Assembly: GCA_028693155.1 (NCBI GenBank)
Contig: JAQUVY010000003.1
Coordinates: 6,195 to 53,016 of the forward strand
From: Eubacteriales bacterium
GTDB lineage: Bacteria; Bacillota; Clostridia; Christensenellales; UMGS416
DNA length: 46,822 bases
Direction: 5' to 3'
Part shown: piece by piece, positions 1 through 46,822 of the stretch
How the letters are laid out: each line of letters begins with the position of its first letter
Numbering within the stretch: the stretch's first letter is position 1
The notes under the pieces: model-generated
Database searches by the model: none
What the model saw: only the letters and a program-made list of their open reading frames with translations
Told to the model about the DNA's origin: nothing
Made by a program: the position numbers and the translations under genes

Positions 1-2
1 AT

Positions 3-302
3 GCCTTTACCATATTGGCCATCAGTCAGCTGTTCCACGCCATCGGGATGCGCGATGTGGATCGAAGCATCTTCCGCAAGGACGCCTTTGCCAACAAGAT
101 GATGATTTTCGCGGTGACGTTTGGTTTGGTGCTGCAGGTGGCGGTCACCGAGATCCCCTTCCTGAGCAATGTGTTCGGCACCACGCAGCTGCACTTTACC
201 GAGTGGCTGTGCCTGGCGGCGTTTTCCATGATCCCGCTGGTGTTCCACGAGATCATTGTGCTGGTTCGCCGCAAGGTCAAGCGCGGTGGCAGCCGGGCGT
301 GA
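3..302 (+). CDS. Cation-translocating P-type ATPase, C-terminal fragment (truncated by window start)
   Basis: Open frame into the window edge; ...AISQLFHAIGMRDVDRSIFRKDAFANKMMIFAV..FTEWLCLAAFSMIPLVFHEI resembles the C-terminal membrane region of Ca2+-type P-ATPases. Confidence 0.8.
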   Translation, partial: AFTILAISQLFHAIGMRDVDRSIFRKDAFANKMMIFAVTFGLVLQVAVTEIPFLSNVFGTTQLHFTEWLCLAAFSMIPLVFHEIIVLVRRKVKRGGSRA

Positions 303-332
303 TCGTCGGAGATGATGATTTTTTCTAATACC

Positions 333-365
333 AAAAGCCCCTCGCGCAGGCGAGGGGCTTTTTTT
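333..365 (+). terminator. Intrinsic terminator after P-type ATPase
   Basis: AAGCCCCTCG-cgcagg-CGAGGGGCTT followed by a T run. Confidence 0.9.
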
Positions 366-399
366 CAAAGAGCTTTCTGACGCGGAGCAGATTGCCGGT

Positions 400-1488
400 A
401 CATGGATGGGCTTCACGGAAAGGGCTGCGAGGGAGGGATCCTCTTGCAGGGGTTCTCCTTGTGACATTAACTATCCTTTGGAGGACTCGCCTCCGGCGGG
501 GGATAAACCCTTGTGCGGAAGCAAGCCAAGTGCTGCAAGCGCGTCCGCTATTTGGGCATTCCTGCGGAATACCCTATCGCTTCCACGCGAGCCGTGTTTC
601 GGCGTAGCCGAAACACTCGGAAGAGGGGACGTTGTTTTATTACCGCTCCCGTGATTGTTGCCAAGGCAACAACACTGCGCTGGGCTTCCACGTGTTTTAG
701 CTGCCAGTGCCGCTGGGACGGCACTGGTTTGATGCGTCCCCTTGTTCCCCTTAACGATCCCCAGCACCCCTACCGTCTGGGGGCACCCCAGACCCCGGGA
801 GCACTTCGGCCTTTGGCCGAAGTGCGTGGGTAGCTAAAAGCAACTGCTGACGTTGAAGAGCGAGCAAGCGACAATAGGGCGACAGCCCTATGACAGCGCC
901 GCGAGCCAGCAGGAAGCGTTTCGCCGCAGGCGAAACGCGAGGGTAGCTAAGAATGACTGCTGACGCTGATGCCGAAAGGAACACCGCAGGTGTTCCGAAA
1001 GGCAACGGCGAAACGCGAGGGTAGCTAAGAATGACTGCTGACGCTGATGCCGAAAGGAACACCGCAGGTGTTCCGAAAGGCAACGGCGAAACGCGAGGGT
1101 AGCTAAGAATGACTGCTAACGCTGATGCCGAAAGGAACACCGCAGGTGTTCCGAGAGGCAACGGCGAAACGCGAGGGCAGCTAAGAATGACTGCTAACGC
1201 TGATGCCGAAAGGAACACCGCAGGTGTTCCGAAAGACGGCAAGGCGCGAGGGCAACCAAGAATAACTGCGGACGCAAAAAACGGCTTCACCGCATGTTGC
1301 CTGCCCTCGGGAACGATGCTCCGGGCGTCTTTACAGCTTCTCCACGATGAAAGGGTCAAGGGATGAAGTCCCTTGTGGGGGTTCTTACTACTCCTTTTTC
1401 AACGCCGCTCTCATATTGCCGCTGTATGGCAATATTGCGCCTAGGTTGAGCGTGTTTCAACCGCCAGTGCCGCTGGAGCGGCACGGGT
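400..1488 (+). repeat. Mosaic intergenic repeat locus R1 (modules A, 78-bp array, C)
   Basis: Module A (about 404-830) matches 10110-10503 and the reverse complement of 26447-26800; tandem 78-bp units; module C (about 1290-1488) matches 2970-3170. Confidence 0.9.
931..1255 (+). repeat. 78-bp tandem repeat array, about 4 units
   Basis: gggtagctaa / gggcagctaa recur at 941, 1019, 1097, 1175 (exact 78-bp period), then a diverged 75-bp step; each unit contains GGAACACC-gca-GGTGTTCC. Confidence 0.95.
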
Positions 1489-1499
1489 GAGCTTCGCGG

Positions 1500-2789
1500 T
1501 TAAAGTTGCGATGGTTGCAGGCAGGAACGCGCGAATTCCCAATCCCCGTCATATTCTCTCACGAGAATACTGGGGCAGCCCAGTTCCCAGTGCAGGCGGT
1601 TGTCATCCCAACGATCGCCAATGCCCGCGGCAGGTGTTTGCCCGCCCAGCGCCGTGCGCAACTCGGACAACCGCTGCTCCGCAGAGCTGCCCAGCACAAG
1701 TGTGCCCTCGGGGAAGTCAGTTTCAGCCAGCCAGCGGCGGGTGGTCTCAGCGGTTTGCGTCGGGCGAAAGGCCAGGTACAGGATGCGGTAATGCTGCGCG
1801 GCATCCCGCAAGAAAGCCGCGGCACCGGGCACGGCTGCGTCGGTCAGCAGCTGCGCGGGGTCATAAAAGGCCTCTTGCCCCAGCAAATTCAGCCGGTGGC
1901 GGTCATCGCACAGCGTGCCGTCCACCTGCACCAGCAGCCACGGCTTGTCACCGGGAGCGCTCAGGCGTTCCAGCTGAGATAAAGTGTACGCCTCCGCATC
2001 GTAGGGATAGGCATACCCCAGCAGGTCAGCGGTTTCCCGCGCCGTGTCGCAGAACAAATCCATGGTTTCGCGGATGGCGCGCAGAATGTCCGCTTTTTCG
2101 TAGCGCGCAAAGGCGTGTGCCAGGCGGTCATGATCGGCTTTGCCCAGCCAGGCGTCTAAAAAGCGGCCGGCGTGCCAGACCTCGCCGTCGTTGGCCAACC
2201 GTCGGCACTCCATCATTTGCCGCAACAGATCCTTCATGTATCCGTCGACGCAGGTTTTTGCCGCCCAGATTTCACCGCGCAGCGCCTTTTTCGTTGCCCA
2301 AAGCACATGGAACAAAAAGGTATGGGTCAGGTTGGCAAATGTTGCGGCATCAAAGGGCTTCGGTGTCTCTGGTAAATGCGCGCAGCGCTGAAGCGTCTGC
2401 AAAAAGCCAGCTTTATCCACGGGCAGCTGCCATCCCCGGTCAAAAAAGGACTGCAAAAGCGGATCCGCCGCGATCTCTTCCAGCCGGGAAGTGGGATAGA
2501 GCATAAAATCCGCATCGTGCGCGTCGTCATAAAACACCCGCCGCTCCATACCGTTTGCGGCGGTGGGTTCGATGAAGGAAAGAGATACCCGGCCAAACTG
2601 ATTCAGCCAAGCGTCATCGGTTAGAAAAAAGTCGGGATCGTCCACCACCAGCAACACGTCGCAGTCCGAGTATTCATCGGCAGGACGTTCCCGCCGCGCG
2701 CGCGAGCCGAAAAGGGCCATGACCTGCACGCGAGGGGAAGCGGCGCACCACGCCGCCAGATCTTCCAAAAAGCGTTGGTAAAAATCCAT
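1500..2789 (-). CDS. Aminoglycoside 6-adenylyltransferase-like (AadK/AadE-type) nucleotidyltransferase fused to C-terminal HAD-like domain
   Basis: N-term GSRARRERPADEYSDCDVLLVVDD; C-term LLVQVDGTLCDDRHR...GIGDRWDDNRLHWELG; RBS aggagg before ATG. Confidence 0.8.
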   Translation of the reverse strand: MDFYQRFLEDLAAWCAASPRVQVMALFGSRARRERPADEYSDCDVLLVVDDPDFFLTDDAWLNQFGRVSLSFIEPTAANGMERRVFYDDAHDADFMLYPTSRLEEIAADPLLQSFFDRGWQLPVDKAGFLQTLQRCAHLPETPKPFDAATFANLTHTFLFHVLWATKKALRGEIWAAKTCVDGYMKDLLRQMMECRRLANDGEVWHAGRFLDAWLGKADHDRLAHAFARYEKADILRAIRETMDLFCDTARETADLLGYAYPYDAEAYTLSQLERLSAPGDKPWLLVQVDGTLCDDRHRLNLLGQEAFYDPAQLLTDAAVPGAAAFLRDAAQHYRILYLAFRPTQTAETTRRWLAETDFPEGTLVLGSSAEQRLSELRTALGGQTPAAGIGDRWDDNRLHWELGCPSILVREYDGDWEFARSCLQPSQL

Positions 2790-2827
2790 GTGATCCTCCT
2801 TTAAAAAAGCGGTAATGCTCTTTTGAG

Positions 2828-3175
2828 AGCCATGTTTTGAGCGCCTATGCGGCCTTTATCCAAAGGGATGACCCCCCGCGAGTGCCGCCCATGCGGCACT
2901 CTATATGGGTACATAAAGAGTTCGGTGGTTATTCTTAGCCATTGGGCTTGTGAGGAGGCAACGGGTTTCGCCGCACGTTGCCTGCCCTCGGGAACGATGC
3001 CGTGGGCGTCTTTGCAGCTTCTCCACGATGAAAGGGTCAAGGGATGAAGTCCCTTGTGGGGGTTCTTATTACTCTTTTTTCAACACCGCTCTCATATTGC
3101 CGCTGTGCGGCAATATTGCGCTTAGGTTGAGCGTGCTTCAGCCGCCAGTGCCGCTGGAGCGGCACTGGTTATTCT
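2828..3175 (+). repeat. Mosaic intergenic repeat locus R2 (modules D and C)
   Basis: Module C matches 1290-1488; module D (tacataaagagttcggtggttattcttagccattgggcttgtgag) matches the reverse complement of about 26905-26960. Confidence 0.9.
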
Positions 3176-3207
3176 CAAGGGGCGACCATCTCGCCCCACT
3201 GCGGCAG

Positions 3208-4098
3208 TTATCCCTGCGTTTCCGCCGAGGATGAGGCTGCTTCCCGGGTGATATAGGCATCCAGCAGGGGCGCGATCCATTGATCAATGGAGGAAAAAGC
3301 AAAGCCATCGGCCTGGGCTTTTGCGGTGTCCAGCCAGTAAGCGGGGGCACCGTTGTAGGGTGCGGGGTCTCCATTTGCTGACAGGATCGCCTCGCGGCCG
3401 GTTTTGCTGCGCACATAGTCCAACACCTGATGCACGGTCACGGTGCCGGACGACGCGCCGTTGACCGGCCCGATCAGGCTGCTTTTGGTCAAATGGGCAA
3501 GGAAAGCCCCCGCCTCGTCGGATTTCACCAGCGCCATGGGGCAATCCGCGTTGTCCACATACATGGGAATACCTTTGACGGCGTGCTCCACATAGAAATA
3601 CAGCCGGTTTGTGTAGTCATCCTCCCCCACCACAAAGGGAAACCGCACCGCGGCGGCATTCACCTGCGGGTAGGCCTGAAACAGCGCCCGCTCGGCGTGC
3701 TGCTTGATGATGTCATAGGAGAATTCGCTTCGCCCGCACCATACCAGTTCTCCGGCCAACGGGTCAAAGTCGCTTTCCGGGGTGCCGGGACGCAGGTCGT
3801 AGACCGAGGCGGAGGAGACCATCACATACCGCGCAGGTGTGACGGTGTCCAGCAGCACCTTCATATCGTTGGAGCAGTAGGCCAGGTCATCGCACACGGC
3901 GTCAAAATGCCGGCCGCTCAGCGCCCGAGACAGCGACAAAGCGTCGGTGCGATCGGTGAGGATGTGCTCCACCGCGTCGCCAAAGTCGTCCTTTGTCCGC
4001 CCGCGCGTGGCGATGGTCACTTCATCGCCCTGGCGGAGCAGTGCCCGCACCAGGTGCTTTCCGAAAAACCTTGTTCCCCCTAAAACCAGTGTTCGCAT
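3208..4098 (-). CDS. NAD-dependent epimerase/dehydratase family protein
   Basis: MRTLVLGGTRFFGKHLVRALL Rossmann start; extended SDR-like length. Confidence 0.8.
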   Translation of the reverse strand: MRTLVLGGTRFFGKHLVRALLRQGDEVTIATRGRTKDDFGDAVEHILTDRTDALSLSRALSGRHFDAVCDDLAYCSNDMKVLLDTVTPARYVMVSSASVYDLRPGTPESDFDPLAGELVWCGRSEFSYDIIKQHAERALFQAYPQVNAAAVRFPFVVGEDDYTNRLYFYVEHAVKGIPMYVDNADCPMALVKSDEAGAFLAHLTKSSLIGPVNGASSGTVTVHQVLDYVRSKTGREAILSANGDPAPYNGAPAYWLDTAKAQADGFAFSSIDQWIAPLLDAYITREAASSSAETQG

Positions 4099-4111
4099 AA
4101 AGACTTCCTTA

Positions 4112-4145
4112 AAAAATCAAGAACCCGGCTTTGCGGCGCGGGTTC
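4112..4145 (-). terminator. Intrinsic terminator downstream of murG (minus strand)
   Basis: GAACCCG-N11-CGGGTTC followed on the minus strand by ttgatttttt. Confidence 0.65.
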
Positions 4146-4152
4146 TGTTCTC

Positions 4153-5223
4153 CTATGCTTTGCCGGCAGCTTGGCAGATGACGTCGGCTACCTTTTCTAC
4201 GGCGTTGCTTTGGCGGTCGGCCGCCATGACGGTGGTGATCTCGCCTTTTTGTGCCCACAGCGCGGTCAGCCCGTCCACCAAAGAAGCGGGCGTGAGCTCC
4301 TCCTGAGGCAGAACCTTGGCGAAGCCCTGCTTCTCAAAGCTCTGCGCGTTCAGGATCTGATCGCCCCGGCTGGCTGAGAGGGGCAGCGGGATGAGCAGCA
4401 TGGGCTTTTTCAGCGCCAACAGCTCATAAATGGCGTTGGAGCCTGCGCGGGAAAGCACCAGATCCGCCGCGGCAAGAAAGTCTTTCATTTCATCGGTGGC
4501 GTACTCGCATTGGTAATACCCTGGCGTACCCACCAAAGCTTTGTCCAGCTTGCCCTTGCCGCACAGATGGATGACGTTAAACCGCGGGGTCAGGCTGGGC
4601 AGCGCCTGGCGCAGCGCCTCGTTGATGGCCTGGGCACCCAGGCTGCCGCCGGTCATGAGCAGCGTGGGCTTGCCGTCGGTAAAGCCGCAGCGCGCCAGAC
4701 CGTCTGCACGGTTCCCGGAAAACAGCGTTTGGCGCATGGGCGTGCCGGTGTGCACCGCTTTGTCGCCCAAGGCCTGCGCGGCCTCGGGAAAGGTGGTGCA
4801 TACGCGATCCGCCCAGCGCAGCATGATCTTGTTGGCCAGCCCGGGCGTGAGATCCGACTCGTGCAGCACCAGCGGGATGCGCAGGCGGTGCGCCGCCATG
4901 GCCACCGGCACCGAGACAAAACCGCCCTTGGCAAAGACTGCCGCCGGCTTCATTTCCTTAAGCAGCTGGCGCGCCTGCCCCACCCCGGCCACCACACGAA
5001 AGGGGTCGGAAAAGTTCTTCATGTCGAAATAGCGGCGCAGCTTTCCGGTGCTGATGCCGTGGTAGGGAATGCCCTCTCGGCTGACCAATTCCCGCTCCAT
5101 GCCGTCGCGGGAACCAATGTATTCCACGCGGTATCCCCGCGCGCGCAAAACGGGAGCCAGCGCCAGGTTGGGGGTCACGTGACCCGCCGAGCCGCCGCCC
5201 GTTAAGATAATGAGCTCGCTCAC
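4153..5223 (-). CDS. murG: UDP-N-acetylglucosamine--N-acetylmuramyl-(pentapeptide) pyrophosphoryl-undecaprenol N-acetylglucosamine transferase
   Basis: LTGGGSAGHVTPNLAL, VLHESDLTPGLANK, GGSLGAQAIN, SRAGSNAIYE motifs. Confidence 0.95.
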   Translation of the reverse strand: MSELIILTGGGSAGHVTPNLALAPVLRARGYRVEYIGSRDGMERELVSREGIPYHGISTGKLRRYFDMKNFSDPFRVVAGVGQARQLLKEMKPAAVFAKGGFVSVPVAMAAHRLRIPLVLHESDLTPGLANKIMLRWADRVCTTFPEAAQALGDKAVHTGTPMRQTLFSGNRADGLARCGFTDGKPTLLMTGGSLGAQAINEALRQALPSLTPRFNVIHLCGKGKLDKALVGTPGYYQCEYATDEMKDFLAAADLVLSRAGSNAIYELLALKKPMLLIPLPLSASRGDQILNAQSFEKQGFAKVLPQEELTPASLVDGLTALWAQKGEITTVMAADRQSNAVEKVADVICQAAGKA

Positions 5224-5428
5224 AAAAATCCCTCCTCATCGCAAGTGGATGACAACCCGCTTATTATAGCAAAACCCGACCCGGTTGCCCAGTCCCCATG
5301 CCTTGAATTCGCCGGGCAAATGCCGTATGCTAATATATGAATTTGATCCCTCCGGCTATGTATCGCCCTGAAGGACGGCGGCGTCTTTGGCGAGAATTTC
5401 CCGGGTGATACCGCAAAAGGAGTTTTCC

Positions 5429-6910
5429 ATGCCCATTCGCTTTCAGCCCGGCGCGTCCATGTACGACGTAACGCCGGTGGAAAATATGTTTATCGAGCTT
5501 TACATGGGGCAGGTGCCCGGCGATTTCGTCAAGGTGTACCTGTACGGTCTCATGCTGTGCTACCGCGGGGAAGAGGGGGCGGCCGGTCTGGCGGATGTGG
5601 CCTCGGCGCTGGATCTGACCTGCGAGCAGGTGCGGGCGGCCTTTGCCTGCTGGGCGGAAAAGGGCGTGCTGCGCGTGGTGACCACCGACCCGCTGGAGGT
5701 GGAATATTTCAACCTGAAGAACACCTTCATCACCGGCAGCCGCGCCCAGCCCATGAAGGGGGACAGCGAGTATGAGGAGCTTTGCCAGGAGCTGCAGCAA
5801 ATGTTTCGCTCCCAGCGGATGCTTTCCCACAGCGATCTGCTGCTGGTGAAGGACTGGCTGGACACGCTGCACATGGAGGGGCCGGCCGTGGTGCTGCTGG
5901 TCAGCCTGTGCTTGCAGGAAAAGGGGTCCAAGGTGAGCTTTGCTTACCTGGACAAGGTGATGCGCAGCCGCGCCGAGGCGGGCGACAACACCTTTGAGGC
6001 CGTGGACGGCTACATCAAACGCCGGGAAGCCGTGAACAGCGGCGCGGGGCAGCTGCTGCGGCGGTGGAACATTCAGCGCGCGCCCAGCGACGACGAGATG
6101 GCGCTTTACCGCAAGTGGCGGCAGGACTGGGGCTTTGAGGAGAGCGCCATTCAGGCGGCCGCGGGGGAGATGGCCGGGTCGGCCTACCCCAATTTTAAGT
6201 ATTTGGATCGCATTCTGGACACACTGCGCCGGGAAGACGACGAGCGCTCGGGCAGCGGGGTTGCCCGCGCTCTCAAGGCGCGCTCCGCGCAGGACGATGC
6301 CTGCCTGGCGCTCATTCGCGCGCTGGGGCTGCGCTCGGCCACGCCGTCCTCTCCCGCTGTGCGGGAGCTCTATCGCCGCCGCATCGCCCAAAACTTTACC
6401 CCCGAGGCGCTGTGCGCCGCCGCCTCCACCCTGGAGCGCAAGGGTCGCTCTACTTTGGAGCATCTGGACGCGCTGCTGGACTCCTATCTGGAGCAGGGGC
6501 TGGTGACACTGGGCGCCATCGAGGCGCAAAATGCCCGTCTGGAGCAGGAGATCGAAGGGGTGCAGGTGTGGCTGCAGCTGTGGGGGATGTCGCGCGCGCC
6601 CACTGAAAATGAGTTGAAGGCCTATCGCGTGTTTACCCAGGAATGGAAGCTGCCCGCCGAGGTGCTGGAATGCGCCGCGCGGGACAGCGTGAGCGCTTCT
6701 TATCCCTTAAACTATATGAGCCGCATTTTGCGCACCTGCAAGGAGAAGGGCATCGCCACCGCCCAGCAGTACGCCGCGCAGAAGACGGCCGCCCAGCCCG
6801 GCGGGCTTAAAGACGCCGCCGAGCGGGACTACGCCAACCGCCATCAGTACACCGAGCAGGATTACCAGGCCATGTACACCGATATTTTTGATACGAAGGA
6901 TGACAAATGA
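5429..6910 (+). CDS. DnaD-domain replication protein with repeated DnaD-like C-terminal domains
   Basis: RBS aaaaggag before ATG 5429; several WxxxxxRAPxxxExxxYrxwxxxW...YPxxYxxRIL repeats. Confidence 0.75.
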   Translation: MPIRFQPGASMYDVTPVENMFIELYMGQVPGDFVKVYLYGLMLCYRGEEGAAGLADVASALDLTCEQVRAAFACWAEKGVLRVVTTDPLEVEYFNLKNTFITGSRAQPMKGDSEYEELCQELQQMFRSQRMLSHSDLLLVKDWLDTLHMEGPAVVLLVSLCLQEKGSKVSFAYLDKVMRSRAEAGDNTFEAVDGYIKRREAVNSGAGQLLRRWNIQRAPSDDEMALYRKWRQDWGFEESAIQAAAGEMAGSAYPNFKYLDRILDTLRREDDERSGSGVARALKARSAQDDACLALIRALGLRSATPSSPAVRELYRRRIAQNFTPEALCAAASTLERKGRSTLEHLDALLDSYLEQGLVTLGAIEAQNARLEQEIEGVQVWLQLWGMSRAPTENELKAYRVFTQEWKLPAEVLECAARDSVSASYPLNYMSRILRTCKEKGIATAQQYAAQKTAAQPGGLKDAAERDYANRHQYTEQDYQAMYTDIFDTKDDK

Positions 6911-7809
6911 GCGATCGCGTTTACCGGGATATTTTGGATGAACAGGCCGCCCGCCGCGCCGCGCGGGAGCAGGCCGCCGCCGGGCGATACCATGAGCTGC
7001 TGGCGCAGGACGCCGCGCTGCGCGAGGCGGCTCGCACCGTGCGCCATGCCGCGCTCACCGGGGAGGGCGAGCAAACCGCCCGGGAAGCCTGGGAAGCCCT
7101 GTGCGCCCGGGCGCTGGCAGCCCGGGGGTGGTCCGCCGACGCGCTGAACCCTGCGCCCGAATGCCCGCTTTGCGGCGACCGGGGCTATGTGCAGGGCAGG
7201 CTGTGCGCCTGCGTGCGCAACGCCGCCGCGCAGAGGCTGCTGGGCGGCAGCCGGGTGCGGGGCTTTGCCGATTTTGACGAAACCGTTTACCCCGAAGCAC
7301 CCATTCCCCCCGGCGTGACCCAGCGGGCGTATATGGCCCGCCTGCGCGGGATGATGGAGCAATACTGCTTGGATTATCCCCAGAGCCGGGAGAACTATGT
7401 CTTCACCGGCAAGGCCGGGCTGGGCAAGACCTATCTGATGGAGTGCATGGGCGCGGAGCTGATGAAGCGGGGCGCGTCGGTGGCGCGGGTCACGGCGTTT
7501 CAGGTGAACGCCATGATGGCGCGGGCGCTGCGGGGTGAGGACAGCATGGGCGTGCTTATGGACAGCGACGTACTGCTGCTGGACGATATGGGCAGCGAGC
7601 CGCTGCTGAATAAAGTCACCATCGCGGGCTTTTTCAATTTGTTTAACGAGCGGAGCATCGCCGGGCGGCCGGTGATCACCACCACCAACCTCACCCCGGC
7701 CGAGATCCAGGAGCGATATGGCGACCGGGTGTTTTCCCGTATGCTGGATAAACGGACGACGCGGGTCATTCCGTTTTACGGGGCGGATGTGCGCAACGCG
7801 CGCGGATAA
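6907..7809 (+). CDS. DnaC/IstB-like ATPase (helicase loader)
   Basis: ATGA overlap with DnaD gene; ECPLCGDRGYV, YVFTGKAGLGKTYLMECMG, LLLDDMGSE, ITTTNLTPAEIQERYGDRVFSR. Confidence 0.9.
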   Translation: MSDRVYRDILDEQAARRAAREQAAAGRYHELLAQDAALREAARTVRHAALTGEGEQTAREAWEALCARALAARGWSADALNPAPECPLCGDRGYVQGRLCACVRNAAAQRLLGGSRVRGFADFDETVYPEAPIPPGVTQRAYMARLRGMMEQYCLDYPQSRENYVFTGKAGLGKTYLMECMGAELMKRGASVARVTAFQVNAMMARALRGEDSMGVLMDSDVLLLDDMGSEPLLNKVTIAGFFNLFNERSIAGRPVITTTNLTPAEIQERYGDRVFSRMLDKRTTRVIPFYGADVRNARG

Positions 7810-7821
7810 GGAGCAGCTGGC

Positions 7822-8760
7822 GTGATCTGGTTGTGGATTTTTTTGAGCGTGGCAGTGCTGGTGATGCTGGTGCTGTACTTGGCTGCGGAGTATTTTTTTC
7901 GCATGGCCATCAGCCGCAAGGGCGTGAAGCCGTCGAAGCGGCACAAGGAAAGCGACCCCTGGGCGCCCTACCGCGACCTGATTGCAGAGGGCTCAAGCTG
8001 GATCGCCGCGCAAAACCCCGAGCGGGTCACCCTGCAAAGCTTCGACGGGCTGAAGCTGGCGGGCTTCTTTTTGCCCTGCGAGCACGCGGTGCGCACGGTT
8101 TTGTGCATGCATGGCTACCGCGGCAGCGCCCGGGGCGATTTTGCCCCGGTGGCGCGGTATTATCACGAGCACGGCTGCAATTTGCTGCTGGTGGATGAAC
8201 GCGCCCACGGCGACAGCGAGGGAAAGTACATCTGCTATGGCGTGAAGGAGCGCTTTGACTGCCGGGATTGGGCGCGCTATCTGGCGCAGCGCTTAGGAGA
8301 GGGGCATCCCATCTTTTTGGACGGCGTATCCATGGGCGGGGCGACGGTGCTCATGGCTTCGGGGCTGGAGCTGCCCGGCAGCGTGCGGGGCATCATCGCC
8401 GACTGCGGCTTTACCTCGCCTTGGGACATTTTTGTTTCGGTCATGCGGGGCGGCTTCCACCTGCCCGTATACCCGCTGCTGCCGCTGTTCGCCTGGCTTT
8501 GCCGGGCTCGGGCGGGCTTTGACCCCCGCGAGGCCTCCACGCTGGACGCCGTGCGTAAAACCCGCATCCCCATTTTTTTCTTGCATGGCGCGCGGGATCA
8601 CTTCGTGCCCACTCAAATGGGGCGGGATAATTACCAGGCCTGCGCCTCGCCCAAGGAACTGCTCATCATTCCCGAAGCGGGTCATGCGTTGAGCTATCTG
8701 CTGGACAGCAAACAGTGCCAAGAGCGCATTCAGGCGTTTTTGGATCGATATACCCTGTGA
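7822..8760 (+). CDS. Alpha/beta hydrolase
   Basis: N-term TM; MHGYRGSARGDF, GVSMGGATVLM, HGARDHFVPTQMG, EAGHA. Confidence 0.85.
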   Translation: MIWLWIFLSVAVLVMLVLYLAAEYFFRMAISRKGVKPSKRHKESDPWAPYRDLIAEGSSWIAAQNPERVTLQSFDGLKLAGFFLPCEHAVRTVLCMHGYRGSARGDFAPVARYYHEHGCNLLLVDERAHGDSEGKYICYGVKERFDCRDWARYLAQRLGEGHPIFLDGVSMGGATVLMASGLELPGSVRGIIADCGFTSPWDIFVSVMRGGFHLPVYPLLPLFAWLCRARAGFDPREASTLDAVRKTRIPIFFLHGARDHFVPTQMGRDNYQACASPKELLIIPEAGHALSYLLDSKQCQERIQAFLDRYTL

Positions 8761-8786
8761 AAACAAGCAAACGGAGGAAAGACACC

Positions 8787-10076
8787 ATGGCGGAACGGGA
8801 ACTGAAGGCCTTTTTGGAGGGTTTGTCCCCCGAGCGGCGGCAGAGATTGACCCAGCGTGTGACGCAGATCGTCGGGCACATCAAGAAAAAGGGACTCATC
8901 GACTATCAGGGCAAGCCCCGGCTGACGGGCTACGCCTACGGCGTGCTGTACGACTGGGATCTGTACTTTGAGAACCTCTTTTTGTCTTATTTGGGCGTAA
9001 GCCAATATTGCAAAAACGGCGTGGAGATCTTTTTGGATCAGCAGCTGCCCTGCGGGTTTATCGCCCGGGCGCTGGATCCCGAAGAGGGACCCCAATATCC
9101 GCGCGACCATTTCAAACCCTTTCTGGCGCAGATCGCCCTGCTGGGCGGCCGCATGGAGAAGGATTATTCCTGGCTGCGGGGCAATTATTATGAGCGGCTC
9201 ACAAGCTATGTGGATTACTGGCAGCGCTATACCGATCTGGATCACAACGGGCTGTCCTGCCGGGACAGCGCCGGGCATACGGGCATGGACAATCAGTATG
9301 CCCGCGCCGGGCGCGAGGGGGCGTTTTGCTGCGAGGGTGTGGATCTGAACTGCTACATCCTGCGCGAATTGGAGGCGATGGAGCAGCTGGCCGACGAGCT
9401 GGGGCTGCCCGGGGACGGCGCCAAGTTTCATGCCCGGGTGGAGAAGCTTCGCGCGGACATCCAAAGCACGCTGTGGAGCGAGGAAGACGGGTTTTATTTT
9501 GACCGCAATGAGCGCACCGGAGCGCGCATTCCCGCGCTAAGCGCGGCGGGCTTTATTCCGCTTTGGCTGGGGATCCCCGACGAAAAGCAGGCCGAGGCGC
9601 TCATCACCCGCCACCTGACCAATCCGGACGAGTTTTGGCGCCCCTACCCGGTGGCATCCTGGGCGGCGACCAATCCCGATTACCGGCAAAAACAAATTCA
9701 GGAGCTGGATCAGGGCTGCTGCAACTGGCTGGGCACCACCTGGGCGCCGGTCAATTATATGATCTTCCAGGGGCTGCGCCGGTATGGATACGATGCACTG
9801 GCCAAGGAACTGGCGGAAAAAACCTTTACCATGTGTCTGGATCTCAACCCGGTTACCCGGGAATACTACAATGCCGAGACCGGCGAGGGGATCGGTCTTA
9901 ATCCCTTCTTCGGGTGGTCGTCGCTGGGCTTGTTCCTGCTGCTGGAATACTATTTGGGTTATGACGCCAGCGATTTGACGCGGCAGGATGTTTTGCCGCT
10001 TGCTTCCCGGTATTTGGGCATTGATTATGAAGCCGTGCCGGCGATGGATCTGGGCGAAGTGGTGCGCTACGGCTGA
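8787..10076 (+). CDS. Trehalase-like / MGH1-like glycoside hydrolase (GH37/GH63-type (alpha/alpha)6 fold)
   Basis: ATG after ggaggaaag; YDWDLYFENLFLSYLG, SCRDSAGHTGMDNQYA, LDQGCCNWLGTTWAPVNYMIFQGL. Confidence 0.7.
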   Translation: MAERELKAFLEGLSPERRQRLTQRVTQIVGHIKKKGLIDYQGKPRLTGYAYGVLYDWDLYFENLFLSYLGVSQYCKNGVEIFLDQQLPCGFIARALDPEEGPQYPRDHFKPFLAQIALLGGRMEKDYSWLRGNYYERLTSYVDYWQRYTDLDHNGLSCRDSAGHTGMDNQYARAGREGAFCCEGVDLNCYILRELEAMEQLADELGLPGDGAKFHARVEKLRADIQSTLWSEEDGFYFDRNERTGARIPALSAAGFIPLWLGIPDEKQAEALITRHLTNPDEFWRPYPVASWAATNPDYRQKQIQELDQGCCNWLGTTWAPVNYMIFQGLRRYGYDALAKELAEKTFTMCLDLNPVTREYYNAETGEGIGLNPFFGWSSLGLFLLLEYYLGYDASDLTRQDVLPLASRYLGIDYEAVPAMDLGEVVRYG

Positions 10077-10079
10077 GTG

Positions 10080-10795
10080 TTGTTGCCGGCAGGGCGCTGG
10101 TCAAGGGGCAACTGCTCCTTGCAGGGGCTTTCTCTCGGTATGAACTATCCTGAGGAGGACTCGCCTCCGGCGGGGGCTAAATCCTTGTGCGGAAACAAGC
10201 CAAGTGCTGCAAGCGCGTTCGCTATTTGGGCATTCCTGCGGAATGCCCTATCGCTTCCGCGCGAGCCGTGTTTCGGCACAGCCGAAGCACTAGGATTGGG
10301 GGACGTTGTTGTATCACCGCTCCCGTGATTGTTGCCAAGGCAACAACACTGCGCTGGGCTTCCACGTGTTTTGGCAGCCAGTGCCGCTGGGGCGGCACTG
10401 GTTTGATGCGTCCCCCAAATCCCCCTAGCGACCCCCATTCCCCCTCCCATCTGGGGGTACCCCAGACCCCGGGAGCGTTTCGCCTGCGGCGAAACGCTCC
10501 CATTGCCCGCTCTCGGGAACGACGCCTTGGCCGTCCGCGCAGCCTCTCCCCGATGAAAGGGTCAAGGGATGCAATCCCTTGTGGAGGTTCTTGCTATCTC
10601 TTTTTTGCACCGCTCTTATATTGCCGCTTCACGGCAATACTGCGCTTAGTTTCAGCGTGTTTCAGCCGCCAGTGCCGCTTTAGCGGCACTGGTTAGGGAT
10701 GAAATCCCTTGCAGGTCTCTTGCTTTTTCGTTTATTCGCCGCTCCCGTGGTTTGAGCGCGTTTCAGTTGCCAGTGCCGCTAAAGCGGCACGGGTT
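10080..10795 (+). repeat. Mosaic intergenic repeat locus R3 (module A directly joined to C plus extra palindromes, no 78-bp array)
   Basis: About 380 bp match to R1 module A, about 190 bp match to module C, two extra CAGTGCCGC..GCGGCAC palindromes. Confidence 0.9.
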
Positions 10796-10894
10796 ATCTT
10801 ACAAAACTGTTAGACCGCCGTAAGCCGTTTCGATGGTACGCTGCCGCGCAGCGCCGTATCCTATAGGGGAAGACTGAAAAAGGAGCGGCGAAAA

Positions 10895-11530
10895 ATGAGC
10901 AAAAAGAAAAAGATGTGGATTTGTCTGGGTGCGGCAGCGGCGGCGATGCTGATCTGCGTGTGCGCAGCGGTCGCTCCCGTGGTGAGCCGCGGCTGGCATA
11001 TGTATGAGACAGCCATAGAGGAAAAGGGTGTGGACAGCCTCATCGCTTCGGTGCGCGGGCAGGAAAACTATGTGGCGCTGAAGGACATCTCGCCCGAGTT
11101 TCTTGAGCAGCTTTTGGCGTCTGAGGATCATCGCTTTTATGCGCACCCGGGCATTGACTTGCTCGCCATCGGCCGGGCACTGGTGCATAACGTGCTGGCC
11201 GGGCGCATGGAACAGGGCGGCAGCACCATCACCCAGCAGCTGGCGAAAAACCTGTACTTCTCCTTTGAAAAAACCGGAACCAGAAAGGTGGCCGAGTTGT
11301 TTGCGGCCTTTCGGCTGGAAAGCGTCTTGAGCAAGGACGAGATCCTGGAGCTGTACTGCAACGTGATCTATTTTGGCGAGGGGTGCTATGGTCTGCCCGA
11401 GGCGGCCGAGCATTATTTTGGAGTGCCCGCCGATACCCTCACCACCCAGCAAGCCGCGGCGCTGGTGCATACCATCAAAGCGCCCAGCCGCTATAACCCC
11501 AACGCACTGCGGCTGGCCATGGCCAACTGA
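10895..11530 (+). CDS. Monofunctional biosynthetic peptidoglycan transglycosylase (GT51)
   Basis: N-term TM; ASEDHRFYAHPGIDLLAIGRA, QGGSTITQQLAKNL, YCNVIYFGEGCYGLPEAAEHYFG. Confidence 0.9.
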   Translation: MSKKKKMWICLGAAAAAMLICVCAAVAPVVSRGWHMYETAIEEKGVDSLIASVRGQENYVALKDISPEFLEQLLASEDHRFYAHPGIDLLAIGRALVHNVLAGRMEQGGSTITQQLAKNLYFSFEKTGTRKVAELFAAFRLESVLSKDEILELYCNVIYFGEGCYGLPEAAEHYFGVPADTLTTQQAAALVHTIKAPSRYNPNALRLAMAN

Positions 11531-11543
11531 GGGGAGCGGCGAA

Positions 11544-11984
11544 ATGGTTCGGGAGGTGACACCCCTGGTTTTGGCGGCGCTGCTGGTACTGCTGCCGGGC
11601 TGCGTGGCGGTGGGCGCGGCGCAGACACCCAAGCTCTTCTGGCTGCGGGTGTGCAATGGCTGCGGCGAGAAAATCTCCGGTATCCGTTTTATATACGCGC
11701 TGAATGGGAAGCCCGTGGGCGATGGCTATATTGTCATGGCGGACGGGTCTGCCGTTCCGCAAGGCGAGGTGCTCAGCCGGGAGTTTATCCCTGAGGATTT
11801 TCCGGGCAATGCCGACCTGAGCGGTTTTTCCATTGCGTATCGGGTAATTATGCCCTCGGGAGAGGAAGTGCCTGTCGGCGATCGGGTGGCGTTTTGCGCC
11901 GGGTATGGGCGCGCGTACTCGTTGGCCTTGCGGGGCACGCGCGAGCAAGGCTTTTCCATCTCGCCAAACCATGACAAACCATAA
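11544..11984 (+). CDS. Putative lipoprotein of unknown function
   Basis: RBS gggag; signal with possible lipobox LLPGC; CNGCG motif. Confidence 0.55.
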   Translation: MVREVTPLVLAALLVLLPGCVAVGAAQTPKLFWLRVCNGCGEKISGIRFIYALNGKPVGDGYIVMADGSAVPQGEVLSREFIPEDFPGNADLSGFSIAYRVIMPSGEEVPVGDRVAFCAGYGRAYSLALRGTREQGFSISPNHDKP

Positions 11985-11990
11985 AAAAAC

Positions 11991-12022
11991 AGGCAGCCCG
12001 GGCATTTGCCCGGGCTGCCTTT
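11991..12022. terminator. Strong terminator in convergent intergene (mainly for minus-strand GH2)
   Basis: AGGCAGCCCGGGC-attt-GCCCGGGCTGCCT, 13-bp arms, with T run on the minus strand. Confidence 0.85.
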
Positions 12023-12039
12023 GCTGTAAAAAGAGGGGA

Positions 12040-13785
12040 CTATTCTTCCTCGATGGCCGCCTTGCGGGAATTGACGCGACGGAAAAATGCCGGGTCGAAT
12101 TTGGCGTGTCTGTCGTAGGTGTACAGGCCGTTGAGCTCCTGCTCAACATCGGTGAGCTGGGTGTAGCAAAAGGCGCAGACGTTGGGATTGTCCAGCAGCG
12201 CGGAGGTAAGGCCCTCGTAACGCGCCAAAAACTCCTCGCCGCTTTGCGGACCCTTGCCGTAGCCCCAGCCGGTCTTGTTGTCCGGGTTCCAGGCGATGCC
12301 GCCGTATTCGCTGACAAAGTAGGGCTGGCCGCCGTAGGACTGGCGGGCGGGGAAGGTGTTGTGTTTGCCGCCTTCGGGGGCGTCCTTGCCGTAGTGCGCG
12401 GCAAAGACCTCGGGATTCTGCTCGTAATCATGAATGTCAAACACGTCGGTCACCACATGGAAGTTGCCCGAGGTGTCGATGACCGGGCGGGAATCGTCCA
12501 GCTGCTTGGTGGCCTGGTAGGTAATGGCCAGCACATCGTCGCACTGCCTGGTGCCGTCCATGTCCCAGGTTTCGTTAAAGGGGCACCAGCCAACCAATGC
12601 CGGGTGGCTGTAATCGCGCTTGACCTCCTCCAGCCATTCGGGCAGGAAAGCGGTGAGCCCCGCCGGCGTGGTGATGTCCAGCCCCCAGCTGCCCATTTCG
12701 CCCCACACCAGATAGCCCAGGTGATCCGCCCAGTACAGGAAGCGTTCCTCAAACACCTTTTGGTGCAGCCGGGCACCGTTGAAGCCCATGTCCATGCTGC
12801 GGGTAATGTCGGCCTTCAGCTCGTCGTCGCTGGGCGCCGTGTAAATCCCGGTGGGGTAAAAACCCTGATCCAAAATAAGACGCTGAAAAACGGCCTTGCC
12901 GTTGATGCGCAGCGCGCCGTCGCCCCAGCTTAAGGAACGCAGGCCGAAATAGCTCTGCACGGTGTCCAGCACTTCGCCGTCCCGCACCAGCTCCAGCGTA
13001 AGGTCATACAGCTTGGGCTGGCCGGGCATCCACAGCTCGCGGCGGGCAAGGGCCACGCGGGCTGTGACGGCGGCGCTGTCCGCGGCGCTTTCGCACGCAC
13101 CCACGGCCTGCCCTTCATAAAAGGCACGCACGCGCAGCGCACAGCCCGCGGCATTGCCCTTGATCTGCGCGCGGACGTCCAGTGCGGCGTTGGCGGCGTC
13201 GGGGGTCAGGCGCACATCCCCCAGATAGGTGGGGGACACGCACTCCATCCACACCGTTTGCCAAATGCCGGTGGTGCGGGTGTAATCGCAGTCATGAGAA
13301 AAATACTGGTCGCTTTGCTTGCCTCGGGGCTGGCGCCAGGAGCGCACGTCGTCCCGCGCGCATACGCAGATGACGTTTTCGCCGGGGATGAGCAGTGCGG
13401 TAATGTCCAAAGCAAAGGAAACATAGCCGCCCTTATGCGTGCCGGCCTTTTGGCCGTTTACCCACACATGGGCTTCGTAGTCCACCGCGCCGAAGTGGAG
13501 CAGCACGCGGTTGCCTGCCCAGCTTTCGGGCAGCGTGACCGCGCGGCGATACCACACCGCGGGCATAAAGTCGGTGTACTGCACGCCGGAAAGCGCGCTC
13601 TCCGGGCAAAAGGGCACATGGATCACGCCGCAAAGCGCGTCCCGCTCATAAAACTTGCGGGCAATGCCGCTGTCGCCGTGGTCGATCTCAAACTGCCAGG
13701 CGCCGTTTAAATTCATCCAGCTTTCCCGCACAAACTGCGGCCGGGGATATTCTGGCCTGTCCATAAGAGCAGCCTCCTGTTTCAT
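12040..13785 (-). CDS. Glycoside hydrolase family 2 (beta-galactosidase/beta-glucuronidase-like)
   Basis: LNGAWQFEID, VWVNGQKAGTHKGGYVSFALDIT, NGARLHQKVFEERFLYWADHLGYLVWGEMG, CPFNETWDMD. Confidence 0.9.
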   Translation of the reverse strand: MKQEAALMDRPEYPRPQFVRESWMNLNGAWQFEIDHGDSGIARKFYERDALCGVIHVPFCPESALSGVQYTDFMPAVWYRRAVTLPESWAGNRVLLHFGAVDYEAHVWVNGQKAGTHKGGYVSFALDITALLIPGENVICVCARDDVRSWRQPRGKQSDQYFSHDCDYTRTTGIWQTVWMECVSPTYLGDVRLTPDAANAALDVRAQIKGNAAGCALRVRAFYEGQAVGACESAADSAAVTARVALARRELWMPGQPKLYDLTLELVRDGEVLDTVQSYFGLRSLSWGDGALRINGKAVFQRLILDQGFYPTGIYTAPSDDELKADITRSMDMGFNGARLHQKVFEERFLYWADHLGYLVWGEMGSWGLDITTPAGLTAFLPEWLEEVKRDYSHPALVGWCPFNETWDMDGTRQCDDVLAITYQATKQLDDSRPVIDTSGNFHVVTDVFDIHDYEQNPEVFAAHYGKDAPEGGKHNTFPARQSYGGQPYFVSEYGGIAWNPDNKTGWGYGKGPQSGEEFLARYEGLTSALLDNPNVCAFCYTQLTDVEQELNGLYTYDRHAKFDPAFFRRVNSRKAAIEEE

Positions 13786-13822
13786 TTGGGTGATAGGTGC
13801 ATTATAATGCTATAAACAGCCA

Positions 13823-14716
13823 ATGAAAATAGAAAAAACGCATATTGAAGTGAGGATTATACGCATGAGGGAAGAGATCATCAGCTACGCCCCGCCCACG
13901 GCGCCCTTTCCCTTTTGGATCGAGATGACCGGGATCTCCTACTGCGACGGCAGCTATCACATCGCCCGGAAAAATTCCGGCGTTTGGGTGCTGGAATATA
14001 TCGAGCAGGGGCGGGGCGAGGTGCGCGTCAACGGCCGGGTCTTCACGGCCGGCCGGGGCGATGTATACCTGCTGCCCGAGGGCAGCGACCACGACTACAC
14101 CTCCTCCCGGGAGGAGCCCTGGGTCAAAAAATGGATCAACGCCCGCGGGCCGCTGTGCGGCGCGCTGTGCCGCGCCTACGGTTTGTCGGGGGTTTATCAT
14201 ATGAACGGCCCCGATCTGTCCGGGGAGTTTGACGCGCTGCGCGCCATGACCCGCGCCACGCCGGACGCGGCGGGTGCCGCCCGGGAGGGCGCGGTGCTGT
14301 TTCACCGGATGCTGCAAAAAATGGCCGCGTACGGCGCGGGCAAGGAGGAGAACGAGCCGGCCGGCGCGCTCAAGGCCTATTTGGAGGCAAGCTTGGAGCG
14401 GCCGGTGACGCTGGCGGATATGGCGGCGCACCTTTACCGCTCGCCTGCCCAGACCGTACGGCTGTTCCGCACGGCCTTTGGGGAGACGCCCTGCCGCTAC
14501 CTGCAGCAGCGCAGGCTGGAGGGCGCGGCGCTGCTGCTGGCGGGAACGCGCCTGCCCGTGCAGGAGATCGCCCGGCGGTTTTGCTTTGCCGACGCGCACT
14601 ACTTCGCCAACGTATTTCGCGGCAAATACGGCCTTACGCCCAGCGCCTATCGCAGGGGGAACCGCGTTTCGGCGCGCCCGGGAGGAAGCGCGCGCGGCGG
14701 CGCGCTTTCCCGGTGA
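13823..14716 (+). CDS. AraC family transcriptional regulator
   Basis: Cupin-like N-term; C-term HTH ...VQEIARRFCFADAHYFANVFRGKYGLTPSAYRR; divergent from GH2. Confidence 0.9.
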   Translation: MKIEKTHIEVRIIRMREEIISYAPPTAPFPFWIEMTGISYCDGSYHIARKNSGVWVLEYIEQGRGEVRVNGRVFTAGRGDVYLLPEGSDHDYTSSREEPWVKKWINARGPLCGALCRAYGLSGVYHMNGPDLSGEFDALRAMTRATPDAAGAAREGAVLFHRMLQKMAAYGAGKEENEPAGALKAYLEASLERPVTLADMAAHLYRSPAQTVRLFRTAFGETPCRYLQQRRLEGAALLLAGTRLPVQEIARRFCFADAHYFANVFRGKYGLTPSAYRRGNRVSARPGGSARGGALSR

Positions 14717-14827
14717 AACCGGCGGAAAGCTTTTGAAAAGTGAAATTTTGCGGAAAATGCCCGAAAAAGCAAGCCCTTCTTTTGGACACTCTTTGTAAAT
14801 TGCCTGAAAGGAATCGTGCCTGTGCGC

Positions 14828-14856
14828 TTGAAACCTGGCCCCCTATACGATATAAT
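14828..14856 (+). promoter_or_regulatory. Sigma-A-type promoter upstream of upp
   Basis: TTGAAA-17-TATAAT. Confidence 0.8.
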
Positions 14857-14861
14857 GCAAC

Positions 14862-14981
14862 GGAATAGGAGGTTATCTTCGGCGATGAGGATAGCGTGTT
14901 CCAATTATATATTCACGACCGGGCGAGGCGGAGCATGCGGGACATTCCCCGCAGAACCGGCGCGTCTGGTCATCTTTTTTT
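14862..14981 (+). ncRNA. Structured leader or small RNA with terminator-like 3' end upstream of upp
   Basis: Hairpin 14862-14902; long stem 14917-14971 (GACCGGGCG..CGCGTCTGGTC) with internal TGCGGG-CCCGCA hairpin, then T run 14974-14981. Confidence 0.5.
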
Positions 14982-15042
14982 ATTGCGGCGTTCCGCAGTG
15001 ATTCTTTCGGCGGCAGAATGCTCTGCCGGCGCAAACTTATGA

Positions 15043-15684
<642 letters not shown>

Positions 15685-15717
15685 GTCTTTCCCAACATTA
15701 CAAAGGGAGGTATCACC

Positions 15718-16032
15718 GTGCAGGAGGATATCATCACCAGAATTCGCCAGGCCGAGCAGGAGGCCGCCGCGCTGCGTGAGCAGGGGCAGGCTCAGGCTCG
15801 TGACCTGACTCGCGCCGCGTCTCAGCAGGCCGAGGAGGCACAGGCAACCTCTGCCCGCGCGCTGCGCCAGGAGGTCAAGACCATGCAGGCGCAGGCCTTT
15901 GACCGGGCGCAGACCCAGGCCGCCGACGACGTGGCAGCCCATGCCCGTGCGCTTCAGCAGGACGACCCTGCCGCCCGCGAGCGGGAGGATCAAGCCGTGC
16001 GCGCGGTGCTGGAAAGGATCGTGAAGGGATAG
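15718..16032 (+). CDS. V/A-type ATPase peripheral stalk subunit (H/G-like)
   Basis: Short coiled-coil protein, GTG start, first gene of the V-ATPase cluster. Confidence 0.7.
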   Translation: MQEDIITRIRQAEQEAAALREQGQAQARDLTRAASQQAEEAQATSARALRQEVKTMQAQAFDRAQTQAADDVAAHARALQQDDPAAREREDQAVRAVLERIVKG

Positions 16033-16033
16033 C

Positions 16034-18558
<2,525 letters not shown>

Positions 18559-18574
18559 GAAGGGAGGGCCCTTC

Positions 18575-19174
18575 ATGGCCGGAATCGACAACATCATCCA
18601 GACCATTCAAGCCGACGCGCAGACCGACGCGGCGCAGGCCGTGGAGGCCGCGCAGCAGCAGGCTGCTCACATTCGCGCGCAGGCTGATGCCAAGATCGCA
18701 GCGCAGCGCGAAGAGGCGCTGGCGCAGGCTCGCACCGAGTGCGAGGAGATCGCCAAGCGCGCCCGCGTTTCCGCTGATTTGGAAAAACGAAAAGACACCC
18801 TGGCGCATAAGCAGCAGCGCATCGACACGGTGTTTGCCCGTGTGCGCGAGGAGCTGGCCGCGCTGCCCCAGGAGGAATACGACGAGATGCTCTATCGCCT
18901 GGCTGTGGAGAACGCCCAGGGGGGCGAGGTTTTAATCCCCTGCCAGGAAGGGCGCGGCCCCAGCGCGGAGCTGGTGCAGCGCGTAAACGAAGCGCTGGAG
19001 AAGGCAGGGCGCAAGCCGCTGTCGCTCTCAGGAGAGGAACGCCCCATTTTCGGCGGCTTTATCCTGGCCAGTGGCGGTGTGGAGATCAACTGCTCGCTGG
19101 ATGCGGTGCTGCGCTTTTATCGCGGGGCGCTGGCAGGCGAAGTAGCCGAAATGCTCTTTGCAAAGGAGGCCTGA
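18575..19174 (+). CDS. ntpE: V-type ATP synthase subunit E
   Basis: Alpha-helical stalk protein, position in operon, C-term GGFILASGGVEINCSLDAVL. Confidence 0.9.
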   Translation: MAGIDNIIQTIQADAQTDAAQAVEAAQQQAAHIRAQADAKIAAQREEALAQARTECEEIAKRARVSADLEKRKDTLAHKQQRIDTVFARVREELAALPQEEYDEMLYRLAVENAQGGEVLIPCQEGRGPSAELVQRVNEALEKAGRKPLSLSGEERPIFGGFILASGGVEINCSLDAVLRFYRGALAGEVAEMLFAKEA

Positions 19175-19175
19175 C

Positions 19176-20150
19176 ATGCCTCAAGGCAGTTTGAATTATG
19201 CCGTTGCCCGGGTCAAATCCCGGGAGGGCAGGCTGCTCACGGCCGACCGGCTGGAGCGCATGGTGGACGCCCCCAGCGCCGAGGAAGCGCTGCGGCTGCT
19301 GGCGGAGACGGGCTACGGCGCCCAGGCCGGCGGTGATTATGAAAAGATGGCCGAGTGGGAGCTGGCGCAGGCCGCTTCCTTTGTGGAAAGCGTCACGCCC
19401 GACGAGCGGGTCACAGACCTGTTTTTGATGCGCGGCGATTATCAGAACATGAAAGCGGCTTATAAGATGCGCGCGCTGGGTGTCAATGCGCCCGAGGCGC
19501 TCACCCAGGTGAGCAAGTTTCCCCCGCAGCTGATGGTGGATACGGTGGCGCAGCAGAACTACGTGGTGCTGCCCGAGCATATGCAGGAGGCGACGGCTCA
19601 GGCCGAGCTGCTGCTGAGCACGGGGGTCGATCCCCGCGCGCTGGATCTGCTGTTGGACGGCGCGTGGCTGCGCTGGGCGGTGCAGCAAAGCCGCAAGGCC
19701 GACGCCTTTGTGCGGGAGTATTTTACCGCCATGACCGACTTTGCCAACGCCTCTTTGGTGCTGCGCGCTCCCCATATGGGGGAGGATGCGGAGTTCGTGC
19801 GCGGGCAGCTGACCCAAGGCGGCCGGGTGCCGCGCGAGCTGTGGCTGGCGCTGTACGCCCGGGAGGCCGAGGCGCTGGGCGAGCTGGGAAAGATCGACCG
19901 CGCGCTGGCCGTTAAGTTTGACGCCGCGCAAAACGGCGGCAAGCTGTGGGAATTTGAAAAATACCGGGATGATACGCTGCTGGACATGGCCAGAGACGGC
20001 CGCAGCGAGCTGTTTACCATCCGTCCGCTGGTGGGCTATTTGCTGGCCAAGGAGGCCGAGGCTCGCGCGGTGCGCATGGTTATGACCGCCAAGAGCAACC
20101 GCATACCCCGGGATATTTTAAGAGAAAGGCTGCGTGGGCTGTATGTCTAA
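19176..20150 (+). CDS. ntpC: V-type ATP synthase subunit C
   Basis: YAVARVKSREGRLLTADRLERMV, LVGYLLAKEAEARAVRMVMTAKSNRIPRDILRERLRGLYV. Confidence 0.93.
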   Translation: MPQGSLNYAVARVKSREGRLLTADRLERMVDAPSAEEALRLLAETGYGAQAGGDYEKMAEWELAQAASFVESVTPDERVTDLFLMRGDYQNMKAAYKMRALGVNAPEALTQVSKFPPQLMVDTVAQQNYVVLPEHMQEATAQAELLLSTGVDPRALDLLLDGAWLRWAVQQSRKADAFVREYFTAMTDFANASLVLRAPHMGEDAEFVRGQLTQGGRVPRELWLALYAREAEALGELGKIDRALAVKFDAAQNGGKLWEFEKYRDDTLLDMARDGRSELFTIRPLVGYLLAKEAEARAVRMVMTAKSNRIPRDILRERLRGLYV

Positions 20151-20481
20151 GATTGCTGTGGTAGGCCCGCGGGACTCGGTGCTGGGCTTTAAAGCCCTGG
20201 GTCTGGAAGCGGTATACGCCCAAGACGCCGCCGAGGGAGAAAAGTCGGTGAACAAACTGGCGCGCGAGGGCTGCGCCATCATCTTTGTTACCGAGCGCCT
20301 GATTCAGGATATGCCCGCCGTGGTGGAGCGTTATCAAAACGAGCTGACGCCCGCCATCATCCCCATCCCCGACAACAACGGTTCCATCGGGTACGGGATG
20401 CAGGTGCTGCGCGCCAACGTGGAAAAGGCGGTGGGCTCCAACATCCTGCTGGATCAGCCGCAGGAAGAGGAACAGATCTAA
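20143..20481 (+). CDS. V-type ATP synthase subunit F
   Basis: IAVVGPRDSVLGFKALGLE, IIFVTERLIQ; overlaps C gene. Confidence 0.93.
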   Translation: MSKIAVVGPRDSVLGFKALGLEAVYAQDAAEGEKSVNKLAREGCAIIFVTERLIQDMPAVVERYQNELTPAIIPIPDNNGSIGYGMQVLRANVEKAVGSNILLDQPQEEEQI

Positions 20482-20545
20482 ATGAGACGATGCGCGCCGG
20501 CTGCAAGCGCCGGTGAATACTTCAGATAAGAGGGTGACAAGAGGG

Positions 20546-22318
20546 ATGACCGCACGAATCGTGAAAGTTTCCGGCCCGCTCATTGTGGCCGAGGGCATGG
20601 CCGACGTCAAAGTCTATGACGTGGTACGCGTGTCCAAAGAGCGCCTTATCGGCGAAGTCATCGAGCTTCGCGGCGACCGCGCTTCCATCCAGGTATACGA
20701 GGAGACCTCGGGCCTAGGCCCGGGCGAACCGGTGGAAAGCACGGGGATGCCCCTGTCGGTGGAACTGGCCCCCGGCTTGATTGAGGGGATCTTTGACGGC
20801 ATTCAGCGCCCGCTGGTGACCATCCGCGACACGGTGGGTGAGCGCATCAGCCGGGGCATTGAGCTGCCGTCGCTCAGCCGGGATAAAAAGTGGGATTTTC
20901 AGCCCCGCGCCAAGGTGGGCGACCGCGTGTCAGGCGGGGATATTTTAGGCGTGGTGCAGGAGACGGCGCTGGTGGAGCATCGGGTCATGGTGCCGCCGAA
21001 TGTGGCCGGTGAGGTGACCTGGGTGTATGCAGGAGAGGCCACCATCACCGAGCCCATCGCCCGCCTGAAGAAGGACGACGGCAGCGAGATCGAGCTGCCC
21101 ATGCTGCAGCGTTGGCCGGTGCGTATCGGCCGGCCTTACGCCACCAAGCGCGCGCCTGCCGAGCCCATGGTGACCGGTCAGCGCGTCATTGACACGTTTT
21201 TCCCGGTGGCCCAGGGCGGCGTGGCCGCAGTGCCCGGCCCCTTCGGCTCGGGCAAGACGGTGGTGCAGCATCAGCTGGCCAAATGGGCCGAAGCCGACAT
21301 CATCGTTTATGTAGGCTGCGGCGAGCGTGGCAACGAGATGACCGACGTGCTGATGGAGTTCCCCCAGCTGCGTGACCCGCGCTCGGGCGAGCCTCTGATG
21401 AAGCGCACGGTGCTCATTGCCAACACGTCGGATATGCCGGTGGCGGCGCGCGAAGCGTCCATCTATACCGGCATCACCATTGCGGAGTATTTCCGCGACA
21501 TGGGCTATCGCGTGGCCATCATGGCCGACTCCACCTCGCGCTGGGCGGAAGCACTGCGTGAGATGTCCGGCCGTCTGGAGGAAATGCCCGGTGAGGAAGG
21601 CTACCCCGCCTATTTGTCCTCCCGTCTGGCCGAGTATTACGAGCGCGCGGGCATTGTGAAGTGCCTGGGCAGCGAAGGGCGCGAGGGTGCCATCAGCGCC
21701 ATCGGCGCGGTGTCGCCTCCCGGAGGCGATATTTCCGAGCCGGTCACGCAGAACACGCTGCGCATCGTCAAGGTGTTCTGGGGGCTGTCTGCCCAGCTGG
21801 CCTACAGCCGCCACTTCCCCGCCATCGATTGGCTGCAGAGCTATTCGCTGTATACCGACCGCCTGAGCGCCTGGTATACCGAGCAGGTGGGCCCCGAGTG
21901 GAACGCCATGCGAAACGAGGCCATGGCCTTGCTGCAGCAGGAAAGCGAGCTGCAGGAGATCGTGCGTTTGGTGGGCGTGGATGCGCTGTCGCTGCGCGAC
22001 CGTCTGGTGCTGGAGACCACCCGATCCATCCGCGAGGACTATCTGCACCAAAACGCCTTTGACGAGGTGGATACCTACACGTCGCTGACCAAGCAGGAAA
22101 AAATGCTGGGACTCATTCTGGATTTCCACCATCAGGCTGACGACGCGTTGGATGCCGGCGCTTATTTCCGCGACATCACCAAGCTGCCGGTGCGCGAGAA
22201 GATCGGCCGCGCCAAGTATATCCGCGAGGAAAACCTGAGTGAATTTGACGACATCCAGCGGCAGATCCGTACCGAGATCGGCGAGCTGCTGGCAGCGGGA
22301 GGACTGAAGGATGCTTAA
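20546..22318 (+). CDS. ntpA: V-type ATP synthase catalytic subunit A
   Basis: [17 protein letters not shown] Walker [50 protein letters not shown]. Confidence 0.98.
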
Positions 22319-23696
22319 AGAATACAGAACGATTACCGAGGTCGTGGGTCCCCTGATGCTGGTAGAAAACGTTTCCAACGTAAAATATTACGAGCTGGTG
22401 GAGATTGAGCAGGCCAACGGAGAGATCCGCGCCGGGCGCGTGCTGGAGATCGACGGCGATAAGGCGCTGGTGCAGCTGTTTGAGAGCTCTCAGGGGCTGC
22501 AGGCGTCCACCGCCAAGGCGCGCTTCCTGGGTCACGGCATCGAGCTGGGCGTTTCGCCTGAGATGCTGGGGCGGGTGTTCGACGGCATGGGCGAGCCCAT
22601 CGACGGCGGCCCCGAGATCATCCCCGAAAAGAAGATGGACATCAACGGCACGCCGCTGAACCCGGCGGCTCGCGACTATCCTTCGGAATTCATCCAGACC
22701 GGTATTTCGGCCATTGACGGCCTGAACACGCTGGTGCGCGGGCAAAAGCTGCCCGTGTTCTCCGGCTCGGGTCTGCCCCATGCAGAGCTTGCCGCGCAGA
22801 TCGCCCGCCAGGCCAAGGTGCTGGGCAGCGATTCCAAGTTCGCGGTGGTGTTTGCCGCCATCGGCATCACTTACGAAGAAGCTGATTTCTTTATCAGCGA
22901 CTTTAAGCGCACCGGCGCCATCGACCGCGCGGTGCTGTTTGTGAACCTGGCCAACGACCCCGCCATCGAGCGTATCGCCACGCCGCGTATGGCGCTGACG
23001 GCCGCCGAGTATCTGGCTTATGAAAAGGGTATGCACGTGCTGGTCATCATGACCGACATCACCAACTATGCCGAGGCGCTGCGCGAAGTATCCGCCGCCC
23101 GCAAGGAAGTGCCCGGACGCCGCGGTTACCCCGGCTATCTGTACACCGACCTGGCGACCATGTACGAGCGCGCCGGCCGCGTGGTGGGCAAGGAGGGCTC
23201 GATCACCCAGATCCCCATCCTCACCATGCCCGAGGACGACAAGACCCACCCCATTCCCGATCTGACGGGCTATATTACCGAAGGGCAGATTATTTTGTCC
23301 CGCCAGCTTTATAAGAAGGGCGTTACCCCGCCCATCGACGTGCTGCCCTCGCTGTCCCGCCTTAAGGATAAGGGCATCGGCAAGGGGCGTACCCGCGAGG
23401 ATCACGCCGATACCATGAACCAGCTCTTCGCGGCCTATGCCCGCGGCAAAGAAGCCAAGGAGCTGGCCGTCATTCTGGGCGACGCGGCGCTGTCCGACGA
23501 GGACAAGCTGTACGCCAAGTTCTCCGACGAGTTTGAGAAACGGTATGTTTCCCAGGGCTATCAGACCGACCGAGGCATTGAGGACACGCTCAATTTGGGC
23601 TGGGAGCTGCTGAAGATCCTGCCCCGCACCGAGCTGCGGCGTATCCGCGATGAATATCTGGATAAGTATCTCCCCGCCGACCAGGAAGAAAAGTAA
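22311..23696 (+). CDS. ntpB: V-type ATP synthase subunit B
   Basis: [58 protein letters not shown]. Confidence 0.98.
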
Positions 23697-23708
23697 GGGG
23701 GTCCGGAC

Positions 23709-24341
23709 ATGGCAATCATGCAGGTAAACCCCACGCGCATGGAACTTTCCCGCCTGAAGAAGCGCCTGCAAACCGCTTCGCGCGGGCATAAGCTCCTCAA
23801 GGATAAGCGCGATGAAATGATGCGGCGGTTCGTGATGTTTGTGCGGGAAAATCAGGAGCTGCGCCGGTCGGTAGAGGCACAGGTGGAGGCGGCGCTGAAG
23901 GACTTTTTGATGGCGCGCTCCTCGCTGAGCGCCCAGGCTTTGGAGGAAGCGGTGCTTTACCCCTCCCGCAAGGCCGAGGTCGCCGTGGAGCGGCGCAACA
24001 TCATGTCGGTGGAGGTGCCGGGCTTTACCCTCAGCGGGGAAGAAAGCGGCGTCATCCATCCCTATGGCATTCTGGACACCTCGGGCGAGCTGGATCAGGC
24101 GCTGCTGGCGCTGAACGCCGCGCTGGAGCAAATGGTGAAGCTGGCCGAAAAAGAGAAGGCCTGCAACATGCTGGCCGACGAGATCGAAAAGACCCGCCGC
24201 CGGGTCAACGCGCTGGAATATGTCATGATCCCCCAGCTGGAGGAGACCATTTCCTACATCACCATGAAGCTGGAGGAGAACGAGCGCGCCAATTTAACGC
24301 GGCTGATGAAGGTCAAGACCATGCTGGCCGAGGGAAAATGA
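23709..24341 (+). CDS. ntpD: V-type ATP synthase subunit D
   Basis: NPTRMELSRLKKRLQTASRGHKLLKDKRDEMMRRF. Confidence 0.96.
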   Translation: MAIMQVNPTRMELSRLKKRLQTASRGHKLLKDKRDEMMRRFVMFVRENQELRRSVEAQVEAALKDFLMARSSLSAQALEEAVLYPSRKAEVAVERRNIMSVEVPGFTLSGEESGVIHPYGILDTSGELDQALLALNAALEQMVKLAEKEKACNMLADEIEKTRRRVNALEYVMIPQLEETISYITMKLEENERANLTRLMKVKTMLAEGK

Positions 24342-24377
24342 CGGGACGGAATGCAACCCACCGGGACACAATATGTC
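24342..24377 (+). promoter_or_regulatory. Candidate CggR-type tandem operator upstream of gap
   Basis: CGGGAC-N6-caac-N4-CGGGAC-N6-TGTC; 20-bp repeat register; perfect GGGACA-caata-TGTCCC palindrome at 24363-24379. Confidence 0.6.
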
Positions 24378-24389
24378 CCAAAGAAGCGG

Positions 24390-24419
24390 TTGCAATTTGT
24401 GCCGGAAATTGGCTATAAT
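24390..24419 (+). promoter_or_regulatory. Sigma-A-type promoter of gap
   Basis: TTGCAA-18-TATAAT. Confidence 0.7.
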
Positions 24420-24437
24420 ACAAGTATTGCAGCGTAG

Positions 24438-25490
<1,053 letters not shown>

Positions 25491-25514
25491 AAAAACGCAT
25501 AGCAACGCATTTTT

Positions 25515-25550
25515 GTGCCTCTTCCTTTTGGGAGGGGCACTTTTTGTTTT
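25515..25550 (+). terminator. Intrinsic terminator after gap
   Basis: gtgcctcttcc-ttttg-ggaggggcac-tttttg. Confidence 0.8.
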
Positions 25551-25578
25551 CCGCGAAATTTGACGGCGCGAGGCCAGC

Positions 25579-26022
25579 GTGTTAAAATTCTACCGAAATT
25601 ATATCTTTCATTTTTGTAAGGAAAGCCGGGGAGAGGCATCAGTGGAAACGGTCAATGTGGACTATCATCAGATCCTGTCGTTAAACGGAGACGGCATTAC
25701 TTATGTGGATGAACAGGGGGAGAAGGCGTTTTTGTCCTTTGCGGACAGCAAGGCCTGTTGGGTGGACTGCGCCCAGCGCAACTGGCGAGGCGATCCGGGC
25801 AGCGCGGATTGGAGCGCCAGCCGCTGCGTGTGTGAGAGTATCAGCGCCGCCGATCCCATGTATTACCAATTTTACGGGGAGCATCCCCTGCGCGTGACGT
25901 TCGACGCCCACCGCAGCTGGTGGAGACGGATGCTGGCCATCCCGCCGGCCACGATTCTGCCCTTTCGTGATCTGGAGCGGCGCATTGAAAAAGCCGGTTG
26001 GAGCGTTTTTCACATCGCGTGA
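25579..26022 (+). CDS. Hypothetical protein (start uncertain, possibly 25642)
   Basis: Open frame with in-frame alternatives; no recognised family. Confidence 0.45.
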   Translation: MLKFYRNYIFHFCKESRGEASVETVNVDYHQILSLNGDGITYVDEQGEKAFLSFADSKACWVDCAQRNWRGDPGSADWSASRCVCESISAADPMYYQFYGEHPLRVTFDAHRSWWRRMLAIPPATILPFRDLERRIEKAGWSVFHIA

Positions 26023-26030
26023 GCGGAGCG

Positions 26031-27000
26031 GGGCGAGTCCTCCTCAGGGCAATTGGTACCGAAAAGAACTTCCGCAAGGGATTGCATCCCTACCCAGGGC
26101 CGCTCCAGCGGCAATCACGGGAGCGGCGCAGGAAGAAGAATGCAAAGGCTCCCCAAGGGATGGTATCCCTTGACCTTTTCATCGTGGAGGAGCTGCTTTG
26201 ACGATCGGGGTATCGTTCCCGAGGGCAGGCGGGCTGCGGCGTACTCGTTCTTCAGCATCAGCGTCAGAAAAAACTCTTGGTTGCCCTCGCGCCTTGCCGC
26301 CGCCTCTCGGAATACCTACGGTGTTCCTGCCGGCATCAGTGTCAGAAAAAACTCTTGGTTGCCCTTGCGCCTTGCCGACGCCTTTCGGAACACCTGCGGT
26401 GTTCCTTTCGGCATCAGTGTCAACAGGAACTCTTGACTGCCTTCGCGTTTCGCCGTAGGCGAAACGCTCCCGGGGTGTCCCCAGACGGGAGGGGGAATGG
26501 GGGTCGCCAGGGGGATTTGGGGGACGCGTCAAACCAGTGCCGCCTCAGCGGCACTGGCAGTTGAAATGCCTAGAAGCCCAGCGCAGTGTTGCTGCCTTGG
26601 CAACAATCACGGGAGCGGTGATACAACAACGTCCCCCAATCCTAGTGTTTCGCCTGCGCCGAAACACGGCTCGCGCGGAAGCGGTTGGGCATTCCACAGG
26701 AATGCCCAAATAGCGGACGCGCTTGCAGCACTTGGTTTGCTTCCGCACAAGGGTTTGCCCCCGCCGGAGGCGAACATCCCTCCGGGCAGTTGATGCCAAG
26801 GGAAAACCCCGCAAGGGATGGTATCCCTTGACCCTTTCATCGTGGAGGAGCTGCGTGGGCGGCTAACGCATCACTCCCGAGGGCAGGCAGCGTGCGGCGA
26901 ACTTGTCGCTTTCTCACAAGCCCAATGGCTAAGGATAACCGCTGAACTTTTTATGTACCTGTGAAGGGGTTCAAGGGGCGCCTGCCCCTTGGGAAACTTA
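26031..27000 (-). repeat. Mosaic intergenic repeat locus R4, minus orientation (D-C-A-78bp array-C-partial A)
   Basis: Reverse complement matches R1, R2 and R3 modules in the same order. Confidence 0.9.
26250..26440 (-). repeat. 78-bp tandem repeat array, about 2.5 units, inverted relative to 931-1255
   Basis: catcag(c/t)gtca recurs at 26256, 26334, 26412 (78-bp period); hairpins GGAATACC-tac-GGTGTTCC and GGAACACC-tgc-GGTGTTCC. Confidence 0.9.
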
Positions 27001-27116
27001 TCCCTCTGTGGCGAGGGGCTTTGCGGTTACACTTTATTTTCAAAATAGATAGGAAACGGTTACGCCGTATATTTCCATGAAACAAGAAATAAACCAAGGA
27101 TTAACTTGATCTCTGT

Positions 27117-27139
27117 AAAATAATGGTAATCATTATTTT
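27117..27139. promoter_or_regulatory. Fur-family-like operator immediately upstream of vanY-like gene
   Basis: AAAATAATG-gtaat-CATTATTTT, perfect 9-bp arms; 16 of 19 match to GATAATGATAATCATTATC. Confidence 0.55.
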
Positions 27140-27150
27140 GCGGGGGTTTT

Positions 27151-27969
27151 ATGAAAATACACCTAAAAAACGGGCAATATGTGTGGAACCCATTGAAAAC
27201 AATCAGCGTGGGGATGTTTTTGTTGTGCTTGGGCGGCGCGGCGTTTGCCGCGGTTTCCTTCCTGGAGCCGGGAACTGTTGCGGATGCGCCGGTCAGCGTG
27301 CAAAAGGCAACCCCCACGCGCGGCACGGCGGCCGTACCAACGCCGGCACCGACGGCAACGCTTCCAAAAAAGAAAAAAGAGGATTACGCGTTGACGCTGG
27401 TCAATACGGATCACCCCATGCAGGAAGAGCCGCAGGAGCTGGTTGCCATTTGCGACCGGTTTTGTGATGCGCCCTGCACGCTCAAAAGCGATGAAATGCG
27501 CGCCAACGCGCAAGCGGTGGATGCGCTTGGGGAAATGCTGCGGGCGGCACAGCGCGATGGGGTGCAGGATTTTACTGTGCAAAGCGCCTACCGCGGTGCG
27601 GAGTATCAGGCGCAGTTGTTCGATGCTCAGGTGAACAAGCTGATGGAGCAGGGCATGAGCAGCGACCGCGCCCAAAGAGAGGCGGCCACCACCGTGGCGC
27701 TGCCCGGGTGCAGCGAGCATGAGACCGGGCTGGCCTTTGATCTTCTCGCGCAGGGGGTCAACGATCTGTGGGCGTTTGAGGGCACGCCGCAGGAGCAGTG
27801 GCTGAACGCGCATTGCTGGGAATATGGCTTCATTCTGCGTTTTCCCAGAGACAAGGAGCAAAGCACGGGCATTGCCTGCAAACCCTGGCATTTTCGCTAT
27901 GTGGGCAAAAGCGCCGCGCGGGAGATGCACGAAAGCGGGCAGTGCCTGGAAAAATATCTGGCGGATTGA
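27151..27969 (+). CDS. VanY-type D-alanyl-D-alanine carboxypeptidase, membrane anchored
   Basis: N-term TM; FTVQSAYRGAEYQAQLF, PGCSEHETGLAFDL, EYGFILRFPRDKEQSTGIACKPWHFRYVG. Confidence 0.93.
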   Translation: MKIHLKNGQYVWNPLKTISVGMFLLCLGGAAFAAVSFLEPGTVADAPVSVQKATPTRGTAAVPTPAPTATLPKKKKEDYALTLVNTDHPMQEEPQELVAICDRFCDAPCTLKSDEMRANAQAVDALGEMLRAAQRDGVQDFTVQSAYRGAEYQAQLFDAQVNKLMEQGMSSDRAQREAATTVALPGCSEHETGLAFDLLAQGVNDLWAFEGTPQEQWLNAHCWEYGFILRFPRDKEQSTGIACKPWHFRYVGKSAAREMHESGQCLEKYLAD

Positions 27970-28076
27970 CCCCGACAAACGGTTTCCTCCCTTGACAGCC
28001 AATAGGAAAAAAGCTACTCTTAAAGTGTATATTCGGCGCGCCGTAAGGCCCGAAGAAAACGCGAAGGAGTGACGCC

Positions 28077-30356
28077 ATGAAGACTATTTTCAACATCCAT
28101 CCGTGGAAGCTGATCGAGACCCAACTGCATCGGGAGGATATGCGCCTGAGCGAATCCCTTACCTCCACCGGCAACGGTTATATGGGAATGCGCGGCAACT
28201 TTGAGGAGAAATATACCGGAGACAGCCACCGCGGCACCTATATCGGCGGCGTGTGGTTTCCCGATAAAACCCGCGTGGGCTGGTGGAAAAACGGCTACCC
28301 GCTGTATTTTGGCAAGGTCATCAACGCGGTCGATCTCATCGAGCTGGGTGTGAGCATTGACGGCCAGCCGTTGGATCTGGGCGTGGCCGAAGTGAAGGAT
28401 TTTTATCGCGAGCTGGACATGGAAACGGGCATTTTGCTGCGCCGTGCCACGGTGAAGCTGGCAAAGGGCGAGGTTGCCATCGAGGTGGAGCGCTTTTTGT
28501 CGGTGGTGCGCCGTGAGCTGCTGGCCATCCGCTACCGCGTAACGCCCTCCTTTGATGCCAAGGTGACCTTTACCCCGGCGCTGGACGGCAATGTGCGCAA
28601 CGAGGATTCTAACTACGACGAGACCTTCTGGGACATGCTGGATCAGAAGCAGGCGGGCGATGCGCTGTATGTGCTGACCAAGACCAAGGAAAACCCCTTT
28701 GGCACGCCGCGCTTTGCCGTGTGCGCCGCCATGCGGGCGGATAGCTGCTGCGGAGAAAAGGCAGCGGCCGTCATCGCTGCCGGCCGGGTGGAGCAGACCT
28801 CGACGCTGTGCGTGCCTGCCGGCAAGACCGCGCATATGGTCAAGCTGGTCGCGGTCACCACCTCCCGTGATCATGAAGAAACCGAGCTGACCGGCAAGGC
28901 GCTGACCGTTTTGGACGAAGCCGCAGCGGCGGGCTATGACGCGCTGCGCGCCGAGCAGGCCGCCGCGTGGAAGGAACGCTGGGCGCAGGCCGATGTGCAG
29001 ATTGCCGGTGACGACGCTGCGCAGCAGGGCATCCGCTTCAACCTCTTTCAGCTTTTCTGCACCTATTACGGCGACGACGCCCGCCTGAACATCGGGCCCA
29101 AGGGCTTCACCGGCGAAAAATACGGCGGTGCCACCTATTGGGATACGGAGGCTTACTGCCTGCCCATGTATATGGCCGTGGCGCAGCCCGAGGTGCCCCG
29201 CAACCTGCTGAAGTATCGCTATCAGCAGTTGGAGGGCGCGTATCATAACGCCCGCGAGCAGGGGCTGGACGGCGCGCTTTATCCCATGGTCACCTTCAAC
29301 GGCATCGAGTGCCACAACGAATGGGAGATCACCTTTGAGGAGATCCACCGCAACGCGGCCATCGCCTACGCCATCTTCAACTATGTGACCTACAGCGGCG
29401 AGACCGATTATCTGCACGATTACGGCATTGACGTGCTGGCGGGCATCGCCAAGTTCTGGGCGTCCCGCGTGCACTATTCTCAGCGCAAGGGTCTGTATAT
29501 GATCCACGGCGTCACCGGCCCCAACGAGTACGAGAACAACATCAACAACAACTGGTACACCAACCGCATGGCCAAGTGGTGCCTGGAATATACGGCAGAG
29601 GTTGCCGAAACCTACGCCGCCGACCGCCGGGAAGAGCTGGGTCTGACCGATGCTGTGCTCAACAACTTCCGCACCATCGGCGAAAAAATGTATCTGCCCG
29701 AGGACAAAGAGCTGGGCATCTTTGTGGCGCACGACACATTCCTGGATAAGGATCTGCGCCCCGCGGCTTCCCTCACGCCCCAAGAGCGCCCCATCAACCA
29801 GAAGTGGTCCTGGGATCACATCCTGCGCTCCTGCTTCATCAAGCAGGCCGACACGCTGCAGGGCATGTGGACGCTGGGACATCTCTACGATCTGGAGACC
29901 AAGCGCCGCAACTATGCGTTTTATGAGCCTTTGACGGTGCATGAATCCAGCCTGTCGCCCTGCGTGCACTCCATCCTGGCCGCCGAGATTGGCCTGGCCG
30001 ACAAGGCGGTGGAGATGTATCAGCGCACTGCCCGGCTGGATCTGGACAACATCAACAACGACACCAACGATGGCTGCCATATCACCTCCATGGCCGGCAG
30101 CTGGCTGTCCATCGCCCAGGGCTTCGCGGGCATGCGCACGGTGGAGGGTCTGAGCTTCGCGCCCATGCTGCCCGAGTGCTGGCAGAGCTACAGCTTTAAG
30201 ATCAACTACCGCAGCCGCCGCATTGAGATTTTGGTGGAGCGCGAAACTGTGACGCTGCGCCTGCTTTCGGGCGAGCCGGTGGCGCTGAAGCTGTACGGCG
30301 AGGATGTTTTGCTGGAGAAGGAAACGGTGCGTCCCATTGGGGAGGTAGGCAAATGA
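28077..30356 (+). CDS. GH65 family glycoside phosphorylase (maltose/kojibiose/trehalose phosphorylase-like)
   Basis: TGNGYMGMRGNFEE, TYWDTEAYCLPMY, LKYRYQQLEGAYHNAREQG, VTGPNEYENNINNNWYTNRMA, KQADTLQ. Confidence 0.93.
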   Translation: MKTIFNIHPWKLIETQLHREDMRLSESLTSTGNGYMGMRGNFEEKYTGDSHRGTYIGGVWFPDKTRVGWWKNGYPLYFGKVINAVDLIELGVSIDGQPLDLGVAEVKDFYRELDMETGILLRRATVKLAKGEVAIEVERFLSVVRRELLAIRYRVTPSFDAKVTFTPALDGNVRNEDSNYDETFWDMLDQKQAGDALYVLTKTKENPFGTPRFAVCAAMRADSCCGEKAAAVIAAGRVEQTSTLCVPAGKTAHMVKLVAVTTSRDHEETELTGKALTVLDEAAAAGYDALRAEQAAAWKERWAQADVQIAGDDAAQQGIRFNLFQLFCTYYGDDARLNIGPKGFTGEKYGGATYWDTEAYCLPMYMAVAQPEVPRNLLKYRYQQLEGAYHNAREQGLDGALYPMVTFNGIECHNEWEITFEEIHRNAAIAYAIFNYVTYSGETDYLHDYGIDVLAGIAKFWASRVHYSQRKGLYMIHGVTGPNEYENNINNNWYTNRMAKWCLEYTAEVAETYAADRREELGLTDAVLNNFRTIGEKMYLPEDKELGIFVAHDTFLDKDLRPAASLTPQERPINQKWSWDHILRSCFIKQADTLQGMWTLGHLYDLETKRRNYAFYEPLTVHESSLSPCVHSILAAEIGLADKAVEMYQRTARLDLDNINNDTNDGCHITSMAGSWLSIAQGFAGMRTVEGLSFAPMLPECWQSYSFKINYRSRRIEILVERETVTLRLLSGEPVALKLYGEDVLLEKETVRPIGEVGK

Positions 30357-31009
30357 GCAAGCAGCCCCAAGGCATGATCTTCGATCTGGACGGTGTGCTG
30401 GTGGACACGGCCAAGTATCATTACCTGGCCTGGCGCCGCCTGGCGGCCGAGCGCTTTGACCTGGACTTTACGCCCGAGGATAACGAGCAGTTCAAGGGCG
30501 TCAACCGCGTGGCGTGCATGAATATCCTGTGCAAAATGGCGGGGGTTACCCTGCCCGCCGAGGAGTTTGACGCGCTGGCCACCAAGAAGAACAACTGGTA
30601 TATCGAGTATGTGAAGCAAATGACGCCGGATGAGGTGCTGCCCGGTGCGCGGGAATTCGTGCAGGCCTGCCGCGGCGCGGGGCTGAAGACGGCCATCGCG
30701 TCGGCCAGCAAAAACTGCGCGCTGGTGCTGGAGCGTACGGGCATTGCGCCGCTGTTTGACGAGGTGGTGGACGGGACCTCCGTCACCCGCGCCAAGCCCG
30801 ATCCCGAGGTGTTCGTCACGGCGGCGAACCGGCTGGGGCTGCCCTGCGATGTCTGCGTGGTATTTGAGGACGCGCAGGCCGGGTTAGACGGTGCGGCGGC
30901 CGGCGGCATGCGCAGCGTGGCCATCGGCAAGCCCGAGGATCTGACGGGCTATACCCTCATCGCGCCTTCGCTGGCACAGGTCAGCGTGGAGCAGATCAAG
31001 GCCATGTGA
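30353..31009 (+). CDS. pgmB: Beta-phosphoglucomutase
   Basis: GMIFDLDGVLVDTAKYHYLAWRRLA; VVFEDAQAGLDGAAAGGM; ATGA overlap with GH65. Confidence 0.95.
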   Translation: MSKQPQGMIFDLDGVLVDTAKYHYLAWRRLAAERFDLDFTPEDNEQFKGVNRVACMNILCKMAGVTLPAEEFDALATKKNNWYIEYVKQMTPDEVLPGAREFVQACRGAGLKTAIASASKNCALVLERTGIAPLFDEVVDGTSVTRAKPDPEVFVTAANRLGLPCDVCVVFEDAQAGLDGAAAGGMRSVAIGKPEDLTGYTLIAPSLAQVSVEQIKAM

Positions 31010-31024
31010 TCCATAAATGAACAA

Positions 31025-31060
31025 GAGCGGGGGCGGACGGCAAGTCCGCTCCCGTTTTTT
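31025..31060 (+). terminator. Intrinsic terminator after pgmB
   Basis: GCGGGggCGGAC..GTCCGctCCCG-tttttt. Confidence 0.8.
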
Positions 31061-31075
31061 ACAAAGGAGATTAAA

Positions 31076-31618
31076 ATGGAATTTCGGCTGTATAAACCCG
31101 GCGGGTGCCCGCGGGAGCAGGCGGCGCAGGCCGTTGCCTTGCTGGACGACGCATGGCCGCCCAAAAAGCCGGGCAGCACCGTGCTGATGCCCGGCGCGTA
31201 TATTTTGCTGGGGCTGGAAGGAGAGCGCGTGGTGTGCCACGCGGCGCTGGCGCAGGCGCAGGGGACGCTGGGCGGTGAAGCCGTGGCCTTTGCGGGGCTG
31301 TGCGAGGTGACGGTGGCAAGGGGCGCCCGGGGGCATGGGGCGGCGCGCGCGTTGGCCACCCGCGCCCGGCAGGAGATGTCTTTGCTGGGCGAAGCGGCGG
31401 TGTTCACCTGCGCGCCCGGGCTCCCGGCGTTATATCAGGCGGCGGGGTTCTCTTACCGGCCGCATTTGGTGCTGGTGGGCGGAACAAAGGAAAAGCCCCT
31501 GCGCAGCGAGACGCTGGGGCTGTGTGTGATGGCGGAGGCACTTTCTCCCGCGGCGCGGCGGCTCGACCTGACTCAGGGAGAGATCCTGCTGCCGCTGGGA
31601 GAGGGAAAATTGTGGTGA
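31076..31618 (+). CDS. GNAT-like N-acetyltransferase
   Basis: LCEVTVARGARGHGAARALATRARQEM acetyl-CoA binding region. Confidence 0.65.
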   Translation: MEFRLYKPGGCPREQAAQAVALLDDAWPPKKPGSTVLMPGAYILLGLEGERVVCHAALAQAQGTLGGEAVAFAGLCEVTVARGARGHGAARALATRARQEMSLLGEAAVFTCAPGLPALYQAAGFSYRPHLVLVGGTKEKPLRSETLGLCVMAEALSPAARRLDLTQGEILLPLGEGKLW

Positions 31619-31640
31619 GCGTCCTTGACAGGGCGGAGCC

Positions 31641-33041
31641 TCAGGTCGCGGCATCCTTTTCGCAGTCGGGGAGCAGCGCCATGTTTTTTGTTGCGATTCG
31701 CTTCATGGTTTTGTAGGACAGCAAGCAGATCAGCAGGGTAAACACATCCGCAATCGGCTGAGATAAATAGATCCCCCAGATACCCCAGACCTTTGGCAGA
31801 AGCAGGATCGCCGGGATGTAAAACAATCCCTGACGGATGGTGGAAAGGAACAGGCCGTACCGCGACGAGCCGATCGTCTGAAAGGTAATGGTCATCATAT
31901 AGCACAGGCCAAACGCGGGATACAGCAGCACCTGAGAGATCAGCAGGCGGGAACCGTACTCCACGATCGCCGGATTTCGGTTAAACAGCATGATCAGGGG
32001 CGACGAAAGCAGGATATAAATCACCTCCACGATCACCGTCAGCAGAAGCGTGGCTTTCATGGAAAACCGTGCGCAATCGTGAAACCTGTTTTCGTTTTTG
32101 GCCCCAAAGGCATAGGCCGCCACGGGCTGGTAGCCCTGCATAAAGCCCATGATCACGTAGCAGCCGATCAAGATCAATCGCTGCACGATGCCGTATGCCG
32201 CAATGATAAAATCGCTGTCAGGCAGCGCCGAGGCTGCAACGTTGGTCAGAGAGGTTGCCACGGCCAGGCAAATTTGGATGACCGCGGTGGGAACGCCGAT
32301 CAAAATGACTTCCTTGAAAAGCCGGACGGCCGGTTTTACAAATTTCACCGCCACCTTGATGAGAGAACGCCCGCTGGCATAGAACCAAACCAGGATGGCC
32401 AGCGTTACAAACTGGGAGAGGGTCGTTGCCAGCGAAGCGCCCTCCACGCCCATGCCCAGCCCCCAGCCAAACATGAAAATCGGGTCAAGGACGATGTTCA
32501 GCAGGGCACCGGCCACAACGGAGACGGTGGTGATCTTTACGGAGGATTCCGCCCTCGCGGCGCAGTTGAGGCACTGGGCAGGGAGATTGAACAGGGCGGC
32601 GATGAACATCCAAAAGGCGTAGTCCTTCGCTTGGGGCAATACGGCATCGGAGGCGCCAAACGCACGAAGCAGCGGTTCCATGAACACAAGGCCGCCCACG
32701 CACAGCACGATGCCAACCCCGGCAGACGCGGCAACAATGGTGGAAACGGTGGTGCTGGCGCCCTTTTTATCCCCGGCTCCCAGCTGCCTGCCCGCCAGCA
32801 CCGCCGCGCCCGCCGCAAAAATGTTTTCAATGGATACAAAAATTAACAGCAGCGGAAGGGTCACGCCCACTGCCGCCAGCGCGCTTTCGCTGCCCAAAAG
32901 GCCGATATAGGCCGTGTCAACGATGTTGTAAACTGCTTTGGCCAGCAGCGCCAGGGTCGCGGGGATCGCAAGCTTCACAATGGCCTGCGATGGCTTGACC
33001 TGCGACAAAAGGGATTCCTTTTGCGTTTCCATGTTCATCAT
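31641..33041 (-). CDS. MATE family efflux transporter
   Basis: Multi-TM; AIPATLALLAKAVYNIVDTAYIGLLGSESALAAVGVTLPL, GFMQGYQPVAAYAFGAKN. Confidence 0.93.
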   Translation of the reverse strand: MMNMETQKESLLSQVKPSQAIVKLAIPATLALLAKAVYNIVDTAYIGLLGSESALAAVGVTLPLLLIFVSIENIFAAGAAVLAGRQLGAGDKKGASTTVSTIVAASAGVGIVLCVGGLVFMEPLLRAFGASDAVLPQAKDYAFWMFIAALFNLPAQCLNCAARAESSVKITTVSVVAGALLNIVLDPIFMFGWGLGMGVEGASLATTLSQFVTLAILVWFYASGRSLIKVAVKFVKPAVRLFKEVILIGVPTAVIQICLAVATSLTNVAASALPDSDFIIAAYGIVQRLILIGCYVIMGFMQGYQPVAAYAFGAKNENRFHDCARFSMKATLLLTVIVEVIYILLSSPLIMLFNRNPAIVEYGSRLLISQVLLYPAFGLCYMMTITFQTIGSSRYGLFLSTIRQGLFYIPAILLLPKVWGIWGIYLSQPIADVFTLLICLLSYKTMKRIATKNMALLPDCEKDAAT

Positions 33042-33652
33042 TCCTTTCTGGCGATTACGCCGTATAGCAAAATCCGCAGGGAACGGCGGCAGTGCTCCTC
33101 ATGTTCTTTGAGGGTGTTCTCGTCAAATCGTTTCATCTGGAACCGCGCGTTTACAAAATCCTGATATTCCCGGAATACCGTCACCACGTCCTCGACGGTT
33201 ATGCCCGGGCACAGCGTCGCGGATTGAAGCAGCGCCGTCAATACGGAAATGACCTGCGCGTCAAATGCGGCCGTGATTGGATCCAGAGCGGGCAGTAGAT
33301 GCGCCGGCGGGGTGAGGATGGTGCTGCAAAACACCCCCAGATAAAGAGGATGTTCCGCAAAAAAATGAATGCGCGCATCAAAATAACTTGCCAGCCCCTG
33401 CTCAAGGGGCACATTTTTTGCCGTCACAACGCCGTCAAGATAGGCGGTCAAGGCATCGTAGCACTGCGCGACACAAGCCAGATAAAGCTCGTCCTTGTCT
33501 TTGAAATAATGGTAAATAATCCCCTTGGAGAGATCACCCTCGCTGCAAATCGTGTTTAAGGAGGCTTCTCCATAGGTTTTTTCACTAAACTCACGAAGCG
33601 CGCTGTCAATGATCTTCCGGCGGGTCTGCGTGTTTTTTTCCTCTCGTTTCAT
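33038..33652 (-). CDS. TetR/AcrR family transcriptional regulator
   Basis: RRKIIDSALREFSEKTYGEASLNTICSEGDLSKGIIYHYFKDKDELYLA; overlaps MATE gene. Confidence 0.93.
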   Translation of the reverse strand: MKREEKNTQTRRKIIDSALREFSEKTYGEASLNTICSEGDLSKGIIYHYFKDKDELYLACVAQCYDALTAYLDGVVTAKNVPLEQGLASYFDARIHFFAEHPLYLGVFCSTILTPPAHLLPALDPITAAFDAQVISVLTALLQSATLCPGITVEDVVTVFREYQDFVNARFQMKRFDENTLKEHEEHCRRSLRILLYGVIARKE

Positions 33653-33676
33653 CCCATTGCACCTCAAAAAAATATC

Positions 33677-33725
33677 GACCATGCGGTCTATAATGTTCAG
33701 TGTAACAAAAATAGACCGCGTGGTC
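33677..33725 (-). promoter_or_regulatory. Promoter flanked by two TetR-type operators
   Basis: GACCATGCGGTC (33677-33688) and GACCGCGTGGTC (33714-33725); minus-strand TTGACC-17-TACACT between/overlapping them. Confidence 0.7.
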
Positions 33726-33826
33726 AATAATAATTTTGTGAGGCACTGCGTCGTTCCCCCGCGGCGCGGCATGCCCCGGGGAAAAATTTCACTGCCGCGA
33801 AAAAAATGCGGCGAAGGCTTAGCGCG

Positions 33827-34339
33827 TCAGCGGCGGGCCAGCGCGGCCACATCTTGAAGCAGGCGGGCGCGGGGCGTGCCAAGCCCCTCATGCCCGGCGC
33901 AGCGGCAGCGCTCATCGTTGAGCACGGCGGTCAGCAGCGCTTGAAAGCAGGTGTCCAGATCAACCAGCGTATCCCGGCGCAAAGCGCTTTCCCATGCCCG
34001 GTTGAGAAAGGCCACCTCCCGCCTGCCGTGGGTGCGGGTGCAGCGGGGCTCACCGGCGGCAGCAAAGTAGCGCTCAATCTGCGCAGAGGAGCAGCCCTCC
34101 TGCCGCAGGGTGCTGGCGATGCCGCGCATGACAGCGGCGGCAACGTCTTCCCAGGCGCGCGCCTGAAAACCCAGCAGCACAAAGGCGCAGCGGTTGGCGC
34201 AGTTCACCGCCAGCAGCGCGGGCAGCCCTCGCAGCGTGATGCCATGCAGATCCCAACAGAAAAAACGCGGGCAAGCCTCCGGATGGGGAGGGTTTGTCCG
34301 CGTTGCTTTTTGTAAGGGTATGGTGTATCCAAAGTCCAT
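33827..34339 (-). CDS. DUF6933-like hypothetical protein
   Basis: FFCWDLHGI..ALLAVNCANRCAFVLLGFQARAWEDV..IERYF..TRTHGRREVAFLNRAWESA, pattern recalled for DUF6933; start uncertain. Confidence 0.45.
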   Translation of the reverse strand: MDFGYTIPLQKATRTNPPHPEACPRFFCWDLHGITLRGLPALLAVNCANRCAFVLLGFQARAWEDVAAAVMRGIASTLRQEGCSSAQIERYFAAAGEPRCTRTHGRREVAFLNRAWESALRRDTLVDLDTCFQALLTAVLNDERCRCAGHEGLGTPRARLLQDVAALARR

Positions 34340-34410
34340 GTGTATAGAATAGCATAACCCGAAACCGTTTGCCAGCGGGGCAGACACCCGATTTTGGGCA
34401 CCCGCGTGCG

Positions 34411-35784
34411 TTACACCACGCGGATCCACTTTTTGCTTTTCAGCCGGAAGATGCACCATATGGATTTGATGGCCCAGTCGATCTTCAGCGCCACGCACAC
34501 CCAGAAGGCCGGCCAGTGCAGCACGATGCCGGTGAGGTAACCCAGAGGAACCGCGGCCAGCCACAAAAACAGCGCGTCGGCGATCATGAGGAACTTGGTA
34601 TCCCCGCCTGAACGCAGCACGCCCTTGGTCAGCATGGACTGTATCGTTTGGAAAATGACCATAAAGGCCACCGAGGCCATGATCTGGTAGGCAATGGCGG
34701 CGGTCTCCGGGGTGATGTTGTAGTTTTCGATGAGTACCGGGCACAGAGCCAAAATGATGAGAGCGGCACCAAGGCCGACCACCACGCTCAGCGCCGTGTA
34801 GGTCACGGCCTGGTGATAGGCCTTGTCCTTTTCGCCGCGCCCCAGCGTGTTGCCGGTTATGACCCCCGCCGCGTTGCACAGCCCCTGGTTAAACACGGTG
34901 GAAAGCCGTACGGTGGGTGCCACAATGGCGTTGGCCGCCACATAGCTGGCGCCGATGTGCCCCATGATGACCGCCACCATGCTGTTGCCCACGGCCAGCA
35001 GCGTATCCGAAACGATGACCGGGCAGCCGTAGCGAAAGAAAAGCTTCACCTGCGCCCAGCTGCAAACAAACAGATCGCGTACCCGATAGCCGATCTTTTT
35101 GTCGACGAACAAAAAGTAGCCGCCGATGATGGCCATCTCCACAAACCGCGCAATGACCGTGCCCAGCGCCGCGCCCTCAATCTGCATTTCCGGCGCGCCC
35201 AGCTTGCCGAAGATGAACACCCAGTTGAAAAAGATGTTGACGAAAAAGGCGATAATGGAGGTAATGAGCGGCAGCTTGACCTGCCGGGTGGAGCGCATGA
35301 TGATGGTCAGCGTCAGCGAGATGCCCATCATCACATAGGCCGCCGCGTTGATGCGGAAGTACAGCACGCCCTTTTCAATAATGGCCGGGTCGGGGGTATA
35401 CAGCGCCATCAGCTTATCGGGCATCAGCAGCGTTGCCGCCGTAAAGCAGCCTGCCAGAAATATGGCCAGCCACAGCATGATGGTGACGGTTTTTTTCAGC
35501 TGCGGCAGCTCCTGGCGCCCCCAGTACTGGGCGGTGAGCACCGCCGCGCCGCCGCCCATGCCCATGCACAGCACATGGTAAATGTTGATAAACTCGCTGG
35601 CCAGCGAGGAGGCCGACAGCTGCACCTCGCCGAAGGAGCCCAGCATCAGCGTGTCCATGATGTTCACCCCGATGGTGATCATGTTTTGCAGGATGACCGG
35701 TATCGCCAGCGTAAGCGTGGTTTTGTAAAAGCCCGGATCGGCGGCAAAAAGCCGCTTCAGCCAGTTCCCCTGGGTCGTCGCCAT
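34411..35784 (-). CDS. MATE family efflux transporter
   Basis: TLALPVILQNMITIGVNIMDTLMLGSFGEVQLSA-like N-term, multi-TM. Confidence 0.93.
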   Translation of the reverse strand: MATTQGNWLKRLFAADPGFYKTTLTLAIPVILQNMITIGVNIMDTLMLGSFGEVQLSASSLASEFINIYHVLCMGMGGGAAVLTAQYWGRQELPQLKKTVTIMLWLAIFLAGCFTAATLLMPDKLMALYTPDPAIIEKGVLYFRINAAAYVMMGISLTLTIIMRSTRQVKLPLITSIIAFFVNIFFNWVFIFGKLGAPEMQIEGAALGTVIARFVEMAIIGGYFLFVDKKIGYRVRDLFVCSWAQVKLFFRYGCPVIVSDTLLAVGNSMVAVIMGHIGASYVAANAIVAPTVRLSTVFNQGLCNAAGVITGNTLGRGEKDKAYHQAVTYTALSVVVGLGAALIILALCPVLIENYNITPETAAIAYQIMASVAFMVIFQTIQSMLTKGVLRSGGDTKFLMIADALFLWLAAVPLGYLTGIVLHWPAFWVCVALKIDWAIKSIWCIFRLKSKKWIRVV

Positions 35785-35919
35785 AACCTTCCCCCTCAGA
35801 CTGTTAGAATTCTACTAATTATAATTTGACATGCGGCAAAATGCAAGTGCCTATATGGTATATCTTTGTTGACAAAATGCGCGGGAAAGCTTATTGTGAA
35901 AGAAAAAGGAGGATCCCAT

Positions 35920-36720
35920 ATGGCGCATTTTTCCTGCAACTTTATTTCCTATACTTTGAACCGGGCGGTGGACATCAACGTGATCGTACCAACGTTGGCC
36001 GGGCCGGACATGCATGAGGGCTGCACCCATCAAATTACCGAAAAGTACCCTGTGCTCTATCTGCTGCATGGCGGCATCAACGATTACTCCACCTGGGAGC
36101 GGTATACCTCCATTGAGCGCTATGCGGAGGAACGCCGCATCGCTGTGGTGACCTGCTCCGGTGAAAACAACTGCTACATCGACACGCGAAACCCCGCCAA
36201 AGCCGGCGCTTTGCTGGGTCAGGGGGTGGATTACTATTCCTTTGTCTCGGTGGAGCTGCCCGATTTTGTCAGCTCCATGTTCCCCGTTTCCACCGATCCG
36301 GCGCACGTCTATATGGCGGGGCTTTCCATGGGCGGCTACGGCACCATGCTGCACGGCTTTACCCAGCCCGAGCGGTTCCGCGCGCTGGGCGTGTTTTCGG
36401 CCACGGCCAATATGGACGACATCACCCAGGGCTTTGACGAACCGGAAAAGTGGAACCTGTCCGCGCTGCTGAAGGCGGCCACGGCGCAGGGGAAAAAGAT
36501 CCCGCCCATGTACTGCGTCATCGGCGATCAGGACTTCATGTTTCACCTTTGGCCGGGGCATCTGCAGCTGCTTGAAGAGGCGGGTGTGGCCTGCACCCAC
36601 GAGGTGGTGGAAGGCTACGGGCACGAATGGGCATTGTGGGATCTGGAAGTGGCGCGTTTCCTGGACTGGATCCCGCGGGACGACGGCTATTACAAACAAG
36701 CCCCCAAACGGCGCATTTAA
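35920..36720 (+). CDS. Esterase family protein (esterase D-like alpha/beta hydrolase)
   Basis: YPVLYLLHGGINDYSTW, YMAGLSMGGYGTM, VVEGYGHEWALWD; RBS aaaggagg. Confidence 0.88.
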   Translation: MAHFSCNFISYTLNRAVDINVIVPTLAGPDMHEGCTHQITEKYPVLYLLHGGINDYSTWERYTSIERYAEERRIAVVTCSGENNCYIDTRNPAKAGALLGQGVDYYSFVSVELPDFVSSMFPVSTDPAHVYMAGLSMGGYGTMLHGFTQPERFRALGVFSATANMDDITQGFDEPEKWNLSALLKAATAQGKKIPPMYCVIGDQDFMFHLWPGHLQLLEEAGVACTHEVVEGYGHEWALWDLEVARFLDWIPRDDGYYKQAPKRRI

Positions 36721-36753
36721 GGCCGGGGGGCAAACACGAAGCGGCTGGGATTT

Positions 36754-37917
36754 TTAACCCCGCCGCTTTTCCTTTGCGGCTGCCAGCGCCGGGATCAAAG
36801 CCAAAAAGCTCACGCACCCTACCGCAGCCAGGCTGACGCCCACAGGAAAGCGTTCCGAGAGGAAGCCGGTGAGCAGCGGGCCTACAAACATTCCCAGCGC
36901 ATAGATGGACTGAAAAAAGCCCATGGCTGTGCCGCGTTTTTCGGGCGCGATGTCTCGAATGGCCAGGCCGGTGAGCAAAGGAAAGGTAAGGCCGCCGCCC
37001 ACGCCGGCGAAAAACTGCAGCAGAAAAAGCGCGGGAAGCGCGCGTCCCAACACAGGGATGAGCACCGTGCACAGGCCGGTCAGCGCCAGCCCGGCGGGCA
37101 GGCATTGCTCGGTGCGGAAGCGCTTGAGCAAAACGGCCGAGGCCAGCAGCGATCCGCAGAGCATCCCGCCCACGCTCAGCGCGGTGAGCAGCCCCAGTTG
37201 AGAGGCCGATGCGCCCAACGCCTTGGCATAGGTGGGCACGAAGCCCAGCGCCGCGCCCTGATTGACCACCTGAAAGAGGATGCCCACCGTGCTGACGAGC
37301 AGCAGGTGCCCGTTCAGCCCCACCTTGAGCAGCGCGGAAAGCCGCTGGGGCGGCTGCTCGGGCACACGCTCGGTCAGCCCCGGTGCCAGCAGCGCCGCCG
37401 CCAGACCCAGGCAGGCCGCCAGCCAAAACGCGGCCGTGCTGCCCAAAAGCTGCGCGATGACACCGCCCAGCAGCATGGCGCCCATTTGCCCCAAATTGTT
37501 AAAGACCATGACCCGTGCCATGGTGCGCGAGGCCTCTTGGGGCGTGTAATAGGCCGAAAAAAGCACGGTAAACACCACCCACACCGCGGCGGAAGCGCCG
37601 GCCAGCGCCCGAAACACCAGCAGCAGCGCGGGCGTGCGGGCCAGCGCCAGCCCCGCGGCGGACACCGCCCCCAGCGCGCAGCCTATCACCGCGAACAGGC
37701 GCCTTTTTCGGATGCGGTCGCTGAGCATACCCAGCGGCACGCGCACCAGCAGCTGAACCAGACCGTAAGCGCTTAAAATGGCGCCCACCCCTGCCGGGGA
37801 TGCACCCAGCGCCGCGCAGTGGGTGGACAGCAGCGGCTGATAGGCGTACAGCGCCATCCAGTACAGCGTGACCACCGTATAAAACAAAGCGATGCGGGGA
37901 GCGGATTTGCTGTGCAT
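36754..37917 (-). CDS. MFS transporter
   Basis: 12-TM pattern; LVRVPLGMLSDRIRKRRLFAVIGCALG. Confidence 0.9.
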   Translation of the reverse strand: MHSKSAPRIALFYTVVTLYWMALYAYQPLLSTHCAALGASPAGVGAILSAYGLVQLLVRVPLGMLSDRIRKRRLFAVIGCALGAVSAAGLALARTPALLLVFRALAGASAAVWVVFTVLFSAYYTPQEASRTMARVMVFNNLGQMGAMLLGGVIAQLLGSTAAFWLAACLGLAAALLAPGLTERVPEQPPQRLSALLKVGLNGHLLLVSTVGILFQVVNQGAALGFVPTYAKALGASASQLGLLTALSVGGMLCGSLLASAVLLKRFRTEQCLPAGLALTGLCTVLIPVLGRALPALFLLQFFAGVGGGLTFPLLTGLAIRDIAPEKRGTAMGFFQSIYALGMFVGPLLTGFLSERFPVGVSLAAVGCVSFLALIPALAAAKEKRRG

Positions 37918-37997
37918 AAAAACCTCACGCATGTTAAAATAAATTGTCTTATCAGCATACCACAACCATGGCGACACCGCCAAGCGGAGGGGACAAA

Positions 37998-39137
37998 ATG
38001 GAATGGAGCAAAATAACCGATTTCGGCGCCGTGGGAGACGGCGTTCATGACGACACGCCTGCTCTGGCGGCGGCCATGCAGGCAGCGCAGAAAAGCACAG
38101 CGGTGGTTTATTTCCCGCCGGGGCGTTACCGCATCCATCCCATACGGGTGCCGGGGCATATCACGCTTTTGGGCGCATCGGCCTGGGGGTACGCCTGGGG
38201 CAGAAGCGACCCGGCGGACGAAACCACGGCGGGCAGAGCCGTGTTGCTGGCCGCATCGGGGCAGGGCAACGCCCTGTTGGATCTGACCGGCGCAAAAGGA
38301 ACGCGCATTCAGGGACTGACGCTGCAGGGGGAGCGGCAGGGGCAGGCTCTGCACGGCATCTACATCAAAAACACCGGCTGCGAGCAAAACGTTACGGTTG
38401 AGGACTGCCGCATTACGGGCTTTTCCGGGTCGGGTGTGCGGCTGGACAATTCCTGGGTGGCCGCCATCCGCCGCTGCCTCATCATGAACAACGCGCAGGC
38501 GGGGATCGACTACTCCGGGGGCGTGGATGGTTGGATCATAGACAACCAGCTGGCTGCCAACGGTTGGGCGGGCATTTTTGCCGGCGGGTTTGACCCCACC
38601 CAAGCTGAAATGCCGCCCCAGGGGCGTGAGGGATGGTTTGGCACAGCCAGCATCACCATCACCGCCAACCGCGTGGAGTGGAACGCGTTGGGCGGCATTT
38701 TGCTGTATGATTCGGACAGCATACAGATCACCGGCTGCACGCTGGATCATAACTTCGGGCCAGGCGTGGGGCTGTGGCGCTGCCGCGCCATGGCCTGCAC
38801 AGGCAATATCTTCAGAAGCAACGGCGCCGATCGGCTGGATGAAAAAAGCACCCATCTGCTGCTGGAGAACTGCCGGGGCACGGCGGTGACGGGCAACAGC
38901 CTGTACGCCTGGATGGAGCGCACCGAGTATGCGCTTTTGGCACCCACGCCGTTTTACGGCATGGTGCTGCGCGGCCTCACCGGCAGCGCGGTGACGGGCA
39001 ACGCGCTTTTTGAAAGCGGCAGCAAGGAACTCGTTTTGGACGGCGGCGGCCACACCGACAGCGTCATCGCCGCCAACCCCGGCACCGTTCCCGACCTGTC
39101 CGGCCGAAGCTACCCCGGGCAAACGCAAAAGGAATAG
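37998..39137 (+). CDS. Right-handed parallel beta-helix / pectate lyase superfamily protein
   Basis: ITDFGAVGDGVHDDTPALAAAMQAAQ; repeated beta-helix strands. Confidence 0.88.
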   Translation: MEWSKITDFGAVGDGVHDDTPALAAAMQAAQKSTAVVYFPPGRYRIHPIRVPGHITLLGASAWGYAWGRSDPADETTAGRAVLLAASGQGNALLDLTGAKGTRIQGLTLQGERQGQALHGIYIKNTGCEQNVTVEDCRITGFSGSGVRLDNSWVAAIRRCLIMNNAQAGIDYSGGVDGWIIDNQLAANGWAGIFAGGFDPTQAEMPPQGREGWFGTASITITANRVEWNALGGILLYDSDSIQITGCTLDHNFGPGVGLWRCRAMACTGNIFRSNGADRLDEKSTHLLLENCRGTAVTGNSLYAWMERTEYALLAPTPFYGMVLRGLTGSAVTGNALFESGSKELVLDGGGHTDSVIAANPGTVPDLSGRSYPGQTQKE

Positions 39138-39227
39138 CCCGTTCTCAAAAGAATGCCTGTTATCCTGTGGCTGTTTTTGGTATGATACAGGAAGATTTCC
39201 ATCTTTCATTTATGGGAGGAATTCATC

Positions 39228-40313
39228 ATGGACAGAATTGTAAGGATCGGTATCATTGGCTGCGGCGGTATCGCCAACGGCAAACATATGCCCGCGCTGC
39301 ACACCCTGCCCAACGTTCAGCTGGTCGCCTTTTGCGACCTGATCGAGGAGCGCGCCCAAAAGGCCGCCGCCGAGTACGGCGCGCCGGACGCGAAGGTCTA
39401 CACGAACTATCACGACCTGCTGCAGGATGATTCCATCGAGGTGGTGCACGTGTGCACGCCCAACCGCTCCCACGCCGAGATCTCCATCGCCGCGATGGAA
39501 GCGGGCAAGCACGTGATGTGCGAAAAGCCCATGGCCAAGACGGCTGCCGACGCCCGGCGCATGGTGGAGACCGCCAAGCGCACCGGCAAAAAGCTGACCA
39601 TTGGCTATCAGCACCGCCACAAGGCCGAGAGCCGCTATGTCAAGAGCGTCATTGACCGGGGAGATCTGGGCGACATTTATTTCGCCAAGGCCTTTGCCAT
39701 TCGCCGCCGCGGCACCCCCAACTGGGGCGTGTTCCTCAACGAGTATGAGCAGGGCGGCGGACCCCTCATCGACATCGGCACCCATTCTTTGGATCTGACA
39801 CTGTATTTGATGAACAACTATAAGCCCCGCATGGTGGTGGGCACCACCTATAAGAAGCTGCCCAACCCGGACTGCGGCAACCCCTGGGGCCCGTGGGACC
39901 CGGCGCAGCACACGGTGGAGGATTCGGCCTTCGGCTTCATTGAAATGGAAAACGGCGCCACCATCATTCTGGAGAGCAGCTGGTGCCTGAACACCTGCGA
40001 GCCCGTGCAGGAGGGCAGCACCATGCTGTGCGGCACCAAGGCCGGCGCGCAGATCAAAAACGGCGTCACCATCAACAAGGACGAGTTCGGCCGGCTGGTC
40101 GACATTAAGCCCGAGCTGAACGCGGGCGGCGTGGCGTTTTATGACGGCGTGAACGAGACCCCGCCCATCACCGAGGCGCGCCGCTGGATCGACGCCATCA
40201 TCAACGACAAGGATCCGGTGGTGCTGCCCGAGCAGGCCTGCGTGGTTTCCGAGATCCTCGAGGCCATCTACACCTCCGCCAAGACCGGCGCACCCGTGTA
40301 CTTTAACAAATAA
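39228..40313 (+). CDS. Gfo/Idh/MocA family oxidoreductase
   Basis: IGIIGCGGIANGKHMPALH, VCTPNRSHAEISIAAMEAGKHVMCEKPMAKT. Confidence 0.95.
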   Translation: MDRIVRIGIIGCGGIANGKHMPALHTLPNVQLVAFCDLIEERAQKAAAEYGAPDAKVYTNYHDLLQDDSIEVVHVCTPNRSHAEISIAAMEAGKHVMCEKPMAKTAADARRMVETAKRTGKKLTIGYQHRHKAESRYVKSVIDRGDLGDIYFAKAFAIRRRGTPNWGVFLNEYEQGGGPLIDIGTHSLDLTLYLMNNYKPRMVVGTTYKKLPNPDCGNPWGPWDPAQHTVEDSAFGFIEMENGATIILESSWCLNTCEPVQEGSTMLCGTKAGAQIKNGVTINKDEFGRLVDIKPELNAGGVAFYDGVNETPPITEARRWIDAIINDKDPVVLPEQACVVSEILEAIYTSAKTGAPVYFNK

Positions 40314-40324
40314 GGAGAACCTTC

Positions 40325-41293
40325 ATGCTGAAAGTCGCAATGATAAGCAAGTGGCATGTGCATGCGCCTGAGTATGCCCGCCGCATTGTGGAGACCGGCC
40401 GCGCGCAGATCACCTGCGTGTGGGACGAGGACGCCGCCCGGGGAGAAGCCTGGGCAAAGGAACTGGGAGTGGACTTTGTGGCCGATTATGACGCGCTGCT
40501 GGCCCGCCCCGATGTGGACGCCGTTATTTTGGATACGCCCACCAATCTGCACAAGGATATGATGATCCGCGCGGCCAACGCCGGCAAGCATATTTACACC
40601 GAGAAGGTCATGTGCCTGACGGTGGCCGACTGCGACGAGGTGATCGAGGCGGTGGAGCGCAACCATGTGATTTTCACCATCTCCTTCCCCAAGCGCGCCT
40701 GGCCGTGCAATCTGTTCATCAAGGACGCCATTGACAAGGGCGTGTTGGGCGACATCACGGCGGTGCGCGTGCGCAACGCCCACGACGGCGCTTCGGGCGG
40801 CTGGCTGCCCGAGTATTGGTTTGACCCCGTCACCACCGGCGGCGGCGCCATGATGGATCTGGGTGCCCATCCCATGTACATCTCCTCCTGGCTGCTGGGC
40901 AAGCCCACCCGCATTGTTTCCATGTTTAACGGCCTCACCGGTCACGCGGTGGAGGATAACTCCGTATGCGCCATCGAGTTCGAGGGCGGTGCCATTGCCG
41001 TGAGCGAAACCAGTTTGGTGTCCCCCATGACGCCGGACACCTTTGAGGTGTACGGAACCAAGGGCGTGATCATCGTTACGGACAACCAGGTGCGCATCAA
41101 GACGGCTGACGACAAGGAGCACTGGCACGAGCCCGAGCTGCCCGCCGCGCTGCCTCACCCCATTGAGCAGTGGGTGACCTCCGTGCTGGACGGCGCACCC
41201 GTGCGCTACGGCACGGCCGAGGGCCGCGCGCTTACCCAGCTGATGGAAGGTGCCTATATCGCCCACCGCGAGAAGCGGGAAGTACAGTTCTGA
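40325..41293 (+). CDS. Gfo/Idh/MocA family oxidoreductase (atypical N-terminal motif)
   Basis: DTPTNLHKDMMIRAANAGKHIYTEKVM; starts MLKVAMISKWHVHAPEYA. Confidence 0.9.
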   Translation: MLKVAMISKWHVHAPEYARRIVETGRAQITCVWDEDAARGEAWAKELGVDFVADYDALLARPDVDAVILDTPTNLHKDMMIRAANAGKHIYTEKVMCLTVADCDEVIEAVERNHVIFTISFPKRAWPCNLFIKDAIDKGVLGDITAVRVRNAHDGASGGWLPEYWFDPVTTGGGAMMDLGAHPMYISSWLLGKPTRIVSMFNGLTGHAVEDNSVCAIEFEGGAIAVSETSLVSPMTPDTFEVYGTKGVIIVTDNQVRIKTADDKEHWHEPELPAALPHPIEQWVTSVLDGAPVRYGTAEGRALTQLMEGAYIAHREKREVQF

Positions 41294-41302
41294 TAAAAAT
41301 AT

Positions 41303-41332
41303 GCGGCGGCCCGCCCGGGTCGCCGCTTTTTT
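41303..41332 (+). terminator. Intrinsic terminator after oxidoreductase pair
   Basis: GCGGCG..CGCCGC followed by six T. Confidence 0.75.
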
Positions 41333-41348
41333 GTTCAAAGGAGAGGGT

Positions 41349-41900
41349 ATGGATTTATTGCTTGTCGTTTTTGCAGCACTGTTTTTAGCAACGTTGTGTT
41401 ATCTCCCCGTGGGTCTTATCATCCGGTGCCGGGCGAAGCTTTCCTTCCTGCGCCATGCGGCGTGGGTGTGCTTTGGGGCGCAGCTGCTGGTGGTGCTTTT
41501 TGCCACGCTGTTTTGGGGAGGGTTTGTGCCTCGCTTTGTCAGTGAATATCATCTGCTGAACTTGCGCCCCTTTGTGTGGGTCGCTCAAACCTATTCCATG
41601 GGGGCGGCAAAAATGGCCAAGCAGCTGGCGAAGAATGTGCTCATGCTGCTGCCGGCGGGCCTTTTGCTGCCGGTGCTCTTTCCCCGCCTGAGACGGCTTT
41701 GGAAAACCCTGCTGGTCATCGGGGTTTTTGTGTTGGCCGTGGAAACGGTGCAGTACTTCATCGGCCGTTCGGCGGACGTGGACGACCTCATCATGAACAC
41801 GCTGGGCGGCGCGGCGGGTTACGGTCTGTTTGCCCTGGGGAACCGCGTTTTTTCGCAAAAGCCCTTTTGGAATGCGCTTTTGGGCGAACGCGGTAAATGA
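41349..41900 (+). CDS. VanZ-like family membrane protein
   Basis: KQLAKNVLMLLPAGLLLPVLFP.....VETVQYFIGRSADVDDLIMNTLGGAAGYGL. Confidence 0.88.
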   Translation: MDLLLVVFAALFLATLCYLPVGLIIRCRAKLSFLRHAAWVCFGAQLLVVLFATLFWGGFVPRFVSEYHLLNLRPFVWVAQTYSMGAAKMAKQLAKNVLMLLPAGLLLPVLFPRLRRLWKTLLVIGVFVLAVETVQYFIGRSADVDDLIMNTLGGAAGYGLFALGNRVFSQKPFWNALLGERGK

Positions 41901-41901
41901 T

Positions 41902-41930
41902 TTGACGGGCTAAACGGAATCAAGTAAAAT
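41902..41930 (+). promoter_or_regulatory. Sigma-A-type promoter of amidase-cohesin operon
   Basis: TTGACG-17-TAAAAT. Confidence 0.75.
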
Positions 41931-41971
41931 AAACAGGATCCATTTTATTCTAGGCCTTGAGGGGGCGTCCT

Positions 41972-43354
41972 ATGAAGTGCCGGATACTGGTTTGCATACT
42001 TTTAAGCGCGCTGCTGCTGGGCGGGGCGTGCTTGCCCGCGCTTGCCGACGGCGACCCCTACGCGGCGTATCCTTTCCCAGTCAACCAATCGCTGCAGGGC
42101 AAAACCGTCATCCTCGACCCGGGTCACTGCCAAGGCAGCGGTGGGGCCTATGCGGATTATGTGGAGCATGTGCATGTGCTGCGCATTGCCGAGCTGCTCA
42201 AGACTGATCTGGAAAACTGCGGTGCCACCGTGGTGATGACCCGAACCGACGCCACCAAGCAGCACAACCTTATGCGCATGTGCCTGTCCAACTCGGTGGC
42301 GCTGGGCATGGTGCGCGGCGTGAAGGAGGCCGCGGGCGCGGCCGACGACGTGGCGGAGATCGATCGCCTGCTGGCGCTGATGGCTTCCATCCGGCAGGAT
42401 GAATCGCTGGTGCCCACCTATTTCAACTCACCTTATGATTACAGCCATACGCGGGTGATCCACCCGGATCTTAAGAAAATATTTGAATACGAAAGCGACC
42501 CCGTCGTAGCGGAAAATCTGCTTTTCGTTTCCCTGCATACCAACGCCCCGGGCAGCAGCGATACGTCCATCAGCGGGTGCATCACCTATTGCCTGAACAA
42601 CAGTTGGAGCGATTCGCGCAATTATTACACCGCCTACAGCCATGTGGAGCGGTCTAAGCGGTTTGCCCGGCTGATGGGAGAGCAGGTGGCCGCGGCGGCG
42701 GATTACCGAAACCGCGGCGTCTCGGTCAACGACTTTTTCATGCTGCGGGAGCACAATATCCCCGCGGCGCTGGTGGAGGCGGGGTACCATACCAACGCCA
42801 CCGACCGGGCAAAGCTGATGGACGAGGTGTATAAAAAGCGCATTGCCAACGGCGTTGCCTACGCCATCGTGGAGTATTTCACCGGCAGCTCCGCGCCCTC
42901 GGGCGGCGAAACCCTGCCCGAAGAGACCCAGGACGACCGCGTGACCAGCAGCGTCTACCGCGTGAGCAGCCAGGGAGTTTCGGGCGTGCCGCTGGGCACG
43001 GATGCCGCCGCGCTGCTGGGAAACCTGTCCTCGCAGGATTACGAGCTGCGCCTGACAGACGCCGCGGGGCAGCCCAAGGCGCAGGGCGGCGTGGTCACCG
43101 GAGATGTGCTGTGCGCCTACGCCCAGGAGGAGCTGAAGGGTCAGTTCCCCATCGTCTTGTATGGGGATATAAACGGCGACGGGCAGATCGCGCTGCTGGA
43201 TTTGCTGATGCTGCAAAAGCATTTGCTGGGCACAGCCGCGCTCAACGGCGCATACCTGCGCGCGGCCGATGTCAACCACGACAGCCGGGCGGCGCTACTT
43301 GACCTGCTGGTCATCCAAAAATATTTGCTGGGGACCGGGACGATTACCCAATGA
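41972..43354 (+). CDS. Secreted N-acetylmuramoyl-L-alanine amidase (Amidase_3) with C-terminal type I dockerin
   Basis: Signal peptide; VILDPGHCQGSGGAY, SLHTNAPG, ALVEAGYHTN; C-term YGDINGDGQIALLDLLMLQKHLLG...AADVNHDSRAALLDLLVIQKYLLG. Confidence 0.92.
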   Translation: MKCRILVCILLSALLLGGACLPALADGDPYAAYPFPVNQSLQGKTVILDPGHCQGSGGAYADYVEHVHVLRIAELLKTDLENCGATVVMTRTDATKQHNLMRMCLSNSVALGMVRGVKEAAGAADDVAEIDRLLALMASIRQDESLVPTYFNSPYDYSHTRVIHPDLKKIFEYESDPVVAENLLFVSLHTNAPGSSDTSISGCITYCLNNSWSDSRNYYTAYSHVERSKRFARLMGEQVAAAADYRNRGVSVNDFFMLREHNIPAALVEAGYHTNATDRAKLMDEVYKKRIANGVAYAIVEYFTGSSAPSGGETLPEETQDDRVTSSVYRVSSQGVSGVPLGTDAAALLGNLSSQDYELRLTDAAGQPKAQGGVVTGDVLCAYAQEELKGQFPIVLYGDINGDGQIALLDLLMLQKHLLGTAALNGAYLRAADVNHDSRAALLDLLVIQKYLLGTGTITQ

Positions 43355-43365
43355 GGAGCATAACG

Positions 43366-44616
43366 ATGAAAAAACGGACGGGGAAGCTTTTGACCGCGGC
43401 GCTGGCGCTGGCGCTGCTGCTGGGACTGTGGGGCGCGCCGGCTTACGCCGTGGGTGTTTCCGTGTCGGGAAAGACGGTAAAGCCCGGCGACTCGGTGAGC
43501 GTGCGCGTATCCTTCAGCGGGGCGGACATTTTCGGTGTGCGCGCCAGCTTCTCTTATGATTCCTCGGTGCTGCAGTTTACCGGGGGCAGCGGTGGCGTGG
43601 CCAATGGCAACATCGTGCTGTACGGCGGGGATAAATCGGTCAACTCTTTGAGCTGCACGCTGAACTTCAAGGCCATCGCGGCGGGCAGCGGCAAGGTATC
43701 CGTGTCGTGCTCGGAGAGCTATAACCGCGACTTGGCCTCTCTGGGCGGGGGCAGCGGCGGCGCAACCGTCACCGTGGCTGTGCCTGCTGCGCCGGCCACG
43801 CCCAAACCCACCGTGCCGGTGGAAAAGCGCGAGATCCCCGTGGAGCTGGGCGGCCAAACCTGGTATCTGTGGCACAACATTCCCGATGCGCAGACAGTCG
43901 AGGGCTTTGAGCGCATACAGGGTGCCTGGAAAGGCGAATCCGTGGAGCTGCTGCGGCAGCCGCAGACGGGTGTCGTGCTGGTCTTCCTGACGGATCAGGC
44001 GGGAAAAAACGGCGCGCTGATGGTGTGCAGTGAGGACGGTACGCTGTCTGCGTATGTGCCCTTGCAGATCTCCGGGCAATATGTGATCTTAAACCCGGGA
44101 ACCGCGCAGGTGCCCGAGGGATACACACCGGCGGAGCTGACGCTGGGTGGGGTCAGCGTTGCCGCGTGGCAGGCGGCGGGCGACGACAGCGGGTATTTTC
44201 TGGTGTGGGCGACAGACGCCGCCGGGCAAAGCGGCTGGTATTGCTACGACCCGGCGCAGGGAACCCTGCAGCGCTACGCCAAGCAGGTCATTATTGTGGA
44301 GGTGACGCCCGCGCCCACGGCTGCGCCCGCGCCTACCCCCGCCCCCACCCCCACGCCCACCCCGGCGCTGGGGCAGCGCCTGGCGGGCGACGCGCAGGCC
44401 ATGACGCTGATTTTGCTGCTGTTGGCGGCGGTGGGTGTGCTGGCGGCGGCGCTGGTGATCCTGTGCGTGAAGACGGGCAGTAAGGGCAAGGATGCCCCGG
44501 CGCAGGACACCGCCAAAGAAACGGCAGTGGAGGAGACACAGGCTCCCGAGGGTGCGGACGCACCCGCCGCGCAGGAAGCGCCGGCCGCGCCCGAAGCAAA
44601 CGACGAAAAATCATAA
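43366..44616 (+). CDS. Cohesin-domain-like secreted protein with C-terminal transmembrane anchor
   Basis: Signal peptide; VSVSGKTVKPGDSVSVRVSFSGADIFGVRASFSYDSSVLQFTGG...; Pro/Thr/Ala linker; C-term TM MTLILLLLAAVGVLAAALVILCV. Confidence 0.8.
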   Translation: MKKRTGKLLTAALALALLLGLWGAPAYAVGVSVSGKTVKPGDSVSVRVSFSGADIFGVRASFSYDSSVLQFTGGSGGVANGNIVLYGGDKSVNSLSCTLNFKAIAAGSGKVSVSCSESYNRDLASLGGGSGGATVTVAVPAAPATPKPTVPVEKREIPVELGGQTWYLWHNIPDAQTVEGFERIQGAWKGESVELLRQPQTGVVLVFLTDQAGKNGALMVCSEDGTLSAYVPLQISGQYVILNPGTAQVPEGYTPAELTLGGVSVAAWQAAGDDSGYFLVWATDAAGQSGWYCYDPAQGTLQRYAKQVIIVEVTPAPTAAPAPTPAPTPTPTPALGQRLAGDAQAMTLILLLLAAVGVLAAALVILCVKTGSKGKDAPAQDTAKETAVEETQAPEGADAPAAQEAPAAPEANDEKS

Positions 44617-44671
44617 ACCGGGTGCGGGCGGCGGGAGAAACCCGCCGCACCGCGCTTTTTGGGAGGACAAT

Positions 44672-45115
44672 ATGACGGTGCGCGAAGCAAGACCCGATGA
44701 TCTGGAAGCGCTGCTGGGGCTTTACGAACAGCTGCACGGCGAAACCATGCCCGAAAAAAACAGCCGGTTGACCGCGCTGTGGCAAAAAATCCTGCGGGAT
44801 GAGGATCAGCACGTTTTACTGGGGGAAGAGGCGGGGCTGCCGGTTTCGTCCTGCGTGGTCACGGTGATCCCCAACCTGACCCACGGCCAGCGGCCTTACG
44901 CGCTGGTGGAAAATGTGGTAACCCACGAGGCGTACCGGGGGCGCGGCTTTGCCACCGCCTGTTTGGACAAGGCGCGGGAGTTGGCCGCTTCGGAAAACTG
45001 CTACAAAATGATGCTGCTGACCGGCTCGAAAAAGGAAAGCACGCTGCGCTTTTATGAGCACGCGGGCTATAACCGGCAGGATAAAACCGCGTTTGTTCAG
45101 TGGCTGGAGCCGTAG
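44672..45115 (+). CDS. GNAT family N-acetyltransferase
   Basis: VREARPDDLEALLGLYEQLH, VENVVTHEAYRGRGFATACLDKAREL. Confidence 0.92.
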   Translation: MTVREARPDDLEALLGLYEQLHGETMPEKNSRLTALWQKILRDEDQHVLLGEEAGLPVSSCVVTVIPNLTHGQRPYALVENVVTHEAYRGRGFATACLDKARELAASENCYKMMLLTGSKKESTLRFYEHAGYNRQDKTAFVQWLEP

Positions 45116-45116
45116 T

Positions 45117-45662
45117 ATGGAACGACTGCAGCTGGTAATTACCGAAAAAACTGCCGCGCTGGGCGAGGGCGGGCGCATGGCGAGGGTCAGCCGCCGCGCC
45201 GCCCGCGGCATCCTGCGGGATGCGCAGGGGCGCGTTGCCCTGCTGCACATGGCGGGGAACGGTTGCGACAAGCTGCCCGGCGGAGGCATTGAGGACGGGG
45301 AAAGCCCGGCGCAGGCCTTTTGCCGCGAGGTGCGGGAGGAGACGGGCTTTGCCTGCGACACGCCCGTGCTGCTGGGCACGGTGGAGGAGCACAAGGTGCG
45401 CAACGCCTTTTTGCAGCGCTCCTTTGTGTTTACGGCCGCGGCGCGCGGCGAACCCGGAGAGCGGGCGCTCACCCGGGCCGAGCAGGCGGCGGGCATGGAG
45501 CTGCGCTGGCTGGAGCTGGAGGAAGCGCGGGCGCTCACGATGGGCAGTCTGGAAAATTGCGCAGAATACGGCCTCAAATTTATGCTTCTGCGGGAGCTGG
45601 CCATTTTAAACGCCGAAAAAGCGCGGCGCGCGCAGGAAAAACAGGAGGACGTTCGTGAATAA
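45117..45662 (+). CDS. NUDIX hydrolase
   Basis: Nudix box GGIEDGESPAQAFCREVREETGF. Confidence 0.93.
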   Translation: MERLQLVITEKTAALGEGGRMARVSRRAARGILRDAQGRVALLHMAGNGCDKLPGGGIEDGESPAQAFCREVREETGFACDTPVLLGTVEEHKVRNAFLQRSFVFTAAARGEPGERALTRAEQAAGMELRWLELEEARALTMGSLENCAEYGLKFMLLRELAILNAEKARRAQEKQEDVRE

Positions 45663-46665
45663 TCAAGAGTGGTTTCGCCAAGCGAAGTATGGCATGATGG
45701 TGCACTGGGGCTTGTATTCCCTGCTGGCCGGGGAGTATAGGGGAATGCCCAGCAACACCTATGCTGAGTGGATCCAGTCCTACCACCGCATTCCCATCGC
45801 CGAGTACGGGCGGCTGGCCGGGGCGTTTCAGCCCGTCTTTTTTAACGCTGAGGAATGGGTGACCTTCGCCAAGGAATGCGGCATGCAGTATTTGGTGGTG
45901 ACCGCCAAGCATCACGACGGCTTCGCCCTGTTTCACTCTCAGGCCGATGCCTACAACGTGAAGGACGCCACGCCCTTCGGGCGGGATGTGCTCAGCGAGC
46001 TGGCCGAGGCGTGCTACAAGCATGGGCTGCGGCTGGGGTTGTATTATTCTCAGGATCTGGACTGGCACGAGCGGCATGGCGGCGGGTATTTATCCAACCA
46101 CCTGCATAACGACGGCAGCACCTGGGACAACAGCTGGGATTTCCCCGAGGAGGAGAAAAAGGATTACAACATTTGCTTTGAAAATAAGATCCTGCCCCAG
46201 ATCACCGAGCTTTTGCGCAATTACGGCGACTTGAGCCTGATCTGGTTTGATGTGCCCATGACGCTGGAGGAGAAGCACAGCCGCGCCATTTATGAAGCGG
46301 TGAAGCGTGATCAGCCCCAGTGCCTCATCAACTCCCGCTTGGGCAACGGCGCGTATGACTATGTTTCGCTGGGCGACAACGAAATTCCCGACACGCTGGA
46401 CGGCCCGGTGGGCGCGGACATGAACGACATCGGCGGGCTGAAGCCCTCGCCTTACGGCCTGTATGAGGCAGCTGCCACGCTCAACGACACCTGGGGCTTC
46501 TCCTATCGGGATCATAACTGGAAATCGGCTACGCAGGTGCTGGAGAACAAGCGCCGCCTCAATTCGCTGGGCATCAATTATTTGATCAATGTGGGTCCGG
46601 ATGGCCTGGGGCGCATTCCCGGCCCCTCCCAGGAAATTTTACGGGCCGTGGCCAAGAAGCTGTAG
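45655..46665 (+). CDS. Alpha-L-fucosidase (GH29)
   Basis: KYGMMVHWGLYSLLAGEY, YLVVTAKHHDGFALF, LSLIWFDVP; GTG start after caggagg. Confidence 0.92.
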   Translation: MNNQEWFRQAKYGMMVHWGLYSLLAGEYRGMPSNTYAEWIQSYHRIPIAEYGRLAGAFQPVFFNAEEWVTFAKECGMQYLVVTAKHHDGFALFHSQADAYNVKDATPFGRDVLSELAEACYKHGLRLGLYYSQDLDWHERHGGGYLSNHLHNDGSTWDNSWDFPEEEKKDYNICFENKILPQITELLRNYGDLSLIWFDVPMTLEEKHSRAIYEAVKRDQPQCLINSRLGNGAYDYVSLGDNEIPDTLDGPVGADMNDIGGLKPSPYGLYEAAATLNDTWGFSYRDHNWKSATQVLENKRRLNSLGINYLINVGPDGLGRIPGPSQEILRAVAKKL

Positions 46666-46678
46666 ACCCAAAACCTGA

Positions 46679-46727
46679 AAAAACGCCCGCCCAAGGAATG
46701 GCTTTGTTTCCTTGAGCGGGCGTTTTG
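46679..46727. terminator. Bidirectional terminator after GH29
   Basis: AAAACGCCCGC(c)CAAGGAA..TTCCTTG(a)GCGGGCGTTTT. Confidence 0.85.
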
Positions 46728-46737
46728 GCGTGCGGGG

Positions 46738-46821
46738 CTAAACCGAGTAGCCGCTGTTGATGTCAAAGGGCATAATGAGCAACTTCATGATGTCCTTTGC
46801 GTAATGGTCAAAAAACCAACC
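46738..46821 (-). CDS. C-terminal fragment of an unidentified protein (truncated by window end)
   Basis: Minus frame to the edge: GWFFDHYAKDIMKLLIMPFDINSGYSV*. Confidence 0.5.
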   Translation of the reverse strand, partial: GWFFDHYAKDIMKLLIMPFDINSGYSV

Positions 46822-46822
46822 G

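Follow-up and report, generated by a model that had tools for sequence, protein, structure and literature searches.

Matching changes in the two arms of a nucleic acid stem pose a long-standing question, i.e. whether they accumulate stepwise under selection or arise in one copying event. In yeast, template switching at short inverted repeats homogenises the arms and inverts the spacer, only where the arms are longer than 9 bp; the examples include ttc/gaa flips in CC-nnn-GG hairpins (PMC8604942). A study of rRNA predicted that paired change combined with loop inversion would give the strongest support for such copying, and this clearest sign proved very rare, being found in only a handful of cases (6; PMC8794818). 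Hairpins of a related physical form are known from phage N4, in which a promoter hairpin with a G-N-A loop closed by C-G and containing a sheared G:A pair extrudes at physiological supercoiling (PMC4496689).

The DNA analysed here (the window, 46,822 nucleotides) comes from an uncultured bacterium and is one contig, C67, among the 175 of a 2.45-Mb draft genome. This is a single metagenome-type assembly, in which the repeat copies are paralogs and offer a snapshot without dated events. Positions 466-830 on the plus strand (module A, copy R1) belong to a family of mosaic intergenic repeats dispersed over the genome, as judged from own-genome matches, the predicted fold and an alignment of nine copies. 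Local matches to module A (E <= 0.001) occur at 109 places in the genome, and the motif AGGGYAGCYAARARYNNYTGCTGACG of the conserved linker that follows the module-end hairpin (GTGGGTAGCTAAAAGCAACTGCTGACG, 826-852, plus strand) occurs at 105 places with up to three mismatches, a reversed-pattern control giving 0. The linkers at a given locus all have the same orientation. The family consists of extragenic palindromes in high copy. Neisserial NIME/dRS3 and similar mosaics, to which it is likened by description only, are also intergenic and built of recurring palindromic and non-palindromic segments; replacement of arms with orientation flips is, to our knowledge, no known feature of NIME/dRS3.

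The family appears to be narrowly distributed. At two mismatches the linker motif was absent from 7 of 7 other genomes of the same taxonomic family; module A was not found in 60 relatives, except for a 34-nt trace in one of them, and had no match in phage and plasmid collections searched in distant mode. The second carrier is contig JAQUZL010000014.1 of an Oscillospiraceae metagenome assembly, which holds two near-full modules at 85-90% identity, and three of whose proteins showed 42%, 27% or no match to the genome of the window. Since the family is confined to this one contig within its bin, the contig may be misbinned, and repeats at 85-90% identity amid proteins at 27-42% identity hint at either horizontal spread or misbinning.

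Within the window, perfect hairpins with 3-nt loops number 18 with arms of at least 8 and 7 with arms of at least 10, where five order-2 Markov simulations gave about 2 and 0. Copy R1 is a mosaic of nested stems with a variable hairpin at its end; copy R3 (10140-10501, plus strand) is 90% identical to it over 300 nt, and copy R4 occupies 26445-26802 of the minus strand. Just before R1, at 333-366, lies a terminator-like hairpin, AAAGCCCCTCGC-GCAG-GCGAGGGGCTTT with a run of T after it, whose stem resembles the arm type AGCCCCTCGCC discussed below. A preliminary description had read the three copies as chains of perfect hairpins in which stems are kept while loops vary freely. The hairpins do lie where it had placed them, and its observation is partly confirmed, being largely real but over-generalised. 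In hairpin b the stem GGGCATTCC had been taken as perfect; R1 itself (GGGCATTCC-TGC-GGAATACCC, 554-574, plus strand) has one mismatch, R3 has GGGCATTCC-TGC-GGAATGCCC (10228-10248, plus strand), and among 13 copies 8 stems are perfect, 5 carry a one-sided mismatch and none a double change. This hairpin is accordingly excluded as proof of compensation, its stem being nearly fixed without compensatory change. The reported TGC versus ACA difference between its loops came from reading R4 (26685-26709, minus strand) on the opposite strand: in module orientation the R4 loop is TGT (ACA on plus), one transition away from TGC.

Similar corrections apply to other stems. Hairpin c is GTGTTTCGGC-GTA-GCCGAAACAC in R1 (594-616, plus strand), and the perfection claimed for its stem across copies does not hold, as R3 (10268-10290, plus strand, loop ACA) has GCCGAAGCAC with one T.G mismatch and R4 (26645-26667, minus strand, loop GCA) has GGCGAAACAC with one G.G mismatch. 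Hairpin e (GTCTGGGG-GCA-CCCCAGAC, 775-793, plus strand) keeps one arm sequence and has mostly ACA loops in other copies. The CTGGGG stem, described as perfect in all three copies, reads CTGGGG-ACA-CCCCGG in R4; over 43 scanned copies, in which perfection holds by construction because the scan required CTGGGG and CCCCAG arms, its loops are ACA 35, ATA 3, TAT 3, GCA 1 and TCA 1. The module-end hairpin bears out coordinated change of both arms, as does, on inspection, the ATTGCCGC/TTGTTGC hairpin; the GGGCATTCC hairpin does not. The nine-module alignment shows replacement of two hairpins, the module-end one and TTGCCAAGGCAA/CCGCTGTGCGGCAA, within a conserved body.

At the module end the arms indeed change together. 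The R1 hairpin (801-825, plus strand) is a perfect GCACTTCGGCC-TTT-GGCCGAAGTGC of arm type T2; that of R3 (10471-10501, plus strand) is a perfect 14-bp stem consisting of T3 plus 4 bp (GGGA/TCCC), after which the linker is missing; and that of R4 (26445-26467, minus strand) is a perfect T3 stem whose loop reads TAC in module orientation and GTA on the plus strand. A second hairpin of module-end type (916-938, plus strand; arm type T3, GCGTTTCGCC, loop GCA) precedes the same linker. The pattern holds genome-wide: in the fetched stretches of the genome, to which all hairpin counts refer, 73 module-end hairpins precede the linker, 66 with perfect arms and 70 with a 3-nt loop. About 8 arm types occupy shared upstream and downstream flanks, the perfect ones being GCGTTTCGCC (21 copies), GCACTTCGGCC (13), GCGCCTTGCC (11), GCACTTTCGCCC (5), AGCCCCTCGCC (5), GCGCCTCGCC (3), GCCCCTCGCC (2) and singletons, and arm length (10, 11 or 12 bp) varies on both arms together. 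When arm type was placed on a tree of the flanks, 34 changes were counted among 66 copies, versus 38.9 for shuffled assignments (range 32-44). Module-end hairpins thus evolve far faster than their flanks, with arm type nearly independent of the flank tree.

In 41 ungapped copies of the module-end hairpin (10 pairs), 99.8% of cells pair and 5 of the 10 pairs show two-sided change; the score was reached by 0 of 500 shuffles and was lost on sliding the arms by 1-3 columns. Double-changed cells number 54, wobble cells 2 and unpaired cells 1, although these cells are not separate events, since the copies are paralogs. Such covariation would be expected if the hairpins were conserved as RNA, either as a structured transcript or as an mRNA-stabilising element, with compensatory mutations fixed one side at a time. 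Module A also folds better as RNA than its shuffles (z = -5.9, with nested stems), and several copies start with the hairpin directly after the stop codon of a co-directional gene. However, the 2 wobble cells stand against 54 double changes, and the latter include G-C to C-G flips, which cannot pass through a wobble and count in favour of DNA copying. Over all hairpins, mismatches of the G.T kind (about 13) are not in clear excess over A.C (9), and the loops are triloops rather than RNA tetraloops. According to a rough ORF scan, the genes on either side of a locus are tandem in 14 cases, divergent in 6 and convergent in 4; an Rfam search of the window gave no match, and a tRNA scan found none. 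Pair covariation is thus present, whereas wobble tolerance and strand-specific loops are not, and conservation as RNA is quite unlikely.

The loops carry much of the remaining argument. Free loop drift, as first proposed, does not describe them, for their first and last bases are constrained and nearly all are purine-N-A on one strand. A survey of 196 kb of fetched sequence for perfect hairpins with arms of at least 9 and a 3-nt loop yielded 111, many related by descent, with a C-G closing pair in 110 and a purine-N-A loop on one strand in 104. The classes are GCA 39, AAA 24, GAA 18, GTA 11, ACA 7, ATA 4 and AGA 1, so that 7 of the 8 possible purine-N-A loops are present, with other kinds once or twice each. 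A triloop of this kind with C-G closure is extra-stable in DNA, A-N-A loops being similar in this respect to G-N-A loops. The few 3-nt hairpins of the relatives lack the C-G and purine-N-A bias. C-G closure of all hairpin families was considered and is ruled out by hairpin e (G-C) and by CAAGGGAT (T-A). The strand carrying the purine-N-A loop divides 33:34, so that neither strand is preferred. The loop, strand and mismatch features each agree with DNA and sit uneasily with a transcript.

Among 15 close pairs of copies that share their arms and differ at no more than 7 of 60 flanking bases, the loops are identical in 6, exact reverse complements in 6 (about 3 independent contrasts) and otherwise different in 3. 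The inverted pairs include, with the same stem and near-identical 60-nt flanks, GAA at C30:3414 versus TTC at C63:23116, GCA at C22:9294 versus TGC at C22:8919, and TTT at C35:12747 versus AAA at C151:6226; palindrome assembly error in the 175-contig draft could mimic some of these flips. Arm type and loop class are linked (mutual information 1.01 versus 0.41 shuffled, 0 of 5000 as high), GCGTTTCGCC and GCACTTTCGCCC stems having mainly GCA or GTA loops and the remaining stems AAA or GAA. This linkage, together with the inverted loops, implies that stem and loop move together and turn over, nearly uncoupled from the flanks.

The R1 locus continues into 78-bp tandem units (929-1235, plus strand), each composed of a 3' arm, the linker and a GGAACACC-GCA-GGTGTTCC hairpin, so that the 3' arm of the module-end hairpin is repeated without its 5' partner; R4 has two such units with GGAACACC-type hairpins (26255-26410, minus strand). 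The hairpin at C72 has a unique arm type, GGCGCGGCGC, that recurs in each of the three orphan arms there, which indicates that the arrays grow locally. In some units the GGAACACC hairpin gives way to a longer insert whose arms are GCACGACTCATGAC...GTCATGAGTCGTGC (C153:24060-24160, C165:12440-12560, C129 and C97). Elsewhere the GGAACACC hairpin is mostly constant, with a usual left block of GACA, GAAA or GGCA, and a few copies depart from this: TTTC stands opposite GAAA at C2:879, and TCTC opposite GAGA at X110:17296 in the second carrier, the 4-nt left block in both being the complement of the hairpin's own right arm. At C2:1454 the block matches its own-arm template at 3 of 4 bases; cases of templated blocks are few overall.

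Template switching in DNA together with exchange of hairpins between copies is the probable explanation of module-end variation. The module-end hairpin would act as a 23-27 bp palindromic cassette that undergoes rewriting at the DNA level. A strand would become single at a replication fork, or in a cruciform extruded under supercoiling, and its arms would fold on the stable C-(purine-N-A)-G triloop; a polymerase that left its template for the opposite arm, or for the sister strand, could then copy one arm onto the other, and the same switch could invert the loop (template switching, or quasi-palindrome correction). Whole hairpins would in addition be replaced by those of other copies, leaving few arm types over many flanks. 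Formation of the DNA hairpin in the cell and template switching as the agent of rewriting are both inferred from this pattern. Three marks of template switching were found, i.e. paired arm change, in-place loop inversion and a block templated by the hairpin's own other arm. Of the two agents proposed in the preliminary description, selection or copying acting on the folded form, it is copying that stands, with DNA as the folded form: it agrees with two-sided changes without wobble intermediates, strand-symmetric loop inversion and templated 4-nt blocks, while pair types, strand symmetry and gene context lend selection on RNA no support.

Several observations sit less easily with fold-back copying. 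Hairpin b retains one-sided mismatches that have not been corrected, hairpin e has a single arm sequence, the GGAACACC hairpin is mostly fixed, and the recurrence of identical arm types is not given by simple fold-back switching. Since a given arm type turns up again on many flanks, hairpins must in addition be exchanged between copies, which apparently spreads the types. Gene conversion or recombination among copies could in principle do this alone, moving ready-made hairpins as blocks without any fold-back copying, in keeping with the few arm types over many flanks and with loop classes that travel with the arm type. It would, however, leave unexplained both the blocks complementary to their own arm and the origin of new perfect arm types, and in-place loop inversion would need pairing in opposite orientation; as the sole process it is very unlikely.

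The constrained loops and strict 3-nt length could also reflect selection for a hairpin function. In one form of this, the hairpin would be recognised by a transposase or recombinase acting on single-stranded DNA, in the manner of REP/REPIN with RAYT or of IS200/IS605; the shape would be kept because the enzyme needs it, and the arms would be free to vary as far as it tolerates. The module-end hairpin is the outer edge of many copies, adjoining unique DNA; the loops and closing pair are constrained, the family occurs in a contig of another bacterium, and a single Y1 transposase, at 163 aa the size of a RAYT, is encoded in the genome. REP families keep their sequence, whereas module-end arms get replaced, and the repeats that flank the Y1 gene are not module A hairpins but others (CTCAATCGTCGCTCACATGT), which makes such a site a rather improbable account. 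The RAYT-like gene itself (C139:5278-5559) has a different repeat, ATGGCGCTCAATCGTCGCTCACATGT, on both sides, and to judge from the sequence this repeat is likely a REP family of its own. As mobiliser of module A the Y1 transposase was rejected, being a single gene with other repeats beside it. Somewhat less doubtful, yet still unlikely, is a flippable single-stranded cassette swapped between sites in either orientation by an enzyme that recognises shape (perfect stem, 3-nt purine-N-A loop and C-G closure) rather than sequence; if this were true, such swapping would maintain the family at its many sites and might have carried it between bacteria. Template switching with exchange makes no claim of a dedicated enzyme, and the constrained loop would be compatible with one.

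If this is correct, paralogous repeats in bacteria can show strong covariation without there being a functional RNA. Some 70 copies of one hairpin, differing in arm type and in loop orientation while their flanks are similar, make the copying model directly testable with reads or strains.

Among known systems, REP/BIME/REPIN elements with RAYT (PMC3116915) share with the module A family dispersed, high-copy intergenic palindromes, arrays, lineage restriction and a Y1 transposase gene in the genome. They differ in that here no RAYT stands beside the family and the arm sequence is not conserved, and in place of the REP doublet there are long mosaic units of hundreds of bases. The early promoter hairpins of phage N4 (C-GNA-G triloops; PMC4496689) have the same loop ends and C-G closure; the resemblance is physical only and implies no polymerase promoter in module A. 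The described cases of template switching (PMC8604942; PMC8794818) share with the module-end hairpins arm homogenisation, paired change of several bases, exact inversion of a short loop and arms of about 10 bp. Those were isolated events between yeast strains or on rRNA branches, whereas here about 70 paralogous copies in one genome display several arm types and both loop orientations; i.e. the mechanism is already known, and it is its density in this genome that is unusual.

Follow-up and report, generated by a model that had tools for sequence, protein, structure and literature searches.

We describe a pair of adjacent genes from a gut Clostridia genome in which a secreted peptidoglycan amidase carrying a dockerin is followed by a membrane-anchored protein carrying a single cohesin, an arrangement that recurs across the Clostridia with four unrelated types of wall hydrolase. 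Our main reading, to which we assign a probability of roughly 70%, is that the second protein is a scaffold that holds the amidase at the outer face of the membrane by Ca2+-dependent cohesin-dockerin binding, as a dedicated pair. Nearly all work on cohesin-dockerin interactions has concerned their role in holding cellulosomes together; here, a connector of the cellulosome type has probably been reused to keep one of the cell's own wall hydrolases at the membrane.

Results

Organization of the gene pair

All coordinates refer to the window (the whole stretch of 46,822 nt that was analyzed), and all features of the pair lie on its forward (+) strand. Gene 1 (41972..43354) encodes, as judged from sequence and Pfam, a 460-aa secreted N-acetylmuramoyl-L-alanine amidase with a C-terminal dockerin, as the initial annotation had proposed. 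A type I signal peptide read from the sequence (41972..42046, ending in ALA with D following) and the lack of a membrane anchor predict a soluble secreted product (signal peptides and transmembrane helices, here and in gene 2, were called from hydropathy and by eye). The Amidase_3 domain (42101..42880; Pfam E 2.7e-28) contains an insertion of ~100 aa visible in the alignment. It is followed by an X-like module (42944..43159; VYRVSSQGVSGVPLGTDAAALLG...TGDVL...VLYGD), which was delineated by comparison of 15 cargo C-termini and is kept in other pairs, and by a two-repeat type I dockerin (43160..43330, residues 397-453; Dockerin_1, PF00404, E 2.5e-13, 50.5 bits vs. a cut-off of 22.9). The two Ca-loop/helix repeats are nearly symmetric (LLDLLMLQKHLLG / LLDLLVIQKYLLG), and both Ca loops (DINGDGQIALLD and DVNHDSRAALLD) are intact: the D/N ligands that type I dockerins carry at loop positions 1, 3, 5 and 12 are present.

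A comparison with solved structures pairs the amidase part with CwlV and LytH and the dockerin with its cellulosomal counterparts. A first profile scan of the named contigs for relatives of the amidase found none, and a second scan with a two-sequence alignment returned a sole relative, JAUNBH010000014.1, which matches the genome denoted G156 in sequence. The G156 orthologue is 41% identical to the gene 1 protein over nearly the full length, dockerin included, and the alignment shows H52, E65, H189 and E269 to be invariant between the two. By analogy, these residues would be the Zn ligands and the catalytic glutamate characteristic of Amidase_3 enzymes, and amidase activity is predicted.

Gene 2 (43366..44616) encodes a 416-aa scaffold with the modular layout originally proposed: a signal peptide (43366..43449, read from sequence), one cohesin domain (43450..43788), a middle domain of two degenerate beta-rich repeats of ~70-80 aa each (43813..44298, from alignment), a Pro/Thr-rich linker (44299..44385), a transmembrane helix followed by a Lys-containing stop-transfer region (44401..44475), and an acidic cytoplasmic tail of ~44 aa (44476..44613; 11 D/E vs. 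4 K/R by residue count). The middle domain is conserved in the alignment of the scaffold family, and its low-confidence AF2 model (two-row alignment; pLDDT 70) had no PDB match. We refer to this layout (signal peptide, cohesin, two-repeat beta domain, linker and transmembrane helix, downstream of a dockerin-bearing peptidoglycan hydrolase) as the P0002-type membrane cohesin scaffold family, a family defined in this analysis to which gene 2 belongs. The start of gene 2 had been placed at 43351, giving an ATGA overlap of the two genes (43351-43354); this codon is an in-frame upstream ATG and probably not the real start. The ATG at 43366 is preferred because it has the Shine-Dalgarno sequence GAGGAG (43353..43358, overlapping the gene 1 stop) 7 nt upstream and its Met is conserved without exception in an alignment of 15 homologues.

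Upstream of the pair, the sigma-70-like promoter TTGACG-17-TAAAAT (41902..41930), called purely by consensus match, is present as described with 10/12 matching positions; shuffled versions of the region contain on average 1.0 promoter-like site. Downstream, an intrinsic-terminator-like hairpin with T5 (~44618..44661) has a predicted RNA folding energy of -33.6 kcal/mol (z -4.4). The promoter-like site and this strong terminator-like hairpin flank the pair, and the two genes probably form one transcription unit for a dedicated enzyme-receptor pair.

Elsewhere in the window, a family of dispersed and tandem repeats, 80-99% identical and apparently intergenic, occupies 466-765, 10140-10439, 1283-1488, 2964-3169 and 10503-10605, with tandem units of 78 nt at 851-1235 and 26255-26410. 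An apparent V/A-type ATPase operon, with ORFs resembling subunits I, K, E, C and A by eye, lies at ~16034-24131.

Identity of the cohesin domain

The reading that survives best beside ours is that there is no mutual binding: the beta-sandwich of gene 2 would be an Ig-like domain that recognizes the wall or some partner, and the dockerin would serve another use or be vestigial. Two observations speak for it: the Pfam Cohesin match (PF00963; 26.7 bits vs. a cut-off of 24.1, E 7.3e-6) is weak and partial, with positions 2-59 of 139 aligned, and beta-sandwiches readily match one another when folds are compared. Against it, cohesins are the best matches by three independent methods. An hhalign comparison with independent strong Pfam cohesins of the same order gave a probability of 95.4% (E 1.9e-8, 106 columns). 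A profile built from ten scaffold cohesins returned 16 matches in a PDB sequence search (E 0.002-0.09), all but one of them chains of cohesin/scaffoldin or cohesin-dockerin entries (13 labelled scaffoldin/cohesin, and two being the non-dockerin chains of the cohesin-dockerin entries 5nrk/5nrm). An AF2 model of the domain together with one orthologue (two-row alignment; pLDDT 86.6, pTM 0.76) placed C. perfringens cohesins 2jh2 and 2vo8 at the top of the Foldseek list (TM ~0.7), followed by C. acetobutylicum CohA2 in the dockerin complexes 6kge/6kgf, the non-cellulosomal A. fulgidus 2xdh and type II cohesins, with complement fragments and galactosidase Ig domains, which are other beta-sandwiches, interspersed. 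The modelled fold by itself is unspecific; combined with the sequence comparisons, it makes a strong case for the predicted cohesin identity, in agreement with the original assignment.

Recurrence and co-inheritance of the pair

Initial Pfam and protein searches revealed relatives that have the pair. Profile A1, built from seven of their scaffolds, was searched in 297 genomes of the order with neighbours disregarded; profile A2, with 11 rows, was searched at class level (391 genomes) and at phylum level (349 genomes). An alignment of 11 scaffold sequences proved too divergent to serve in a pattern scan. Within the order, the scaffold layout was found in 15 genomes (eight of them non-seeds), and the same-strand gene directly upstream ends in a dockerin in 15/15. 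At class level, a dockerin gene lies directly upstream of 17 of the 18 assessable scaffolds; the exception, G595, has the scaffold and zero dockerins genome-wide. Beyond the class, one genome (G897) has a scaffold, again with the dockerin gene upstream (1/1). Altogether, the dockerin gene immediately precedes 26/27 new assessable full-length scaffolds, or 33/34 with the seeds included, and the pair is conserved in the synteny comparison across clostridia that the initial annotation had suggested. On account of a different layout, the count leaves out VPKTGD-type short cohesin-like partners of Ig-repeat dockerin proteins, the cohesin-only matches in G649 and G433 (no dockerin was found upstream) and second tandem scaffolds; the scaffolds at contig starts in G500 and G660 are outside it as well.

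Several variants of the arrangement were observed alongside. Two scaffold genes lie downstream of the SpoIID-dockerin genes of G453, G408 and G357 (within the class) and of G897 (outside it) (L211, L212, L214, L236). In G019 (L062:6527-8707), a cohesin+dockerin protein is followed by a transmembrane cohesin protein with cadherin-like domains, i.e., a chained (adaptor) scaffold. A second type, at L100, L111, L156-L158, L160 and L164, consists of short cohesin-like partners beside Ig-repeat, apparently non-enzymatic dockerin proteins; several of these partners end in VPKTGD...TM, which is LPXTG-like.

A maximum-likelihood tree of 15 scaffolds splits by cargo enzyme rather than by taxonomy, with 3 changes of cargo, the minimum, a value reached in 0/200 shuffles. 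Clade support is 100/100 for SpoIID, 96/91 for Ami3, 100/98 for GH25 and weaker (69/76) for SagB, and two members of family f11 sit in different cargo clades. Cohesin and X-dockerin distances are correlated after controlling for rpoB (partial r 0.81; 0/5000 permutations), as are those of the cohesin and the dockerin alone with rpoB removed (partial r 0.77); between families, the correlation of the cohesin is 0.19 with rpoB vs. 0.79 with the X-dockerin. This co-variation of sequences shows co-inheritance as a unit and agrees with physical binding without proving it; correlated distances would arise from gene linkage alone, too. Taken with the dockerin gene adjoining the scaffold at nearly every locus and with the sole orphan scaffold sitting in a dockerin-free genome, it argues against two non-interacting partners, which we consider an unlikely state of affairs.

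A single pair and its cargo

Within the 2.45-Mb, 94% complete genome from which the window was taken, there is exactly one dockerin and one cohesin, those of genes 1 and 2; since they adjoin, chance pairing is ruled out. The pair is in this sense as self-contained as had been claimed, and a genome scan for further dockerin proteins that might share the scaffold found none besides gene 1. Neither a multi-cohesin scaffoldin nor a set of plant-polysaccharide enzymes with dockerins was found in this genome, its sole dockerin being on the amidase.

The catalytic part could be read in 32 of the 33 dockerin proteins (that of G627 is cut by a contig end), and every one is a peptidoglycan hydrolase, with four unrelated kinds represented; this extends to the family the cargo type initially predicted for the window. 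Amidase_3 is the cargo in the window genome and G156 only, SpoIID in G011, G027, G265, G453, G408, G357 and G897, and GH25 in G061 and G081. The commonest cargo, in the other 21 genomes and mostly with SH3, is a glucosaminidase that we call SagB-type as a type name with no claim of orthology, because NCBIfam SagB scores are far under the model cut-off (e.g., 74 vs. 425 bits). One SagB-type representative matches the glucosaminidases 4pi7 (Autolysin E), 6fxo (bifunctional autolysin) and 6u0o chain B with E values of 1e-13 to 1e-14; G428 was assigned to this type by the local profile alone (E 9e-112), and the enzyme gene of G175 is split by a frameshift or an assembly error. A separate case in the window's family is G003 (L110:4194-8729), where a 1512-aa protein combines subtilase, SpoIID, SH3, Big_2 repeats and a dockerin and is followed by a transmembrane beta-sandwich protein.

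These counts bear on a further explanation, by which the pair is part of a cellulosome or 'lyticome' whose dockerin enzymes gather on cohesins and digest external polymers or other bacteria. The module types are the same, the Ruminococcus champanellensis cellulosome is reported to include dockerin-bearing wall hydrolases and to have lysozyme activity, and a 'lyticome' was proposed (PMC6403190), and some scaffold genomes are rich in dockerins (50 in G504, 29 in G475). Set against this are the one-cohesin, one-dockerin inventory of the window genome with its lack of a multi-cohesin scaffoldin, a transmembrane anchor that would place the enzyme beneath the cell's own wall, and a single dockerin per genome in 18/34 scaffold genomes; we regard the explanation as improbable, a little more so than the absence of mutual binding. 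The pair had at first been called 'mini-cellulosome-like', a description we abandon: because each scaffold has one cohesin and one client, with no carbohydrate-degrading cargo, a one-to-one tether is indicated rather than a multi-enzyme complex. Probable true cellulosome-type systems occur in the same order as the window genome, namely in the f11 genomes G045, G202, G244, G254, G275 and G294 (1.8-2.6 Mb), each with ~20 or more dockerins.

A sporulation device, in which amidase and SpoIID cargos resembling CwlD and SpoIID would act in engulfment or cortex formation, is very improbable: the best NCBIfam match of the amidase is indeed CwlD (under the cut-off), SpoIID cargos exist and the window genome has SpoIVA, but a sporulation-only role is unlikely because SpoIVA went undetected in 15/34 scaffold genomes, including the 98-100% complete assemblies G380, G405, G453, G408 and G357, and the commonest cargo is the SagB-type glucosaminidase. 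SpoIVA of the window genome (G000:C31:234-943) is itself split over two overlapping frames by a frameshift or an assembly error.

Discussion

In the tethering mechanism that we favor, the amidase would be secreted as a soluble protein and its Ca2+-binding dockerin would dock onto the single cohesin of the gene 2 product, which would be raised off the membrane on the beta-repeat domain and the Pro-rich stalk. The enzyme would be kept between membrane and wall, where it could trim nascent or uncross-linked peptidoglycan in the manner of SagB-SpdC and LytH-ActH of Staphylococcus, and the acidic tail may link the scaffold to intracellular partners. This location is proposed because the scaffold has a membrane anchor, the enzyme is soluble and the cargo consists of hydrolases only; we infer physical binding, its Ca2+ dependence, membrane-proximal action and an effect on the enzyme. 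Across the Clostridia, one scaffold would serve different hydrolases, each pair being inherited as a unit. A broader and more tentative proposal, for which we would give slightly less than even odds, is that the single membrane cohesin is a class-wide, previously undescribed adaptor of Clostridia that places interchangeable dockerin-tagged hydrolases (SagB-type, SpoIID, GH25 and Amidase_3), suggesting that one ancestral use of cohesin-dockerin modules may be wall growth, not fibre digestion.

If true, gut Clostridia would gain a modular means of localizing wall-cutting enzymes via a cargo-swapping tether, and many lone dockerin or cohesin genes in non-cellulolytic bacteria would be explained. 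The family would also offer natural, possibly orthogonal cohesin-dockerin pairs for engineering, and it allows one to test whether SagB-, LytH- and SpoIID-type enzymes generally need to be tethered at the membrane.

Comparison with known systems

Cellulosomal type I pairs (C. acetobutylicum CohA2/Doc, 6kge; C. thermocellum, 1ohz) likewise join a two-repeat C-terminal dockerin on the enzyme to a beta-sandwich cohesin on the scaffold, whereas here there is one cohesin, one enzyme (a peptidoglycan hydrolase) and a transmembrane anchor, without plant polysaccharide enzymes. Non-cellulosomal modules (Archaeoglobus fulgidus 2xdh; the C. perfringens glycosidase cohesins 2jh2 and 2vo8, to which the gene 2 cohesin fold is nearest) are similar in that few modules occur per genome. 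Such known modules belong to glycan- or host-directed enzymes or have no known function, and we know of no account of one as a tether that is dedicated to peptidoglycan hydrolases and conserved throughout a bacterial class. A search of the open-access literature returned no report of a membrane cohesin dedicated to such hydrolases, and novelty is provisional; the nearest published statement in that literature to a system of dockerin-tagged wall hydrolases is the work on R. champanellensis (PMC6403190), where the hydrolases also bear dockerins but sit on a cellulosome scaffoldin, in contrast to the private receptor proposed here.

Functional parallels are found among membrane-assisted wall hydrolases. 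In S. aureus, the membrane protein SpdC scaffolds the SagB glucosaminidase, which cuts nascent strands (PMC10581084), and a SagB-type enzyme is also the commonest cargo of our scaffold family; SpdC, however, is polytopic and CAAX-protease-like, in contrast to the single-TM cohesin and the dockerin tag of the present pairs. The window pair, an amidase with a single-TM partner, falls outside the SagB-SpdC system, and related pairs have SagB-type enzymes yet the same single-TM partner. LytH and CwlD, both Amidase_3 enzymes, require a membrane protein (ActH) and a lipoprotein (GerS), respectively (PMC8496864), partners that are unrelated to ours and contain neither cohesin nor dockerin. The pair is most likely a modular counterpart of SagB-SpdC and LytH-ActH, in which a cohesin-dockerin tether would answer the same requirement by unrelated means.
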